From the NCBI RefSeq assembly GCF_000280905.1, contig NZ_ALAP01000052.1, positions 1 to 64,000 of the forward strand: a stretch of DNA of 64,000 nucleotides, given 5' to 3'. Below the pieces are notes generated by a model that saw only the letters and a program-made list of their open reading frames with translations, was not told the DNA's origin and did no database searches. The translations under genes were made by a program, and so were the position numbers. Shown here in pieces: positions 1 to 64,000 of the stretch. Source of the stretch: Streptomyces sp. AA1529 (GTDB lineage: Bacteria; Actinomycetota; Actinomycetes; Streptomycetales; Streptomycetaceae). The stretch's first letter is position 1. The number at the start of each line of letters is the position of its first letter.

Positions 1-202
1 GAATCTGCTAGGAGTTCGGAGTGCTTCTCGCACGAGAATTCCGTTGCCGGATTTCGTGAGTCGAAGCGGAGAAGAATCTAACTGCTGCTGCCGAGCTTGT
101 CCAACTCTAGGCAACTGTTCGAATCTACTGCCCGCAGGCCACCGCGTCAACGGTTTTCCGGGGCGGAGAGGACAGTAGCAGGTTCCCGGCTGTCCACGCA
201 CA

Positions 203-1210
203 TCATGCGGCGGTGGGTGCCTCGGCCGAGCGGTCCGACACGGCGATGTCACCGGTTTCGCCCATCCCGGCCGCACGGCGTCCCAGCACGTACACGTAGC
301 CGAGGAAGGCCAGTTCCACCAGGACTCCGATCAGGATGCGCGCCCAGGTGGGCAGGCCGGAAGGGGTCACGAAGGCTTCCACGGCTCCGGAGACCAGGAG
401 GACGGCCGCCAGTCCGAGGGCCATGCCGAGTGCCGAACGTCCTTCCTCTGCCAGTGCTGTCCGCCGGCTCCGTGGTCCCGGATCGATGACGGTCCAGCCC
501 AGCCGCAGCCCCGTGCCCGCCGCGACGAAGACGGCTGTCAGTTCGAGGAGGCCGTGCGGCAGCAGCAGGCCGAGAAAGGTGTCGAGGCGGCCGGCGGAGC
601 CCATGAGTCCGATGCCGACACCGAGGTTGAGGACGTTCTGGAAGAGCACCCAGAGCACGGGGACGCCGAGGAGGGCGCCGAAGGCCAGGCAGAGGGCTGC
701 GGCCTGGGCGTTGTTCGTCCATACCTGGGCCGCGAAGGAGGTGGCGGGGTGGCTGGAGTAGTACGCCTCGTACCGGCCGCCGGAGCGCGTCATCTCGCGG
801 AGTTCCTCCGGTGCTCCGATGGTGGCGCGGACCTCGGGGTGGGTGCCCACCCACCCCGCGATGAGCGCCGTCAGCACGATGGACAGCAGGGCGGTCGGGA
901 CCCACCAGGTGCGCGAGCGGTAGACGGCTGCGGGGAAGCCGGCGGTGAAGAAGCGCACCGCATCCCGCCAGGAGGCGGTGTGCGCTCCGGTGACCGCGCT
1001 GCGCGCGCGGGCGACGAGCTGGGTGAGGCGTTCGGTGAGGTCCGGATCCGGCGCACTCGACCGCACCTGGGAGAGGTGGGTGGCGGCGCGCTGGTAGAGC
1101 CGGACGAGTTCGTCGGCCTCCGCGCCGGAGAGCCGGCGGTGGCGGCGCAGCAGTGCGTCCAGGCGGTCCCACTCCGCGCGGTGCGCCGAGACGAAGACGT
1201 CCAGGTCCAT
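203..1210 (-). CDS. SpoIIM-like (DUF95) integral membrane protein
   Basis: A 335-residue membrane protein of the stage II sporulation protein M family. The N-terminal ~90 residues are soluble, helical and charged. Several hydrophobic segments follow (around residues 100-120, 170-200, 215-235, 265-285 and 295-312), with a conserved-looking block near NVLNLGVGIG. It is divergent from the RDD-family gene 155 bp away. In actinobacteria these two families commonly occur together near MoxR/DUF58 genes, which suggests a membrane-remodelling or envelope role. In Bacillus, SpoIIM acts in forespore engulfment, but Streptomyces does not engulf, so that function should not be transferred. The ATG start at 1210 begins MDLDVFVSAH. 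The family call is good; the function is unknown. Confidence 0.85.
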   Translation of the reverse strand: MDLDVFVSAHRAEWDRLDALLRRHRRLSGAEADELVRLYQRAATHLSQVRSSAPDPDLTERLTQLVARARSAVTGAHTASWRDAVRFFTAGFPAAVYRSRTWWVPTALLSIVLTALIAGWVGTHPEVRATIGAPEELREMTRSGGRYEAYYSSHPATSFAAQVWTNNAQAAALCLAFGALLGVPVLWVLFQNVLNLGVGIGLMGSAGRLDTFLGLLLPHGLLELTAVFVAAGTGLRLGWTVIDPGPRSRRTALAEEGRSALGMALGLAAVLLVSGAVEAFVTPSGLPTWARILIGVLVELAFLGYVYVLGRRAAGMGETGDIAVSDRSAEAPTAA

Positions 1211-1365
1211 GGAGCGAGTTTCCCAGATCGTCCTACTGGAAGACTGGGGCTGCGGCGCCGGATGGTTGCCGCAGGTGCCGAGTGGTGCCGCGGCGGGAGC
1301 GTCCCATCAGGTGCGCGGGCGGCTGTGCTGCCCTCGTGCCGCGGCCGACGAACCGGGGGTGTGCG

Positions 1366-2313
1366 ATGAGTGAGCTGGTGACCGGGGAGGCCGTCGTGCT
1401 CGGGCTGCGTCCGGCGCGGCTGCCGAGCAGGGCGCTGGCCGTCTGCGTGGACCTGGTCATCGTCTGGGTCATGTACCTCGCGCTGACGCTCGCCCTGCTG
1501 GTGTCGGTGGACTCCCTGGACCCAGCGGCGCTGGCGGCCGTGCAGGTGGGGCTGTTCGTGGTGGTGCTCGTCGGGCTGCCGATCGCGGTCGAGACGCTCA
1601 CCGGGGGACGTTCGGTCGGCAAGATCGCAGCGGGGCTGCGGGTCGTGCGGGACGACGGCGGTCCGATCCGGTTCCGGCACGCGCTGGTGCGCGGGGCGGT
1701 CGGTGTCGTCGAGATGCAGCTGCTGTTCGGTGTGGTGGCCTGCACGGCCTCGCTGGTGTCCGAGCGGGGCCGCCGGCTGGGGGACGTGTTCGCCGGGACT
1801 CTGGTGGTACGGGAACGCGGTCCCCGGCCGGGGCGCACGGCGCTGCCGCCTCCGCCCCGGTGGTGCGCCGCGGAGTTCGCCGAGCTCGATCTCTCGCGCG
1901 TCCCGGACGCGCTCTGGCTCGCGATCCGGCAGTTCCTGCTGCGTGCCGGGCAACTGGATCCCGCTGTGCGGCACTCGATGGCGGAACGGCTGGCGGACGA
2001 TGTCATCGAGCGGACCGGAGTGCCGGTACCGCACGGGATGCCCGCGATCAGCTATCTGGCCGGAGTGGCTGCGGAGCGGCGGGAGCGGGAGGCGCGGCGG
2101 TCTTCCGGCTCCCCCGGGATCCCGTCTCCCCCGTCGTCCGGGATGCCGCCCTCCCGGTCATCGGAGTCCCAGCCGTCGCCACAGCCGCAGCCGTCGTCGT
2201 CCACGGCGGCTCCGCCTACTTCCCGGCCCGCCTCGGAGCGGGAGAGCTCGGCCCGGGGCAGCGGCGAGGACGGGCCGCCCACTCCGCGCACGGGCTTCGT
2301 GCCGCCCTCCTAG
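1366..2313 (+). CDS. RDD family membrane protein
   Basis: A 315-residue protein with an RDD domain in roughly the first 150 residues. The signature Arg and Asp of the first helix lie in RALAVCVDLVI, followed by two more membrane segments around residues 60-85 and 105-130. The GRSVGKIAAGLRV block between helices 2 and 3 is typical of the family. The C-terminal third is soluble and ends in a Pro/Ser-rich low-complexity tail. The ATG at 1366 was chosen because a GGGGG ribosome site precedes it and the RDD fold starts soon after; upstream in-frame codons encode no recognisable protein. It is divergent from the SpoIIM-like gene, so both may share the 155-bp promoter region. RDD proteins are membrane proteins of mostly unknown function; some are proposed ion transporters. 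Confidence 0.85.
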   Translation: MSELVTGEAVVLGLRPARLPSRALAVCVDLVIVWVMYLALTLALLVSVDSLDPAALAAVQVGLFVVVLVGLPIAVETLTGGRSVGKIAAGLRVVRDDGGPIRFRHALVRGAVGVVEMQLLFGVVACTASLVSERGRRLGDVFAGTLVVRERGPRPGRTALPPPPRWCAAEFAELDLSRVPDALWLAIRQFLLRAGQLDPAVRHSMAERLADDVIERTGVPVPHGMPAISYLAGVAAERREREARRSSGSPGIPSPPSSGMPPSRSSESQPSPQPQPSSSTAAPPTSRPASERESSARGSGEDGPPTPRTGFVPPS

Positions 2314-2397
2314 TCCGTTCCCGGTCCGGCAGGTGCCGGGAGCACGGGCGTCGGGATCCCGGAGCGCGGGAGGGCTCGGGACCGGACTCCGACGCTG

Positions 2398-3018
2398 CTA
2401 CCCCTGGCCGAAGACCGACGGGGGTGTCTCCAGGTCCTCCAACTCGATGCCCGGGGCCGCCAGAACGACGTCGCCGGCGAGGTGCACCGCGTTCTGCTCC
2501 CCCGTCTGCAGGTCGTTGACCTGGTAGTTGTGCACGACGAGCGGGCCGTTGTCGGTGTCGTGTGCTTCGCTGCCGGACAGCGCCCAGGACTGGTCCAGGG
2601 TGCGAGGAGCCAGGACGGGGGGTGTGAACGCGACGAGGCGGACGCGGGTCGCCCGGTCACCGGGAGCCGGGCGCAGCAGCCGCGCGGTCGCGATGAGGAA
2701 GGCGGGGGAAGCACCGGTGAAGGAGTGCGCGGCGGCGTTGCCCTCTTGGGCCTGCTCGCCCACGGGGTCGGAACGCACCCAGGTGACGCCGTCGAGTGCC
2801 GCTCCGCGGATCCGCCAGTTCGCGGCGCGGAGTTCGAGCCGGATCGGGCGGCCGAGATCGTCGAGCGTGAGGTCGACGGAGCCGGTGTGCTCACCCGCGG
2901 GGTCGGTGAGCTGTGAGACGTAGCGCCAGCCGGAGGGGCCGGTGGCGCAGTGGAAGTGCTCTTCTCCGAGGAAGGTGTGGTCGTGCGGATCGTGCAGCGA
3001 ATAGCGGCCGCGGGGCAT
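2398..3018 (-). CDS. hypothetical protein downstream of ahcY
   Basis: A 206-residue soluble protein with no signal peptide or membrane segment. It starts MPRGRYSLHDPHDHTF and is rich in beta-prone stretches with alternating charged and aromatic residues. I do not recognise a named domain. It lies 137 bp downstream of ahcY on the same strand, but a strong hairpin (3050-3076) separates them, so transcription would be by read-through or from its own promoter. The ATG at 3018 was chosen because the open frame further upstream lies inside ahcY in another reading frame. A role tied to methylation or SAH metabolism is possible from position only. Confidence 0.75.
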   Translation of the reverse strand: MPRGRYSLHDPHDHTFLGEEHFHCATGPSGWRYVSQLTDPAGEHTGSVDLTLDDLGRPIRLELRAANWRIRGAALDGVTWVRSDPVGEQAQEGNAAAHSFTGASPAFLIATARLLRPAPGDRATRVRLVAFTPPVLAPRTLDQSWALSGSEAHDTDNGPLVVHNYQVNDLQTGEQNAVHLAGDVVLAAPGIELEDLETPPSVFGQG

Positions 3019-3049
3019 GGGCGGTGTCCGGGGTCGGTGCGGTGACGGG

Positions 3050-3076
3050 CAGGCCCCCCGCGGGGCGGGGGGCCTG
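3050..3076 (-). terminator. hairpin after ahcY
   Basis: A perfect 11-bp inverted repeat (arms 3050-3060 and 3066-3076, CAGGCCCCCCG and its complement) with a 5-nt loop lies 80 bp beyond the ahcY stop. It has no T-tract, as is usual for Streptomyces terminators. A weaker TGCGGGAG/CTCCCGCA pair lies closer to ahcY. Confidence 0.6.
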
Positions 3077-3155
3077 GTTCCGGTCCCGATCCGGGCCGGA
3101 TGCGGGAGCGCACGGTCGCGTACGCCTCCCGCACCGGCCCGACCGGTTGCGGTGC

Positions 3156-4616
<1,461 letters not shown>

Positions 4617-5009
4617 TGCGAGCTGCTCCTCGGTGTCGAGAAATAAGGCTGGTCCGTGCTGCGGCGCCGGGGCGGTGCGGTACCGGTCGCGCGGAGGCGC
4701 GCATCGTGACCGGGCACACTCGTCCCCTGCTCGCAGCTCAGTCCGTCGAAGGCCCTCTCTCCCTCGGTGGCCCGGGGTCCGGGCCTCCCGACCGCCATCA
4801 GCAGCGACGTCTGGCTCTACGAATCTACACCGCCCGTCCAGGGGACAAGACGGGCGCCGCTGACAGCAAGGGCGCCTCGGGGTTTGTTTTCGGCCGCTTG
4901 CTTTTTTGCCCGTGCGGCTGGTTCGGTGCACCCTGCGGCCGCTGTGGCTGCGCTTGCGATGGCGCGAGAACGCATCCCTCCACCCCCTGGCCGAGCTAGG
5001 AGTTCCCAC
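4617..5009. other. divergent intergenic region ahcY / PTS permease
   Basis: The 393 bp hold the 5' leaders of both neighbours and no convincing ORF. The part near the PTS gene is locally T-rich (about 4878-4910, runs of T on the + strand), unlike the surrounding DNA. A possible ahcY promoter is listed separately. The PTS gene has an AGGAG ribosome site at 4998-5002. Confidence 0.5.
4822..4848 (-). promoter_or_regulatory. possible ahcY promoter
   Basis: On the minus strand TTGTCC (4848-4843) and TAGATT (4827-4822) are separated by 15 bp, slightly short for a housekeeping sigma promoter. This would give an ahcY leader of about 200 nt. It is the only reasonable match I saw; confidence is low without transcript data. 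Confidence 0.3.
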
Positions 5010-7220
5010 GTGACCAGTCCTGCCGACCCCCGAGACGGAGCGGCTCCCCCGGCCGGCCCGGGGCTGAAACTGCTCGCTGTGACGGCGTGTCCGACCGGTA
5101 TCGCCCATACGTACATGGCGGCGGAAAAACTGACCCAGGCCGCGCAAGCCCGTGGTATCGCCATGAAGGTGGAGACCCAGGGGTCCATCGGTGCTGAGAA
5201 CGTGCTGTCTGACAACGATGTCAGCGCTGCGGACGGCGTAATCGTCGCCGCCGACAAGGACGTGGACCTCAGCCGGTTCGGCGGCAAGCGGGTGCTCTGC
5301 GTCGGAGTGGCCGAGGGCATCAGCGACCCCGACGGGCTCATCGACCGGGTGCGGGCGGCCCCGGTGCACCCGGGCGGCGCGGACTCCGCTGCGGCCGGCG
5401 ACGCCCGCGGCGGCGGCCGCACCGGCGACGGGAGCGGCGGCTCCGCGACGGCCACCGGACCCGCCGGGGCCAAGGGCCGGGAGCGCAGCGCCGGCTACAA
5501 GGCGCTGATGAACGGCGTCTCGTACATGATCCCGTTCGTGGTCGTCGGCGGACTGCTGATCGCGGTCTCGCTCGCGCTGGGCGGGCATCCGCAGGCCGAC
5601 GGCGGTCTGGTGATCCCCGACGGCAGCTTCTGGAAGCACGTGAACGACATCGGCGTGATCGGATTCACGCTGATGGTGCCGATCCTCTCCGGCTACATCG
5701 CCTATGCGATCGGCGACCGTCCCGCGCTGGTTCCGGGCATGATCGGCGGCTGGATCGCCAACACCGGCGAGCTGTACGACTCCGAGTCCGGTGCGGGCTT
5801 CATCGGCGCGATCGTCACCGGGTTCCTGGCCGGGTATCTGGTGCGCTGGATCAAGCGGATACCGGTCTCGCGGTTCGTACGGCCCATCATGCCGATCATC
5901 GTGATCCCGATCGTGGCGACCTCCGCGCTCGGCCTGTTCTTCATCTATGTCATCGGCAGGCCGATCTCCTGGGTCTTCGAGAACCTCACCGACTTCCTGG
6001 GCGGTATGACGGGGACCAGCGCCGCGCTGCTGGGCGTGGTGCTCGGGCTGATGATCGCCTTCGACATGGGCGGCCCGGTCAACAAGACCGCCTTCCTGTT
6101 CGGGGCCGGACTGGTCTCCAAGAGCCCCGAGGTGATGGGGATGTGCGCGGCGGCCATTCCGGTGCCGCCGCTGGGGCAGGGCCTCGCGACGCTGCTGCGC
6201 CGCAGGTTCTACTCCGACCAGGAGCGGGAGACCGGCCTGGCCGCACTGTTCATGGGTTTCTTCGGCATCACGGAAGGCGCCATCCCGTTCGCCGCCGCAC
6301 GGCCCGCCACGGTGATCCCGGCGAACATGCTCGGCGGCGCCGTCGCGGGCGGCATCGCCGGGCTGGCCTCGATCGGGGACAACGTGCCGCACGGCGGGCC
6401 GATCGTGGCGGTGCTGGGCGCGGTCGACGGTGTGGCGATGTTCTTCGTGGCGCTCCTGACCGGTGCCGCGGTCACGGCGGCGGCCACGGTCGGCCTGGTG
6501 ACGCTCGGAGCACGGCGTTCCGGGCAGGACGCTCCCGGCACGGACTCCGCGGAGCAGGCGGTGCCCGCGCCGCCCGCGGTGGCCGCGGTGGCCGCGGTGG
6601 CCGCGGACGGCCGCACCGGGGACGGCCCGGAGGACACCGCCCGGCGCATGCCGGCCGCCGGCCCCACGCCGGCCGCCCCGGGCACGGCGGCGGACCCCGC
6701 ACCGGACTCGGCCGCGCACTCGGCCCGGGCGGCGCAGCAGCCCCCGGCCGCCGCGGAGTCGTCCGGGGCGCTGTCCGGATATCTGTCCGCGGAGACCGTG
6801 AGCGAGCGGCTCGCGGCCGACGGCAAGGAAGCCGGTATCCGGGAGATGGCCGAGCTGTTGGGACGCAGCGGCAAGGTCACCGACAGCGAGGCGCTCGTAC
6901 GGGCCGCGCTCGCCCGCGAGGAGCAGGGCACGACGGGGCTCGGCGAGGAGATCGCCGTCCCGCACGCCAAGACGGACGCGGTCAGCGCTCCGGTCGTGGG
7001 GTTCGCACGATCCGCCGAGGGCATCGAGTGGGGCTCGCTGGACGGGACCAGGGCGCGGCTGGTGTTCATGATCGCGGTACCGGAGGCGGCGGCGGGGGAC
7101 GAGCATCTGCGCATCCTGGCGCTGCTGTCGCGGAAGTTGATGGATCCCGCGTTCCGCACCAGGTTGCTGGAGGCTCCGGACAAGGGAGCGGTGCTGGCCG
7201 CGCTCGCCGAGATCGGCTGA
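5010..7220 (+). CDS. PTS fructose-type permease, domain order IIB-IIC-IIA
   Basis: A 736-residue phosphotransferase permease that would import and phosphorylate a hexose, probably fructose or a related sugar. The IIB domain comes first, with phospho-cysteine 27 in [18 protein letters not shown]. The membrane IIC domain spans about residues 160-495. An Ala/Pro-rich linker of about 85 residues with VAA repeats follows, then a C-terminal IIA domain (about 590-735) with phospho-His652 in IAVPHAKTD. The GTG at 5010 follows AGGAG and sits just before the IIB fold. Two oddities stand out: the domain order differs from the A-B-C order I recall for the Streptomyces FruA, and no 1-phosphofructokinase or fruR-type regulator is adjacent. 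It may serve a different sugar; substrate is unproven. Confidence 0.9.
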
Positions 7221-7283
7221 GGCCGGCGCACCGTCCGGCGCCGGGACAGCACACCGCCGCGGCAGTGCCGACGCCGCGAAGAA

Positions 7284-7318
7284 GAGGGCCCGCCCGCGCT
7301 TCCACGGGGCGGGCCCTC
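7284..7318. terminator. bidirectional terminator hairpin
   Basis: A perfect 12-bp inverted repeat (7284-7295 and 7307-7318, GAGGGCCCGCCC and its complement) with an 11-nt loop lies between two convergent genes, the PTS permease and the cation-efflux gene. Confidence 0.8.
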
Positions 7319-7375
7319 GCACCGCACGCGGCGGCCGGGCGGGCCCGGCACAGCCCAGCCCGGCGGACGGCCCGG

Positions 7376-8353
7376 TCAGGCGCCGGGGCCGCGGCCGGAC
7401 GTGTCGGCCGGTTCCGCCGCCGGCTCCGGCCCGGGGTCCTGCTCCGCACGGTGGACGTCCGGCTCCAGGTAGATGACCCGGGCGATCGGGACGGCTTCGC
7501 GGACGCGGTGCTCGGCGGCGTCGATGGCACGGGCGACCTGTGCGGCCGTGTCGTCGTGCCGGACGGCGACCTTGGCCGCCACCAGCAGTTCCTCCGGGCC
7601 CAGGTGCAGGGTGCGCATGTGGATGACGTGGGTGACCGTCTCGTCGTCGACGAGCGCGGCGCGGATCCGGTCCCGTTCGGCCGGGGCGGCGGACTCGCCC
7701 AGCAGCAGCGACTTGGTCTCCGCCGCGAGCACCAGCGCGATGACGACGAGCAGCGCACCGATGCACATGGTGCCCACGCCGTCCCAGACACCGTCGCCGG
7801 TGAGCAGGGCGAGGCCGACGCCGCCGAGGGCGAGGACGAGGCCGACGAGCGCGCCGAAGTCCTCCAGCAGCACGACCGGCAGTTCGGGTGCCTTGGCGCG
7901 GCGTACGAACTGGGTCCAGCTCTGCTTGCCGCGGATCTGGTTGGACTCCCGGATGGCGGTCCGGAAGGAGAAGCCCTCGGCCACCACGGCGAAGACGAGC
8001 ACGCCGACCGGCCAGTACCAGTGCTCGATCCCGTGCGGGTGGACGATCTTCTCGTAGCCCTCGTAGAGCGCGAAGACGCCGCCGACGGTGAACAGGACGA
8101 TGGAGACCAGGAAGCCGTAGATGTAGCGCTCGCGGCCGTAGCCGAAGGGGTGCTCCTCGTTGGCTTCCTTCTTGGCCTTCTTCCCGCCCAGCAGCAGGAG
8201 GGCCTGGTTCCCGGAGTCGGCCACCGAGTGGACGCCCTCGGCCAGCATGGAGGCCGAGCCGCTGAAGGCGGCCGCGACGAACTTGGCGACGGCGATGGCC
8301 AGGTTGGCGCCCAGCGCGGCGACGATCGCCTTTGTTCCGCCTGATGCACTCAC
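7376..8353 (-). CDS. cation diffusion facilitator (CDF) transporter
   Basis: A 325-residue inner-membrane metal exporter of the CDF family (Zn, Fe, Mn or Co efflux by proton exchange). The first helices carry [16 protein letters not shown] and the metal-site segment [23 protein letters not shown], with the family's H and D residues. A cytoplasmic domain forms the C-terminal ~90 residues. A Lys/Glu cluster ([20 protein letters not shown]) precedes the third helix, as in relatives. The start is GTG at 8353 with GGAAGGGA upstream. It is followed on its upstream side by manA on the same strand, 39 bp away. Metal specificity cannot be read from the sequence. Confidence 0.93.
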
Positions 8354-8392
8354 GAGTGAGAGGTCCCTTCCTGCTGCTGTGCGACCGTCCGA

Positions 8393-9577
8393 TCAGACGG
8401 CAGCGGTGGCGCGGAAGAGCGTACCGTCACCCGAGATCCGTACCGGCTCGTCGGCCGGAACGTAGGCGGACTGCCCGGGCGCCAGGACGAGTTCCGCACT
8501 GCCGTCGGCCCCGCCGTGCAGGACGACGGCGCCCGCGGTGCACAGCAGGATCTGCGCGGCGGACGGGTCCAGCGGGTGCGCCGGGGCGCCGGGGAGGAGG
8601 ACGAAGCGGGAGAGCCGGAACTCCCCGACGGGCGTCTCGTAGACCTCCTCGCCGCTCACCTCGTCGGCCTCGGGCCGCAGCACGCCCGGCTCGGTGTGCT
8701 CGAAGCGCACGATGCGCAGCAGTTCGGGTACGTCCACGTGCTTGGGCGTCAGCCCGCAGCGCAGCACGTTGTCGGAGCTGGCCATGATCTCGACGCCGAG
8801 GCCGCCGAGGTAGGCGTGCGGCACTCCGGCGGCGAGGTACAGCGCCTCACCGGGGCGCAGCACGACGTGGTTGAGGAGCATCGCGGCGAGCACTCCGGGG
8901 TCGCCCGGGTAGTGGTGCGCGATGTCCGCGTAGACCGCGTACCCGGGGCGCGCGGCGGCTGCTTCGGCGGCAGCGGCGACGGTGGCGGCCATCGCGTCGC
9001 GGTCCGCCGTCAGCAGGGCGGAGAGCACTTCGCGCAGCGCCTCGCCGCCGGGGCGGGCGTGCAGGATGTCGACGTAGGGCTTCAGTCCGGGCACGCCGAG
9101 TCCGTCCAGCAGCGCGGCGGCCTCCTCGGGGTGCCGGAATCCGCACAGTCCCTCGAACGGGGTGAGGGCGCAGAGGAGTTCGGGCTTGTGGCTGTCGTCC
9201 TTGTAGTTGCGCTCCGGCGCGTCCAGCGGGATGCCGCGCGCCTCCTCGTCGGCGTGGCCCCGGGCAGCCTGCGTGCTGTCGGGGTGCACCTGGAGGGAGA
9301 GCGGGGCCGCGGCGGCCAGCAGCTTCAGCAGGAAGGGCAGCCGGGGGCCGTAGGCGCGCACCGCCGGGGTGCCCAGTTCGCGCTCCGGGGCGGCGTCGAT
9401 CACCTCGGTCAGCGGGAGCGGTCCGGCGCCCCGGTCGATGCGCGAGGGTGCGCCGGGGTGCGCCCCCATCCACAGTTCGGCCTGCGGGCGGCCGGTGGGC
9501 TCCTGGCCGAGCAGTTCCGGGATGGCGGTGGTGGAGCCCCAGGCGTACGGCCTGACGGAGTTCTCCAGACGGTCCAT
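8393..9577 (-). CDS. manA: mannose-6-phosphate isomerase, class I
   Basis: A 394-residue zinc enzyme of the cupin fold that interconverts fructose-6-phosphate and mannose-6-phosphate, the entry into GDP-mannose synthesis. The typical N-terminus [19 protein letters not shown], the zinc-ligand region [18 protein letters not shown] and the central [27 protein letters not shown] are all present. It forms a same-strand group with the SIS-domain gene, the Trm112-like gene and manB, all in mannose-phosphate chemistry except the small protein. The ATG at 9577 starts [14 protein letters not shown], which fits the family start. Confidence 0.96.
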
Positions 9578-9654
9578 GAGAGGTGCTGTTCCTGTCCTGC
9601 GGGGAGGTGTTCCGTGCGGGGTGCGGTGGGCGCGGGGTCACACCGCGAGCCGTG

Positions 9655-10860
9655 TCACGCCCGGGTGCCGCGTCCTGCCCAAGGGGAGTCGCTGTCGGCG
9701 AGCGTGAGGTGAACGGCGGCGAAATCGGCGGTGGCGATCAGTTCGGCGGCCGCCTCCAGCGGTCCGCTGCCCTCGGCCGGTTCCAGCTCGCTGAGTGCCG
9801 CTCCGTGCGCGTAGGCCAGGTCGCGGGCCGGCACGGTCGCGGAGTCGCCGCCGGGCGGTGCCTCACGGAGCAGGACGACGCGGACGCGGGTCGTCTGCTC
9901 GTCCTCGACCCGGTCGCGGAAGAAGTCGTCCTGGCCGGAGGCCGGGGCGAAGGGCCCGGTCAGCAGGGCTCCGTGCGCCGTCAGGGCCTCGGGCAGGCCC
10001 GCCGTGAGCGCGGGGCGCCCGCAGAGCGCGGCCAGGACCGCGGACCAGTGCCGCGCCGCGGCGCCCGCGACGCCGCCCTCGCTCCACAGCAGCGGTATCG
10101 AGCCCGCCAGTTCGACGGCGAGGGTCTTGCCGGGGTTGCTGTAGGTCGGCACGGCGGGACCGCAGCGTTCGGCGACCTCGTCCAGCCGGTCGGCGAGCCC
10201 GGCGAGCTCCGCGGGGCCGCTGCGGGTCAGTCCGAGGCGGTCGCACAGCAGCAGCAGCGGGGTGGTCAGGCTCCAGAAGGTGCCGGGTCCGCCGCCGGGC
10301 GGAGCGGCGGGGGCTGCGGGGTCCAGCGGGTGCCCGGGGTGGTCCGGCGGGGAGTGGCTCGCGTGCGGGGCCGGGGCCGGGGGCAGGGTGAGGCCGCGGG
10401 TCTCGCCGAGCGCGTCGGCCAGCGGGGTGCCGCGCGGGGTGACGGCGACGACGGAGCAGCCGCGCCGGTACGCCTGGTCGAGCAGCGCCGGGAGACCGGG
10501 TTCGGTGCCGTCCGGGGTGACGAGCAGCAGCAGGTCCAGCGGCCCGGCCCAGCCGGGCAGCGTCCAGCGCAGTGCGTCGCCGGTGGCCCGGGCGCCGGTG
10601 GGGCGCAGACCGGTGACGGGCAGGGAGCCGTTGGTGAGGGCGCCCAGCAGGTCCGTGACGCAGGCGACGGCGGTCCCCGGACCGGCGACCAGGAGCGCGC
10701 GGGGGCGGCCCTCGGGGCGGAGCGTGTCCACCCCCGCCTCGGCTGCCTGCCGGATGCCGGTGCGCACGTGCGCACCGGCCTGTGCGGCGCCGCGCAGCAG
10801 ACCGCGGGCGTCGGCGCGGGCCAGGTCCTCGGGGGCGTCGAGGAGCGTCTCGTCGAGCAT
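9655..10860 (-). CDS. SIS-domain phosphosugar isomerase-like protein
   Basis: A 401-residue cytoplasmic protein with two SIS-type halves, related to bifunctional phosphoglucose/phosphomannose isomerases. Matching regions are RALLVAGPGTAVACVTDLLG in the first half and TYSNPGKTLAVELAGSIPLLWSEGG in the second. A Pro/His-rich insertion of about 30 residues lies near position 210. The first-half glycine-rich sugar-phosphate loop is degenerate relative to active isomerases, so catalysis is uncertain. ATG at 10860 follows GGAGG at 8-nt spacing. Its position between manA and manB, conserved in Streptomyces as I recall, supports a role in hexose-phosphate interconversion or its regulation. Confidence 0.85.
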   Translation of the reverse strand: MLDETLLDAPEDLARADARGLLRGAAQAGAHVRTGIRQAAEAGVDTLRPEGRPRALLVAGPGTAVACVTDLLGALTNGSLPVTGLRPTGARATGDALRWTLPGWAGPLDLLLLVTPDGTEPGLPALLDQAYRRGCSVVAVTPRGTPLADALGETRGLTLPPAPAPHASHSPPDHPGHPLDPAAPAAPPGGGPGTFWSLTTPLLLLCDRLGLTRSGPAELAGLADRLDEVAERCGPAVPTYSNPGKTLAVELAGSIPLLWSEGGVAGAAARHWSAVLAALCGRPALTAGLPEALTAHGALLTGPFAPASGQDDFFRDRVEDEQTTRVRVVLLREAPPGGDSATVPARDLAYAHGAALSELEPAEGSGPLEAAAELIATADFAAVHLTLADSDSPWAGRGTRA

Positions 10861-11005
10861 CTTCCGTGCCTCCGATCGCTTCCGGTGCTGCGCGTGGCGG
10901 CAGCCACCGCGGGTGCGGCGCTCCGTCGGCACGTCGCCGGCTCTGCGCGGCGGCGCGTCCCGGTGGCGGCGCCGCCGTGTCGCCGGGTGCCGCGGCGGGC
11001 CCGGG

Positions 11006-11179
11006 TCAGGCGGGCCGGCGGGCCTCGTCCACCAGGAGCACCGGGATGCCGTCGCGTACGGGGTAGGCCAGGCCGCACTCCGCGTCCCCGGTGCACTGCA
11101 GTTCATCGCCCTCCTCACGCAGCGGCGCGTGGCACGCCGGACAGGCGAGGATCTCCAGGAGTCCGGCTTCGAGCGGCAT
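11006..11179 (-). CDS. Trm112-family small zinc-binding protein
   Basis: A 57-residue protein starting [20 protein letters not shown]. Cys13 and Cys16 (CPAC) pair with two more cysteines in CTGDAEC, giving a four-Cys zinc site, followed by the typical [17 protein letters not shown]. This matches the Trm112/YcaR family, whose members bind and activate methyltransferases in eukaryotes and archaea; bacterial roles are poorly defined. The start is well supported by GGAGGA just upstream of ATG 11179. A 52-bp hexanucleotide repeat begins 22 bp upstream of the start codon, inside the leader. Confidence 0.9.
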
Positions 11180-11200
11180 GTCTTCCTCCAGGTGCGGTGT

Positions 11201-11252
11201 GCGGCTGCGGCTGCGGCTGCGGCTGCGGCTGCGGCTGCGGCTGCGGCTGCGG
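11201..11252. repeat. GCGGCT hexanucleotide microsatellite
   Basis: Eight perfect tandem copies of GCGGCT plus GCGG lie between the manB stop codon and the Trm112-like start codon. The array is outside any supported gene. Read on the minus strand it is part of the leader in front of the GGAGGA ribosome site. Such arrays are prone to slippage. Confidence 0.95.
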
Positions 11253-11306
11253 TGACTGTGCCGTCAGGGTACCGCCGGGTGCGGTCGGCGGTACCGGGGG
11301 CGGCCG

Positions 11307-12692
11307 TCAGACCGTGAGGGTCCGCTCGCCCTCCGCCCGCACGATGGCCAGCACCTCGTCGCGGACCCGCTCGACGGTGGCGGCGTCGCGGGCCTCCACG
11401 TTCAGCCGCAGCAGCGGTTCGGTGTTGGAGGGGCGCAGGTTGAACCACCAGTTGACGCCGGTGACGGTGAGGCCGTCCAGCTCGTCCATGGTGACGCTCT
11501 CCCGGCCCGCGAAGGCGGCCTTGACGGCTGCCGTGCGGTTGAACTGGTCCTCGACGGTGCTGTTGATCTCGCCGGAGGAGGCGTAGCGGTCGTAGTGGGC
11601 GACGAGGCGGGAGAGGGTGCCGTCCTGTCCGCCGAGCGCGGCCAGCACGTGGAGGGCGGCGAGCATGCCGGTGTCGGCGTTCCAGAAGTCGCGGAAGTAG
11701 TAGTGGGCCGAGTGCTCGCCGCCGAAGATGGCACCCGTCCTGGCCATCTCCTGCTTGATGAAGGAGTGGCCGACGCGGGTGCGGACCGGCTGCCCGCCGC
11801 TCTCTCTGATCACCTCGGGGACCGACCAGGAGGTGATCAGGTTGTGGATGACGGTGGAGCCGGGCGCCTTGGCCAGCTCGCGCGAGGCGACCAGCGCGGT
11901 GATCGCGGACGGCGGGACCGGGTCGCCGTTCTCGTCCACCACGAAGCAGCGGTCGGCGTCGCCGTCGAAGGCCAGGCCGAGGTCGGCGCCGACCTCGCGG
12001 ACCCGGCGCTGCAGGTCGACGATGTTCTTCGGATCGAGCGGGTTGGCCTCGTGGTTGGGGAAGGTGCCGTCCAGCTCGAAGTACAGATCGTGGAGTTCGA
12101 GCGGCAGCCCGGACAGCACGAAGGGAACGGTCAGCCCGCCCATCCCGTTGCCCGCGTCGACCACGACCGTGAGCCGGCGGATGTGCGACAGGTCGACCAG
12201 GGAGTGCAGGTGCTCGGCGTACTCCGCGAGCATGTCCCGCCGGGTGACGGTGCCTTGGGGCTTGTCGGAGACGGGTGCGCCGCCGCCGTCCGACCACCGC
12301 TCCACCAGGGCGCGGATCTCGGCCAGCCCGGTCTCCTCGCCCACCGGTGCCGCGCCCGCCCGGCACATCTTGATGCCGTTGTAGCGGGCGGGGTTGTGGC
12401 TGGCGGTGAACATCGCGCCGGGCAGGTCGAGTTTGCCGCTGGCGAAGTACAGCTCGTCGGTCGAACACAGGCCGATCTCGGTGACGTCGGCGCCCTGTCC
12501 GGCCGCGCCCCGGCCGAACGCCCGGACGAGGCCGGGTGAGGAGGGCCGCATGTCGTGTCCGACGACGAGCGCCGAAGCGCCGGTGACATGGACGAAGGCG
12601 GCGCCGAACAGTTCGGCTGTCGCCTCGTCCCACTGGTCCGGCACCACACCGCGCACGTCGTACGCCTTCACGATCTGAGACAGATCAGCCAC
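11307..12692 (-). CDS. manB: phosphomannomutase / phosphoglucomutase
   Basis: A 461-residue alpha-D-phosphohexomutase converting mannose-6-phosphate to mannose-1-phosphate. The phosphoserine loop TASHNP is at residues 96-101 (Ser98), the magnesium loop is DGDADR in AFDGDADRCFVVDENG, and the C-terminal phosphate-binding loop is RPSNTEPLLRLNVEAR. It begins with GTG at 12692 behind AGGAGAGG. It is the first gene of the manB - Trm112 - SIS - manA group. Its product would feed the sugar-1-phosphate nucleotidyltransferase at 25152-26234. Confidence 0.96.
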   Translation of the reverse strand: MADLSQIVKAYDVRGVVPDQWDEATAELFGAAFVHVTGASALVVGHDMRPSSPGLVRAFGRGAAGQGADVTEIGLCSTDELYFASGKLDLPGAMFTASHNPARYNGIKMCRAGAAPVGEETGLAEIRALVERWSDGGGAPVSDKPQGTVTRRDMLAEYAEHLHSLVDLSHIRRLTVVVDAGNGMGGLTVPFVLSGLPLELHDLYFELDGTFPNHEANPLDPKNIVDLQRRVREVGADLGLAFDGDADRCFVVDENGDPVPPSAITALVASRELAKAPGSTVIHNLITSWSVPEVIRESGGQPVRTRVGHSFIKQEMARTGAIFGGEHSAHYYFRDFWNADTGMLAALHVLAALGGQDGTLSRLVAHYDRYASSGEINSTVEDQFNRTAAVKAAFAGRESVTMDELDGLTVTGVNWWFNLRPSNTEPLLRLNVEARDAATVERVRDEVLAIVRAEGERTLTV

Positions 12693-12776
12693 GGCCAGCC
12701 TCTCCTGGGTCGTCGGTCGTAAACGGTCCCAAATCTACCCGCGGCACGGAAGGGCGCCGTGCGGCAGCGCGGTGCG

Positions 12777-13175
12777 CTACGGCTCCGGGGGCCGCAGGAC
12801 CCTCAGATGGCCGCGCCGGGCGACCTCCGTCGCGTCGGCCTCGCCCGCCTCGGGCCCGCCCCGCCGGTCGCGCGGGGCCGGGCCCCGCGGGTCGGGGCGC
12901 GGTGTCCGGGCCGCCTCGCGCACGGCGTCGGCCAGGGCTTCCAGATCGTCGCCGCTGGGGCGGGCGGCGGCCGTGTCGACGGCGAGCCGGACCACCTCCC
13001 AGCCGCGTGGTGCGGTGAGCCGCTCGGAGTGCTCGGCGCACAGGTCGTAGCAGTGCGGCTCGGCGTAGGTGGCGAGGGGGCCCAGGACGGCGGTTGAGTC
13101 CGCGTAGACGTACGTCAGCGTCGCGACGGCGGGACGACCGCAAGCGGTGCGCGAACAGCGACGTACAGGGCTCAC
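12777..13175 (-). CDS. DUF3499 family protein
   Basis: A 132-residue actinobacterial protein of unknown function. Its N-terminus has a Cys-rich block (RRCSRTACGRPAVATLTYVY) and a second one (EPHCYDLCAEHSERL), which together could bind a metal. The C-terminal third is charged and low-complexity. I used GTG 13175 (MSPVRRCSRTAC) as the start, but it has no clear ribosome site. The frame stays open upstream with a plausible ATG at 13253, and the intervening residues look coding-like, so the true start may be further 5'. It is divergent from the metallopeptidase-like gene. Confidence 0.75.
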   Translation of the reverse strand: MSPVRRCSRTACGRPAVATLTYVYADSTAVLGPLATYAEPHCYDLCAEHSERLTAPRGWEVVRLAVDTAAARPSGDDLEALADAVREAARTPRPDPRGPAPRDRRGGPEAGEADATEVARRGHLRVLRPPEP

Positions 13176-13518
13176 AGCGTTGGACCGTACCGCACTCTTG
13201 AGCGGGCTGCGACGACTCGCCAGGACGTCACCCTGCCGTGTCGTCCGGGTCATCCGGGTTCTTCGGAAACGTCCGATCCGCTGAACGGCAGACCGAGAGG
13301 TCCGTCGCCCCCGCCCCCGGCCGGCCCGCGCAGCCGGCGGGCGCACACACCCCGGGCTGCGCGCCTGGTCATGGTCGGTCCCGGTGCCCGTTCCGCCGGA
13401 ACGGACGGCCGTCCCGGCGGCGTGGGCGCGATGCCGCCGTCCGCCGAAGCGGGCGCGGCGGCCCGCACCCGCCCGTCGCGCCCCGCACGGGCCCCGCGGC
13501 GGGCTACGCTCGGGGGCG
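13176..13518. other. divergent intergenic region
   Basis: The 343 bp between the DUF3499 gene and the zincin-like gene must hold both promoters. Part of it (to 13253) may be coding if DUF3499 starts upstream. No clear promoter, repeat or RNA was recognised. Confidence 0.4.
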
Positions 13519-13968
13519 ATGGACAGCCCCGTACCGCCGCGCCGGGCCGACTCCCGGCCGCGCCGCCGAGACCGCCACGGCCGCGGCATGCGCGGCCCCG
13601 TCGCCCCACCCCAAGTGCCGCTCGCCATCAGCCGGGCAGAGGCGTTCGACGATCTGGTGCGCGACTCGGTGACCCGCCTGGAGCGGCACTGGCCGCAACT
13701 GGCCGGTGTCGAGTTCGCCGTCCAGGAGGTGCCGCGGTCGGACAACGGGGAGGTGCGCGAGGGCGACGACGCCGTACCGCTCGGCCGGGTCACCGAGGGC
13801 GGCGGCGAGCACCCGGACCGTGTGATCGTCTTCCGGCGCCCGGTGGAGATCCGCAGCCGCAGCAGGGACGAGCGGGCCCTTCTGGTGCACGAGGTGGTGG
13901 TCGAGCAGGTGGCCGAACTGCTGGGCCTGGAGCCCGAGTCGGTGGACCCCCGCTACGGCCAGGACTAG
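13519..13968 (+). CDS. zincin-like (PF06262-type) protein, degenerate motif
   Basis: A 149-residue protein. An Arg/Pro-rich N-terminal 30 residues precede a small zincin-like fold (FDDLVRDSVTRLERHWPQL, VEFAVQEVP, VIVFRRPVEIRSRS). The helix that should carry the zinc motif HExxH reads HEVVVEQVAELLGL at residues 124-137, so the second histidine is Val128. The protein is therefore unlikely to bind zinc in the usual way. As I remember, Streptomyces relatives share this change, so it is probably not a sequencing error. ATG 13519 follows GGGGG. It converges on the DUF5719 gene. Confidence 0.75.
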   Translation: MDSPVPPRRADSRPRRRDRHGRGMRGPVAPPQVPLAISRAEAFDDLVRDSVTRLERHWPQLAGVEFAVQEVPRSDNGEVREGDDAVPLGRVTEGGGEHPDRVIVFRRPVEIRSRSRDERALLVHEVVVEQVAELLGLEPESVDPRYGQD

Positions 13969-14003
13969 GCACACCGCCACGGCCGGGACCGGGCACCCCG
14001 CCG

Positions 14004-14034
14004 GGAGCGGACGGTCCGGCCTCCCGTCCGCTCC
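14004..14034. terminator. bidirectional terminator hairpin
   Basis: A perfect 9-bp inverted repeat (GGAGCGGAC at 14004-14012, complement at 14026-14034) with a 13-nt loop sits in the 72-bp gap between convergent genes. Confidence 0.6.
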
Positions 14035-14040
14035 GTGCGC

Positions 14041-15690
14041 TCACTCGTCGTCGTTGAGCACCGACAGGTCCTGGGCCGACTCCGGTACGGCGACCGTGCT
14101 CCGGTCGTCGGGGAGCGTCTGCACGGTGAACCCGGGGACGCCGGACTGCTCGTGCTCCAACGTGCGGGAGGCGTAGACCGGGCCGCCCGAGAGGCGCTCC
14201 ACCGTCACCGCGTAGCCGCCCTTGCCGTCCGCGGGACGGGGCGGGGTGAACGCCTTGGTGGTGTGCCCCTTGAGCGTGACGGTGGTGCTCTTGGGGCTGC
14301 CGCCGCCGCTGCCCGGCGACGCGGTCACCCGCACCTTCGCGCCGCCCTCCGGGGCGGCCAGCGCCAGGGTGGTTCCGCTCGCGGTGTTGCCCGCGGCGGT
14401 GGCCCGCTTCTGCACGGGTGCCGTCGCCGGGATGAACGCCGTCTCCTGCTTGCTCCCCTTGCCGCGCAGCACCCGCGCCGCCGCCACCACGTCCGGGGCG
14501 TCGTCGCCGTCCTCGGCCGGGGAGAGCACCAGCGAGCCGGCCTCGCCCTTGATCAAGCCCTTGAGGTCGACGGTGGTGACCATGCCCGCCTTCACGTGCA
14601 GGGACTCGTGCCCGGCCGGGCTGATCCGCCCGGACTTGCCCGCGAGCTGCACCTTCAGGTCCGCGTCCGCGCCACCGGGGGCGAGCACCGAGAGCCGGAC
14701 CGCCGTCGCGTCCTCGGGAATGCCCGGCAGCACCTGGCCGGGCCCCGGGTCGGCGGAGGGCGCCAGCCAGTCACCGCCCAGCTTGCGGTCCGAGGACTGG
14801 ATCAGGGCCCCCACCCGGCCGGAGCGCGCGATCACATGCAGCGTCACGTTGGTGACCGGTTCGGGGGTCAGGGTGGACAGCAGCACGGGAACGGTGGCGT
14901 GCGGCGGGACGGTGATCCCCTTGCCGCTGCCCTGCCCGGCCTTCTCCTTGCCCTCCTTGCCGTACAGCTCCAGGTCGACGACCGCGGGGGTGCTGTCCGG
15001 GTTGGTGAGGTGGACGTAGTCCTGCCGGCCCTCGGCCGTGCCCGCGCCCGGGAACCAGAACGAGGTGTCCGGCACCGAGCAGGACGTGCCCTGCAGGCCG
15101 CGCCCCGCTCCGGCGGCGACGGTCGTCGTCTGCTGCACCGTCCAGCCCGGCGCGAAGGGGCCGTCGGCGGTGCCGGTCAGCGCGGGGGCCTCGGAGTCGT
15201 CCGTCTCCGCCGCGACGGGGGTGCCGGGGCTGCTGAGGGAGAGGAACGGCTTGCCGTTCCCCTTCCCGGCGGCGTCCTCGCCTGACGCACCGCCCTCGGA
15301 GCCCCCGCCGTCCTCGGAGTCGCCGTCCTTGGCGTCGTCCTTGTTCTTGTCCTGGTTCTTGTCCTTGCCGGACTCCTCGGAGTCGGACTCGCCGTTCTCC
15401 TCGCCGTCCGCGGGGTCCTGGGGGTCGGCGCGCTCGGCCGCGTACAGGGCCGCGCTGCCCTTCTTGCCGGGACCGCCCTTGGGCGTGAACGCCTCGTAGG
15501 CGGTCTCCGCGACATCGGACGTGCTCGGGGACGGGCAGACCAGCGTCGAGCGCTCGACCGGCTTGCGGGCCGCCGTCCCGACGCTCTCGGCGCTGCTCGC
15601 CGCCTCCTCGGGAGCGGTGAGCGCGGCGACGCCGGTCACCGCGGCGAGCGCGACGGCGACCGCTCCGACGCTGAGGACTGTGCGGTTCAC
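14041..15690 (-). CDS. DUF5719 family secreted/anchored protein
   Basis: A 549-residue protein with an N-terminal hydrophobic segment (residues ~5-25, a signal anchor or signal peptide). A strongly charged low-complexity stretch of Lys, Asp and Glu follows (about residues 100-150), then repeated beta-sandwich-like segments rich in Thr, Val and Gly. This suggests an extracytoplasmic all-beta protein. The GTG start at 15690 overlaps the TGA of the upstream glycosyltransferase gene by 4 nt, so the two are translationally coupled. That pairing suggests it works with the glycosyltransferase at the membrane surface. The biochemical function is unknown. Confidence 0.8.
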   Translation of the reverse strand: MNRTVLSVGAVAVALAAVTGVAALTAPEEAASSAESVGTAARKPVERSTLVCPSPSTSDVAETAYEAFTPKGGPGKKGSAALYAAERADPQDPADGEENGESDSEESGKDKNQDKNKDDAKDGDSEDGGGSEGGASGEDAAGKGNGKPFLSLSSPGTPVAAETDDSEAPALTGTADGPFAPGWTVQQTTTVAAGAGRGLQGTSCSVPDTSFWFPGAGTAEGRQDYVHLTNPDSTPAVVDLELYGKEGKEKAGQGSGKGITVPPHATVPVLLSTLTPEPVTNVTLHVIARSGRVGALIQSSDRKLGGDWLAPSADPGPGQVLPGIPEDATAVRLSVLAPGGADADLKVQLAGKSGRISPAGHESLHVKAGMVTTVDLKGLIKGEAGSLVLSPAEDGDDAPDVVAAARVLRGKGSKQETAFIPATAPVQKRATAAGNTASGTTLALAAPEGGAKVRVTASPGSGGGSPKSTTVTLKGHTTKAFTPPRPADGKGGYAVTVERLSGGPVYASRTLEHEQSGVPGFTVQTLPDDRSTVAVPESAQDLSVLNDDE

Positions 15691-18600
15691 TGCTGCTCGC
15701 TCCCGTCGCCGTTGCCGTACCTGTTGTCGTAGCCGTGCGTGCCCGCCCCGTCGTGGCCCTGCGGCTGGTCGTACGGCGCGGCGTACTGCTGGGCCGCGTA
15801 CTGCTGGGCCTGCCATTCCTCGTAGGACTGCTGCTGGTAGGCGTCGTAGCCGGGCTGGGCGCCGTAGTACTGCTGCTCCTGGTGCCCCTGGCCGTAGGGC
15901 TGCTGCGGGACCTGGCCGTAGGGGGCCGCACCGTAGGCGTCGTAGGCGCCGTAGGCGTCATAGGGGGACTGCTCGTAGGGAGCGGCCTGACCGTAGCCCG
16001 GGTCCGCGTACGGGGACTGCTGCGGCACATAGGGCTGCTGCTGTCCGTAGGGGTCGTACTCCGGCTGCGCGGGCACCGGTTGCTGACCGTAGGGGTCGTA
16101 CTCCGGCTGCTCCGGCATCGGCTGCTGCTGCAGATCCTGCGGCGGCGCCGGTTCGGGCGGCACCGGGGGCTGCTCCTGCGCGGACTGCGCGGGGGGCGCC
16201 TGCGCGGCCTCCGCCGCGGCGCGGAGCCGACGGGCCCTGCGGCCCTCTCCCGCCGCCGACGGATCGGGCGCCGCCGGCTCGGTCTCGGGCAGGTCGTCGT
16301 CCACGTCCCGGCGTCGACCCGGCAGCGCCAGGACGACGACGACCAGCAGGAGGAAGCCCTGTGTCCACACCCACGCGGTGTGCGGGAGGGGCGTCCGGTA
16401 GTCCAGCTCCAGCTTGCCGCCCTCGGTCGGCAGTTCGAAGCCCTGCGCCCAGCCGTCCACCGTGACGCTCCTGAGCGGGCTGCCGTCGAGGGTGGCCTCC
16501 CAGCCGTCGGCGGCGCGGTCCGCGAGCCGCAGCACCCGCCCGGAGGGGCCGGACGGCAGCGTCGCGTGCGAGGCCACCGGACCGGCCGGAACGGCCACCG
16601 GTGCCGTCACCGCGCCGCTCGCGCCCTTCTCCGGGTCGCCCGGGACGATCGAGACACGCGACACCTGGCGGTCGACCCGCCACAGCGCGCTGCCGTCCTC
16701 CTGGCTGAGCCGGGTCAGTCCGGGCGTGGCGTCCAGGGTGCGGCTCACCCGGCGCGAGGCGCCGTCGCGCAGCAGCACGTACCGGACCGCGTAGCCGCCC
16801 AGTTGGCTGGTCTGGTCGGCGCCGGACCCGGCCACGAGGTTGGAGACCACGCCGTCCAGGCGTCCGTCGTCGCCCTCGGCCGCCGCCAGGTCGGCGTCGC
16901 CCAGCCGGGCGCCCGCGCCGCGGGTGAGCGTGTAGGTGACACCCGTGGCGCCCTCGGGCTGGTCGAGGACCAGGGTGCGGGCCTGGTCGCTGGTGGTGCT
17001 CTCCTCGGCGACGAACGCGGGCACCTGCACCGGGTCGCGCCGGGAGAGCGGGCCGTCGGCGCCGCGCAGCATCCATCCCCCGGCGGCGACCAGCGGGGCG
17101 AGCACGCAGGCCGCGGCGACCAGGGCGGCGGCGGGCTGGCGCCAGCCGAAGCTCTGCGCCGCCACCCGCTCCTTGGCACCCTCGGCACCGACCGCGGCGG
17201 CGCACAGCAGCGCGAGCCCGTAGACGAGGGTGGCGGGACCGGCCCAGGCGGAGCCGTTGGACACCGCCGCCGCCAGCAGCGCCACCAGCGCGGCGGCCCA
17301 CGCGGCGGACACGGCGAGCCGCCGCTCGCTGCGCAGCAGGGCCGCGAGCCCGGCCAGCACCAGGCCGACGAGGAACAGCCCGTCCGTGGTCCCCGGGCCG
17401 CCCGGGGAGAGGGTCAGCAGGTCGAAGGCGGAGGCGGCGCCGGTGCCGTACTCCAGACCGGCCTCGCCCAGGAACTGCGCGGGGCTGGTGAACAGCGTCG
17501 GCGACCACGGCGCGAGCAGCACCAGCGGCGTCACCAGGACGGCGGCCAGCCGGGCCAGGAGCGCGCCGAGCGAGGCACCGTCCGCGCGGCGCACGGCGAG
17601 CACCGCGAGCGCCAGCACGGCGGCGATCAGCCACACGACGGGGGTGAACGCGGTCGTGAACGTCAGCAGCAGCGCGTAGGCCCAGGCCGCGCGCCAGCCG
17701 CCCTTGCCGCGCAGTCCGCTCGCCGCCACGGCGGCCCGCGCCAGCAGCGGCAGCAGTACGGCGAGCACGGCGGTGCCGATGCGGCCCTGGGCGAGCGCGC
17801 CGGTGGCGGCGGGCAGGAAGGCGTAGGCGACGCTTGCCCAGGCGCGCACCAGTCGGGAGTCGACCAGGGGGCGGGAGGCGAAGTAGGCGGTGACACCGGC
17901 GAGCGGGACCGAGCAGACCAGCAGCAGGGTCAGCGCGAACCCGGTGCTGCCGAACAGCAGGGTGGCGAAGGTGGCCAGGACGGCGAGGTAGGGGGGAGCC
18001 GAGACGGTGCCGCCGGTTCCCACCGGATGCCATCCCTCGGCGTAGCGCGCCCACAGCTCCGCGACCCCGTCGGGCGCGGGCAGCAGCGCACCGCCCGCCA
18101 GCGCGCCGCCGCCCAGCAGCGCCCGGCAGGCCACCAGGGAGACGACCAGCAGGACGGCGAACAGGACGGGCCCGGGCTGCTGTCCGAGCCGCTTGAGCCG
18201 CGCGAACTGTTCGACCTCCAGGAAGTCCGCGTCCTCGTCCCCGGGGCCCGTCTCGGCGGCGCCGTGCCGGCCCGCGGCGGAGGAGTCCGGTTCGGAGCGG
18301 CCGGGAAGGCTGCTGGTGGCCTGTTCGAGGGTGGCCCGCAGGGTGGCGCCGGGGGGCGGGAAGAGCGGCCGCAGCTCCTTGTGCGGGACGGCGGGCCTGC
18401 CCCGTCGGCGGCGGGCCGTCAGGATGCGGCCGCCGCGCAGCAGGGTGCCGGAGAGGCCGGTGATCTCGTCCAGGGCCTGTCCGGGCACCTTGCCGATGAG
18501 GTAGCCGAGGGTCCGCAGCACGGTGCCGACGACCAGGCGCAGCAGCACCCAGGGCAGCAGGGAGCCGGGCACGTTGGCGAGCAGGGTGTAGACGGCGCCC

Positions 18601-19523
18601 GCCTTGTCCACCCGGTGCGGGCTGGCGCCGTTGCTGGAGCGCCCCACGCAGTCGACGGGGCGGCGTTCCCGGGAGGCGGCCTCGGCGTGCCGCAGCACGG
18701 CGTCCGGGACGGTCAGCACCCGGTGCCCGGCGGACTGGGCGCGCCAGCACAGGTCGACGTCGTCGCGCATCAGGGGCAGCCGGCGGTCGAATCCGCCGAG
18801 CTGGTCGTAGACGTCGCGGCGGATGAGCATGCCCGCGGTGGAGACGGCCAGCACGGGGCGCACCTGGTCGTGTTGGCCCTGGTCCTGCTCGCGGCGCTCG
18901 ATGCCGGTCCAGCGCCGTCCGCTGTGCGCGATGGAGACCCCGGCCTCCAGGAGCTGGCGTTTGTCGTACCAGCTGCGGAGTTTGGGGCCGGCGATGCCGA
19001 CGGACGGGTCCGCGTCGACGACCCGCAGGAGCTGGGCCAGGGTGTCCGGTTCGGGGGCGCAGTCGTCGTGCAGCAGCCACAGCCACTCCACGGGCTCGCC
19101 GTAGGGCAGCTCGGGCAGGTCGTAGGCGTCGTCCCGCCAGGTGCGGTTGACCGGGTCCCAGCCGCTGGGCCGCTTGAGGTACGGCAGGTCCTCGGGGGTG
19201 AGCCGGCGCGCGGTGCGGGCGGCCTCCTCGACGGCGGTGCCGAACCCGGTGCGGCGCGCCATGTGCAGGACGCGCTCGGCGCCGAGCGCGTCTGTCAGCA
19301 GCCGGGCGGTGTCGTCCGCACTGCCGGTGTCGGCCGCGATGATGTTCTGCACGGGGCGGTTCTGCTCCAGCAGCCCGCTCAGCGCGCGGGGCAGCCAGCG
19401 GGCGCCGTCGTGGGCGACGAGGACGGCGGTGACGACGTGCCGGGGGGACTCGGGCGGCTCCAAGGTGGCCAACCCTGCTGCGGCCGCCTCGTAGTGGGCC
19501 GCCATGTGGCTGTGCACGGACAT
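15687..19523 (-). CDS. large membrane glycosyltransferase, GT2 fused to multi-TM domain
   Basis: A 1278-residue fusion protein. Residues ~30-330 form a family 2 glycosyltransferase (VVTAVLVAHDGARWLPRAL, ADTGSADDTARLL, metal-binding HDDCAPEPDTL, MRDDVDLCWRAQSAGHRV). About 10-12 membrane helices follow between roughly residues 480 and 1110, with a large extracytoplasmic part. The last ~150 residues are Gln/Tyr/Pro/Gly-rich with repeats such as PEYDPYGQQ. The layout suggests a lipid-linked or surface glycan polymerising enzyme. It lies between whiB and DUF5719 and is coupled to the latter. I used ATG 19523 with GGAGGG 11-16 nt upstream; ATG 19505 is an alternative. Confidence 0.88.
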   Translation of the reverse strand: MSVHSHMAAHYEAAAAGLATLEPPESPRHVVTAVLVAHDGARWLPRALSGLLEQNRPVQNIIAADTGSADDTARLLTDALGAERVLHMARRTGFGTAVEEAARTARRLTPEDLPYLKRPSGWDPVNRTWRDDAYDLPELPYGEPVEWLWLLHDDCAPEPDTLAQLLRVVDADPSVGIAGPKLRSWYDKRQLLEAGVSIAHSGRRWTGIERREQDQGQHDQVRPVLAVSTAGMLIRRDVYDQLGGFDRRLPLMRDDVDLCWRAQSAGHRVLTVPDAVLRHAEAASRERRPVDCVGRSSNGASPHRVDKAGAVYTLLANVPGSLLPWVLLRLVVGTVLRTLGYLIGKVPGQALDEITGLSGTLLRGGRILTARRRRGRPAVPHKELRPLFPPPGATLRATLEQATSSLPGRSEPDSSAAGRHGAAETGPGDEDADFLEVEQFARLKRLGQQPGPVLFAVLLVVSLVACRALLGGGALAGGALLPAPDGVAELWARYAEGWHPVGTGGTVSAPPYLAVLATFATLLFGSTGFALTLLLVCSVPLAGVTAYFASRPLVDSRLVRAWASVAYAFLPAATGALAQGRIGTAVLAVLLPLLARAAVAASGLRGKGGWRAAWAYALLLTFTTAFTPVVWLIAAVLALAVLAVRRADGASLGALLARLAAVLVTPLVLLAPWSPTLFTSPAQFLGEAGLEYGTGAASAFDLLTLSPGGPGTTDGLFLVGLVLAGLAALLRSERRLAVSAAWAAALVALLAAAVSNGSAWAGPATLVYGLALLCAAAVGAEGAKERVAAQSFGWRQPAAALVAAACVLAPLVAAGGWMLRGADGPLSRRDPVQVPAFVAEESTTSDQARTLVLDQPEGATGVTYTLTRGAGARLGDADLAAAEGDDGRLDGVVSNLVAGSGADQTSQLGGYAVRYVLLRDGASRRVSRTLDATPGLTRLSQEDGSALWRVDRQVSRVSIVPGDPEKGASGAVTAPVAVPAGPVASHATLPSGPSGRVLRLADRAADGWEATLDGSPLRSVTVDGWAQGFELPTEGGKLELDYRTPLPHTAWVWTQGFLLLVVVVLALPGRRRDVDDDLPETEPAAPDPSAAGEGRRARRLRAAAEAAQAPPAQSAQEQPPVPPEPAPPQDLQQQPMPEQPEYDPYGQQPVPAQPEYDPYGQQQPYVPQQSPYADPGYGQAAPYEQSPYDAYGAYDAYGAAPYGQVPQQPYGQGHQEQQYYGAQPGYDAYQQQSYEEWQAQQYAAQQYAAPYDQPQGHDGAGTHGYDNRYGNGDGSEQQ

Positions 19524-19807
19524 CGAGGTAGGGGCCCTCCCCGGGGTGCCGGGGCCTCGCGGCGGTGCCGCGGTGTGGCTGCAAGCCCCCGGAAGACGCG
19601 TATCGGAGCGGTGAGCGCACGCCCTTGCCAGGGTGGTGTGCGTCGTGGACGGCCCCACACTAACGGCTCACCCTCACGCGCCCGGCGCCTCCGGGCAACT
19701 GCCCGGGGCCGGCTGCTGGTTGCCCGGCGCGAGCGGTGCGCGGGCCCGGCCCGGTCGCCCGGGTCCTTCCTGGGTGCGGCTGTTCGACGGTCCGACGGAC
19801 GGTCGGG

Positions 19808-20071
19808 TCAGACAGCGGCTTTCTTCAGTCGGCGCCGTTCACGCTCGGACAGGCCGCCCCAAATACCGAAACGCTCGTCATTGGCGAGGGCGTATTCGAG
19901 GCATTCGGAGCGGACTTCACACGCGAGGCAGACCTTTTTCGCCTCGCGGGTGGACCCGCCCTTCTCGGGGAAGAACGACTCCGGGTCGGTCTGCGCGCAC
20001 AGGGCGCGCTCCTGCCAACCCAGCTCCTCGTCCGCCTCTTCGACCAGCAGTTGTTGGAACAGCTCGGTCAT
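19808..20071 (-). CDS. whiB: WhiB sporulation regulator
   Basis: An 87-residue iron-sulfur transcription factor. The four cluster ligands are Cys25, Cys48, Cys51 and Cys57 (CLACEVRSEC). The GIWGG turn is at residues 69-73, followed by the basic C-terminal helix SERERRRLKKAAV that contacts DNA. WhiB acts with WhiA at sporulation septation genes in Streptomyces. The sequence is essentially the canonical WhiB, and flanking genes match the whiB neighbourhood as I know it. ATG 20071 follows GAGGGG. Confidence 0.97.
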   Translation of the reverse strand: MTELFQQLLVEEADEELGWQERALCAQTDPESFFPEKGGSTREAKKVCLACEVRSECLEYALANDERFGIWGGLSERERRRLKKAAV

Positions 20072-20488
20072 GTGCGCCCCTCGATCCGTCTCTTCGACCC
20101 CGTGATGCTGTCGTTATCGAACCCTCATGAACGACACGAGTGAAATTACAAGTGTGCCGATCCGGGGCAGTCAAGCCGAGATCTGCTATTGAGCCCGTTA
20201 TTCACCCGGCGGAACCAAGCTTTCGCAGTAAGTGTTCAAATCACTACGAAATATGACACTCGTGCCCGGAGTCGGAGCGTTTTCCCGACTCCTCTATTCA
20301 GAACGCGATGACCTGCGGTCACGTTCCGCACCAACCCTCGGATGGCCCTGATCACACTCTGATCACGAAGGCGCAACGGCGTGCAGGTGCGGCTACTGCG
20401 CCAGGTCTCCCGCCCGGGTGGGCGCAAACCTTTCGCCCACCGAAGGAGCCAGAAGGGGTGAAACATTCGCCACAAACGCGACAACAGG
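20072..20488. promoter_or_regulatory. whiB upstream region
   Basis: This stretch is noticeably AT-richer than its surroundings. It contains an 8-bp inverted pair CACGAGTG (20135-20142) and CACTCGTG (20257-20264), each overlapping a GACAC word of the type bound by WhiA. It also has two TGATCAC repeats at 20349-20355 and 20360-20366, spaced one helical turn. The whiB promoters must lie here. A 75-codon open frame at 20308-20535 has no coding character and is not called. Confidence 0.45.
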
Positions 20489-20517
20489 TTGACACCTGGG
20501 GCACGGGGGCGCTGTTC
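20489..20517 (+). promoter_or_regulatory. putative promoter of the cysteine-rich leader / cysteine dioxygenase
   Basis: A perfect TTGACA at 20489-20494 lies 17 bp before a weak -10 (CTGTTC, 20512-20517). The predicted transcription start would be at about 20524-20526, at the ATG of the short leader ORF, so that ORF may be leaderless. Confidence 0.4.
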
Positions 20518-20525
20518 TGGAGCGC

Positions 20526-20675
20526 ATGGCAGTGACCTCTGAGACCCGTACGACCCGTGGCGCCCCCGCCATGCGGTCTGCCGGAGGTGCGCCCGCGCCC
20601 CTCCGTGCCGCCTCTCACGTCCTGGAGCCGCACCGCTGTCGCTGTCCGCGCGGCTGCCACACGCCCTGTTGCTGA
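20526..20675 (+). CDS. putative cysteine-rich leader peptide
   Basis: A 49-codon ORF starting MAVTSETRTTRG and ending CRCPRGCHTPCC, with five cysteines in the last 12 residues before TGA. It sits 210 bp upstream of cysteine dioxygenase, directly after a TTGACA element, with TGGAG just before the ATG. A second in-frame ATG is at 20571. The design resembles the polycysteine short ORFs described in mycobacteria, where ribosome stalling at Cys codons under cysteine shortage changes expression of downstream genes. Here the likely role is to tie cysteine dioxygenase expression to cysteine supply. The ORF is real in the sequence; its translation and function are inferred. Confidence 0.55.
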   Translation: MAVTSETRTTRGAPAMRSAGGAPAPLRAASHVLEPHRCRCPRGCHTPCC

Positions 20676-20684
20676 GGTGTCGCT

Positions 20685-20762
20685 GAGCCGTCGCCGAGGG
20701 CGGCTCCACGCTGACCGAGCGCCCGCGACCGACTGCCGGGCAGCCGCTTCGGCGGAGCGCCC
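20685..20762 (+). promoter_or_regulatory. candidate attenuator hairpins
   Basis: Just after the leader stop codon, GAGCCG (20685-20690) can pair with CGGCTC (20701-20706). Further on, CCGC-TTCG-GCGG (20744-20755) forms a tetraloop hairpin extended by GGGC (20738-20741) with GCCC (20759-20762). They could be alternative structures controlled by ribosome position in the leader ORF. There is no T-tract. Confidence 0.35.
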
Positions 20763-20884
20763 TCGCCTCCTCCGCACACCCCGCGCGCCCTGTCGCGCCC
20801 CTCCCCCGCCGGCCCGGCTCCCACCGGGTGCGGCTCCGCTCGCCGCCCGGTTCCGGCCGGCCCCGCACAAAGGCACTTCCGCAC

Positions 20885-21430
20885 GTGAACAGCGACCTCG
20901 AAATCGCCGGCGATCCGCTCGCCGTCCCCCATCTGCTCCCCGTTCCCCCGGCGCACCCGGCCACCGTCGCGGACTTCGCCGGGCTGATCGGCGCACTGGC
21001 CGCCGACCGGGCCGCCTGGGCGCCGCTGGTGCGCTACGACCCGACCCTGCGCTGGTACCACCGGCTGCGCACCGGCCCCGGCTACGAGATGTGGCTGCTG
21101 AGCTGGCTGCCCGGGCAGGGCAGCGGCCGGCACGACCACGGGCGCTCGTCCGGCGTGTTCGGCGTGCTCGCGGGCGAGCTGACCGAACACGGCTACGGCA
21201 CGACCGGAGGCGGACGCGACCCAAGGGGCACGACGGGACACGGCACCCGGGTGCTCGGCACCGGCGCGGTGCGCGTCTTCGCGCCCGGATATGTGCACGA
21301 AGTGGTCAACGACGGACTGGAACCCGTCGTGAGTGCGCACATCTACGCTCCCGGACTGACGGAGATGCCCCAGCACTGCTCCGGCGGCCCCGGCGCCGTA
21401 CGGAACCCGGCGCAGGAGTCGCCGGCCTGA
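20885..21430 (+). CDS. cysteine dioxygenase family protein (cupin)
   Basis: A 181-residue cupin that would oxidise the thiol of cysteine, or a related thiol such as 3-mercaptopropionate, to the sulfinate using non-haem iron. The iron ligands are His83 and His85 (GRHDHG) and His138 (GYVHEVVN); Glu98 occupies the position of the first cupin motif's acidic residue. The GTG at 20885 was chosen because homology-like sequence begins here; its ribosome site is weak. Leader elements upstream suggest regulation by cysteine. Substrate specificity between cysteine and other thiols cannot be decided by eye. Confidence 0.88.
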   Translation: MNSDLEIAGDPLAVPHLLPVPPAHPATVADFAGLIGALAADRAAWAPLVRYDPTLRWYHRLRTGPGYEMWLLSWLPGQGSGRHDHGRSSGVFGVLAGELTEHGYGTTGGGRDPRGTTGHGTRVLGTGAVRVFAPGYVHEVVNDGLEPVVSAHIYAPGLTEMPQHCSGGPGAVRNPAQESPA

Positions 21431-21508
21431 CACCGGGTGGACGGCGCTCCGGCACCGGGCGGGGCACCTGATGTCGGGTGCGGGCACCGGGCTGCGAGAC
21501 TGGTGCCC

Positions 21509-22513
21509 ATGCAGCGCATTGTGGTTCTGGCCGGGGGCATCGGCGGTGCCCGTTTCCTGCGCGGGCTCCGGTCCGCGGTGCCCGACGCGGAGATCACCGT
21601 CGTCGGCAACACCGGTGACGACATCCATCTGTTCGGCCTGAAGGTCTGTCCCGACCTCGACACCGTGATGTACACCCTGGGCGGCGGCATCCACGAGAAA
21701 CAGGGCTGGGGACGGGCCGGCGAGACCTTCGCGGTGAAGGAGGAACTGGCCGCCTACGGCGTGGGCCCCGAGTGGTTCGGGCTGGGCGACCGGGACTTCG
21801 CCACCCACATCGTCCGCACCCAGATGATCTCCGCGGGCTATCCGCTCAGTGCCGTCACCGAGGCGCTGTGCGCCCGCTGGCAGCCGGGGGTCAGGCTGCT
21901 GCCGATGACGGACGACCGGGTCGAGACCCATGTGCTGATCGACGACCCGGACGCCGGGGACTCCGGCCGGGACGACGACGGCGGGGACGGCACGGCCGGA
22001 CGCAAGGCGGTGCACTTCCAGGAGTACTGGGTGCGGTTGCGGGCCTCCGTGGACGCACACGCCGTGGTACCCGTCGGCGCCGACGCCGCCGAACCCGCAC
22101 CGGGCGTCCTGGAGGCCGTCGCCGCGGCGGACACGGTCATCTTCCCGCCGTCCAACCCCGTCGTCAGCGTGGGCACGATCCTGGCCGTCCCCGGCATCCG
22201 GGAGGCGATCGCGGACGCCGGGGTACCGGTCGTCGGCCTCTCGCCCATCATCGGGAACGCCCCCGTGCACGGCATGGCGGACAAGGTGCTGGCCGCCGTG
22301 GGGGTCGAGACCACGGCGGCGGCCGTCGCCGCGCACTACGGTTCGGGACTGCTGGACGGCTGGCTGGTCGACACCGTGGACGCCGACGCCGTGGCGGCCG
22401 TCGAGGACGCGGGCATCCGTTGCCGCGCCGTGCCGCTGCTGATGCGCGACGAGGAGACCACCGCGGAGATGGCCCGGCAGGCGCTGGCGCTGGCGGAGGA
22501 GGTACGCGCGTGA
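21509..22513 (+). CDS. fbiA: 2-phospho-L-lactate transferase (coenzyme F420)
   Basis: A 334-residue CofD/FbiA enzyme that moves the phospho-lactyl or phosphoenolpyruvyl group from its guanosine diphosphate carrier onto the deazaflavin Fo. Signature regions are the N-terminal [40 protein letters not shown] and [21 protein letters not shown]. An acidic insertion ([14 protein letters not shown], about residue 150) is not part of the core fold. The stop overlaps the start of fbiB by 4 nt (GTGA), so the two are translationally coupled. Fo synthase and the guanylyltransferase are not in this window. Confidence 0.96.
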
Positions 22514-23970
22514 CGGCGGTGACGACCGGGGCGTCCGGGCAGGAGCAGTACCCGCGGGCCACGGCACCCGCGGAGGCCGCCGAGCCGGCGGGCCGGGAGC
22601 GCAGCGGACCCGGCACCTCCTACGAGGTGTGGGCCCTGCCCGGCATCCCGGACGTGCGCCCCGGCGACGACCTGGTCCGGCTGCTGGTCGACGCGGCGGC
22701 CGCGCCCGGCGGGCGGGGGCTGGCGGACGGCGACGTGCTCGTCGTCACCTCGAAGATCGTGAGCAAGGCCGAGGGCCGCATCGTCCGGGCCGACGACCGC
22801 GAGGCCGCCATCGACGCGGAGACCGTGCGGGTCGTCGCACGGCGCGGCGCGGCCCGGATCGTGGAGTCCCGGCACGGCTTCGTGATGGCCGCGGCCGGGG
22901 TCGACGCCTCCAACACCCCCAAAGGCACCGTGCTGCTGCTGCCCGAGGACCCGGACGCGACAGCCCGGCAGCTGCGGGACGGCGTACGGGAGGCGCTGGG
23001 GGTCACCGTCGGCGTCGTCGTCACCGACACCTTCGGGCGGCCCTGGCGCGAGGGCCAGACCGACGTGGCGATCGGCGCGGCCGGGGTGCGGGTCCTGGAG
23101 GACCTGCGCGGCGGCGTCGACATGTACGGCAACCCGCTGGGCGTGACCGTCACCGCCGTCGGCGACGAACTGGCGGGAGCGGGCGAACTGGTCAAGCGCA
23201 AGGCGAGCGGGCTGCCGGTCGCGGTGGTGCGCGGACTGGCCCACCACGTGCGGCCCGCGCCCGGCAGCAGCCCACAGCCCGCCCCCGAGGCACCCGAGGC
23301 GCCCGAGGAGGAGGCGACGGCCCGCGCGCTGGTGCGCGACGCGGCCGCCGACATGTTCCGGCTGGGCACCTCGGAGGCGGTGCGCGAGGCGGTGACACTG
23401 CGCCGCACCGTACGGGAGTTCACCGCGGAGCCGGTGGACGGGCAGGCCGTACGGCGTGCGGTCGCCGCCGCCGTGACCGCACCGGCTCCGCACCACACCA
23501 CCCCGTGGCGGTTCGTCCTGCTGGAGAGCGCCGAGTCCCGGACCCGGCTGCTGGATGCCATGCGGGACGCCTGGATCGCCGATCTGCGCGGCGACGAGAA
23601 GAGCGAGGAGAGCATCGCCAAGCGCGTCAAGCGCGGCGACGTGCTGCGCAACGCGCCCTGCCTGGCGGTGCCCTGCCTGGTGATGGACGGCTCGCACACC
23701 TACCCGGACGCGCGGCGGAATGCCGCCGAGCGGGAGATGTTCGTCGTCGCGACGGGCGCCGGCATCCAGAACTTCCTCGTCGCACTGGCCGGGGAGCAGT
23801 TGGGGTCCGCGTGGATCTCCTCCACGATGTTCTGCCGGGACGTGGTGCGCGAGGTGCTGGACCTGCCCGCGGGGTGGGACCCGATGGGCGCGGTCGCCAT
23901 CGGCCATCCGGCGGCCCCGCCCCGGGAGCGCCCGCCCCGCTCCGCGGCCGACTTCGTCGTCGAGCGGTGA
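22510..23970 (+). CDS. fbiB: bifunctional F420 gamma-glutamyl ligase / dehydro-F420 reductase
   Basis: A 486-residue fusion. Residues ~40-250 are the CofE-type glutamate ligase ([49 protein letters not shown]), which adds L-glutamates to F420. Residues ~290-480 form an FMN nitroreductase-like domain ([29 protein letters not shown]), which in actinobacteria reduces dehydro-F420-0. A ~30-residue Pro/Glu linker joins them. The N-terminal ~35 residues look disordered. The start GTG overlaps the fbiA stop. A 26-bp tandem duplication covers its stop codon. Confidence 0.96.
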
Positions 23971-24007
23971 ACCGACGCTGAGTCGTCGAGCGGTGAACCG
24001 ACGCTGA
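23956..24007 (+). repeat. 26-bp perfect tandem duplication over the fbiB stop
   Basis: Positions 23956-23981 and 23982-24007 are identical. The first copy contains the last fbiB codons and TGA (23968-23970); the second copy is non-coding. The protein is not altered, since the stop lies in the first copy. Confidence 0.95.
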
Positions 24008-24090
24008 GCACCGCACCGAGCGGCGCCGCCGGTAGCCGAGGCCGCCGGTAGCGGTGCGGGTTAGCGGCGCCGCCGGTGCGCCCGCGCGCC

Positions 24091-25005
24091 CTACAGCGGC
24101 GCTATGTTCCCCACCGGGAACCGGGGAGCGCGGCGCGGCATCCGCGGGCCGCCCAGCAGGATGAGCCGGCTGGCGCGGTGCCGCTGCCCCTCGTAGGGGG
24201 CCAGGAGTTCCAGCATGCCGTCGTCGTCGGTGCCGCGGGCGCCGGTGAGGGCATAGCCGATCTGGCCCGGCAGGTGCAGATCCCCCACCGTGACGGCGTC
24301 GGGTTCCCCGTTCGAGCGTTGCAGGACCTCGGCGGCCGTCCAGGGGCCGATGCCCGGAATGGCCTGGAGCCGGGCCAGCGCCGCGTCCAGACCCAGGTGG
24401 GCCGCTTCCTCCATCCGGCCGGCCCGCTGGAGGGCGCGCAGCACGGCGGCGGAGCGCTTCTGGTCGACCCCGGCGCGGTGCCACTCCCAGGAGGGGATGC
24501 GCAGCCAGTCGCGCGGGTGGGGCATCACCCACAGGTGCGGATGCGGCCCCGGGGCGCGCTCGCCGAATCTGCGGACCAGCAGCCGCCAGGCGCGGTACGC
24601 CTCCTCGGCGGTGACCTTCTGCTCCAGCACGGAGGGGATCAGCGACTCCAGCACCCGCCCCGTGCGGACGAGCCGCAGCCCGGGGTGGCGCCGGTGCGCC
24701 TCCCGCGCGACGTCGTGGTGCGGGACGAAGGCCGCCGGGTCGTCCTCCGCGCCGAGCAGCGCGGGCAGCCCGTCCAGCAGCCACCCGGCCCCCGGCCCCC
24801 ATGCCTCGGCGCACACGGTGCCTCCGGCGGCTTCCCGCCGACGGGACAGCCGCAGCGCCGCGGGACCGTCGGGGGTGCGGGTGCCACGCCAGACCGCATC
24901 GTCCTCGGTGCGGTACGTCGGGTCGTACGGACCTCGGCGCAGCACGCGCAGGCTGCCGTGCAGGTCGTACGGGCCCGGCGGGCTCCAGGAGCGGGTGAGT
25001 GACAC
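24091..25005 (-). CDS. DNA-3-methyladenine glycosylase II (AlkA-type, HhH)
   Basis: A 304-residue base-excision repair glycosylase. The helix-hairpin-helix reads LQAIPGIGPWTAAEVL, and the catalytic aspartate lies downstream in DAVTVGDLHLPGQIGYAL, as in AlkA (inferred by pattern). An N-terminal ~110-residue beta-rich domain comes before the core. It would remove alkylated purines. GTG 25005 was chosen because the preceding frame encodes unlikely sequence; a TTG nine bases upstream is possible. It converges on fbiB and lies 146 bp from the nucleotidyltransferase gene on the same strand. Confidence 0.85.
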   Translation of the reverse strand: MSLTRSWSPPGPYDLHGSLRVLRRGPYDPTYRTEDDAVWRGTRTPDGPAALRLSRRREAAGGTVCAEAWGPGAGWLLDGLPALLGAEDDPAAFVPHHDVAREAHRRHPGLRLVRTGRVLESLIPSVLEQKVTAEEAYRAWRLLVRRFGERAPGPHPHLWVMPHPRDWLRIPSWEWHRAGVDQKRSAAVLRALQRAGRMEEAAHLGLDAALARLQAIPGIGPWTAAEVLQRSNGEPDAVTVGDLHLPGQIGYALTGARGTDDDGMLELLAPYEGQRHRASRLILLGGPRMPRRAPRFPVGNIAPL

Positions 25006-25151
25006 GGGCAGCAAGACTACGGCCCGGCACCGACAGCCGGACCGGGCGGCGGCCCCACCGGCCGGTGTCCCGACCGGCCCGGCCCGGGAGCGTCGGAAGG
25101 AGGCCGGGTCAGCGGAACGGGGACCCTGGAGCGCCGGGAGGCGGGACGCGG

Positions 25152-26234
25152 CTACTGGTCCGAGGAGAAGCGGACCGCCCCGGCCGGTATCCGGGCGTCG
25201 CACCACACCCGGATGCCGCCGCGCAGTTCGTTGCCCTCGCCGACGACGGCTCCGTCACCGATGACCGCGCCGTCCAGCACGGTGTCGGCGCCGATGCGGG
25301 CACCCGCGCCGATCAGCGAGTCGCGGATCCGGGCGCCGGGCGCCACCACCGCGCCGTCCAGCAGGGCGCTGCCGTCGATCCGGGCGCCGGAGCCGACCGC
25401 GGCCCCCGCACCGGCGACGGTGCCGCCGGTCAGCTTGGCGTCCTGCGCCACCTCGGCGCTCTCCAGGATCAGCCGCTCCCCGCAGCGGCCGGGTACGGCG
25501 GGCGAGGGCGCGCGGCCCAGCACGAGGTCGGCGGAGCCGCGGACGAACGACTCGGGGGTGCCCAGGTCGAGCCAGTAGGTCGAGTCGACCATGCCGTGCA
25601 GCGTCGCCCCGGCGGACAGCAGCCCGGGGAAGGTCTCGCGCTCCACCGAGACGGGGCGCCCCGCGTGGATGGTGTCGATGACCGAGCGGGTGAACACGTA
25701 GGCGCCCGCGTTGATCTGGTCGGTGACGATCTCCTCGGGCGTCTGCGGCTTCTCCAGGAAGGCGGTCACGCGTCCCGAGCCGTCCGTGGGGACGAGACCG
25801 AAGGCCCGCGGGTCGGTCACCCGGGTCAGATGCAGTGAGACGTCGGCCGCGGCCCGGGAGTGCTCGTCGACCAGGGCGCGGATGTCGAGGCCGGAGAGGA
25901 TGTCGCCGTTGAAGACGAGTACCGGCTCGTCGGGGCCCGAGTGCAGCCGGGAGGCGACGTTGCGGATGGCGCCGCCGGTGCCCAGCGGCTCCTCCTCGGT
26001 GACGTACTCCAGGTGCAGGCCCAGTTGGGATCCGTCGCCGAAGTACGGCTCGAAGACCTCGGCGAGGTAGGAGGTGGCCATCACCACGTGGTCGACGCCC
26101 GCGGCGCGGGCCCGGGCCAGCTGGTGGCTGAGGAAGGGCACGCCTGCGGCGGGGACCATGGGCTTGGGGGTGTTCACCGTGAGCGGACGCAGCCGGGTGC
26201 CCTTGCCCCCGACCAGAAGGATCGCTTCTGTCAC
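25152..26234 (-). CDS. sugar-1-phosphate nucleotidyltransferase (mannose-1-phosphate guanylyltransferase type)
   Basis: A 360-residue enzyme with the pyrophosphorylase signature GGKGTRLRPLT at residues 9-19, KPMVPAAGVPFL, the metal aspartate in VFNGDILSG, and EKP in FLEKPQTPEE. The C-terminal ~100 residues are a left-handed beta-helix of hexapeptide repeats (GAVVAPGARIRDSLIGAGAR and similar). It would make an NDP-sugar, most likely GDP-mannose given the manA/manB group in the same window. The start is GTG at 26234. GDP versus other nucleotide specificity is inferred from context. Confidence 0.88.
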   Translation of the reverse strand: MTEAILLVGGKGTRLRPLTVNTPKPMVPAAGVPFLSHQLARARAAGVDHVVMATSYLAEVFEPYFGDGSQLGLHLEYVTEEEPLGTGGAIRNVASRLHSGPDEPVLVFNGDILSGLDIRALVDEHSRAAADVSLHLTRVTDPRAFGLVPTDGSGRVTAFLEKPQTPEEIVTDQINAGAYVFTRSVIDTIHAGRPVSVERETFPGLLSAGATLHGMVDSTYWLDLGTPESFVRGSADLVLGRAPSPAVPGRCGERLILESAEVAQDAKLTGGTVAGAGAAVGSGARIDGSALLDGAVVAPGARIRDSLIGAGARIGADTVLDGAVIGDGAVVGEGNELRGGIRVWCDARIPAGAVRFSSDQ

Positions 26235-26428
26235 CTGTTGTCTCTGCTTCCTGCCGGGGTCCGCCGACCGCCCTTCGGGTGGCCGGCGGACAGTCTATGC
26301 AGACGCGTGCGGACGCGTGGGCGGCCCGGTACGGCCGTCCCCGGCAGACGCGGCCGGAGGCCCGGCGGTTGCTCCGCTCCGCCGGAACACCGCGGTCCGG
26401 CGCCCCGGCTCGGCGGACCGGCGCCGGG

Positions 26429-27919
26429 TCAGCGGCCCTGCAGCCGGGCCGCCGCGCTGCGGATGTCGCCGAGCTTGGCGTAGAGCCGGTCGCCGGGGCA
26501 CTCGGTGACGAACCCGTCCCGGTGCCCGGAAACGGTGTGGAAGTGGATCTTCCGCCCCTTCTTGAACTTGCCGCCGCCGGACGTCAGCCAGGTCTTGCCG
26601 GCCGGGTCGGCGCCGAAGAGCCCCAGCTTCCACGCGGTGAGCCGGGCGAGCGCGTCCACGGCGCGCTCGGAGGGCTCCTGCTTGCCGTAGGAGCCGAGGA
26701 CCGCGATGCCCGTGCTGTCGGTGTTGAAACCGTAGGTGTGGGCTCCCATCACCGGCTTGGCCACGCCCCCGGCCCGCCCCTCGTAGATGGTTCCGCACTT
26801 GTCCACGAGGAAGTTGTAGCCGATGTCCCGCCATTTGCTGCTCTTGACGTGGTAGCGGTACATCGCGCGGATGATGGAGGGCGCCTGGTCGCACGCGTAG
26901 TCGTTGGTCATGGCCGTGTGGTGCACGAAGGCGGCCTTGACCGTGTTGGTGTAGCGGAACTCCGCCTCCCGCAGCTTCTCGTCGGCGCCCCAGCCCGCGC
27001 GGGTCACGATGCGCGGACGGGGCCCGGCGAACGACCCGGCTTCCGGGTACTGGGAGCGGGTCGCCTCCCGGGAGAGCGCAGGCAGCACCCCGCCGCCGGC
27101 GCCCGCTGCGGAGTCCGCCGCCGCGGGCCCCGCTCCGGCGGCACCGCTCCCGGCCCCCTCCGCCGCCGCACCTGCCGCCGCGCTGTCCCGCTGACCGCCC
27201 GCCGGCTCCTCCGCCGGGCCGGGAGCCGCGGGGCGACCGGAGACCGCCGGCCGGCCTGGGGCAGCGGACTGGTCCGGCTTCCCGCCCTGGTCCGGGGCGT
27301 CCGGGGCGTCCGGGCTCGTGTCGGGGCCCGGGTCGACCAGTTCCAGGCGGAGCCCGTCGGGCAGCGATCCGCCGTGGTCCCCGCGTTCGGGCAGCACCCG
27401 GGCCTCGACGCCGTCCGAGGAGCCGACCCAGAGCGGAGCCGTGGCGCCGCGGGCCGGTCCGCGGGCGCCGCCCCGCCGGGCGTCGACGGGATGGTTCTCC
27501 AGGTGCCGCCACGCCGACCAGTTCCCGGAGTCCGCGTCGCGGGTGCGGACCTGCACACGCCCGCGCAGCGGGGTGCCGGCCCCGTCCCAGACCACGCCCA
27601 GCAGGGAGTACGGACGGACGGTGCGGGCCGGGACCCGCACCCCGGCTTCGGGTGACTCCGCCGCGCGGGCGCCGGATTCCCCCGCGACAGATCCGTCGAA
27701 GGAGAGCGACTGGGTGCGGCCCGGGATCGCGGATCCGGCGGAGGCGGGGGCCGCGGAGGACTCGGAGGCGGCGGAGGACTCGGACGCCTTGGAGGACGGG
27801 TACGCCGGGGATGACGGGGATGCCGGGGACGCCGCGGCTGCCGTGGCGAGAGGGGTGAGGGGCAGCAGCAGTGCCGCCGCACTCACGACACCGACCGTTT
27901 GAACACGATTCGCACGCAT
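26429..27919 (-). CDS. secreted PGRP-type N-acetylmuramoyl-L-alanine amidase
   Basis: A 496-residue exported cell-wall hydrolase. It has a signal peptide (residues ~1-30, ending in TATAAAAS-like sequence), an Ala/Ser/Pro-rich linker, a beta-rich middle region (VRPYSLLGVVWDGAGTPLRGRVQVR) and a second low-complexity linker. The C-terminal PGRP/amidase-2 domain (about residues 300-490) holds the zinc ligands in AAFVHHTAMTNDY and VSGHRDGFVTECPGD, with the Tyr in YNFLVDKCGTIYEGRAGG. It would cleave the amide between muramic acid and the stem peptide. ATG 27919; it is divergent from the TIGR03089 gene with only 78 bp between them. Confidence 0.93.
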   Translation of the reverse strand: MRANRVQTVGVVSAAALLLPLTPLATAAAASPASPSSPAYPSSKASESSAASESSAAPASAGSAIPGRTQSLSFDGSVAGESGARAAESPEAGVRVPARTVRPYSLLGVVWDGAGTPLRGRVQVRTRDADSGNWSAWRHLENHPVDARRGGARGPARGATAPLWVGSSDGVEARVLPERGDHGGSLPDGLRLELVDPGPDTSPDAPDAPDQGGKPDQSAAPGRPAVSGRPAAPGPAEEPAGGQRDSAAAGAAAEGAGSGAAGAGPAAADSAAGAGGGVLPALSREATRSQYPEAGSFAGPRPRIVTRAGWGADEKLREAEFRYTNTVKAAFVHHTAMTNDYACDQAPSIIRAMYRYHVKSSKWRDIGYNFLVDKCGTIYEGRAGGVAKPVMGAHTYGFNTDSTGIAVLGSYGKQEPSERAVDALARLTAWKLGLFGADPAGKTWLTSGGGKFKKGRKIHFHTVSGHRDGFVTECPGDRLYAKLGDIRSAAARLQGR

Positions 27920-27997
27920 ACTTCAGATCATGGGCATATATGATCATTCCCGTCCATTGACGCACCGCCAGTTGGGCGCGCGCGTACGCTTGCAGGA

Positions 27998-28753
27998 ATG
28001 AACGCCTCCGACCGCACCCCCGCCGAGCTGCTGCGGACCGCTCTCTCCGCCGACCCGGCACGGCCCCTGCTGACCTACTACGACGACGCCACGGGCGAGC
28101 GCGTCGAGCTCTCGGTGGCGACGTTCGCCAACTGGGTGGCCAAGACCGCGAACCTGCTCCAGGACGAGCTCTCGGCCGAACCCGGGGACCGGCTCGCACT
28201 GCTGCTCCCGGCGCACTGGCAGACAGCGGTCTGGCTGCTGGCCTGTTCCTCGGTGGGGGTCGTGGCCGACCTCGGCGGCGACGCCGCCCGCGCCGACCTG
28301 GTGGTGACAGGACCGGACACCCTGGAGACGGCCCGCGGCTGCTCCGGGGAGCGGGTGGCCCTCAGCCTGCGCCCCATGGGCGGGCGCTTCCCCCAGCCGC
28401 CGGAGGGGTTCGCCGACTACGCGGTGGAGGTGCCGGGCCAGGGCGACCACTTCGCCCCGTACGCACCCGTGGACGCGGACGACGCGAGCCTGGCGCTGCC
28501 CGACGGCGGCGAGCTGACCGGCGCGCAGGTCGTGGAGCGCGCCCGGGCGGATGCCGCCGCGCGGGGGCTGGAGCCCGGCGCCCGGCTGCTGTCCGCGCTG
28601 CCGTGGGACGGCTGGGACGGACTCAGTGCGGGGCTGCTGGCACCGCTGGCCGTGGGCGGATCGGTGGTGCTCGCACCCCGCGCCGGGCAGCTGGACGCCG
28701 CAGCCCGCCGACAGCGTGCGGAAGACGAGCGGGTGACGCACACCGCCGACTGA
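27998..28753 (+). CDS. TIGR03089 family protein
   Basis: A 251-residue actinobacterial protein resembling the N-terminal part of AMP-binding enzymes (PGDRLALLLPAHWQTAVWLLACSSVGVVADLGGDAARADLVV). It lacks the ATP-binding SGTT loop and the C-terminal lid, so it is unlikely to be a working adenylating enzyme. Members of this family sit beside LCP genes in many actinobacteria, as here. Function is unknown. Confidence 0.85.
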   Translation: MNASDRTPAELLRTALSADPARPLLTYYDDATGERVELSVATFANWVAKTANLLQDELSAEPGDRLALLLPAHWQTAVWLLACSSVGVVADLGGDAARADLVVTGPDTLETARGCSGERVALSLRPMGGRFPQPPEGFADYAVEVPGQGDHFAPYAPVDADDASLALPDGGELTGAQVVERARADAAARGLEPGARLLSALPWDGWDGLSAGLLAPLAVGGSVVLAPRAGQLDAAARRQRAEDERVTHTAD

Positions 28754-28911
28754 GCACCCGGCCCGGCCCCTCCCGGGACACCTGAGCCGGATGGTCCGTA
28801 CAACCTTGCGAGTGATTCGAGCGTCTGTCTTCATGACCGGCGCACCCCTGCGGGTGTACGCCTTGTACTCCGCGTGCGCCGGTGTCGCCGCCACCCGAGG
28901 GATGAACACTC

Positions 28912-30069
28912 GTGACCGATCCGGGCACCACCGATGCCGATTCCGGCGCGTCCAGTACGGCTTCCGTCCGGACGCGCCGGCGCCGCTGGCCCCGCTGGGC
29001 GGCGCTGGGCGCCGCAGTGCTCGTGCTGGCCTCCGCGGCGACCAGCTGGTCCCTCTACCGGAAGCTGGACGGCAACATCCGCACCGACGCGGGCACCGCG
29101 CAGGCACTGGCGCCCTACGAGAAGGAGCGGCCCACTCCGGTGCGCGGCACCCAGGAGGCGCGCAACATCCTCGTCCTCGGCTCGGACAACCGCGGCGACG
29201 GCAACGGCGCCTACGGGCACGACGAGGGCAGTCAGCGCTCGGACACCGCGATCCTGCTGCACATAGCCGCCGACGGGCGCGGTGCGACGGGGATGTCGAT
29301 ACCGCGGGACCTGATGGTGGACATCCCGGACTGCCGACAGCCGGACGGCTCCACCGCCGCCCCGCAGTTCGCGCAGTTCAACTGGGCGTTCCAGCGGGGC
29401 GGCGCGGCCTGCACCATCCGCACGGTGGAGAAGCTGACCGGCATCCGCGTCGACCACCACCTGGTCGTGGACTTCAACGGGTTCAAGAAGCTGGTGGACG
29501 CGGTGGACGGGGTGGAGGTCTGCCTGGCGGAGCCGGTGCACGACCGGGAGGCGAAGCTCGACCTGCCCGCCGGGCGGCAGACCCTCGACGGGGAGGACGC
29601 GCTCGGCTATGTCCGCGCCCGGCACGGACTGGGGAACGGCAGCGACACCCAGCGCATCGAGCGCCAGCAACGATTTCTGGGATCTCTGGTGAAGAAGGTG
29701 CGCAGCAACGGAGTTCTGCTGAACCCCACGCGCGCCTATCCCGTGCTGGATGCCGCGACCTCGTCACTGACCGCGGATTCCGGTCTTGATTCCCTCTCCG
29801 AACTGTACGAACTGGTGCGGAGCGTACGCGATATCCCGGAAGACCACATCCGTTTCCTCACGGTGCCCCGGCAGTCGTACAAACTGGACATCAATCGGGA
29901 TGAGCTGGTACAGCCCGCCGCCGACGAGCTCTTCACCAAACTGCGCGAGGACAGTCCGGTGACCGTCGGCGGAGACGGACCGAAGAAGAAGGACGGAAAG
30001 GAGAAGGCGGACGGGTCGTACCGCGGGACGACGGCGGACCTGGACATCTGCGCGAACACAGCACGCTGA
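28912..30069 (+). CDS. LytR-CpsA-Psr (LCP) glycopolymer ligase 1
   Basis: A 385-residue membrane-anchored enzyme with one transmembrane helix near residues 28-48 and an external LCP domain. Core motifs are NILVLGSDNRGDG, RSDTAILLHI, MSIPRDLMVDIP and ALGYVRARHGLGNGSDTQRIERQQRFL. LCP enzymes move lipid-linked glycopolymers such as teichoic acids or arabinogalactan-like chains onto peptidoglycan. No LytR_C domain follows; the C-terminus is a Lys/Gly-rich tail. GTG 28912 follows GAGGGA. It is the first of three tandem LCP genes. Confidence 0.93.
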   Translation: MTDPGTTDADSGASSTASVRTRRRRWPRWAALGAAVLVLASAATSWSLYRKLDGNIRTDAGTAQALAPYEKERPTPVRGTQEARNILVLGSDNRGDGNGAYGHDEGSQRSDTAILLHIAADGRGATGMSIPRDLMVDIPDCRQPDGSTAAPQFAQFNWAFQRGGAACTIRTVEKLTGIRVDHHLVVDFNGFKKLVDAVDGVEVCLAEPVHDREAKLDLPAGRQTLDGEDALGYVRARHGLGNGSDTQRIERQQRFLGSLVKKVRSNGVLLNPTRAYPVLDAATSSLTADSGLDSLSELYELVRSVRDIPEDHIRFLTVPRQSYKLDINRDELVQPAADELFTKLREDSPVTVGGDGPKKKDGKEKADGSYRGTTADLDICANTAR

Positions 30070-30210
30070 GATTGAGGCGAATTGACCGTTTCCGGCTGCA
30101 CAGAACTTGTCACCGCCGTCGCTGGCCGCGGAACCTGCCGGATAGTGTGAGCGCTCCGGTCGGCCCCGGGGCGGCATCAGCAGCCGGTTCTATGGAGGAC
30201 TTACGCAATC

Positions 30211-32013
30211 GTGGACGCGCAAGGCCGTGGGCACGCGGGGAATGTCGATCCCGCGGATCAGTGGGTGTTCAACCCGGACACCGGCAGCTACGAACTGCGA
30301 CTGAACCCCGACGCCGACGACTCTCCCCGTCGGCCCGGTTCCCGCCGCACTTCCGCACCCCGCCAGAGAAGCGCCTCCCCGGACGAGAGCACGGACGCAC
30401 CCGCCGACGGCGGAGGGCGCTCCGAGGGCTCCGGCGGGGACCGTCCGCGCTCCCGTGCGGGTGAGGGCGGCGACGGCGCCGGATCCCGCTCGGCGCGGCG
30501 GGCCGAGGCACGGCTGCCCGCCCAGCGCCGGGCCCGCGCCTCCGAGCGGACCGGTTCCGGCGAGGCACCGGGCAAAGGCGGGGGCCGGGGGCGCCGGAAG
30601 GCCAAGCCTCAGCTCTCCCGGAAGCAGAAGGTGCTGCGCATCGGCGGCGGCACGGTCGGCCTCCTGATGATCGCGGGCTGCGTCGGCGGTGTCGTCTGGT
30701 ACCAGCGCCTCAACGGCAACATCAACAAGGTCGATGTCGGCCGGAACAACCCCGCGGTGAAGGACGGCCCGGTCAATATCCTGGTGATCGGCACCGACGC
30801 CCGCGAGGGGAAGGGCAACACGGGCTACGGCGACGCCGGAAGCGTCGGTCACGCCGACACCACCTTCCTCTTCCATGTGTCCGAGGACCGCTCCAACGCC
30901 ACCGCGCTGTCCATCCCGCGCGACATGATCACCGACATCCCGGACTGCGAGACCAAGGAGGAGAACGATTCCACCAAGGTCATCCGGGGGGACCAGAACG
31001 TCCGCTTCAACACCAGCCTCGGCCAGAAGGACAGGGACCCGACCTGCACCTGGAACACGGTCGAGGAGCTGGTCGGGGTGAAGGTCGACCACTTCATGAT
31101 GGCGGACTTCAACGCCGTCAAGGAGCTCTCGACGGCGGTCGGCGGCGTCGAGGTCTGCACCGAGAAGGCGATAAACGACCCCAAGTCCCATCTGAAGCTG
31201 AAGGCGGGCAAGCACACCGTCCAGGGCGAGCAGGCGCTCGCGTTCGTCCGGACCCGGCACGCGGTGGGCTTCGGCAGCGACCTGGACCGGATCAAGCTGC
31301 AGCAGCAGTTCCTCAGCTCGATGATCCGCAAGATGAAGTCCGGGGACACCCTCAGCAGCCCCTCCAAGCTGTTCAAGCTGAGCGACGCCGCGACCAAGGC
31401 CCTGACCGTGGACTACGGCATCGGCAGCGTCAAGAAGCTGATGGACCTGGCGAACGACCTCAAGCGGGTCGACATCAAGAACATCACCTTCGCCACGGTC
31501 CCGGTCGTCGACAACCCGAACAACAAGGCCACCGTCCTCCTGAACCAGAGCAAGGCCGGCCCGCTGTTCAGGATGATCCAGGAGGACAAGTCCCTGACCG
31601 GGAAGAACAAGAAGAAGAAGTCGGACAAGCCGAAGGTGGACAAAGCCCCGGTGTCCGAGGTCGACGTCTCCGTGCTCAACGGCGGCGGCCCCTCGGGAGC
31701 GGCGGCCGGCACGGTGGAGTGGCTGGTGAACAAGGGCGCGGGCAACGCGGTCTCCGGCGGCAACGCACCGCAGCAGCTCACCAAGACGCGGCTGGAATTC
31801 GCCCCCTCCCAGGAGGGCGCGGCCGCCAGGCTGGCCGACATGCTGAAGCTGCCGGACTCGGCGCTGAAGAAGACCGAGGGAGCGGGTCCCAGCATGAAGC
31901 TGACCCTCGGCAAGGACTTCACCGCCCCGGGCGAGTCGGTCGGGGCTCCCGACAAGGCACCGTCCGGGGTCGACAAGGTCAACGCCAACGACAAGAACGT
32001 GTGCGCGAAATGA
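30211..32013 (+). CDS. LCP glycopolymer ligase 2 with LytR_C domain
   Basis: A 600-residue paralogue. The long cytoplasmic N-terminus (about 140 residues, Arg/Ser/Pro-rich, starting with a WVFNPDTGSYELRL motif) precedes a transmembrane helix at ~141-167. The LCP domain shows NILVIGTDAREGKG, HADTTFLFHV, LSIPRDMITDIP and AFVRTRHAVGFGSDLDRIKLQ. A LytR_C domain occupies about residues 484-570 (VDVSVLNGGG...). GTG 30211 is preceded by GGAGG about 12 nt upstream. The basic cytoplasmic tail could be a regulatory or phosphorylation region (inference). Confidence 0.93.
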   Translation: MDAQGRGHAGNVDPADQWVFNPDTGSYELRLNPDADDSPRRPGSRRTSAPRQRSASPDESTDAPADGGGRSEGSGGDRPRSRAGEGGDGAGSRSARRAEARLPAQRRARASERTGSGEAPGKGGGRGRRKAKPQLSRKQKVLRIGGGTVGLLMIAGCVGGVVWYQRLNGNINKVDVGRNNPAVKDGPVNILVIGTDAREGKGNTGYGDAGSVGHADTTFLFHVSEDRSNATALSIPRDMITDIPDCETKEENDSTKVIRGDQNVRFNTSLGQKDRDPTCTWNTVEELVGVKVDHFMMADFNAVKELSTAVGGVEVCTEKAINDPKSHLKLKAGKHTVQGEQALAFVRTRHAVGFGSDLDRIKLQQQFLSSMIRKMKSGDTLSSPSKLFKLSDAATKALTVDYGIGSVKKLMDLANDLKRVDIKNITFATVPVVDNPNNKATVLLNQSKAGPLFRMIQEDKSLTGKNKKKKSDKPKVDKAPVSEVDVSVLNGGGPSGAAAGTVEWLVNKGAGNAVSGGNAPQQLTKTRLEFAPSQEGAAARLADMLKLPDSALKKTEGAGPSMKLTLGKDFTAPGESVGAPDKAPSGVDKVNANDKNVCAK

Positions 32014-32083
32014 CGCGGACCCCTCCGGCACGTCCCACCGGACATCCGGGGGCAGCACGACATGAACATCCCCGGGAGGTCCC

Positions 32084-33844
32084 GTGCGGCACGACGACAC
32101 CGACGGCGGCAGAGAGACGCAGCGCGGCGCCCCCAGCGCCGCCGACCGCGGTTGGGACGAGAGCCTGTACGGGGAGCACCCGGCGGAGCCCGGCCACCGC
32201 TCCGGGCCCGCTTCCCCGCCCGCGGCCGCTTCCCCGACCCCGACCGCGGCCGGTGCCGCGCCCGGTGCCGGCGGCGGGCGGAGCGGACCGGACGGCGGCG
32301 GCGCCTCCGGTGCCGGCGGCGGGGGCCCGGCGGCGATGAGCGGCGCCCCGCGGCGCAGCCGCGGCCGCCGGGTGCTGCGCTGGTCCGTGGCCGTCCTCTC
32401 GGTGCTCATACTCGCGACCGCGGCGGCGGGCTACTTCTACTACCAGCACCTCAACGGCAACCTGCACAAGGACGACCTCAACCTCGGGGACAGCAAGCTC
32501 CACCACTCGGACCCGAACGCCGCGGGGCAGACCCCGCTGAACATCCTGCTGCTGGGCTCCGACTCGCGGGCCTCCAAGGAGAACGTCCGGCTCGGCGGCT
32601 CCCGCGCCGACCGCGACCGGCCGCCGCTGGCGGACGTGCAGATGCTGCTGCACGTCTCCGCGGACCGCAGCAACATGTCCGTCGTCTCCATACCGCGGGA
32701 CACCAGGACGACGATTCCCAAGTGCACCGACCCGGACGACGGGAAGGTCTATCCGACGACCACGGACAAGATCAACACCAGCCTCCAGCACGGCGGCCCC
32801 GGGTGCACCGTGGCGACCTGGGAAGAGATGACCGGCATTCCGGTCGACCACTTCATGATGATCGACTTCTCGGGTGTGGTCTCCATGGCCGACGCGGTCG
32901 GCGGCGTCCCGGTCTGCGTCAAGGAGAACGTGCACGACCCGAAGTCGAAGCTGAAGCTGGAGGAGGGCACCACCGTCATCAAGGGCGAGCAGGCGCTGAG
33001 CTGGCTGCGGACCCGGCACGGCTTCGGCGACGGCACGGACATAGGGCGCGCCAAGGCCCAGCACATGTACATGAACGCGATGGTGCGCCAGCTCAAGGCC
33101 GGGACGAAGCTGAGCGACCCGGGCAAGCTGCGCGGCCTGGCGGAGTCCGCCACCAAGGCGCTCACCGTCGACAAGGGGATCGGCACGGTCAAGAAGCTCT
33201 ACGACCTGGGCAACGACCTCAAGCAGGTGCCGACCAAGCGGATCACCATGGCCACCATGCCGTGGGTGTACGGGGGCGGCGGCAGCTACGTCGTCCCGAA
33301 GAAGGACGACGCGGACCAGGTCTTCTCCCTCATACGCAACGATGTGGCGCTCGATGGCAAGGACAAGAAGAAGGCGGAGGCGAGCAAGTCCGCGCAGCCC
33401 ACGGAGCCGTCCCGGCCGAAGGCCGACATCCCGGTCAGCGTGATGAACGGGACCGGCACCTCCCTCCAGCGGCCGGTCACCGGCCGGGCTGGCCAGGTCG
33501 CGCAGACCCTGTCCCGCGAGGGCTTCGGCCGGGCCGCGGCCGACCCGACGCCCCAGTCCCGTGCGGACACCACCATTCGCTACCCGCGCGAGGAGCTGCG
33601 CGGTGACGCGCTGGCCGTCGCCGAGGCGCTCGGCGTCCCCGAGCGGCTGGTGAAGCACTCCACGGGCGTGCAGCAGGTCACCCTGGTGATCGGCGCCGAC
33701 TGGCGGGAGGGCACGAGCTATCCGAAGAGCGACGGCGGCGGGAACGCGGACAAGGGCCACCACAAGGCTCCCGAGAGCGCGGACACGCTGCGGGGCGACA
33801 ACAAGAAGGCGTGCATGGACGTCAACCCGAACTACACCTGGTGA
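32084..33844 (+). CDS. LCP glycopolymer ligase 3 with LytR_C domain
   Basis: A 586-residue paralogue with a Gly/Ala/Pro-rich cytoplasmic segment, one helix at ~97-121, the LCP domain (NILLLGSDSRASKENVRLGG, ADVQMLLHV, SIPRDTRTTIP, WLRTRHGFGDGTDIGRAKAQ) and a LytR_C domain at ~446-542. The GTG at 32084 has an excellent GGGAGGT site. It lies 70 bp after LCP 2, so the three genes probably form one transcript that ends at the hairpin at 33944-33977. Confidence 0.93.
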   Translation: MRHDDTDGGRETQRGAPSAADRGWDESLYGEHPAEPGHRSGPASPPAAASPTPTAAGAAPGAGGGRSGPDGGGASGAGGGGPAAMSGAPRRSRGRRVLRWSVAVLSVLILATAAAGYFYYQHLNGNLHKDDLNLGDSKLHHSDPNAAGQTPLNILLLGSDSRASKENVRLGGSRADRDRPPLADVQMLLHVSADRSNMSVVSIPRDTRTTIPKCTDPDDGKVYPTTTDKINTSLQHGGPGCTVATWEEMTGIPVDHFMMIDFSGVVSMADAVGGVPVCVKENVHDPKSKLKLEEGTTVIKGEQALSWLRTRHGFGDGTDIGRAKAQHMYMNAMVRQLKAGTKLSDPGKLRGLAESATKALTVDKGIGTVKKLYDLGNDLKQVPTKRITMATMPWVYGGGGSYVVPKKDDADQVFSLIRNDVALDGKDKKKAEASKSAQPTEPSRPKADIPVSVMNGTGTSLQRPVTGRAGQVAQTLSREGFGRAAADPTPQSRADTTIRYPREELRGDALAVAEALGVPERLVKHSTGVQQVTLVIGADWREGTSYPKSDGGGNADKGHHKAPESADTLRGDNKKACMDVNPNYTW

Positions 33845-33903
33845 GGTCCCGAACGTGGCCCTGGCACAGGACCGTGTGAGGAGGGCCTGACACCGCAGGA
33901 CCT

Positions 33904-33941
33904 GACACCGGACGCCGGGCACGACACCGGACGCCGGGTAC
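33904..33941 (+). repeat. 19-bp imperfect tandem repeat
   Basis: Two copies of GACACCGGACGCCGGGYAC lie side by side (33904-33922 and 33923-33941) with one mismatch, in the gap after LCP 3 and just before a terminator hairpin. Confidence 0.8.
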
Positions 33942-33943
33942 GA

Positions 33944-33977
33944 GCGAGGGGCGCCCCCCTTGGAGGGCGCCCCTCGC
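33944..33977. terminator. bidirectional terminator hairpin
   Basis: A perfect 13-bp inverted repeat (GCGAGGGGCGCCC at 33944-33956, complement at 33965-33977) with an 8-nt loop lies between the LCP tandem and the convergent glycosyltransferase gene. Confidence 0.85.
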
Positions 33978-34021
33978 CGTGCGCCGGGCGGCCGGGGCCG
34001 CGGCCGCCCGCGGGCCCCGCG

Positions 34022-35107
34022 CTACCGCGTCGCCGGTACCGGCTCGCGGCGGCTGGCGATGACCTTGCGGGCCAGCTTCTTCGGGCTGGTCAGGAAGCCC
34101 CAGCCCCAGGACATGTGCATGGTGGCGAGCGCGACGGGGATCTGGGCGCGCGCCGCGAGCGGGAGGCCCCGGCCCGCGGGCAGCGAACCGGCCGCTATGG
34201 CCGCCAGGTAGCCGCCGGGCAGCACCAGCGCCCAGGGCGTGAGGGCGGCACCGGCCACCAGGCCCGCCGCGACCGCGCACAGGGCGACCGGCGGAGCCAG
34301 GTAGCGCAGGTTGATGGAGCCCGCGTGGTAGCGGGCGACGACGTGCCGCCAGCGGCCGTAGTTGCGGTACTGCTTGGCCAGGGCGCGCACGCTGGGCCGG
34401 GGACGGTAGGAGACCCGCAGCTCGGGCGAGAACCAGATCAGCCCGCCCGCGGAGCGGATGCGGAAGTTCAGCTCCCAGTCCTGGGCGCGGATGAACTCCT
34501 CGTTGTACCCGCCCTGCTGCTCCAGCACCTCGCGGCGGAAGACCCCCAGGTAGACCGTCTCCGCCTGGCCGGCGGCGCCGCCGGTGTGGAAGACGGCGTT
34601 GCCGACCCCGATCCGCGAGGTCATCGCTGCGGCGACGGCGTGCTCCCAGGCGTTCTCACCCTCGGCGTGCATGATGCCGCCGACGTTGGCCGCCCCGGTC
34701 TCCTCCAGCAGCCGCACGGCGGTGGCGATGTAGTCGGCGGAGAGCATGCCGTGCCCGTCGACCCGCACCACCACCGGGTGCCGGGACGCCCCGATGGCGG
34801 CGTTCAGCCCCGCGGGGGTGCGGCCCGTGGGGTTGGGCACCGTGCGCACGCGGGGGTCCTCGGCGACCAGCTCGGCGGCGATCTCGTCCGTGCGGTCCGT
34901 GGAGGGGCCCAGTGCGATGATCACCTCCAGCTCACCCTCGTAGCGCTGCTCCAGGATGTGCCGCACAGAGCTGCGCAGGTGCCGTTCCTCGTCGAGTACC
35001 GGCATGATCACGGAAACGGGGGGCGGGGCTTCGTCCGCGGAAGGACGTCGGTTCTCGCGAGTCACGGCGCTCACGTTACCGCGATCGGGCGAACGGTCCG
35101 TACGCAC
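34022..35107 (-). CDS. family 2 glycosyltransferase, ExoA-like, membrane-associated
   Basis: A 361-residue enzyme. The GT2 nucleotide-sugar domain runs from VSVIMPVLDEERHLRSSV through GPSTDRTDEIAAELV to the acceptor part GGYNEEFIRAQDWELNFRIR, with a metal-binding-type VRVDGHGML. One or two membrane segments lie near the C-terminus (about 280-320). It would build a surface or lipid-linked glycan. The start is uncertain: GTG 35107 has GAGGGG upstream; GTG 35074 or 35065 would give a shorter protein that begins closer to the domain. Its place within the LCP array suggests it makes part of the polymer those enzymes attach. Confidence 0.88.
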   Translation of the reverse strand: MRTDRSPDRGNVSAVTRENRRPSADEAPPPVSVIMPVLDEERHLRSSVRHILEQRYEGELEVIIALGPSTDRTDEIAAELVAEDPRVRTVPNPTGRTPAGLNAAIGASRHPVVVRVDGHGMLSADYIATAVRLLEETGAANVGGIMHAEGENAWEHAVAAAMTSRIGVGNAVFHTGGAAGQAETVYLGVFRREVLEQQGGYNEEFIRAQDWELNFRIRSAGGLIWFSPELRVSYRPRPSVRALAKQYRNYGRWRHVVARYHAGSINLRYLAPPVALCAVAAGLVAGAALTPWALVLPGGYLAAIAAGSLPAGRGLPLAARAQIPVALATMHMSWGWGFLTSPKKLARKVIASRREPVPATR

Positions 35108-35183
35108 GCGCCCCTCGGCGGGCGGCTCCCGGGGCGGGACGGCGTGTACGCACGATCCGGAGATCGTACCGGCATACAGTGTG

Positions 35184-35217
35184 GGAACTTCACGTCACCT
35201 TATTGTCACTCTAGGTA
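35184..35217 (+). promoter_or_regulatory. promoter/operator candidate of LCP 4
   Basis: GGAAC (35184-35188) is followed after 16 bp by GTCACT, which resembles ECF/SigE-type promoters. TTCACG (35189-35194) and TAGGTA (35212-35217) at 17 bp spacing resemble a housekeeping promoter. Two GTCAC words (35194-35198 and 35205-35209) separated by 6 bp match the direct-repeat form GTnAC-N6-GTnAC reported for AfsQ1. The elements overlap in 34 bp. Only the sequence matches are certain. Confidence 0.45.
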
Positions 35218-35252
35218 TTGTCCCTGTTCTTCTCTCGCGGAAGGCGGCCACC

Positions 35253-36836
35253 TTGCCTCGACGCGCCTCCTCCCCTCCTGGCAGTCCGCACGGCAGCGCC
35301 AAGGGAACCCGCAAGAGCCCCGGCAGGAACCGCCGCGGGGCCCGCCGCCGTCCGAGCTGGAGCCGCCCGGGCCCGCGCTGGGGCCTGCGGATCGCCACGG
35401 GCACCTCCGTGCTGCTGCTGGCCGCCGGCGGGGTCGGCCATGCGATGGTGACCGGGCTGAGCGAGGACGTGCGCAGGGTCGACCCGTTCGACGACCTCGA
35501 CACCGACAGCCGCCCCAGGGGCGACAACGGCGTCAATTTCCTCGTCGTCGGAACCGACCGGCGGGACGGGATCTCGGCGACCCAGAAGGAGCGGTACAAC
35601 CTGGGCGGCTCGGCCTGCGACTGCACGGACACGATGCTGCTGGTGCATCTCTCCGGCGACCGGGACCGGGCCACCGTCGTCAGCCTCCCCCGCGACACCT
35701 ACACCAAGCTCCCGCCGCACGAGGACCGCGCCACCGGCAAGCGGGTGGCCGCGCGGCCGGCCAAGCTGAACGCCGCCTACACCGCCGGCGGCGCCCCGCT
35801 GACCGTGCGGGCGGTGGAGAAGCTCACCGACGTGCACGTCGACCACTACCTGGAGGTCGACTTCACCAGCTTCATGAGCACGGTGGACGTCCTGGGCGGC
35901 GTTCCGGTCTGCACCACCGAGCCGCTCAAGGACAGCTACTCGGGGCTCGACCTGCCCAAGGGCACCACCAAGCTGAACGGCGGCCAGGCGCTGCAGTACG
36001 TGCGGGCCCGGCACCTGGACGGCGGCTCGGACCTGAGCCGGATGAAGCGGCAGCAGCACTTCCTCGCCTCGGTCATCTCCCGGGCCACGGACACCGGGGT
36101 CCTGATGAACCCCGTGCGCTTCAACAAGGTGGCCGCCACCCTGCTGGAGTCGGTACGCGCCGACCCCGGATTCGGCACCGAGCAGATGATGGCGCTGGGC
36201 CGGGCGATGCGCGGCTTCAGTCTCGCCTCCTCGGAGTTCGCCTCGGTGCCGCTGTCCGACGTCGACCACCGGGTGCCCGGGCTGGGCTCCACCGTCGAGT
36301 GGGACCGGCCCAGGGCCGCGAAGCTGTTCGCGGCGCTGCGCGCGGACCGGCCGCTCTCCGCACCGGCCGAATCCGGCCCGGATGCGCCCGGCCCGGGGGC
36401 GTCGGACCCGGACGCGTCCGAGCGGGACGGCTCCGAGAGCGGCGGCTCCGACCGGGACGGGGGACCGCGGGTCGAGGTCGCCCCGCGCGACATCCGCGTC
36501 GAGGTCGCGAACGCCACGGGCCGCCGGGGACTCGGGGCGCGGATCGACCGGGAGCTGCGCGGCACCGGTTTCGCCACCACCGGCGCGCCCTCCAACGCCC
36601 GGCACGCCGAGCAGGCCAGGACGACCATCGCCTACGACCCGCGCTGGGACCGCTCGGCCCGCTCGCTGGCCGCGGCGCTGCCGGGGGCGAAGCTGGTGAA
36701 GGACCCGCACCGCGGAGCGCGGATGAAGGTCACGGTCGGCGCCGCGGACCAGCGCGTGCGGCCCGTGCGCGCCCCGGCCGCACACGGCACCCCGGACGAG
36801 GCCCCGATGCGCGGGGACGAGGCCGACTGCGGCTGA
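35253..36836 (+). CDS. LCP glycopolymer ligase 4 with LytR_C domain
   Basis: A 527-residue LCP protein starting at TTG 35253 behind GGAAGG. A short, very basic cytoplasmic stretch precedes one helix (~43-67). The LCP domain has NFLVVGTDRRDGIS, CTDTMLLVHL, VVSLPRDTYTKLP and QYVRARHLDGGSDLSRMKRQQHFL. A Gly/Asp/Ser-rich linker leads to a LytR_C domain (~413-497). Unlike the first three it has its own promoter-like region and the opposite-strand glycosyltransferase on its left. Overlap-free convergence with the thioesterase gene follows. Confidence 0.92.
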   Translation: MPRRASSPPGSPHGSAKGTRKSPGRNRRGARRRPSWSRPGPRWGLRIATGTSVLLLAAGGVGHAMVTGLSEDVRRVDPFDDLDTDSRPRGDNGVNFLVVGTDRRDGISATQKERYNLGGSACDCTDTMLLVHLSGDRDRATVVSLPRDTYTKLPPHEDRATGKRVAARPAKLNAAYTAGGAPLTVRAVEKLTDVHVDHYLEVDFTSFMSTVDVLGGVPVCTTEPLKDSYSGLDLPKGTTKLNGGQALQYVRARHLDGGSDLSRMKRQQHFLASVISRATDTGVLMNPVRFNKVAATLLESVRADPGFGTEQMMALGRAMRGFSLASSEFASVPLSDVDHRVPGLGSTVEWDRPRAAKLFAALRADRPLSAPAESGPDAPGPGASDPDASERDGSESGGSDRDGGPRVEVAPRDIRVEVANATGRRGLGARIDRELRGTGFATTGAPSNARHAEQARTTIAYDPRWDRSARSLAAALPGAKLVKDPHRGARMKVTVGAADQRVRPVRAPAAHGTPDEAPMRGDEADCG

Positions 36837-36876
36837 TCCGGATGCCCGGCCCGGAACCGGCGCCCGCGCCCCGGAC

Positions 36877-37413
36877 TCAGTCCGGGGCGCGGCTGGCGCG
36901 CAGTTCCTTGATGGCGCGGCGACGGGCCAGCCGGTGGGTCCGGCGGATCTGCGCCTCCTGGTAGCGGCGGCGGTCCTTCTCGGTCTCCGGGATCACCGGC
37001 GGCACGGAACGCGGCTTGCCGTTCTCGTCGATCGCCGCGAAGACGAGATAGGCGGAGCCGACCTGGGTGGCGGGCGTCGACTCGTTCCAGCGCTCCGCCA
37101 GCACCCGCACCCCGACCTCCATGGAGGTCCGTCCGACCCAGTTGACCTGGGCCTTCACATGGACGAGGTCGCCCACCCTGACCGGTTCGAGGAAGACCAT
37201 CTCGTCCATGGAGGCGGTGACGGCCGGGCCCTCCGAGTGGCGTCCGGCCACGGCTCCGGCCGCGTCGTCCGCCAGCTTCATGATCACCCCGCCGTGCACG
37301 GTCCCGAGCAGGTTGGTGTCACCCGCGGTCATGATGTGGGAGAGGGTGGTGCGGGAGGCGGCCGTCGGCTTGCCCGGGAGCTCGCCGTGCGCCGTGTGCG
37401 CCTGGTGGGTCAT
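36877..37413 (-). CDS. acyl-CoA thioesterase (hotdog fold)
   Basis: A 178-residue cytoplasmic hotdog thioesterase of the YciA/BACH type. Typical features are MTAGDTNLLGTVHGGVIMKLADDAAGAVAGRH and FLEPVRVGDLVHVKAQVNWVGRTSMEVGVRV. It hydrolyses acyl-CoAs to free acids. The C-terminal ~35 residues are strongly basic (RRRYQEAQIRRTHRLARRR). ATG 37413 was chosen for the AGGGTGG site; GTG codons immediately upstream are possible. It interrupts the LCP array on the opposite strand. Confidence 0.93.
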   Translation of the reverse strand: MTHQAHTAHGELPGKPTAASRTTLSHIMTAGDTNLLGTVHGGVIMKLADDAAGAVAGRHSEGPAVTASMDEMVFLEPVRVGDLVHVKAQVNWVGRTSMEVGVRVLAERWNESTPATQVGSAYLVFAAIDENGKPRSVPPVIPETEKDRRRYQEAQIRRTHRLARRRAIKELRASRAPD

Positions 37414-37542
37414 GTGCACCACCCTATGCGCGCGGAGGAAGCCCCTCAGAACCCGGCATTCTGCATCAGAACTGCTACAGCCTTTCCCCGAAGTGGTACC
37501 CGGCCTGTGTTCCTCCCTCGGAGTCCAGGCACACTGCGGGAC

Positions 37543-38808
37543 ATGAATGAGTGGCCCGATGGTTGGACCGACAGCTCGCGGGGCCGGGAAGGTCGTGGCC
37601 GCGGCGCCCCCCGGCCCGACCCCACACGTGTCATGCCCCATACATCGGCTCCCGGCGTGCCCCCGCAGACCCGGGGCTCCGGGCAGGGCGGCCCCGGGTA
37701 CGGCCCGGGCGGCCACGACGCGCGCTACGGACCGCCGCAGGACGGCTACGACTCCGGCTACAGCGAGGGCCAGGTCTACGGCGGCGGACGCGGCGGCGGC
37801 GACTACGACGGCCGCCCCCGCCCCGACTGGCGCCGCCGCACCAAGTGGACGCTGCTCACCCTGGTCGTCGTCCTGCTGGTGTGGTCGGTCGGCACCTACT
37901 TCTGGGCGGACTCCAAGCTGCGCCGCGAGGTGGACCTCAGCATCGTGGACGACCGCCCCGACGCGGGCGACGGGACCAACTATCTGATCGTCGGCTCGGA
38001 CAGCCGCGAGGGCATGAGCGACGAGGAGCGGCAGAACCTGCACACCGGCGGGCCCACCGACGGCGGCCGCACCGACTCGATCATGATCCTGCACGTCGGC
38101 AGCAACGGGAACACCATGGTCTCGCTGCCCCGCGACTCGAACGTCGAGGTGCCCTCCTACACCGGGTCCGAATCCGGCAAGAAGTACCCGGCCAAGAACC
38201 GCCACACGAAGATCAACGCGACCTACGCCGAGGACGGCCCCACGCTCCTCGTCCGGACCGTCGAGCACAACACCGGACTGCGGATCGACCACTACGCGGA
38301 GATCGGCTTCGGCGGGTTCGCCAAGATCGTGGACGCGGTCGGCGGCGTGGAGATGGACATCCCCCGCGACATCAAGGACAAGAAGTCCGGCGCCGACTTC
38401 GAGAAGGGCAAGCAGACCCTCGACGGCCGGGAGGCGCTCGCCTTCGTCCGCACCCGGTACGCACTGCCCGGCAGCGACCTGGACCGCACCAAGAACCAGC
38501 AGAAGTTCCTCGCCGCGCTGGCGAACCAGGCCGCGACCCCCGGCACCGTGCTCAACCCGTTCAAGCTCTACCCGACGATGGGCGCGGGTCTGGACACCCT
38601 CAAGGTCGACAAGGACATGAGCCTGTGGAACGTCGCCTCGATGTTCTGGGCGATGAAGGGCGTCTCCGGCGGCGAGGGCACCTCCATGAACATGCCGATC
38701 TCCGGTTCGACGCCGAACGGCAATCTGCAGTGGGACGAGGCCAAGGTCAAGAAGCTCGTCGACCAGCTCAACAACGACGAGAAGGTGACGGTGACCTCCG
38801 ACCGCTGA
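37543..38808 (+). CDS. LCP glycopolymer ligase 5
   Basis: A 421-residue LCP protein with a Gly/Tyr/Arg-rich cytoplasmic N-terminus, one helix at ~99-122, and an LCP domain (NYLIVGSDSREGM, RTDSIMILHV, MVSLPRDSNVEVP, AFVRTRYALPGSDLDRTKNQQKFLAAL). No LytR_C domain. It resembles the shorter LCP class and differs clearly from the tandem three, for example in the TRYALPGSD segment. ATG 37543. Expression probably starts in the 129-bp gap to the divergent thioesterase gene. Confidence 0.93.
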   Translation: MNEWPDGWTDSSRGREGRGRGAPRPDPTRVMPHTSAPGVPPQTRGSGQGGPGYGPGGHDARYGPPQDGYDSGYSEGQVYGGGRGGGDYDGRPRPDWRRRTKWTLLTLVVVLLVWSVGTYFWADSKLRREVDLSIVDDRPDAGDGTNYLIVGSDSREGMSDEERQNLHTGGPTDGGRTDSIMILHVGSNGNTMVSLPRDSNVEVPSYTGSESGKKYPAKNRHTKINATYAEDGPTLLVRTVEHNTGLRIDHYAEIGFGGFAKIVDAVGGVEMDIPRDIKDKKSGADFEKGKQTLDGREALAFVRTRYALPGSDLDRTKNQQKFLAALANQAATPGTVLNPFKLYPTMGAGLDTLKVDKDMSLWNVASMFWAMKGVSGGEGTSMNMPISGSTPNGNLQWDEAKVKKLVDQLNNDEKVTVTSDR

Positions 38809-38859
38809 GGCGCACCACCGGGGTGACCGCCGAGGCGGCCACCCCGCCGCACGCAGGAC

Positions 38860-38887
38860 GGCCAGGCTCCCGGCAGGGGGCCTGGCC
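38860..38887. terminator. terminator hairpin
   Basis: GGCCAGGC (38860-38867) pairs perfectly with GCCTGGCC (38880-38887) across a 12-nt loop, between LCP 5 and the convergent VOC gene. Confidence 0.6.
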
Positions 38888-38952
38888 GCCGTCGTTCCGC
38901 AGCGCGGCAGGCTCCCCCCAGACGGCTCGACGACAGGCGGGCGGCCGGCCGC

Positions 38953-39336
38953 TCAGCCGTCGGACAGACACAGGCAGAAGGGGTGCCCCGCCGGATCGAG
39001 GTAGACGCGGAAGTCCCGAGCACCGTCCGCGTCGTCCTGGATGAGCCGGGCGCCCAGTGCCAGCACCTCCCGCTCGGCCTCCTCCAGGCGGGCCCGCGGC
39101 ACGTCCAGATCGAGGTGGAGCTGCTGGGAGTGCTCCCCGCTCGGCCACTGCGGCGGGACGAACCCGGACGCCTCCTGGAACGCCAGCCGCCTGCGGCCGT
39201 CGGTGTCCAGCACCTCGGCCCACGTGCTGTCGCCGCCCGGATCCACCTTCCAGTCCAGCATCCGGGCGTAGAAGTCCGCCAGGCGCAGGGTGTCGGGACA
39301 GTCGAGTACGACTACGCCCATCGTGGGGATGGCCAT
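38953..39336 (-). CDS. VOC (glyoxalase/bleomycin-resistance) superfamily protein
   Basis: A 127-residue single-unit VOC protein: two babbab modules (TMGVVVLDCPDTLRLADFYARMLDWKV and SQQLHLDLDVPRARLEEAEREVLALGA) ending in DPAGHPFCLCLSDG. A His in HLDLDV and a late Glu or His position of the metal site are partly conserved, so enzymatic or binding roles are both possible. ATG 39336 follows GAGAGGA. It is divergent from the CGNR regulator. Confidence 0.88.
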   Translation of the reverse strand: MAIPTMGVVVLDCPDTLRLADFYARMLDWKVDPGGDSTWAEVLDTDGRRRLAFQEASGFVPPQWPSGEHSQQLHLDLDVPRARLEEAEREVLALGARLIQDDADGARDFRVYLDPAGHPFCLCLSDG

Positions 39337-39395
39337 CGTGATTCCTCTCTCCGCTCCTCGGCGGCCACCGCTCGACCGCCCGACCGCCGCGAACC

Positions 39396-39461
39396 GTTAC
39401 TGCCAGAAGGCTGCAAGGGGTAACAGCCCGGGTTACTTCATGATGGGTGAAGACCGGTAAC
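39396..39461 (+). promoter_or_regulatory. four GTAAC/GTTAC boxes
   Basis: GTTAC (39396-39400), GTAAC (39420-39424), GTTAC (39432-39436) and GTAAC (39457-39461) alternate in orientation within 66 bp between the VOC and CGNR genes. The middle pair forms an inverted repeat with a 7-bp spacer. The last box would be inside the CGNR coding region if GTG 39447 is the start, or upstream of it if GTG 39471 is used. Confidence 0.4.
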
Positions 39462-40034
39462 GTCACAAGAGTGGGAGACAGAGAAGCGCCGGAGTCCCTC
39501 CGTCTGGTGCAGGAATTGGTGAACACCCTCGACATCGAATCCGGCACCGACGGGCTGGCCTCCCCGGCGGACCTGGCCCGGTTCGCCGACCACCACGGAC
39601 TGGCGCGGTACCGCCTCGGCCCGGCCGACCTGGCGGAGCTGCGCGAGCTCCGGGAGGCGCTGCGCGCGGCCTGCACGGCGCACACGGGCACGGCGGTACC
39701 GCCGGAGGCGGCCGCGTCGCTGGAGCGGCTGCTGAGCGCGGCACCGCTCGCGCTGCGCCTCGACTCCCGGGGTGCGGCCGTGCTGCGCCCCGCACCCGGT
39801 CTGACGGGCCTGCCCGCGCTCACGGCCCAGTTGGCCGCCCGGATCGCCACCGCGGCGGGCGAGGGCACCTGGCAGCGGCTGAAGGCGTGCGAGGCGCACG
39901 ACTGCCGCTGGGTCTACTACGACCGCAGCCCCGCGGGCCGCAGCCGCTGGTGCAGCATGGCCGTCTGCGGCAGCCGCGCCAAGATGCGCACCTACCGCGC
40001 CCGGCGGGGCCAGGGCCCGCCCGGCGGATCATGA
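39447..40034 (+). CDS. CGNR zinc-finger / ABATE-domain transcriptional regulator
   Basis: A 195-residue protein. The N-terminal ABATE-like helical domain (SLRLVQELVNTLDIE ... LAELRELREALRAACTAH) is joined to a C-terminal CGNR-type zinc finger: CEAHDCRWVYYDRSPAGRSRWCSMAVCGSR split over about residues 150-178. The four cysteines are in CEAHDC and CSMAVC; the namesake motif reads CGSR. Such proteins are probable DNA-binding regulators. GTG 39447 has no clear ribosome site; GTG 39471 is an alternative. Repeated GTAAC boxes in front could be its operator. Confidence 0.88.
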   Translation: MKTGNVTRVGDREAPESLRLVQELVNTLDIESGTDGLASPADLARFADHHGLARYRLGPADLAELRELREALRAACTAHTGTAVPPEAAASLERLLSAAPLALRLDSRGAAVLRPAPGLTGLPALTAQLAARIATAAGEGTWQRLKACEAHDCRWVYYDRSPAGRSRWCSMAVCGSRAKMRTYRARRGQGPPGGS

Positions 40035-40266
40035 CGTCCGGCAGGCGCCGATGCCGGTGGTGCGCCGTCTTTCGGGAAGCGCGGCTTCTTCTCATCCGCT
40101 CCGGCCGCGTGCCGGCGGGCCCGGCGCGGCCGGAGCGCCGGGCCCGTGCCCGCGGCTCCGAGCGCGGAGGCGCGGACCACAGGCCTGCGGGGCCCGGCCC
40201 GGTTCCGGTCCGTTCAGGGGCGGTCCGGCCCGTCCAGGGGCGGTCAGGCCGCGCGGGCCGCCGGGG

Positions 40267-41610
40267 TCACGCGGTGGGGCGGCCGAGTGCGCGGAAGAGC
40301 CAGCCGGACTTGCGCCAGAGCGCGGAGTCCAGGGTGTTGCGGCCGTCGAGGAGGTGACGGGAGGCGACGACGTCGCCCAGCACGGCGGGATCGAGCTCCT
40401 TGAACTCCGGCCACTCCGTCAGATGCAGCACCACGTCGGCGCCGCGTGCGGCGTCCAGCGCGCTGTCCGCGTAGCCCAGCGTGGGGAAGACGGCCCGCGC
40501 GTTCTCCATGCCCTTCGGGTCGTAGACCGTCACCTGGGCGCCCTGGAGGTGCAGCTGCCCGGCGACGTTGAGCGCGGGCGAGTCGCGTACGTCGTCGGAG
40601 TCGGGTTTGAAGGTGGCGCCCAGCACCGCGATCCGCTTGCCGAGCAGCACCCCGCCCAGCGCGTCCCGGGCCAGCTCGACCATCTGGGCGCGGCGCCGCA
40701 TGTTGATGGAGTCGACCTCGCGCAGGAAGGTGAGCGCCTCGGAGGCGCCCAGCTCGCCGGCGCGGGCCATGAAGGCGCGGATGTCCTTGGGCAGGCAGCC
40801 GCCGCCGAAGCCGATCCCGGCCCGGAGGAACTTGTGGCCGATGCGGTCGTCGTGGCCGATGGCCTCGGCGAGCTTGACCACGTCGCCGCCCGCGGCCTCG
40901 CACACCTCGGCCATGGCGTTGATGAAGGAGATCTTCGTGGCCAGGAAGGAGTTGGCGGCGGTCTTGACCAGCTCGGCGGTCGGGAAGTCGGTCACCAGGA
41001 AGGGGGTGCCCTCGGCGACCGGCTGCGCGTACACCTCGCGCAGCAGCTCCTCGCCGCGCGGCCCGCCGACCCCGACGACGATGCGGTCGGGGTGGAGGGT
41101 GTCCTTGACGGCGAAGCTCTCCCGCAGGAACTCGGGGTTCCAGGCCAGCTCGGCCTCCTGCCCGGCGGGCGCCAGCTCGGCGATCCGGGTCGCGAGCCGC
41201 TCGGCGCTGCCGACCGGGACGGTGGACTTGCCGACGACGAGCGCGGGCCCGTGCAGCTGGAGCGCGAGGGAGTCGACGGCGCGCTCGACGTAGCTCATGT
41301 CGCAGGCGAACTCGCCGTGCTTCTGCGGCGTGTTGACGCACAGGAAGTGCACGTCGCCGAAGGCGCCCAGCTCCTCCCAGGAGTCGGTGAAGCGCAGTCG
41401 GCCGGTGGAGCCCTCGACCCCGGCGACGTGTGCGCGCAGCAGCTCCTCCAGGCCCGGCTCGAACATGGGCGCCTGCCCCTGCTCCAGCTTGCGCATCTTC
41501 TCCGGGACGACGTCCAGTCCCAGCACCTCGAACCCCAGTTCGGCCATGGCGGCCGCGTGGGTGGCGCCGAGATAGCCGAGGCCGATCACGGTGATCTTGG
41601 GCGAGGCCAT
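40267..41610 (-). CDS. UDP-glucose 6-dehydrogenase
   Basis: A 447-residue NAD-dependent enzyme oxidising UDP-glucose to UDP-glucuronate, a precursor of acidic wall polymers and exopolysaccharide. Visible are the N-terminal GLGYLGATHAAAMAELG, the VGKSTVPVGSAERL segment, NPEFLRESFAVKD, the catalytic cysteine in GFGGGCLPKD, and the C-terminal GATFKPDSDDVRDSPAL. ATG 41610 follows AAGGAGCTC. It stands alone, divergent from the acyl-CoA dehydrogenase. GDP-mannose dehydrogenase is a close relative, so substrate is not absolutely certain. Confidence 0.93.
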   Translation of the reverse strand: MASPKITVIGLGYLGATHAAAMAELGFEVLGLDVVPEKMRKLEQGQAPMFEPGLEELLRAHVAGVEGSTGRLRFTDSWEELGAFGDVHFLCVNTPQKHGEFACDMSYVERAVDSLALQLHGPALVVGKSTVPVGSAERLATRIAELAPAGQEAELAWNPEFLRESFAVKDTLHPDRIVVGVGGPRGEELLREVYAQPVAEGTPFLVTDFPTAELVKTAANSFLATKISFINAMAEVCEAAGGDVVKLAEAIGHDDRIGHKFLRAGIGFGGGCLPKDIRAFMARAGELGASEALTFLREVDSINMRRRAQMVELARDALGGVLLGKRIAVLGATFKPDSDDVRDSPALNVAGQLHLQGAQVTVYDPKGMENARAVFPTLGYADSALDAARGADVVLHLTEWPEFKELDPAVLGDVVASRHLLDGRNTLDSALWRKSGWLFRALGRPTA

Positions 41611-41826
41611 GCGATGAGCTCCTTGTGACGGCAGAACGCTGTCCGCGAGCATAACGGGACCCCTCCTGTCGTGAACCTCACGTACCCCCGAGGAGCCGGT
41701 GGCCACTAAAATTGGGGTTACTTAACGGTAATTAGCAATCCCGGGGCACCCGGCACGACAACCGAGGCAATCCAGCAGCCCGTGGCACCCCAGGCATTCC
41801 GCATCCTCTCGAAGGAGTGAGACACC

Positions 41827-42993
41827 TTGGCGTCTGATTTCGACCTCTACCGGCCGTCCGAGGAGCACGAGATGCTCCGTGACTCGGTGCGCGCGCTCGC
41901 CGAGGCGAAGATCGCGCCGCACGCCGCCGAAGTGGACGAGGAGGCGCGGTTCCCGCAGGAGGCCCGGGACGCCCTGGTCGCCAACGACCTGCACGCGGTA
42001 CATGTGCCCGAGGCCTTCGGCGGCGCCGGGGCCGACGCGCTGGCCACCGTCATCGTCATCGAGGAGGTCGCCCGGGTCTGCGGCTCCTCCTCCCTCATCC
42101 CGGCCGTCAACAAGCTCGGCTCGCTGCCGGTGATCCTCTCCGCCTCGGAAGAGCTCAAGAAGCGCTACCTGACGCCGCTGGCCAAGGGCGACGCGATGTT
42201 CTCCTACTGCCTGAGCGAGCCGGACGCCGGCTCCGACGCGGGCGGCATGAAGACCAAGGCCGTGCGGGACGGCGACCACTGGGTCCTCGACGGCGTCAAG
42301 CGCTGGATCACCAACGCCGGGGTCTCCGACTACTACACGGTGATGGCCGTCACCGACGCCGAGAAGCGCACCAAGGGCATCTCCGCGTTCGTGGTGGAGA
42401 AGGACGACCCGGGCGTCTCCTTCGGCGCCCCGGAGAAGAAGCTGGGCATCAAGGGCTCCCCCACCCGGGAGGTCTACCTGGACAACGTGCGCATCCCGGC
42501 CGACCGGATGATCGGCGCCGAGGGCACGGGCTTCGCCACCGCCATGAAGACCCTCGACCACACCCGCATCACCATCGCCGCACAGGCCCTGGGCATCGCC
42601 CAGGGGGCGCTGGACTACGCGAAGGGGTACGTCCAGGAGCGCAAGCAGTTCGGCAAGCCGATCGGCGACTTCCAGGGCGTGCAGTTCATGCTGGCCGACA
42701 TGGCCATGAAGATCGAGGCCGCCCGGCAGCTCACCTACGCGGCCGCCGCGCGCTCCGAGCGGGTCGCGGAAGGCAGCGAGAAGGAGGATCTGACCTTCTT
42801 CGGCGCCGCCGCCAAGTGCTACGCCTCGGACGCGGCCATGGAGGTCACCACCGACGCCGTCCAGCTCCTGGGCGGCTACGGCTACACCCGCGACTACCCT
42901 GTCGAGCGGATGATGCGGGACGCGAAGATCACCCAGATCTACGAGGGCACCAATCAGGTGCAGCGGATCGTGATGGCGCGGAACCTGCCGTAG
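41827..42993 (+). CDS. acyl-CoA dehydrogenase
   Basis: A 388-residue FAD enzyme of fatty or branched acyl-CoA oxidation. Signature stretches are CLSEPDAGSDAGGMKTKA, RWITNAGVSDYYTVMA, QALGIAQGALDYAKGYVQERKQFGKPI and DAVQLLGGYGYTRDYPVERMMRDAKITQIYEGTNQVQRIV; the catalytic Glu is in IYEGTN. It starts with TTG 41827 behind AAGGAG. It is monocistronic between the divergent ugd gene and a strong terminator. Confidence 0.95.
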   Translation: MASDFDLYRPSEEHEMLRDSVRALAEAKIAPHAAEVDEEARFPQEARDALVANDLHAVHVPEAFGGAGADALATVIVIEEVARVCGSSSLIPAVNKLGSLPVILSASEELKKRYLTPLAKGDAMFSYCLSEPDAGSDAGGMKTKAVRDGDHWVLDGVKRWITNAGVSDYYTVMAVTDAEKRTKGISAFVVEKDDPGVSFGAPEKKLGIKGSPTREVYLDNVRIPADRMIGAEGTGFATAMKTLDHTRITIAAQALGIAQGALDYAKGYVQERKQFGKPIGDFQGVQFMLADMAMKIEAARQLTYAAAARSERVAEGSEKEDLTFFGAAAKCYASDAAMEVTTDAVQLLGGYGYTRDYPVERMMRDAKITQIYEGTNQVQRIVMARNLP

Positions 42994-43044
42994 CGGATTC
43001 CGCGGTTCGCCGGCGTCCGGCGTCCGGGAGACCGGTTCCCGCCC

Positions 43045-43083
43045 GGGGCCCGGGGGCAGCACGAGGTGCTTCCCCCGGGCCCC
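43045..43083. terminator. strong bidirectional terminator hairpin
   Basis: GGGGCCCGGGGG (43045-43056) pairs with its complement (43072-43083). Inside the loop AGCAC and GTGCT pair again, giving a stem of about 17 bp with one mismatch, between convergent genes. Confidence 0.85.
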
Positions 43084-43105
43084 GGCCGGTTCCGGTGCCG
43101 CCCGG

Positions 43106-44316
43106 TCAGCCCGCGCGCCGGGCGCCGTCCAGTTGGTCGATCGTGGCGATGGAGGGCCCGCGCTGCGTCTGCAGCGTCCGGGCCGCCTCCTCCGCCTCGC
43201 GCAGCACGCGCAGGGCGTTGGACCAGGTCAGCTTCGCCAGGTCGGCCTCGGACCAGTTGCGGTCCAGCAGCTCGGCCACCAGGTGCGGGTAGCCGGCCAC
43301 GTCCGAGAGCTGGGCCGGGGTGAAGGCGGTGCCGTCGAAGTCGCCGCCGATGCCGATGTGGTCGATGCCCGCGACCTCGCGCATGTGGTCGAGGTGGTCG
43401 GCGACGGTGCTCGCGTCCGGGACCGGCCGCGGGTTGGCGCGCTCGAACTCGCGCTGCACCGCACGGCCCTCGTCGGACAGGTCGAGGTGGTCGAGGCCGT
43501 GCGCCCGCATGTTCTCGTCGGCCGCCCGGGTCCAGGCCACCGCCTCGGGGAGGATGAACTTGGGCACGAAGGTGGCCATCGCCACGCCCCCGTTGGCGGG
43601 GAGCTGGGCGAGCACGTCGTCGGGGATGTTGCGCGGGTGGTCGCAGACGGCGCGCGCCGAGGAGTGCGAGAAGATGACGGGCGCCTCGGTGACGCGCAGC
43701 GCGGCGCGCATCGTCCCGGCCGCCACGTGCGAGAGGTCCACCAGCATGCCGAGCCGGTTCATCTCCCGCACGACCTCTTCGCCGAAGGGGCTCAGGCCGC
43801 CCGCACGCGGCTCGTCGGTGGCCGAGTCGGCCCAGTCCAGCGAGTTGTTGTGGGTGAGCGTCAGATAGCGCACCCCGAGCTGGTAGAGGGCGCGCAGCGC
43901 GGCCAGCGAGTTGTTGATGGAGTGCCCGCCCTCGGCGCCCATCAGCGAGGCGATGCGCCGCTGCGCGTGCGCCGCCTCCACGTCCTCGGCGGTGAAGGCC
44001 AGTTGGAGATCCTGCGGATAGCGCGCCGCCAGCAGCCGTACGGCGTCGATCTGCTCCAGGGTGGCGCTCACCGCGTCGTCCCCGGTCAGCTCGCCGGGTA
44101 CATAGACGGACCAGAACTGCGCCCCGACGCCGCCCGCGCGCAGCCGCGCCAGGTCGGTGTGCAGCTTCTCGCGCTGGTCGAGTGCGATGTCGAGCTTGTC
44201 CAGGTCGTAGTGCGCCTGCTCGCGCAGCGCCCAGGGCAGGTCGTTGTGCCCGTCCACGACGGGGTGCGCGCTCAGCAGCGCGCGGGCGTGCTCCAGGCGG
44301 GGGCTGTCGGGCCGCG

Positions 44317-44320
<4 letters not shown>
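43106..44320 (-). CDS. membrane dipeptidase-type metallopeptidase (M19)
   Basis: A 404-residue dinuclear-zinc dipeptidase. Zinc-binding motifs are VDGHNDLPW (HxD), GAEGGHSI (bridging Glu), VDLSHV and FSHSSARAV, and the C-terminal GIGGDFDG. It hydrolyses dipeptides, including D-amino-acid-containing ones. It has no signal peptide, so it acts in the cytoplasm. The GTG start overlaps the purE stop by 4 nt, meaning coupled translation with purine genes; whether this is functional or just gene packing is unclear. Confidence 0.93.
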
Positions 44321-44865
<545 letters not shown>

Positions 44866-44937
44866 ACGGCTCCTAGGTAGCTGGTCCGGACCGGCTCGCC
44901 GGGGCGCGCCGCCCTGCGGTGCGCGTCGCCCGCGGGC

Positions 44938-46101
44938 TCACTCCACGACGGTGCCGCGCAGATACCCGGCGGCGTGCGCGGCGCGCTCCCGCACCTCGGC
45001 GAGATCGTCACCGTAGACGTTGACATGCCCCACCTTGCGGCCGGGCTTCACGTCCTTGCCGTACATGTGGATCTTGAGCTGCGGGTCGCGGGCCATGCAG
45101 TGCAGGTACGCGGCGTACATGTCCGGGTAGTCGCCGCCCAGCACGTTGGCCATCACCGTCCAGCGCTCCCGGCAGCGCGGGTCGCCCAGCGGCAGGTCGA
45201 GCACGGCGCGCACATGGTTGGCGAACTGCGAGGTGACCGCGCCGTCCTGGGTCCAGTGGCCGGAGTTGTGCGGCCGCATGGCCAGCTCGTTGACGAGCAG
45301 CCGTCCGTCGGCGGTCTCGAACAGCTCGACGGCCAGGTGCCCGACGACTCCCAGTTCGTGCGCCACCTGCAGGGCGATCTGCTGGGCGCCCAGCGCGAGG
45401 TCCTCGGCCAAGTCGGGCGCGGGGGCGATCACGGTGTCGCAGACCCCGTCGACCTGCACGGACTCCACGACCGGGTAGGCGACGGCCTGCCCGTGCGGGG
45501 AGCGCACGACGTTCGCCGCCAGCTCCCGCGCGAAGTCGACCTTCTCCTCGGCGAGCACCGGGACGCCCGCCTTGAAGGGCTCGGCGGCGTTCGGGTCGTC
45601 GGCGCCGCGCACGACCCACACGCCCTTGCCGTCGTAGCCGCCGCGCACCGTCTTGAGGACGACGGGGAAGCCGTCGCCGCTGCCGGGGGCCGCGCCCTCC
45701 GCGGCGAAGGCCGCGACGTCCCGGGGATCGTTCACCAGGCGGTTGCGCGGGGCGGGCACACCGAGTTCGGCGAGCCGGGCGCGCATCACGCCCTTGTCCT
45801 GCGCGTGCACGAGCGCGTCCGGCCCGGGGCGGACGGGGATGCCGTCCGCCTCCAGGGCGCGGAGGTGCTCGGTGGGCACGTGCTCGTGATCGAAAGTGAT
45901 CACGTCGCAGCCTTCGGCGAAGCGCCGCAGCGTGTCCAGATCTCGGTAGTCGCCAACGACAACATCGTTGACGACTTGTGCCGCCGAGTCCTGCGCCGTA
46001 TCGGAGAGGAGCTTGAACCTGATGCCGAGCGGGATGCCTGCCTCGTGGGTCATACGAGCGAGCTGGCCACCGCCGACCATGCCGACCACCGGGAATGTCA
46101 C
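44938..46101 (-). CDS. purK: 5-(carboxyamino)imidazole ribonucleotide synthase
   Basis: A 387-residue ATP-grasp enzyme that carboxylates AIR with bicarbonate, the step before PurE. The N-terminal VGMVGGGQLARMTHEAG, the ATP-grasp VVLKTVRGGYDGKGVWVV and the C-terminal NELAMRPHNSGHWTQDG are diagnostic. GTG 46101 has a GGAG site. It heads the purK-purE-dipeptidase group. Confidence 0.97.
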   Translation of the reverse strand: MTFPVVGMVGGGQLARMTHEAGIPLGIRFKLLSDTAQDSAAQVVNDVVVGDYRDLDTLRRFAEGCDVITFDHEHVPTEHLRALEADGIPVRPGPDALVHAQDKGVMRARLAELGVPAPRNRLVNDPRDVAAFAAEGAAPGSGDGFPVVLKTVRGGYDGKGVWVVRGADDPNAAEPFKAGVPVLAEEKVDFARELAANVVRSPHGQAVAYPVVESVQVDGVCDTVIAPAPDLAEDLALGAQQIALQVAHELGVVGHLAVELFETADGRLLVNELAMRPHNSGHWTQDGAVTSQFANHVRAVLDLPLGDPRCRERWTVMANVLGGDYPDMYAAYLHCMARDPQLKIHMYGKDVKPGRKVGHVNVYGDDLAEVRERAAHAAGYLRGTVVE

Positions 46102-46219
46102 GGCTCCAGGGTACGGCGCGTGAGAGGGCGCCCGGTCCGCCCGGGTCCCGGCACCCCCGCTGCCCTATGCTCGGCGCCGGTCGGTCCTGACAGGGACCTG
46201 CGGAAAACGGGGGCCGGGA

Positions 46220-46705
46220 TTGCGGCGTATGAAACCAGCCACACTGGCGCTGACCGTCCTGCTGGCCGCCACGGCGTGCGGCGCAGGCGGGGGCGGGGAC
46301 GACGGCTCGCACGGGGGAACCGGCAGCGGCGGGGACGACGGCGGCACCGGTGTCCCGCGGCCCCGCGAGTTCGGCACCGACCGGACCCGGGTGCGGGTCG
46401 GCCCGCACGAGATGTTCGTGCTGAAGGTCCCCTACCGGCCCTCCGAGGGGTACCGCTGGATCGTCCGCGGGAAGCAGCCCGACCGGCGGATCCTCACCCG
46501 GCTGAGCATCACCGGCCACGGCTTCGCCCCGGACCGTCCGGGCGACCGCGGCGAGCGCTGGTACACCTTCCGGGCCGAGCGGACCGGAAGCACGGAGCTC
46601 GCGCTGCGGGAGTGCTTCGGGTGCGGGGCCGGCCACCCGGAGCCGGACGGGGATCACCCCGTCCGCGACGTCACCTTCCGGATCACGGTCGCGGACCGAG
46701 AGTGA
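46220..46705 (+). CDS. lipoprotein resembling protease inhibitor family I42 (chagasin-like)
   Basis: A 161-residue secreted protein. A basic start (MRRMK), a hydrophobic stretch and the lipobox AATAC predict lipid attachment at Cys20. A Gly/Asp linker follows, then a ~105-residue beta-rich domain. PYRPSEGYRWIV aligns in style with the NPTTGY-type loop of chagasin-like cysteine-protease inhibitors, and RTGSTELALREC with their second loop. The fold call is by pattern only. The start is TTG 46220 or ATG 46229; the TTG keeps two more arginines in the signal peptide. Confidence 0.7.
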   Translation: MRRMKPATLALTVLLAATACGAGGGGDDGSHGGTGSGGDDGGTGVPRPREFGTDRTRVRVGPHEMFVLKVPYRPSEGYRWIVRGKQPDRRILTRLSITGHGFAPDRPGDRGERWYTFRAERTGSTELALRECFGCGAGHPEPDGDHPVRDVTFRITVADRE

Positions 46706-46860
46706 CACGGTCGTGCACGACCGGTCCCCTGTCCGGCGCCCGGGCCGCCGCGGCGCAACCTTCGGCGCCCCTGTGTGCGTCAATCGCCCTACAGGCCGAA
46801 TGCGCGCCTGGTTAGCATGGGGCAGCTTCGACACCGACCGAAACGGGGCTCAGTATCGCT

Positions 46861-47511
46861 ATGGGTGAATGGCGCACGATGCGCCCGGGGCTGGAACGGC
46901 TTGTGCGCGAACTGGGCAAGTTCGGCGCCGTCGGTGCGCTGGGCTTCCTGGTGAACGTCGCGATCTTCAACCTGTGCATCCACACGTTCCAGCTCGCACC
47001 CATCCGCTCCGGCGTCATCGCGCAGGTCGTCGCGATCGGCACCAACTACCTGGGCAACCGCTACTGGACCTACCGGCACACCGACAAGAACCGGATCCAC
47101 CGCGAGACGGTCCTCTTCTTCCTCTTCAGCGGGGCCGGGCTGGTGCTGGAGAACGGCATCCTCGCCCTCTCGCACTACGGCCTCGGCTACACCTCGACGC
47201 TCGCGGACAACGTCGCCAAGAACGTCATCGGGCTCGCCGTCGGCACCGCCTTCCGCTTCTGGGCATACCGCACCTGGGTCTTCCGGGCGCGCGGCAAGGC
47301 GCCCGCGCGGACCCGCGGGGCCGACGGGGCTGCGCTGCGGGACGAGGCGTCGAGCCCGCGCCACGAGGAAGCGGCCGTGCTGCGGGACGGGGACCCGGCC
47401 GGAGTCCGGCTGCCCGTCGGATCGGCTGCCTCAGCCGGCGCCGGACGCATCGAGGTCGGCGGCCTCGCGGCTGAGGAACAGCGCGAAGACCGGCGGCAGC
47501 TGCTGAAGTAG
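46861..47511 (+). CDS. GtrA family membrane protein
   Basis: A 216-residue protein with four membrane helices in the first ~140 residues (FGAVGALGFLVNVAIFNLCI, VIAQVVAIGTNYLGNRYWTY, FFLFSGAGLVLENGILAL, NVIGLAVGTAFRFWAYRTWVF), as in GtrA proteins thought to flip or help flip polyprenyl-linked sugars. The C-terminal ~70 residues are low-complexity and charged. Its 3' end overlaps the convergent histidine kinase gene by 81 bp, so the tail may be poorly constrained. The ATG at 46861 is plausible; the ribosome site is weak. Confidence 0.9.
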   Translation: MGEWRTMRPGLERLVRELGKFGAVGALGFLVNVAIFNLCIHTFQLAPIRSGVIAQVVAIGTNYLGNRYWTYRHTDKNRIHRETVLFFLFSGAGLVLENGILALSHYGLGYTSTLADNVAKNVIGLAVGTAFRFWAYRTWVFRARGKAPARTRGADGAALRDEASSPRHEEAAVLRDGDPAGVRLPVGSAASAGAGRIEVGGLAAEEQREDRRQLLK

Positions 47512-48717
47512 CTCCAGCCGCCCGCCGTCCGCCTCCGCGAGGTCCCGCGCCACCGCGAGCCCCAGACCGGTGGAGTTGTGGCCGCTCACCGTCCGCTCGA
47601 AGACGCGCGAGCCCAGCGCCTCGTCCACCCCGGGTCCCTCGTCCGTGACCTCCACGACGACCTGGTTCCCGATCACCCGGGTGCGCAGCGCGACCGTCCC
47701 GGCGCCGTGCATCAGCGAGTTCTCGATCAGCGTCGCCAGCACCTGCGCCACCGCACCCGGCGTGCCCACGGCCCGCAGGCCCGTCTTGCCCGAGCGCACG
47801 ATGGCCCGGCCCGCGCTGCGGTAGGCGGGCTTCCACTCCTCTATCTGCTGCTTGACCACCTCGTCCAGGTCGAAGCTGACCGCCGAGCCGGTACGCGGGT
47901 CGCGGGAGTTGGTCAGCAGCCGCTGCACGACGTCGGTGAGCCGCTCGACCTGGGCGAGCGCGATGGTCGCCTCCTCCTTGACCACGGCGCGGTCCTCGGG
48001 CTCGTCGCCCTCCGCCATCGTGATGATCTCCTCCAGCCGCATGGACAGCGCGGTCAGCGGCGTCCGCAGCTGGTGCGAGGCGTCCGCCGCCAGTCGGCGC
48101 TCGGCGGTCAGCATCCGGCCGATCCGGTCCGCGCTGCCGTCCAGCACGTCCGCGACCCGGTCCAGCTCCGGTACCCCGTAGCGCCGGTGCCGGGGGCGCG
48201 GGTCACCGGAGCCGAGGCGCTCGGCGGTCTCGGCCAGGTCGGTGAGCGGGGCCGCCACGCGGTGCGCCTGGCGGACCGCGAGCACGGCGGCGGCGATCAC
48301 CGCCAGCAGTGCGACGGCGAGGATGATCAGCAGCGTACGGCCGACCTCGGCGCGCACCGCCGACCGGGAGGCCTGGACCGTGATGCGTTCGCCGTGCGCA
48401 CCGGTCTGCCGGGACTCGACGACCTCGCCGGAGGGCTTGTCGCCGACCTCGATGGGACGCCGGCCGGGCAGTTCGACGCGGATGTAGCGGACGTAGCGGT
48501 CCTTGGAGGTGGTGACGCCGATGGACTCCTCGGTCACCCGCTCCCCGGCCACCAGCCGGCTCTCCACGGTGGAGACCAGCCGGACCGCCTCGGAGCGGAC
48601 GTTCTCCTTGGTGCTGTTCTCGATCGTGCGGGACTCCACGATGACGAGCGAGATCCCGAAGACCGCGACGACGACCAGGACGACGGCGAGGATGGACAGG
48701 ATGAGCCGACGGCGCAC
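47431..48717 (-). CDS. sensor histidine kinase
   Basis: A 428-residue membrane sensor kinase: two helices (about 5-27 and 127-148) enclose a ~100-residue extracytoplasmic sensor. A HAMP segment and the H-box DASHQLRTPL with phospho-His215 follow, then the ATPase domain (NSLMHG, DEGPGV, GLGLAVARDLAEADGG). It pairs with the response regulator just upstream (107 bp) on the same strand. The signal is unknown. GTG 48717. Confidence 0.95.
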   Translation of the reverse strand: MRRRLILSILAVVLVVVAVFGISLVIVESRTIENSTKENVRSEAVRLVSTVESRLVAGERVTEESIGVTTSKDRYVRYIRVELPGRRPIEVGDKPSGEVVESRQTGAHGERITVQASRSAVRAEVGRTLLIILAVALLAVIAAAVLAVRQAHRVAAPLTDLAETAERLGSGDPRPRHRRYGVPELDRVADVLDGSADRIGRMLTAERRLAADASHQLRTPLTALSMRLEEIITMAEGDEPEDRAVVKEEATIALAQVERLTDVVQRLLTNSRDPRTGSAVSFDLDEVVKQQIEEWKPAYRSAGRAIVRSGKTGLRAVGTPGAVAQVLATLIENSLMHGAGTVALRTRVIGNQVVVEVTDEGPGVDEALGSRVFERTVSGHNSTGLGLAVARDLAEADGGRLELLQQLPPVFALFLSREAADLDASGAG

Positions 48718-48824
48718 GTGCTGGCTTCTTTCCTAGCTGTTTCCGGGGACCTGACTGTTTCCGGGGACCCGGCTGTCGCCGGAGGCCTCCGGCGGCCCCG
48801 GCTCCCTGCGCGGTCCGAGGGGCG

Positions 48825-49505
48825 TCAGCTCTTCTCGAAGCGGAAGCCGACGCCGCGCACGGTGGCGATGTAGCGCGGGTTGGCCGCGTCGTCGCCGAGT
48901 TTCTTGCGCAGCCAGGAGATGTGCATGTCGAGCGTCTTGGTCGAGGACCACCAGGTGGTGTCCCACACCTCGCGCATGAGCTGGTCCCGGGTGACGACCC
49001 GGCCCGCGTCCCGCACCAGCACCCGCAGCAGGTCGAACTCCTTCGCGCTGAGCTGGAGTTCCTCCTCGCCCATCCAGGCGCGGTGGGACTCGACGTCGAT
49101 CCGTACGCCGTGGGTGGCGGGGGGCTGGGCGGGCTCGGCGGGCGTGCCGCGGCGCAGCAGGGCGCGGACGCGCGCGAGCAGCTCGGCGAGCCGGAAGGGC
49201 TTGGTGACGTAGTCGTCGGCACCCGCGTCGAGGCCGACGACGGTGTCCACCTCGTCGGCGCGCGCGGTCAGCACGAGGACGGGGAAGGCGTGGCCCTCGT
49301 TGCGCAGCCTGCGGCACACCTCCAGGCCGTCCATGCCGGGCAGCCCCAGGTCGAGCACGACGAGGTCGATTCCTTCGCTCAGCCCCGCGTCGAGCGCGGC
49401 GGGACCGTCCTCGCGGACCTCGACCTCGTATCCCTCCCGGCGCAGGGCGCGGGCCAGGGGCTCCGAGATCGATGCGTCATCCTCGGCGAGCAGTACACGG
49501 GTCAT
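48825..49505 (-). CDS. OmpR/PhoB-family response regulator
   Basis: A 226-residue regulator with a receiver domain (acidic DD at residues 9-10, phospho-Asp52 in VVLDLGLPGMDG, Lys102) and a winged-helix DNA-binding domain from ~125 (LSAKEFDLLRVLVRDAGRVVTRDQLMREVW, RKKLGDDAANPRYIATVRGVGFRFEKS). The ATG at 49505 gives the usual family start MTRVLLAEDD; the frame is open 14 codons further. It is co-directional with its kinase and divergent from the peptide transporter gene. Confidence 0.95.
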   Translation of the reverse strand: MTRVLLAEDDASISEPLARALRREGYEVEVREDGPAALDAGLSEGIDLVVLDLGLPGMDGLEVCRRLRNEGHAFPVLVLTARADEVDTVVGLDAGADDYVTKPFRLAELLARVRALLRRGTPAEPAQPPATHGVRIDVESHRAWMGEEELQLSAKEFDLLRVLVRDAGRVVTRDQLMREVWDTTWWSSTKTLDMHISWLRKKLGDDAANPRYIATVRGVGFRFEKS

Positions 49506-49827
49506 GCACCGATGGTAATCCGCGTGGCAGAGCGCCAGTGGGGACATGGTGCGGTCCCGTCACCGGGACTGTCGATATCCAGGTGATATGAACACGACAC
49601 CGTCGAAACAGCGGGAGGGTTGCACGGTTCACCTGTGATCTGTCTCGCAAGCCCTTCCCTCGTGCCGCGAACGGTGACCTATGGTGAATGCACTTATGTA
49701 GTGAACGTCGAGGACTCCTGGCGCCACAGCACCACGGCCAGGGGTCCTTCTCCGTGTACGGGCCCCGCTTGCGAGCAACGCCGCTGGTCAGCGCGGCCCC
49801 GCAGCGCAACGGCAAGGAACACCGATT
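49506..49827. other. divergent intergenic region, two-component system / POT transporter
   Basis: The 322 bp contain an AT-richer centre (49560-49710) and a leader hairpin in front of the transporter, listed separately. A mini-ORF (GTG AAT GCA CTT ATG TAG, around 49685-49702) is too short to judge. No other gene is supported. Confidence 0.5.
49712..49747 (+). promoter_or_regulatory. leader hairpin upstream of the peptide transporter
   Basis: GGACTCCTGGC (49712-49722) pairs with GCCAGGGGTCC (49737-49747) over 11 bp (one G-U) with a 14-nt loop. It ends 80 bp before the transporter start, so it could be an attenuator or stabilising structure, or mark the end of unrelated transcription. Confidence 0.4.
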
Positions 49828-51354
49828 ATGGCGCCCAGCCTGACGAAGGACGCCCCCGGCAACACCGGCGGCAGGACCTTCTTCGGCCACCCACGAGGTC
49901 TGGCCACGCTCTTCATGACGGAGATGTGGGAGCGCTTCAGCTTCTACGGCCTCCGCGCCCTGCTCGTCGTCTACCTCGTGGCCGGCGGGCCCGACGCGGG
50001 CGAGGGCGGCGCGGGCCATCAGGGCGGCGGCCTCGCCATGGACCTGGCGACCGCTACCGCGATCTACTCCGTCTACAACGCCATGGTCTACCTGCTGACC
50101 ATGCCGGGCGGCTGGTTCGGCGACCGGCTCTGGGGCCCCCGCAAGACGGTCACCGTCGGCGCCGGGATCATCATGCTCGGCCACCTCACCCTGGCGGTGC
50201 CGGGCGAAGGAGCCTTCTTCGTCGGCCTGGCCTGCGTGGCCACCGGCTCCGGGCTGCTGAAGGCCAACATCTCCAAGATGGTCGGCGACCTGTACAACGG
50301 CCCCGACGACCCGCGGCGGGACGGCGGCTTCACGGTCTTCTACATGGGCATCAACGCGGGCTCCTTCCTCGCCCCGTTCGCCATCGGCACCGTCGGCCAG
50401 ACCGTCAACTGGCACCTGGGCTTCGGCATGGCCGCCGTCGGCATGGGCCTGGGCCTGATCCAGTTCCTCGTCGGCTCGCGCCACCTGGACCCGCGCAGCA
50501 GCCAGATCCCCTCGCCGCTCTCGGCGCAGGAGAAGTCCGCCGTGCTGCGCAAGGCGCTGCTGTGGCTGATCGTCGCCGTCCTCTTCTACGGCGTCGTGGT
50601 GGCCACCGGCACCTTCACCCTCAACTGGGCGATGGTCCCGCTCACCGTCCTGGGCCTGCTGATCCCGCTCGGCATGCTGGTGCGGATCAAGCGCGACAAG
50701 GACCTCACCCGGACCGAGCAGGGCCGGATGACCGGCTACATCTGGTTCTTCGCCGCCGCGGCGATCTTCTGGATGATCTACGACCAGGGCGCCTCGACCG
50801 TGCAGGCCTTCGGCGACGCCAAGACCACCACGCAGGTGCTGGGCTGGCACTTCCCCTCGACCTGGTTCCAGTCGATCAACCCGCTCTTCATCATCCTGCT
50901 CGCGCCGCTCTTCGCCGCGCTGTGGCTGTCGCTGAACCGGCGCGGCAAGGAGCCGTCGACCACCTCGAAGTTCGCGTTCTCGCTGGTCGTGATGGGCCTG
51001 TCGTTCTTCGTCTTCGTCATCCCGATGGGCATGGCCTCCGGCGGGACGAAGGTGAGCCCGATGTGGCTGGTCCTCATCTTCCTGCTGCACACGATCGCCG
51101 AGCTGTGCCTCTCGCCGGTGGGCCTGTCGGTGACCACCAAGCTGGCCCCCGCCAAGTACGCCAGCCAGCTCATGGGGGTCTGGTTCCTCGCCGTGACGGC
51201 GGGCGACAGCATCACCGGCCTGCTGTCCATCGGCGGCGCCGACCTCAGCACCACCGGCGTCGTCGCCGTCGAGGCCACCCTCTCCGCCCTGGCGGGCTTC
51301 GCCATCTACATGTACCGGCGGCAGATCGCGGCCACCATGGACGAAGCCCAGTAG
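49828..51354 (+). CDS. proton-dependent oligopeptide transporter (POT family)
   Basis: A 508-residue MFS-type peptide importer. The family signature ExxERFxYYG appears as MWERFSFYGLRALLVVYLV; FTVFYMGINAGSFLAPFAIG is the second POT signature. Some 12-14 membrane helices are visible, and the acidic/basic network is present. It would bring in di- and tripeptides with protons. ATG 49828 follows AAGGAA. A strong terminator follows. Confidence 0.95.
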   Translation: MAPSLTKDAPGNTGGRTFFGHPRGLATLFMTEMWERFSFYGLRALLVVYLVAGGPDAGEGGAGHQGGGLAMDLATATAIYSVYNAMVYLLTMPGGWFGDRLWGPRKTVTVGAGIIMLGHLTLAVPGEGAFFVGLACVATGSGLLKANISKMVGDLYNGPDDPRRDGGFTVFYMGINAGSFLAPFAIGTVGQTVNWHLGFGMAAVGMGLGLIQFLVGSRHLDPRSSQIPSPLSAQEKSAVLRKALLWLIVAVLFYGVVVATGTFTLNWAMVPLTVLGLLIPLGMLVRIKRDKDLTRTEQGRMTGYIWFFAAAAIFWMIYDQGASTVQAFGDAKTTTQVLGWHFPSTWFQSINPLFIILLAPLFAALWLSLNRRGKEPSTTSKFAFSLVVMGLSFFVFVIPMGMASGGTKVSPMWLVLIFLLHTIAELCLSPVGLSVTTKLAPAKYASQLMGVWFLAVTAGDSITGLLSIGGADLSTTGVVAVEATLSALAGFAIYMYRRQIAATMDEAQ

Positions 51355-51420
51355 GCCCTCGCGTCCGGACCCCGGCGGACCGCACACCGCGTCCGTCGGG
51401 CACATCGGCCCCTGCTGACA

Positions 51421-51458
51421 CCTCGGACCCCGCCGCAGCCGCGCGGCGGGGTCCGAGG
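51421..51458. terminator. bidirectional terminator hairpin
   Basis: A perfect 16-bp inverted repeat (51421-51436 and 51443-51458, CCTCGGACCCCGCCGC and its complement) with a 6-nt loop, between the transporter gene and the convergent anti-sigma gene. Confidence 0.9.
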
Positions 51459-51560
51459 ACGTCCGGACGGTCGCAAGCGGCATCGTGGCCGGAGGGTGAC
51501 CGGGGGACGGGGGAGAAAGGGAGCGGCGGCGGGGTGGCAGGGCGGCGGGCCGCCTCAGCC

Positions 51561-52247
51561 TCAGTGCGGAGCGGCGAGCTCCGCCCACACGGTCTTGCCG
51601 GAGCCCTCGGGGTTGCGGACGACACCCCAGTCCAGGCACAGCCGCTGGACGATGAACATCCCGTGCCCGCCTGGCCGTCCGGCGCGGTGCGGGGTGCGCG
51701 GGGACGGGGAACCGCTCCCCGGATCGACGATCTCCAGGCGCAGCACCTTCGCATTGGCGCCCACCCGCAGCTCTTCGGGGCCGTCGGCGTGCAGGCACGC
51801 GTTGGTGACCAGCTCCGAGACGACGAGCAGGACGTCCTCGGCGGCTGCGCGCTGGTCCGCGGTGGCGGCGGGCAGCCAGCCCCAGTCCTGGAGGGCTCGG
51901 CGGGTGAAGTCCCGGGCCCGCGGCACGGCTCCGCTGGCGCCGACCAGCCGCAGCCTGCGGACCTGCCGCATCGGCTGCCCTGCCCGGCGTGCGGCCCCTG
52001 TCGCGGCCGAGGCCGTGCTCTCCGCAGCGGTCCCCATGGCGCCACTCCCCCCTTCGGGTTCGGGTGCGGACGTGCCGGCGACCCCGGAGCCCGAGGCTCC
52101 CGGGAGCTGCTCACGCCCCGTGTCCGTACCGGTACGCACCCGTGCGTCAGCACTCCCGGCGGCACCGCAACCGGGGCCCGCGGTCGCCGGAGTGCCCTCG
52201 GGCTCCGGACCGCGGTCGCCCGCCGGTTGCGGCCGGGTGGTGCTCAT
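51561..52247 (-). CDS. RsbW-like anti-sigma factor (HATPase)
   Basis: A 228-residue protein. About 90 residues of Gly/Pro/Ala-rich, probably disordered sequence precede a GHKL ATPase domain (RDFTRRALQDWGW, VVSELVTNACLHADGPEELRV, VDPGSGSPSPR, GGHGMFIVQRLCLDWGV). It would bind and hold the downstream sigma factor and phosphorylate the neighbouring STAS protein. It matches the PrsI type in Streptomyces as I recall. ATG 52247 follows GAGGTGA. Confidence 0.88.
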   Translation of the reverse strand: MSTTRPQPAGDRGPEPEGTPATAGPGCGAAGSADARVRTGTDTGREQLPGASGSGVAGTSAPEPEGGSGAMGTAAESTASAATGAARRAGQPMRQVRRLRLVGASGAVPRARDFTRRALQDWGWLPAATADQRAAAEDVLLVVSELVTNACLHADGPEELRVGANAKVLRLEIVDPGSGSPSPRTPHRAGRPGGHGMFIVQRLCLDWGVVRNPEGSGKTVWAELAAPH

Positions 52248-52426
52248 CAGTGGTTCACCTCACCGATCACCGGTTGCGTTTCGCCGTCCCGCGCCGCTCC
52301 GCAGCAGTGCGGGGCCGTGACGCGCTGTACACGAATGTCTGACAGATTCGATGGACTCCTGCCCGGACGCACCGTGAGAACACTTACGGATTCGGCCGGA
52401 CCTGTGTGATGCGCGTAACGCCCTGA

Positions 52427-52825
52427 TTACGACTCGGGCTGCTGTTCCGTTCCCGAGGGGTTCCGGAGCGCGGACTCGAGGGTGTCGTGCACGGTGAAGA
52501 CGGCGCTGGCGCCGGTGATCTCGAAGACGCGCGCCACTACGGGGAGCATCCCCGCCAGATGGACACCGCCGCCGGCCTCCTCCGCCTTCAGGCGGGCGCC
52601 GAGCAGCACGTTCAGTCCCGTCGAATCGCAGAATTCGAGCCGCGAGCAGTCCACGACGAGGCGGGTGTACCCCTCTTCGACGCTCCGCTCCAGCGGCTCG
52701 CGCAACAGCTCGGCGGTGTGGTGGTCGAGCTCACCTTCAGGGGTCACCACGGCACTGATCCCCTCGTGCCGCACCTCGACCGTCAGCCGACCCTGGCTCG
52801 TGCTGCCGGGCATCCCGCGGTCCAT
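52427..52825 (-). CDS. anti-anti-sigma factor (STAS domain)
   Basis: A 132-residue single STAS domain. The phosphorylatable serine is Ser68 in EFCDSTGLNVLLGARLKAEEAGG. In its unphosphorylated state it should capture the anti-sigma factor and free sigma; phosphorylation by the anti-sigma switches it off. ATG 52825 was chosen because AAGGGG lies 7-8 nt upstream; GTG 52831 is possible. It lies upstream of the anti-sigma gene on the same strand with a 179-bp gap and is divergent from the sigma gene. Confidence 0.92.
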   Translation of the reverse strand: MDRGMPGSTSQGRLTVEVRHEGISAVVTPEGELDHHTAELLREPLERSVEEGYTRLVVDCSRLEFCDSTGLNVLLGARLKAEEAGGGVHLAGMLPVVARVFEITGASAVFTVHDTLESALRNPSGTEQQPES

Positions 52826-52955
52826 GCACACCCCTTCTGATCCATGTGAGGGCCTTCACTGCTTCCCCCGTCGAGCGGTTCGCAACCCTACGCCTTCGAC
52901 AGCCTTACCGGTAGCCGAACATCGGACAGATTGGTCACAGATGGACATAAGGAGC

Positions 52956-52985
52956 TTGCCCTAGCTGTGCAGGAACAGGTAGGTC
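52956..52985 (+). promoter_or_regulatory. possible promoter of the sigma factor gene
   Basis: TTGCCC (52956-52961), 18 bp, TAGGTC (52980-52985), followed by TAGTAGGGATAC. The last part partly resembles the GGGTAC -10 of SigB-type promoters, but no matching -35 was found. Low confidence. Confidence 0.3.
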
Positions 52986-53086
52986 TAGTAGGGATACCGA
53001 AACAACGTCGGCCCTGGAGGCGCCGCACCCCGTAGTGCACGTCACGGCTTCGGCAGCCATATGCCGAGAAACCATGGAGGACAGCC

Positions 53087-54082
53087 ATGTCACCCCGGCT
53101 CGACAATGGGATATCCGACTCCGCGCACGCGCAGGTCGAGGCCCTTCCCGGCGTTCCGGAGCAGCGCAGCACGGACCGGCTGCCGGATTCCCGGTCCCTG
53201 GCCCCCGAAACCGAAACCCTCGGCGATCCGGCGAGCGCCGAGCAGATCGCGGAGGCGGTGGAAGCCGACCTCTTCGACCAGCTCCAGCTCCCCGAGATCC
53301 CACCCTATGACGAGGTCGGTCCGCTGGACGCGCGGGCCCTGTCCAAGACGCTGTTCGAGCGGCTGGAGAACCTCGACGAGGGCACCCACGAGTACGCCTA
53401 CGTCCGCAACACCCTGGTCGAGCTCAACCTCGCCCTGGTGAAGTTCGCCGCCTCCCGGTTCCGCTCCCGCAGCGAGCCGATGGAGGACATCGTCCAGGTC
53501 GGCACCATCGGCCTCATCAAGGCGATCGACCGCTTCGAGCTGAACCGCGGCGTCGAGTTCCCCACCTTCGCGATGCCGACCATCGTCGGCGAGATCAAGC
53601 GCTTCTTCCGCGACACGTCCTGGTCGGTGCGGGTACCCCGGCGCCTCCAGGAGCTGCGGCTCGACCTGGCCAAGGCAGGCGACGAACTCGCCCAGAAGCT
53701 GGACCGGGCGCCGACCGCGGAGGAGTTGGCCAAGCGGCTGAACATCTCCAGCGAGGAAGTCATCGAGGGCATGGCGGCGAGCAACGCCTACACCGCCAGC
53801 TCGCTGGACGCGCAGCCCGAGGAGGACGACACCGAGGGCGCGCTGGCCGACCGGATCGGCTACGAGGACCACGGACTCGAGGGCATCGAGTACGTGGAGT
53901 CCCTGAAGCCGCTGATCGCCGAACTCCCCCCGCGGGACCGCAGAATCCTCTCGCTGCGCTTCGTGGCGAACATGACCCAGTCGGAGATCGGTGAGGAGCT
54001 CGGCATCTCGCAGATGCACGTCTCCCGGCTGCTCTCCCGCACCCTGGGCAAGCTCCGCAAGGGGCTGATGGTCGAAGAGTGA
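53087..54082 (+). CDS. SigB/SigF/SigI-type RNA polymerase sigma factor
   Basis: A 331-residue group 3 sigma factor. A ~60-residue variable N-terminus precedes region 2 (EPMEDIVQVGTIGLIKAIDRFEL, FPTFAMPTIVGEIKRFFRD), region 3 (VRVPRRLQELRLDLAKAGDELAQKL) and region 4 (LPPRDRRILSLRFVANMTQSEIGEELGISQMHVSRLLSRTLGKLRK). It would drive stress or sporulation genes. Its own anti-sigma and anti-anti-sigma genes are divergent next door, which is the arrangement of the S. coelicolor sigI locus as I remember it. ATG 53087 follows GGAGG. Confidence 0.95.
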   Translation: MSPRLDNGISDSAHAQVEALPGVPEQRSTDRLPDSRSLAPETETLGDPASAEQIAEAVEADLFDQLQLPEIPPYDEVGPLDARALSKTLFERLENLDEGTHEYAYVRNTLVELNLALVKFAASRFRSRSEPMEDIVQVGTIGLIKAIDRFELNRGVEFPTFAMPTIVGEIKRFFRDTSWSVRVPRRLQELRLDLAKAGDELAQKLDRAPTAEELAKRLNISSEEVIEGMAASNAYTASSLDAQPEEDDTEGALADRIGYEDHGLEGIEYVESLKPLIAELPPRDRRILSLRFVANMTQSEIGEELGISQMHVSRLLSRTLGKLRKGLMVEE

Positions 54083-54121
54083 CGCGGGGTGCCGCCCCAC
54101 GAGGTGCGGCCCGCTCCGTGT

Positions 54122-54165
54122 GCCGAGGGCCCGGCCGGACGACGCAGTCCGGCCGGGCCCTCGGC
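54122..54165. terminator. bidirectional terminator hairpin
   Basis: A perfect 18-bp stem (54122-54139 and 54148-54165) with an 8-nt loop lies between the sigma gene and the convergent MarR gene. It is the strongest hairpin in the window. Confidence 0.92.
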
Positions 54166-54297
54166 CTGTCCGGAGCCGCGGAACCGGTTTCCGGAGCCGC
54201 GGACCCGGGTCCGGAACGGGCCGGGCCCTGGCCGGAACGCGATGAACGCGAGCCGCCGGCCCGGTCCGGCCCCCGGTTCGGGCTCGGGAACGCCGGT

Positions 54298-54834
54298 TCA
54301 GTCCGCGGGGCCGGTGTGCAGCGCCCGGTCCAGGATGCGGGCGAGTGCCGCCAGGTCCGCCGCCGCCAGGCCGCGGAGGGCCGGGGGCGGGGTGTCGGTG
54401 ATCCGCGCCATCTCGGCCGCCGCCGCGGCTCCCGCCCCGGTGACCTCGACCAGTTTGGAGCGGCGGTCGGCCGGATTCGGCTCCCGCGTGACCAGCCCGC
54501 GCTGCACCAGGTAGTCGACGGAGAGCGTGGTGTACGGCGCGTCGGCGAACAGGGCGGCGGCCAGCGCGCTGAGCGTGAGCGGGCCCTCGTCCGCGACGTA
54601 CCGGAGCACCTTGGCACGGAAGTAGCTCATCCCCAGCGCCTCGACGACCCGGGGCCGCACGTCCGCGGTCTCCAGGACGAGGGTGCGCATGCCGCGCCAG
54701 ACCCGGACGGCCTCCTGTCCGACGGCGTCGGTCCGCGGAGCGCCAGCGGTCTCGGTCCCGGACGACCCGGCCCCGGTCCCGGCCCCGGACTCGGTGCCCT
54801 CCGGTCCGCCGTGCGCGGACTCCGTGCTGTTCAT
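54298..54834 (-). CDS. MarR family transcriptional regulator
   Basis: A 178-residue regulator. A Gly/Ala/Thr-rich N-terminal 35 residues precede the winged helix (RAKVLRYVADEGPLTLSALAAALFADAPYTTLSVDYLVQRGLVTREPNPADRRSKLVEVT), with the usual D-R-R of the wing. The ATG overlaps the stop of the efflux gene by 4 nt (ATGA), so regulator and pump are co-translated. It most likely represses its own operon; an inverted-repeat operator candidate lies in front of the pump gene. Confidence 0.93.
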   Translation of the reverse strand: MNSTESAHGGPEGTESGAGTGAGSSGTETAGAPRTDAVGQEAVRVWRGMRTLVLETADVRPRVVEALGMSYFRAKVLRYVADEGPLTLSALAAALFADAPYTTLSVDYLVQRGLVTREPNPADRRSKLVEVTGAGAAAAAEMARITDTPPPALRGLAAADLAALARILDRALHTGPAD

Positions 54835-56351
54835 CCCGCTGCCTCGCTGCTCGTACGACCCGCGGCCGGACGCCGCGCCGCCTCGGTACCCTCGTCGCTG
54901 CCGTCGCCCCCGTCGCTCCCGTCCAGCAGATGGGCCGCGCGGCGTGCCGTCTCCCGGGCCCGGTGGCCGGTGGAGAGGATACCGAGCGCGAGCACGGCCA
55001 GTCCGCAGGCGGAGACGATCCACCAGGCGGTCCGCTCGGTCTCCAGGAACCCGGCGGCCTGCCGGAGGCCGCCCGCGCCGAAGCCGCCCGCGGCCATCAC
55101 CGCGCCGATGACGGCCACGCCCAGGGACGAGCCGACCTGCCGGCTGGTCGAGGCGACCGCGGCGGCGACGCCCGCCTGCGCGCGGGGCATGCCCGAGACG
55201 GCGGTGTTGGTGATCGGCGCGTTGACCAGGCCGAAGCCGATGCCGAAGAGCACGTATCCGGTGAAGAGCACGCCCAGCGGCAGGTCGGCCGAGACGGTGC
55301 AGGCCAGCAGAATCCCCGCGGCGGTCATCCCGACGCCCGCGGCCACCAGCGGCAGCCGCGGGCCGCGGGAGCCCACCAGGCGGCCGGAGAGCGGCGCGCA
55401 GACCAGCGTCATCAGCGCCATCGGCAGCATGCACAGCCCGGCACGCAGCGCGCTCAGCTGGCGGATCTCCTGGAGGTAGAGCGACGTGACGAAGAGGAAG
55501 CCGCCCAGTGCCGCGAACGCGCACACCGCGACCGCGACCGCGCCCGTGAACGGCAGGCTGCGGAAGAAGCGCGGGTCGACGAGGGGTTCGGCGCGGCGCG
55601 ATTCGTAGGCCACCAGCCCGGCCAGGGCACCGAGCGCGGCGGCCAGGCAGCCGAGCACCAGCGGCGAGCCGAATCCGTGCTGCGGGCTCTCGATGATGCC
55701 GTAGGTGAGGGTGCCGAGCAGGACGATCACCAGGAGCTGGCCCACGGGGTCGGCCCTGCGGGCCCGGGGCGCGCGGGACTCGGGGATGTACAGGGTCGTC
55801 AGCAGCCACGCGGCGAGGCCGACCGGCACGTTCACCCAGAAGATCGCCTGCCAGCCGCTGACGTCGACCAGCAGCCCGCCGAGCAGGGGGCCGGCCGCCA
55901 TGCTGACGCCGACGACCCCGCCCCACACGCCGATCGCGCGGGCCCGTTCCCGGGGTTCGGTGAAGGTGTTGGTGATGATCGACATCGCGACGGGGTTGAG
56001 CATCGAGCCGCCCACCGCCTGCAGGGCCCGGGCCGCCACCAGCCAGCCGAGCCCCGGGGCCAGGCTGCACAGCAGCGAGCCGAGGACGAACAGCAGCAGC
56101 CCCCAGCGGAAGACCCGGCGGCGGCCCAGCCGGTCCGCCGTGGAGCCGGACAGCATCAGCAGCGCGGCCAGTACCAGGGTGTAGGCGTCGACCACCCATT
56201 GCAGGCCCGACACCGAGGCGCCCAGGTCGGCGCGGATGTCGGGCAGCGCCACGTTGAGCGCCGTCGTGTCGAGGCTGACGATCAGCAGCGACATGCAGCA
56301 GATCGCCAGCACGAGCTGTCGGCGGCGCGGCGGGAGTTCGGCGTCGGACAC
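54831..56351 (-). CDS. MFS efflux transporter, DHA2 (EmrB/QacA) type
   Basis: A 506-residue 14-helix drug exporter. Motif D1 reads LDTTALNVALPDIRADLG, motif A reads GSTADRLGRRRVFRWG, and motif C-like sequence is GGVVGVSMAAGPLLGGLLV. A Gly/Asp/Glu-rich C-terminal tail ends it. GTG 56351 follows GGGGGG. It is first in a two-gene operon with the MarR regulator. The substrate is unknown; it might export the product of the nearby lipid operon, but the genes are on separate transcripts. Confidence 0.93.
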   Translation of the reverse strand: MSDAELPPRRRQLVLAICCMSLLIVSLDTTALNVALPDIRADLGASVSGLQWVVDAYTLVLAALLMLSGSTADRLGRRRVFRWGLLLFVLGSLLCSLAPGLGWLVAARALQAVGGSMLNPVAMSIITNTFTEPRERARAIGVWGGVVGVSMAAGPLLGGLLVDVSGWQAIFWVNVPVGLAAWLLTTLYIPESRAPRARRADPVGQLLVIVLLGTLTYGIIESPQHGFGSPLVLGCLAAALGALAGLVAYESRRAEPLVDPRFFRSLPFTGAVAVAVCAFAALGGFLFVTSLYLQEIRQLSALRAGLCMLPMALMTLVCAPLSGRLVGSRGPRLPLVAAGVGMTAAGILLACTVSADLPLGVLFTGYVLFGIGFGLVNAPITNTAVSGMPRAQAGVAAAVASTSRQVGSSLGVAVIGAVMAAGGFGAGGLRQAAGFLETERTAWWIVSACGLAVLALGILSTGHRARETARRAAHLLDGSDGGDGSDEGTEAARRPAAGRTSSEAAG

Positions 56352-56377
56352 AGCAGCCCCCCATCGCTTATATGAAT
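56352..56377 (-). promoter_or_regulatory. -10 region of the MFS-MarR operon
   Basis: On the minus strand TTGTAC (revcomp of about 56393-56398) and CATATA (about 56369-56374) are spaced 18 bp, giving a plausible promoter. The -35 lies within the operator listed next. Confidence 0.45.
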
Positions 56378-56399
56378 ACAACAGTTGTGACTGTACAAC
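56378..56399 (-). promoter_or_regulatory. candidate MarR operator
   Basis: ACAAC-A-GTTGT (56378-56388) is a perfect inverted repeat. A third half-site ACAAC (56395-56399) pairs with the GTTGT again. The site is AT-rich in GC-rich DNA and overlaps the putative -35 of the pump operon, as expected for a repressor. Confidence 0.55.
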
Positions 56400-56787
56400 G
56401 AACTCCGGCAGGCCGGTCCATGCGCCTGCCCCCGAGTGCAGCTGCCCCAGCCCGGCCACTCCCGGCACCGCCCTCCGCCCGGCTCACCGACGGCACGCGG
56501 CTGTCCCGTCGGCGGGGAGCCGACGGCGGCACCGGCTCCCGTCAGGCCGCACCGCCGAGCCCTCGCCACGCGACCGGCGCGCGGCACCCCACCCTCCGGT
56601 GCGCCGGGGGCGGCACCCCGCGGACGGCGCGACCCTAGGGACGATCCCCTCCACGTACCCCGACCCGGGCCCGGCGCGAGGTGGGGCGGTATCAGGGGAG
56701 CAGGTCGTCCGCGGCGGTGATCCGGGGCCCGCCGTCCGGCGGAAGGATCTTCTCCGTACCGGACCCCTACCCCTCGTGGAGTGCATC
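56400..56787. other. intergenic region before the serine hydrolase
   Basis: About 390 bp of GC-rich sequence. Several frames stay open but none looks like a protein. No repeat, RNA or strong promoter was recognised. The hydrolase start has a GTGGAG site at its right end. Confidence 0.4.
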
Positions 56788-57996
56788 GTGCCCATACGTC
56801 TGCGGAACACCCTCCTCGCGGCGCTCGTGGTCGCCGGACTCACCGGCCCGGCAGCGGCGCCCGCCCTCGCCCAACCGCGCAGCGCACCGGCGGAGGTGAC
56901 GCGGCAGCAGGACGGCGGCCCCGACACCGCCGCGCTGGACAGGGCACTGGGCGGGCTGCCGGACGAGACGACCACCGCGGCGCTCGCGCGGGTCGGCGGG
57001 AAGGGGAGCTGGCACGGCAGTTCCGGCGTACGGGATCTGCGCACCGGCCGGAAGGCGCTGGAGCACGGGCGGTTCCGGGCCGGGTCCACCACCAAGGTGG
57101 TGACCGCGGCGCTGGTGCTGAAGCTGGCCTCGCAGGGCCGCATCGACCTGGACGGCACCGTGCAGCACTACCTGCCCGGGCTGCTGAGCGACGCGTTCGA
57201 GCCCGTCACCGTACGGCAGTTGCTCACCTTCACCAGCGGGCTCAAGCCCGGCGACGGCCTCGGCCCGGTCTCGGGAGCGGGATACGAGAACCGCTTCAAG
57301 ACCCTCACCCCCGAGCAGGTCGTCGCCTCGTCGGTCGCCAAGGGGCCCTACCGGGGCGCGGACGAGGGGCCCGGAAAGAAGCAGCGGTACGCCAACATCG
57401 ACTACACCGTGCTGGGCCTGCTCGTCGAGAAGGTCACCCGCGACTCCTACGCGCACCAGGCGTGGCTGCACGTGCTGCGTCCGGCCGGGATGCGGCACAC
57501 GTCCTTCCCCCGCGGCGCCGACCCGCGGATCCACGGTCCGCACAACCGCGGCTACCAGCGGCTGGACGACGGCCGCCTGGTGGACGCCACCGAGTGGAAC
57601 ATGTCCGACCGCTGGGCGGCCGGCGACATGATCTCCACCACCGCCGATCTGGAGCGCCTGCTGTTCGCCCTCTTCCGCGGCGAGATCGTGCCCCAGCCGC
57701 TGCTGGAGCGGGAGATGTTCACCGTGCCGGACATCGACGGCGCCACCATGAGCGCCGGACTCCAGCGGTACGACGCGGGCGGCGGCCTGGTGCTGTGGGG
57801 CAAGAGCGGGGCCCGCCCCGGCTACAACACGCTGCTGGTCGGCACCCGCGATCTGTCCCGGACCCTCGTCTACAGCCTCGACTCGACCGACGCCAAGGGA
57901 CCGACGATGAACCCGATAGGCGAGCGGCTGCTCGCCGCCGCGTTCGGCCCCTCAGCGGTTCCCCCGTCCGCGTCGGCGGCGCGGCGGACGCGCTGA
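56788..57996 (+). CDS. secreted serine hydrolase, beta-lactamase/DD-carboxypeptidase fold
   Basis: A 402-residue exported class C-type serine hydrolase. A signal peptide covers ~1-28 (ending LAQP region). Catalytic motifs are SxxK at Ser100-Lys103 (AGSTTKVV), YxN at Tyr201-Asn203 (RYANIDY) and KSG at 339-341 (WGKSGARPG). It could be a D,D-peptidase, esterase or beta-lactamase-like protein; R61-type D-alanyl-D-alanine carboxypeptidase is the nearest model. GTG 56788 gives a clean signal peptide; GTG 56776 is an alternative. Its last 45 bp overlap the convergent reductase gene. Confidence 0.9.
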   Translation: MPIRLRNTLLAALVVAGLTGPAAAPALAQPRSAPAEVTRQQDGGPDTAALDRALGGLPDETTTAALARVGGKGSWHGSSGVRDLRTGRKALEHGRFRAGSTTKVVTAALVLKLASQGRIDLDGTVQHYLPGLLSDAFEPVTVRQLLTFTSGLKPGDGLGPVSGAGYENRFKTLTPEQVVASSVAKGPYRGADEGPGKKQRYANIDYTVLGLLVEKVTRDSYAHQAWLHVLRPAGMRHTSFPRGADPRIHGPHNRGYQRLDDGRLVDATEWNMSDRWAAGDMISTTADLERLLFALFRGEIVPQPLLEREMFTVPDIDGATMSAGLQRYDAGGGLVLWGKSGARPGYNTLLVGTRDLSRTLVYSLDSTDAKGPTMNPIGERLLAAAFGPSAVPPSASAARRTR

Positions 57997-58929
57997 GGGC
58001 GTGCCCTCCACCACCGAGGCCACCGCGCGGGCGTAGTCGGCCAGGGTGCGGGGAGCCGTCCAGCCCCGGCGGCGGGCCCGGGTGACGTCGAGCACGACGC
58101 CGTGCGCGAGCTGGTCGACGGCGTACCGGGTCAGCGGCGGCTCGGCCCGCGGGTGCAGCCGCCACAGGTGTTCGGCGGCGGCGCCCGCCGCCCGGGCGAG
58201 CGGCACCGGGAGGTGCTCGACGCGGGCGTGCACCCCGTGCGCCGCCAGCACGGTGCGCACCGCCTCGTCCCGGCGGTAGGGCACCGGATCGGCGATGTTG
58301 TAGGCGCCGGGCGGCCATGCGTCGTCTCCCGCCGCCAGGCAGGCGTCGGCGAGGTTCTCCACCGCGGTCAGGCTGAGCTGGACGTCGCGACCCGGGAGCA
58401 GCAGCAGCCCGCGCCGCACCCGGCCCAGCAGCCGCGGCACCAGGTGCGGGTCGCCGACGCCGTAGACCGCGCGGGGCCGCAGCACCACGGCTCCGGCGGC
58501 CAGCGCCAGGGCCTCGCCCGCGGCCTTGGTCCGGCCGTAGGCGTTCAGTTGCGCGCGGACCGGGTGCTCCTCGCGGATCCGGGCCCGCCCGGGGCCCGGC
58601 GCGTACACGCTGGCGCTGCTGACCCACACCACCGGCCGCCCCGCTGCCGCCTCCAGCAGCCGGGCCGTTCCGGTGACGTTGACCGCCCGCATCGCCGCCT
58701 CGGCAGCCGAGCCCGCGGCCGGATCCCCCACGGCCGCCGCGCAGTGCACCACCACGTCGGCCCCGCCCAGGTCCGGCACCTCGCCCGAGGCGGCGTCCCA
58801 GCGCAGATGGCGGCCGACCGGGCCGGGCCGCCGCCCCACGCACCGCACCTCGGCTCCCCGCACGGCGGCGGCGCGTGCGACGTAGGAGCCGCAGAAGCCG
58901 CTCGCGCCGGTGACGGCGATCGTGGTCAT
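57952..58929 (-). CDS. extended SDR of 3-beta-HSD/OleD type
   Basis: A 325-residue NAD(P)-dependent enzyme. The nucleotide loop TGASGFCG is at residues 7-14, the catalytic Tyr131 and Lys135 in YGRTK, with VSSASVYAPG before it. The stretch LRPRAVYGVGDPHLVPRLLGR and the C-terminal EPPLTRYAVDQLAHGVVLDVTRARRRGW closely resemble OleD-type 2-alkyl-3-ketoalkanoate reductases and sterol dehydrogenases. It would reduce a beta-keto acid to a beta-hydroxy acid (inference). Last gene of the five-gene operon; its ATG overlaps the P450 stop (ATGA). The tail is Arg-rich. Confidence 0.85.
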   Translation of the reverse strand: MTTIAVTGASGFCGSYVARAAAVRGAEVRCVGRRPGPVGRHLRWDAASGEVPDLGGADVVVHCAAAVGDPAAGSAAEAAMRAVNVTGTARLLEAAAGRPVVWVSSASVYAPGPGRARIREEHPVRAQLNAYGRTKAAGEALALAAGAVVLRPRAVYGVGDPHLVPRLLGRVRRGLLLLPGRDVQLSLTAVENLADACLAAGDDAWPPGAYNIADPVPYRRDEAVRTVLAAHGVHARVEHLPVPLARAAGAAAEHLWRLHPRAEPPLTRYAVDQLAHGVVLDVTRARRRGWTAPRTLADYARAVASVVEGTPSARPPRRRRGRGNR

Positions 58930-60230
58930 GGTGCCTCCCCGTTCCGGTCGTTCCCGCCGTGCACGCCGTTCCCGCCGTGCACGCCGTTCGGGTGGGTGCT
59001 TCCCTCCTCGTCCCGGTGCATGCGCCGCCGCGGCGTCGAGGGGGCGGGGCCCGGCCGGACGGTGAGCGTGCGCCAGCCGGGCAGGGCCGCGCGGCGGTCG
59101 GCGCGGGCGCGGACGACGACGGGCCGGTACGGGGCGAGCGCGGCCAGCAGGTCGGCGAGCTGCGTGCGCGCGAGCCGGGCTCCGGGGCAGGTGTGCGGGC
59201 CCGCGCCGAAGACGAGCCGGGCGACGGCGGCGGGTGCCGGTGCGGGGCAGCCCGGTGCGTCCCGGTGTGCGCCGACCGCGTGCCGCGCGACCAGCACCAG
59301 CCGGTCGCCGCTCCGCACCGGGCAGCCGTCCAGTGTTCCGGGCGCGGCGGCCCGGCGGGGCAGCACCGGCGAGGGCGCCGTCACCCGCAGCAGTTCGTCG
59401 ACCAGGGTCTCGCGGGCCGCGGGATCGGCGGCCTGTTCCCACAGTCCGGCGTCCGCGCACCAGGCCACGGCCCGGGGCAGCGCCGCCGCGGTGGTGGCGA
59501 CCGCGGCGACCGCCAGCACGGCCCGCAGCGCCGCCCCGGTGCCCTCCGGTGTTCCTGCTCCGTCCGGTGTTCCGGCGCCGTCCGCCGCCCCGGCACCCTC
59601 CGCGGCGCCCCCGGTCCGCTCCCGCAGCAGTTCCTCCAGCCGGGCCGTGGCCCGGGCGGCCGCGCGTGCCGTGCCGGGGCGGCGCGGTCCTGGCAGGTGG
59701 TCGCGGACGGCGGCCGCCGCCGCATCGGCCGCGGCCCGCGCGACGGCGGCCGGATCGCCGGCGGTGCCCAGCAGGGCGCAGACCGTGGCGCCCGCCAGTT
59801 CGCGGGCGAGCGCGGCCGTCTCCACCTCGCGGCCGTCCGCCAGCGGGGCGAGGCGGCGGGCGAGGATCTCCTGCCACACCGGGCGCAGCCGCTCCGTACC
59901 GGCCGTGCCGAGGTCCTCGGCCAGGGACCGGCGGGCGCCGCGGTGGCCGCGGCCCTCCTCGTCGAACAGGGCGCCGCCGCCGGAGAGTTCGCGGGCGGCG
60001 CCGCCCGTGGTCCCGGCCGCCGTACGGTCCAGCGGCAGCCGGGTGAGGGCCTGCCGGCAGGCGTCCGTGCCGTGCACCAGCACGGTGCGGCCCAGCCGGA
60101 CCACCGGGCGGCGGCGGGTGGCCGCCAGCAGGGCGAAGAGCACCGGGTGGCTGCGGGTGTAGACGCGGCGGTCCCGGCGGCGGGCCGTCCGCGCGCCGGG
60201 CGTGCGGGCCCGCGCGCCCGGGCCCCTCAT
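58926..60230 (-). CDS. cytochrome P450
   Basis: A 434-residue P450. The haem loop is FGAGPHTCPGARL with Cys348, the K-helix ExxR is in VDELLRV, and the C-helix basic motif is HRGARRSL. The I-helix, expected to be (A/G)GxxTT with an acidic residue, reads VAAVATT, so the acid is Ala. The N-terminus is Arg-rich, and the end carries a low-complexity tail with repeated NGVHGG. Such enzymes hydroxylate or otherwise oxidise hydrophobic compounds. It overlaps both neighbours by 4 nt, so it is tightly co-translated with the adenylating enzyme and the reductase. Confidence 0.9.
   Translation of the reverse strand: MRGPGARARTPGARTARRRDRRVYTRSHPVLFALLAATRRRPVVRLGRTVLVHGTDACRQALTRLPLDRTAAGTTGGAARELSGGGALFDEEGRGHRGARRSLAEDLGTAGTERLRPVWQEILARRLAPLADGREVETAALARELAGATVCALLGTAGDPAAVARAAADAAAAAVRDHLPGPRRPGTARAAARATARLEELLRERTGGAAEGAGAADGAGTPDGAGTPEGTGAALRAVLAVAAVATTAAALPRAVAWCADAGLWEQAADPAARETLVDELLRVTAPSPVLPRRAAAPGTLDGCPVRSGDRLVLVARHAVGAHRDAPGCPAPAPAAVARLVFGAGPHTCPGARLARTQLADLLAALAPYRPVVVRARADRRAALPGWRTLTVRPGPAPSTPRRRMHRDEEGSTHPNGVHGGNGVHGGNDRNGEAP
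58951..58986 (-). repeat. 18-bp perfect tandem repeat in the P450 3' end
   Basis: Two identical 18-bp copies (58951-58968 and 58969-58986) encode the repeated NGVHGG units near the P450 C-terminus and keep the frame. Confidence 0.9.
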
Positions 60231-61735
60231 CGGTCCTCCGCGGCCCGGCCGCCCGCGGCCCGGCCCGCCGTCTCCCGGCGGCGCCCCGCGGCCAGCAGCG
60301 CGGTCGCGGCGCGGTCGGGCTTGCGGGAGCGGCCGGACAGCGGGATGTCGGCGAGCAGCACCGCGTCCGGTCGGGCCGCCCCCATGCGCCGCAGCGGCCC
60401 GTCCAGGGCGCCGCGCAGCCGCCGCCGGTCGGTGCCGGGGCTGGGCTGGACGACGGCGACGAGCTGCTCGTCGCCGTCCGGCGCCGGGACGCCCACCAGC
60501 AGCGCGAGGTCGACGCCCGGCACGTGCAGCGCGGGCTCGTACAGCCCCGGGTAGATGTTCTCCGCGCGGCGCAGCACCATGTCCTTCATCCGCCCTTCGA
60601 GCACGAGCCGGCCCCGGGCGTCCAGCTGGGCGCGGTCGCCGGTGGCGATCCACGGGTCGGGTTCCCCGCCGAGGCAGCGGTGCCGGGCGCCGGGGCCGGT
60701 GAGGAGGAGTTCGCCGCTGTCCGCGGTGCGCGCCTCGACGCCGGGCAGCGGCGCGCCCAGCAGGTCGCCCGGGCCTTCGTACGCCGCCTTGGCGGCCGCT
60801 TCGACGGCTGCGGCGGGGAAGAGTTCGGTCAGCGCGTACACGCCCCACGCCTCGGCGGCACCGGCCTGTCTGACCCGGCTGAGGAGGGCCGCGCTCGCGG
60901 GCGCGGAGCCGGTCCACACGCGTCCCGTGAAGCGGGCGCCGGCGGAGAGCGCGGCCCGCAGCCGAGGCGGCGTCAGATAGCTCGCCTGCGGCCGCAGCCG
61001 GTCGAGTTGCCGGGCCAGGACGCGGGGCGCCCGGGCGGGCAGCGCGACGGGGGCACCGGCGGCCAGTGCGGGGACGAGGACGAAGAAGGTGCCGCCGAGC
61101 ACGGGCCGCCCGGCCGCGGGCCGTACCAGGTCGGCGACCGTGGCCAGGCCGGCGGTGAGCGAGGCGCGGGAGTGCACGACGGCCCGGGGGCGGGAGGTGG
61201 TGCCGGAGGTGAAGACGACGACGGCGTCCCCGTCGTGGTCCGCGCCCCGCGGAGCCGGGTGCGGGCCGGCCCGCAGGGCGGGGGCGCAGCCCGGCAGCCG
61301 GGGCCCCGGCGTCGCCACCGGGCCGCCGAGTGCGGCGAGGTCGGGGAGGGCGAGCCGGGCGCGGCGGGCCAGCGGACGCGCCCACCCGGCGGCGGCCTGC
61401 GCCGCGGCGTCGGCGAGCACCAGGTCGGGCCGGGCCAGGGCGAGCCGGGCGCGCAGCACGTCGGGCCCCGCGCCGGGGTCGAGCACGGCGGCGCGCAGCC
61501 CGAGCCGCCAGGCGGCCAGCAGCACGGCCAGGGCGCGGGGTCCGGGCCGTACGGCGACGCCGAGGGTGTCGCCGGGCCGCAGGCCGCGGTGGTGGAGGGC
61601 GGACGCGTAGTGGTCGGCCAGGTCGGCCAGGTCGCCGCGGGTGGCCCGGACCCGGGTGCGGCCGGTGGGTGCGGTGGTCAGGACGGCGGGCAGGTGCGGG
61701 TCGCGGCGCAGCGCGGCGTGCAGGGTGTCGAGCAT
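60227..61735 (-). CDS. class I adenylate-forming enzyme (acyl-AMP ligase / OleC-like)
   Basis: A 502-residue ANL-superfamily enzyme. ATP loop VVFTSGTTSRPRAVVHS, the A5-like AWGVYALTELFP, the A7/A8 region WIATGDRAQLDARGRLVLEGRMKD, and the C-terminal lysine in GRSRKPDRAA are present. It could form a fatty acyl-CoA or acyl-AMP, or act like OleC, which makes a beta-lactone from a beta-hydroxy acid. The A8 block (LRRAENIYPGLYEP) looks more like ordinary acyl-CoA ligases than OleC as I remember it, so the exact reaction is open. It shares one base with the upstream glycosyltransferase gene (TGATG) and 4 nt with the P450. Confidence 0.87.
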   Translation of the reverse strand: MLDTLHAALRRDPHLPAVLTTAPTGRTRVRATRGDLADLADHYASALHHRGLRPGDTLGVAVRPGPRALAVLLAAWRLGLRAAVLDPGAGPDVLRARLALARPDLVLADAAAQAAAGWARPLARRARLALPDLAALGGPVATPGPRLPGCAPALRAGPHPAPRGADHDGDAVVVFTSGTTSRPRAVVHSRASLTAGLATVADLVRPAAGRPVLGGTFFVLVPALAAGAPVALPARAPRVLARQLDRLRPQASYLTPPRLRAALSAGARFTGRVWTGSAPASAALLSRVRQAGAAEAWGVYALTELFPAAAVEAAAKAAYEGPGDLLGAPLPGVEARTADSGELLLTGPGARHRCLGGEPDPWIATGDRAQLDARGRLVLEGRMKDMVLRRAENIYPGLYEPALHVPGVDLALLVGVPAPDGDEQLVAVVQPSPGTDRRRLRGALDGPLRRMGAARPDAVLLADIPLSGRSRKPDRAATALLAAGRRRETAGRAAGGRAAEDR

Positions 61736-62541
61736 CAGCGGGGGTCCTCTCCGTGCCGGCCCGGCCCTTTGTCGAGGTACCAGCGTGCGGTGGTCAGCAG
61801 TCCGTAGGCGCGCAGCCGCCGGGTGGAGTTGGCCACGACCATGCGGCGCTCCCGGACGACGGCCGCGGTGGTGCGGCGGACCCGGTTGAGGAAGAGCCGG
61901 TCGGTGGGCGAGGGGCGGCGCGGCATGCCGCCGGCGTCCTCGTAGAGCCGGGCGGTGAGGGCCATGTTGTTGCCCGCGTGCATCCGGTAGGGCACCAGGT
62001 AGCCGCGGCCGCGCCGGTGTGCGGGGCGCAGCCGTCCGAAGAGTGCCGCGAGGGCGACCAGCAGGCGGAAGGCGGCGCGGCCCGCCGGTCCGTGCTCGTC
62101 CCGGCGGGCTGTGATGCGGCCGCAGACCAGTGCGGCTCCGGCGTCGAGCGCGGCGCGCGCGGCGGCGGTCCAGCCGGGCCGGGGCAGGCAGTCGGCGTCG
62201 GTGCGGGCGAGCTGTGTGGCGCCGTGCGCGATGGCGTGCCGGAATCCGGTGTCCACGGCGCATCCGACGCCTTTCTGCGGTTCGGTGACGACATGCACGG
62301 GGAACGGCGCCCGCCGGGCGAAGTCGCGGGCGAGGCCGGCGGTGCCGTCGGTGGAGGCGTTGTCGACGACCAGGAGGGTGAAGTCCCGGTCGGTCTGGGC
62401 CGCGAGCGCGGCCAGGGTGCCGGGCAGCCGCGCGGCCTCCTGGTGGGCGGGGACGACGACCCACAGCGCTCCGGCGGGCCGGGCCGCTGCCGCCGCCCGG
62501 GCGGGCGGTGCGGGGGCCGGGGAGGATCGGTCCGGTGTCAT
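61735..62541 (-). CDS. family 2 glycosyltransferase
   Basis: A 268-residue GT-A fold enzyme (LWVVVPAHQEAARLPGTLAAL, VVDNASTDGTAGLARDF, metal site RTDADCLPRPGW, and MHAGNNMALTARLYEDAGGMPRRPSPTDRLFLNR). A hydrophobic stretch lies near residues 155-170. It is second in the operon, coupled by ATGA to the synthase and by TGATG to the adenylating enzyme. It may glycosylate the operon's lipid product (inference). ATG 62541 has a GGGAGC site. Confidence 0.9.
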   Translation of the reverse strand: MTPDRSSPAPAPPARAAAAARPAGALWVVVPAHQEAARLPGTLAALAAQTDRDFTLLVVDNASTDGTAGLARDFARRAPFPVHVVTEPQKGVGCAVDTGFRHAIAHGATQLARTDADCLPRPGWTAAARAALDAGAALVCGRITARRDEHGPAGRAAFRLLVALAALFGRLRPAHRRGRGYLVPYRMHAGNNMALTARLYEDAGGMPRRPSPTDRLFLNRVRRTTAAVVRERRMVVANSTRRLRAYGLLTTARWYLDKGPGRHGEDPR

Positions 62542-63575
62542 GCCTGCTCCCAGACCATCGTCATGAGGCTGACGCCGCCGCCGAGGCCGACGAGGAGGAC
62601 GCGGTCGCCGGGCTCCAGCCGGTCGTGGATCAGGTCCAGTTGGACGCCGAGGGTGGCGCTGGCGAGGTTGCCGAGTTCGGGCACGGTCACCACCAGCCGG
62701 TCCCGGGGCACCCCGGTCAGCTCCACGAAGCGCTCCAGGTACGGCAGCGTCACCTGGTGGACGAGGATGTGCCGGAAGTCCTGCCACTCCAGCCCGGTGC
62801 GGTGCCGCATCCGGTCCAGCACCGAGGTGCCGACCTTCTCGAACACGTCGCGCAGCTCGGCGCCGTCGCCGCGGAACCAGGTGTACTCGTCGCCGCGCGG
62901 ATGGCGGGAGCCGCCGCCGGGTATCCCGCCGACGTCCCAGTGCTCGGAGCGGGTCTCGGTGCCGATGTCGAGGATGCCGCCGCCGGGCACGGGCTCCAGG
63001 ACCACGGCCGCACCGGCGTCGCCGAAGGTGTATCCGGCGAACACCTCCCGGAACCGGTCCAGGTCCGCGGGGGCGTGCTGCACGGCGCGGCTGGGGGTCT
63101 CCCCCGTGACGACGAGGGCCCGGTGCGCCCGGCCGGCCAGCAGCATGCCGCGGGCGAGGTCGATCCCGCCGACGAAGCTGTTGCAGGCGTTGGTGACGTC
63201 GAGCGCGTGCGCCCGGGAGCCCAGTGCGTGCTGCACGATGTGCGCGGTGGCGGGTTCGGCCACGTCGCGGGTGGCGGAGGCGAACAGGAGCAGGTCGATG
63301 TCCGGCGGGGCGAGCCCGGCCCGCTCCAGTGCCGTCCGGGCGGCGCGGACGGCCAGGGTGGAGGCGTACTCGCCGTCGGCGGCGACGCGGCGGGTCCGGA
63401 CGCCGGTGGCCCGCTCGATCATCCGCGGCGGAACCGGCAGGCCGCTGCGCGCGACGACGGTACGGCGGAGCTGCTCGGAGTCCACGATCCGCTCCGGCAG
63501 CGCCGCACCGACCCCCGTGATGCCCACGCCCGGTGCCGCGGCGGGCCGGTCGGCGCAGGTGCTGTGTATCCCCAT
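62538..63575 (-). CDS. thiolase-fold ketoacyl synthase III, OleA-like
   Basis: A 345-residue condensing enzyme. The catalytic triad is Cys131 (DVTNACNSFVGG), His273 (ILVHQVTLPYL) and Asn303 (ELGNLASATLG). Glu107 in the segment RDVAEPATAHIV sits near where OleA enzymes carry their second catalytic glutamate. OleA joins two acyl-CoAs head to head to a 2-alkyl-3-keto acid; a FabH-like role is the alternative, but no other fatty-acid synthesis gene or ACP is nearby. First gene of the operon. The ATG at 63575 lacks a clear ribosome site, so the transcript may be leaderless or start internally. Confidence 0.87.
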   Translation of the reverse strand: MGIHSTCADRPAAAPGVGITGVGAALPERIVDSEQLRRTVVARSGLPVPPRMIERATGVRTRRVAADGEYASTLAVRAARTALERAGLAPPDIDLLLFASATRDVAEPATAHIVQHALGSRAHALDVTNACNSFVGGIDLARGMLLAGRAHRALVVTGETPSRAVQHAPADLDRFREVFAGYTFGDAGAAVVLEPVPGGGILDIGTETRSEHWDVGGIPGGGSRHPRGDEYTWFRGDGAELRDVFEKVGTSVLDRMRHRTGLEWQDFRHILVHQVTLPYLERFVELTGVPRDRLVVTVPELGNLASATLGVQLDLIHDRLEPGDRVLLVGLGGGVSLMTMVWEQA

Positions 63576-63645
63576 GCCCGGGAGGTTAGGAAGCCGGGGC
63601 GGGCGCGGACATGAGTGCGGATACTCAGGTGCCGGCGCCGGGTAC

Positions 63646-64000
63646 CTACCGGTTCCCGCGCACGCGCACGCCGCGCCGCCAGACGTCGGAGACGAGGGGG
63701 ACCCCCGGCCGGTAGGAGAGGTGGACGTGCGAGGGGGCGTCGAGCAGGGCGAGGTCGGCGCGGGCCCCGGGGGACAGCCGTCCGACGTCGGTGCGGCGCA
63801 GGGCGCGGGCGCCGCCCGCCGTCGCCGACCAGAGGGCTTCGTCGGGCGTCATGTTCATCTCCCGCACCGCCACCGCGATGCAGAACGGCATCGAGGAGGT
63901 GTACGAGGAGCCGGGGTTGCAGTCGGTGGACAGCGCGACGGTGACGCCCGCGTCCAGCAGCCGGCGCGCGTCCGGGTAGACGGCGCGGGTGGAGAACTCG
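63646..64000 (-). CDS. hutI: imidazolonepropionase, C-terminal part (cut by window end)
   Basis: The last 117 residues of a histidine-degradation amidohydrolase that opens imidazolone-propionate to formiminoglutamate. Diagnostic segments are [46 protein letters not shown] (split here only for recognition) and the final [19 protein letters not shown]. The start lies beyond 64,000. It is on the same strand as the OleA-like operon, whose first gene begins 70 bp downstream of the hutI stop; read-through is possible. Confidence 0.92.

Follow-up and report, generated by a model that had tools for sequence, protein, structure and literature searches.

Beta-lactones are reactive warheads of drugs and enzyme inhibitors. 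OleB-free pathways to beta-lactones include those of lipstatin (Streptomyces toxytricini) and of Nocardia brasiliensis, as named in the accessible part of PMC7064751. The same part of that 2020 paper describes a region of Actinoplanes atraurantiacus that encodes OleA, a glycosyltransferase, OleC, a P450 and OleD in a genome without oleB. A hydroxylated, glycosylated beta-lactone is predicted as its product. The A. atraurantiacus OleA cleaved a p-nitrophenyl ester; little purified protein was available, and a limited test with C8-C16 acyl-CoAs gave no reaction (PMC7064751).

Here we analyse a five-gene operon of Streptomyces sp. AA1529. The stretch of DNA under study (64,000 nt, hereafter the window) belongs to contig C52 in a draft genome of 7.28 Mb and 108 contigs, with an estimated completeness of 100%. 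By Pfam and NCBIfam families, the operon encodes a ketosynthase III (KS), a family-2 glycosyltransferase (GT2), an AMP-binding enzyme (LIG), a P450 and an epimerase-type SDR. It matches the A. atraurantiacus region in all five domains and their order, in lacking OleB and in the predicted product class; it comes from another organism and is likened by the published description, not by sequence (PMC7064751). Since both gene set and prediction agree, the window appears to hold a Streptomyces member of that kind. The original prediction was aware of no pathway described with just these genes, a remark that the accessible text of PMC7064751 refutes, while its likeness to OleA and OleD, its doubt about the ligase and its missing OleB are supported. 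Neither a second description of the gene set nor a report of the product was found in the open-access literature. What is new beyond the accessible text of PMC7064751 is the breadth of the gene set, an inferred six-gene ancestor, the position of the ligase beside OleC, a swap of ligase and SDR in Micromonospora, and an upstream palindrome.

The OleABCD/OleBC olefin pathway, which was located in 15 actinobacterial loci, shares with this operon the Glu-Pro base of OleA, an OleD-like SDR and an OleC-related ligase. Unlike that pathway, the operon has no OleB or OleBC, includes GT2 and the P450, and has its ligase and KS on branches of their own. The lipstatin and Nocardia pathways and the operon share the OleA, OleC and OleD kinds of genes without OleB, and one Micromonospora relative of the operon (L102) has the same KS together with an Nlt-like ligase, an SDR and an NRPS. 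The operon presumably differs from those pathways in having one KS rather than two, and GT2 and the P450 in place of the NRPS.

On balance the evidence leans, if modestly, towards an OleB-free operon of the OleA/OleD/OleC kind that makes a secondary metabolite, a glycosylated, oxidised beta-lactone lipid. In this pathway KS would condense two acyl-CoA chains head to head with no CO2 released, using Glu107 as the base. The SDR would convert the resulting beta-keto acid to a 2-alkyl-3-hydroxy acid, which LIG would adenylate and close to the beta-lactone. The P450 would oxidise an alkyl chain and GT2 would add a sugar. With OleB missing, the lactone would not be converted to an olefin. This reading is preferred because the gene set is conserved, KS carries Glu-Pro, LIG lies beside OleC in trees, the SDR is nearest to OleD models, two Micromonospora loci (L102 and L104) combine the same KS and P450 with OleC- and OleD-type genes, and the genome shows no standout OleB. 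It is preferred also because 5 of 20 more distant KS loci carry an Nlt-like ligase and SDR, and because the accessible part of PMC7064751 makes the same prediction. The lack of product from the Actinoplanes OleA with the acyl-CoAs tested (PMC7064751) is counted against it. A broader proposal is put forward more tentatively, at somewhat less than an even chance: that such operons form a widespread actinobacterial class making glycosylated, oxidised beta-lactone lipids, with lactone synthetases sister to OleC and shared control through a palindromic promoter site.

Organization of the operon and its relatives

The window was read and translated anew. The five genes lie on the minus strand and run from 63575 to 57952: KS (62538..63575, 345 aa), GT2 (61735..62541, 268 aa; PF00535, 77.9 bits), LIG (60227..61735, 502 aa; PF00501, 117.6 bits), P450 (58926..60230, 434 aa; PF00067, 23.4 bits against a cut-off of 22.8) and SDR (57952..58929, 325 aa). 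Successive genes overlap by 4, 1, 4 and 4 nt, in agreement with the four overlaps of 1-4 nt first noticed. Co-translation of all five genes, which had been stated outright, may be inferred from these overlaps. By eye, a same-strand frame upstream reads as imidazolonepropionase and stops 70 nt before the KS start, and a convergent gene downstream, read as a serine hydrolase, shares 45 nt with the end of SDR.

No OleB is encoded in the operon. When the genome was searched with one actinobacterial OleB, the best match reached 64 bits and none stood out, in a search that a very divergent OleB could escape. Of 10 genomes compared, the 8 with OleB or OleBC beside OleC gave 128-446 bits, and the two without OleB reached 97 and 55 bits. 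Generic or unrelated hydrolases in OleB genomes score up to 114 bits with the OleB query. The description of the operon as lacking OleB thus agrees with the genome-wide search, and no oleB stands out elsewhere that would complete an olefin pathway.

At E 1e-60, 15 of 150 Streptomyces genomes have a relative of KS, as do 33 of 394 genomes across the class; both counts include the genome of the window. A scan of named genomes, which shares several strains with this first count, yielded 306 KS-encoding stretches, and the best 80 of 306 were kept and examined. These 80 loci span nine named genera of Streptomycetaceae and Micromonosporaceae. The closest named relative of the operon is in Streptomyces qinglanensis (KS 97% identical). 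Among the best 80 of 306, the search for the five-gene set in other genomes found KS, GT2, LIG, P450 and SDR complete in 64 of the 67 loci whose downstream sequence spans 5.5 kb or more. The order KS-GT2-LIG-P450-SDR is constant in the loci listed. The three exceptions are L080, where the middle genes are lost, and L102 and L104, a variant with another ligase and SDR. Some copies of the operon are seemingly broken or truncated (draft assemblies). No flanking gene common to all loci was seen with a gene calling that is crude in the flanks and unreliable at this GC content. Compact, present in nine named genera and with a product for which no report was found, the operon is a clear target for isolation.

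A second GT2 gene, absent from the window, exists between LIG and P450 in 24 of the 64 full loci. It is also found in the diverged locus L221, and as a fragment in L045. From this distribution we infer that the ancestral operon probably had six genes and that the window lost the second GT2. As a required part of the operon the second GT2 was rejected, none being detected in 40 of the 64 full loci.

The overlapping junctions are more than chance. A possible start overlapping the prior stop by exactly 4 or 1 nt exists at the KS/GT2 junction in 74 of 74 related loci, at GT2/ligase in 61 of 73, at P450/SDR in 55 of 62, and at the direct ligase/P450 junction in 20 of 37. Compared with four relatives, dN/dS is 0.18-0.40 over all five genes.

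Ketosynthase, ligase and reductase

In an alignment of 81 KS rows, Cys131, His273 and Glu107-Pro108 are each found in 81, and Asn303 in 80. Glu107 is aligned with the catalytic-base Glu of OleA (Glu-Pro, position 117). According to the accessible part of PMC7064751, this Glu serves as base from the adjoining subunit, and among characterised thiolases this mechanism is restricted to OleA homologs. All 47 rows that represent OleA, Nlt-like, family and distant-family KS have Glu-Pro, and none of five own KSIII of the genome does; the comparison covered these five of seven other KSIII matches and no NltB-like rows. The own KSIII sequences, and those of OleC used below, were taken by profile-guided extraction. 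The motif and the gene company both support the label OleA-like.

Sequence scores lean the other way. NF006720, the model that true OleA proteins match best, gives KS 153.9 bits, under its cut-off of 285, and the FabH model gives 169 bits. Two OleA proteins score 424-430 bits with NF006720; an Nlt-like KS (135.7 bits) and a KS beside Nlt-like genes (140.1 bits) are also under the cut-off. In a phmmer search with KS, PqsD and FabH chains outscore OleA. These scores would fit a KS that is a FabH/PqsD-like decarboxylating enzyme, with LIG a starter-loading acyl-CoA ligase and a short glycosylated, oxidised acyl compound as the product. We regard such a pathway as distinctly unlikely, given that all 81 rows carry Glu-Pro and none of the 5 own KSIII examined does, and that KS is accompanied by OleC- and OleD-type genes. 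OleA structures also rank first in the fold search, with FabH about 1.5 Z behind at most; this search carries little weight because the KS model is middling (pLDDT 74.8) and the gap is so small.

In trees the KS family forms its own branch between OleA and KSIII, and the side to which it falls depends on the root. With midpoint rooting it goes with the genome's own KSIII (support 90). A second tree was rooted on own KSIII by choice and left out 19 rows of the first (10 of the family, L104, 4 OleA, two long-branch own KSIII, and NltB with its like). The placement thus shows no firm grouping with FabH, nor does KS fall inside the OleA clade. The slightly better scores of KS on FabH/PqsD than on OleA and the undecided trees are counted against the beta-lactone pathway.

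LIG aligns with OleC along its whole length. In a tree with 31 other adenylating enzymes it adjoins the OleC/Nlt-like clade with SH-aLRT 100, and in smaller trees with SH-aLRT 99, in each case beside the clade and not inside it. Because each of the three ligase groups forms one side of a branch, calling LIG and OleC sisters presumes a root among the 31 other enzymes. These comprise 11 of the genome's own ligases and 20 of 24 near ligases, 4 being dropped for length. The own ligases derive from 50 AMP-binding matches, of which 17 were taken and 16 had a profile match; trees used 14 or 11. The 24 near ligases come from 30 loci after three family, one Nlt-like and two other ligases were left out.

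Scores do not make the same distinction. LIG reaches 93.5 bits with NF006754 (cut-off 478) and 50.3 bits with NF045786 (cut-off 900), both curated OleC models, and five OleC or Nlt-like ligases reach 343-598 bits with NF006754. A profile of LIG gives 19-70 bits for OleC and Nlt-like ligases and up to 55 bits for own ligases, and the ranges overlap. In a LIG search of 12 genomes, ordinary ligases reach 56.5 bits, above an Nlt-like one at 37. Identification of LIG by score was therefore rejected. The best match of a distant-family ligase is PRK06187. One structure search had no OleC structure among its matches, and it carries no weight. That LIG is far under the OleC cut-off, with ordinary ligases level with or above OleC, is counted against the beta-lactone pathway. 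The adenylating enzyme had been named the weakest link, and fairly so: it stands beside OleC in trees, but neither pairwise nor HMM scores set it apart from ordinary ligases.

LIG may instead activate the hydroxy acid made by KS and SDR, or a precursor, as acyl-AMP or acyl-CoA with no lactone formed, and the end product would be a glycosylated beta-hydroxy lipid. LIG does not score as OleC, and its P-loop Lys is replaced by Arg in all five close family rows shown, both of which would suit this alternative. It is nevertheless rather unlikely, since LIG lies beside OleC in trees and an OleC-clade ligase takes its place in L102 and L104. If LIG does form lactones, the lactone synthetases known so far would be extended by its branch beside OleC.

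Of 9 curated models matched by SDR, the two that score highest represent OleD (NF042422, 104.8 bits; NF042423, 89.5 bits), and SDR is under the 580-bit cut-off of both. The SDR tree has no outgroup beyond the OleD kinds. Together with the gene company, these best matches uphold the designation OleD-like.

The gene company is most telling in L102 and L104, whose KS are nested within the window's KS family. Here KS and P450 are followed by a ligase of the OleC/Nlt-like clade and an SDR of the OleD/Nlt-like clade, and in L102 the next protein is NRPS-like, combining AMP-binding with carrier domains. About 21 kb searched in each locus revealed no GT2. That ligase and SDR are swapped while KS and P450 stay is an argument for LIG and SDR filling the roles of OleC and OleD, and as judged from sequence the swap links KS and P450 to pathways of the beta-lactone type. 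Among 20 more distant KS loci, 11 keep GT2 and LIG; the five with an Nlt-like ligase and SDR lack GT2, and four have neither arrangement. Eight of the 11 have a P450 between GT2 and LIG, and L221 has the full six-gene order. The labels NltA-D in one locus (L144) were given by analogy with what we take to be the nocardiolactone genes.

P450 and glycosyltransferase

GT2 has a GT-A fold, and its best structural matches are the fucosyltransferase WrtF and the mannosyltransferase PcManGT. D115 and D117, a DxD-type motif, are invariant in 25 of 25 rows. Pfam score, fold and motif together place it in family 2. No membrane part is predicted by eye.

The heme Cys and the ExxR motif of the P450 are kept in all 24 rows that are free of stops. 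In P450s the residue before the I-helix Thr is usually acidic; here it is Asn, Thr or Ala and acidic in none of the 24 rows, an observation counted against the preferred pathway. Among NCBIfam models, the P450 scores best on TIGR04515, which describes P450-derived glycosyltransferase activators (40.7 bits, cut-off 343). This match and the missing acid might suggest that the P450 is no oxidase and serves as an activating partner of the glycosyltransferase, as EryCII does for EryCIII. EryCIII is of the GT1 class, whereas the glycosyltransferase of the operon is of family 2. Both systems encode a glycosyltransferase and a P450-fold protein together, and according to the accessible part of PMC3391682 the EryCII-type activators lack the heme Cys. 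Measured by this loss, which marks EryCII/DesVIII activators, the P450 with its Cys in all 24 rows does not belong among them. It is also retained in L102 and L104, where no GT2 was detected, which argues that it is not merely a glycosyltransferase helper. An activating role is thus very improbable.

A palindrome upstream of the ketosynthase gene

The palindrome TGAGTATCCGCACTCA (63612..63627, minus strand) is located 36 nt before the KS start. Among the best 80 of 306 loci, 67 have a match to TGAGTNNNNNNACTCA with at most one mismatch near the KS start (23 exact), compared with 16 of 1540 random stretches of equal length from the same loci. The claim rests on this conservation because the single match in the window is not striking alone, with 29 of 100 shuffles also matching. 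The palindrome is likely an operator or promoter element of a regulator; no mention of it was found in the literature searched. TAACCT immediately ahead of the start codon points to a possible -10 box and leaderless transcript. A shared palindrome would offer a way to find what turns the pathway on.

The genome itself has two exact copies of the palindrome, and no gene was called at the second. The stricter TGAGTACNNGTACTCA is found in 37 of 41 Streptomyces genomes, with up to 5 sites each, and the control gave one match in each of 4 genomes. At 30 TGAGTACNNGTACTCA sites, 19 frames were called; ten of them start 28-38 nt past the palindrome, and the frames are mostly unrelated to one another.

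Base composition and 3' boundary of the operon

The operon (57952-63575) has a GC content of 79.5%, against 72.8% in the remainder of the window, and it likewise exceeds its surroundings in GC in all seven relatives checked. Its last gene, which encodes the OleD-like reductase (SDR), converges with a neighbouring gene, and the two share 45 nt at their 3' ends (57952-57996). Read by eye, this neighbour encodes a serine hydrolase.

Variant and decaying gene sets

A second arrangement (L222-L230 and L240) is found in other actinobacterial families. The order is mostly ketosynthase (KS), family-2 glycosyltransferase (GT2), P450, adenylating enzyme, and SDR, and the P450 is a different one, about 30% identical. 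Five further loci from Streptomyces and one other family (L232, L233, L234, L236, and L239) combine KS with a ligase and an SDR resembling those of nocardiolactone biosynthesis (Nlt-like) and lack GT2; they are candidate simple beta-lactone operons. In Micromonospora (L102 and L104, about 9900-17900), KS and P450 of the operon type occur with Nlt-like ligase and reductase genes, and L102 additionally encodes an NRPS-like protein. This is possibly a lipstatin-like cluster with a P450. At L031 and L080, GT2, the ligase, and the P450 have been lost while KS and a split-frame match to SDR are retained; the operon at these loci is a decaying copy.

A palindrome beyond the operon

The palindrome TGAGTACNNGTACTCA (63612-63627) recurs at a second site in the source genome (L272) and at L274-L302, and most sampled Streptomyces genomes contain it. 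Start codons of mutually unrelated genes often lie ~30-38 nt after it. The palindrome may mark a small regulon under a regulator. By eye, the gene behind it encodes a phytoene-dehydrogenase-like enzyme at L288 and an SRPBCC protein at L283.
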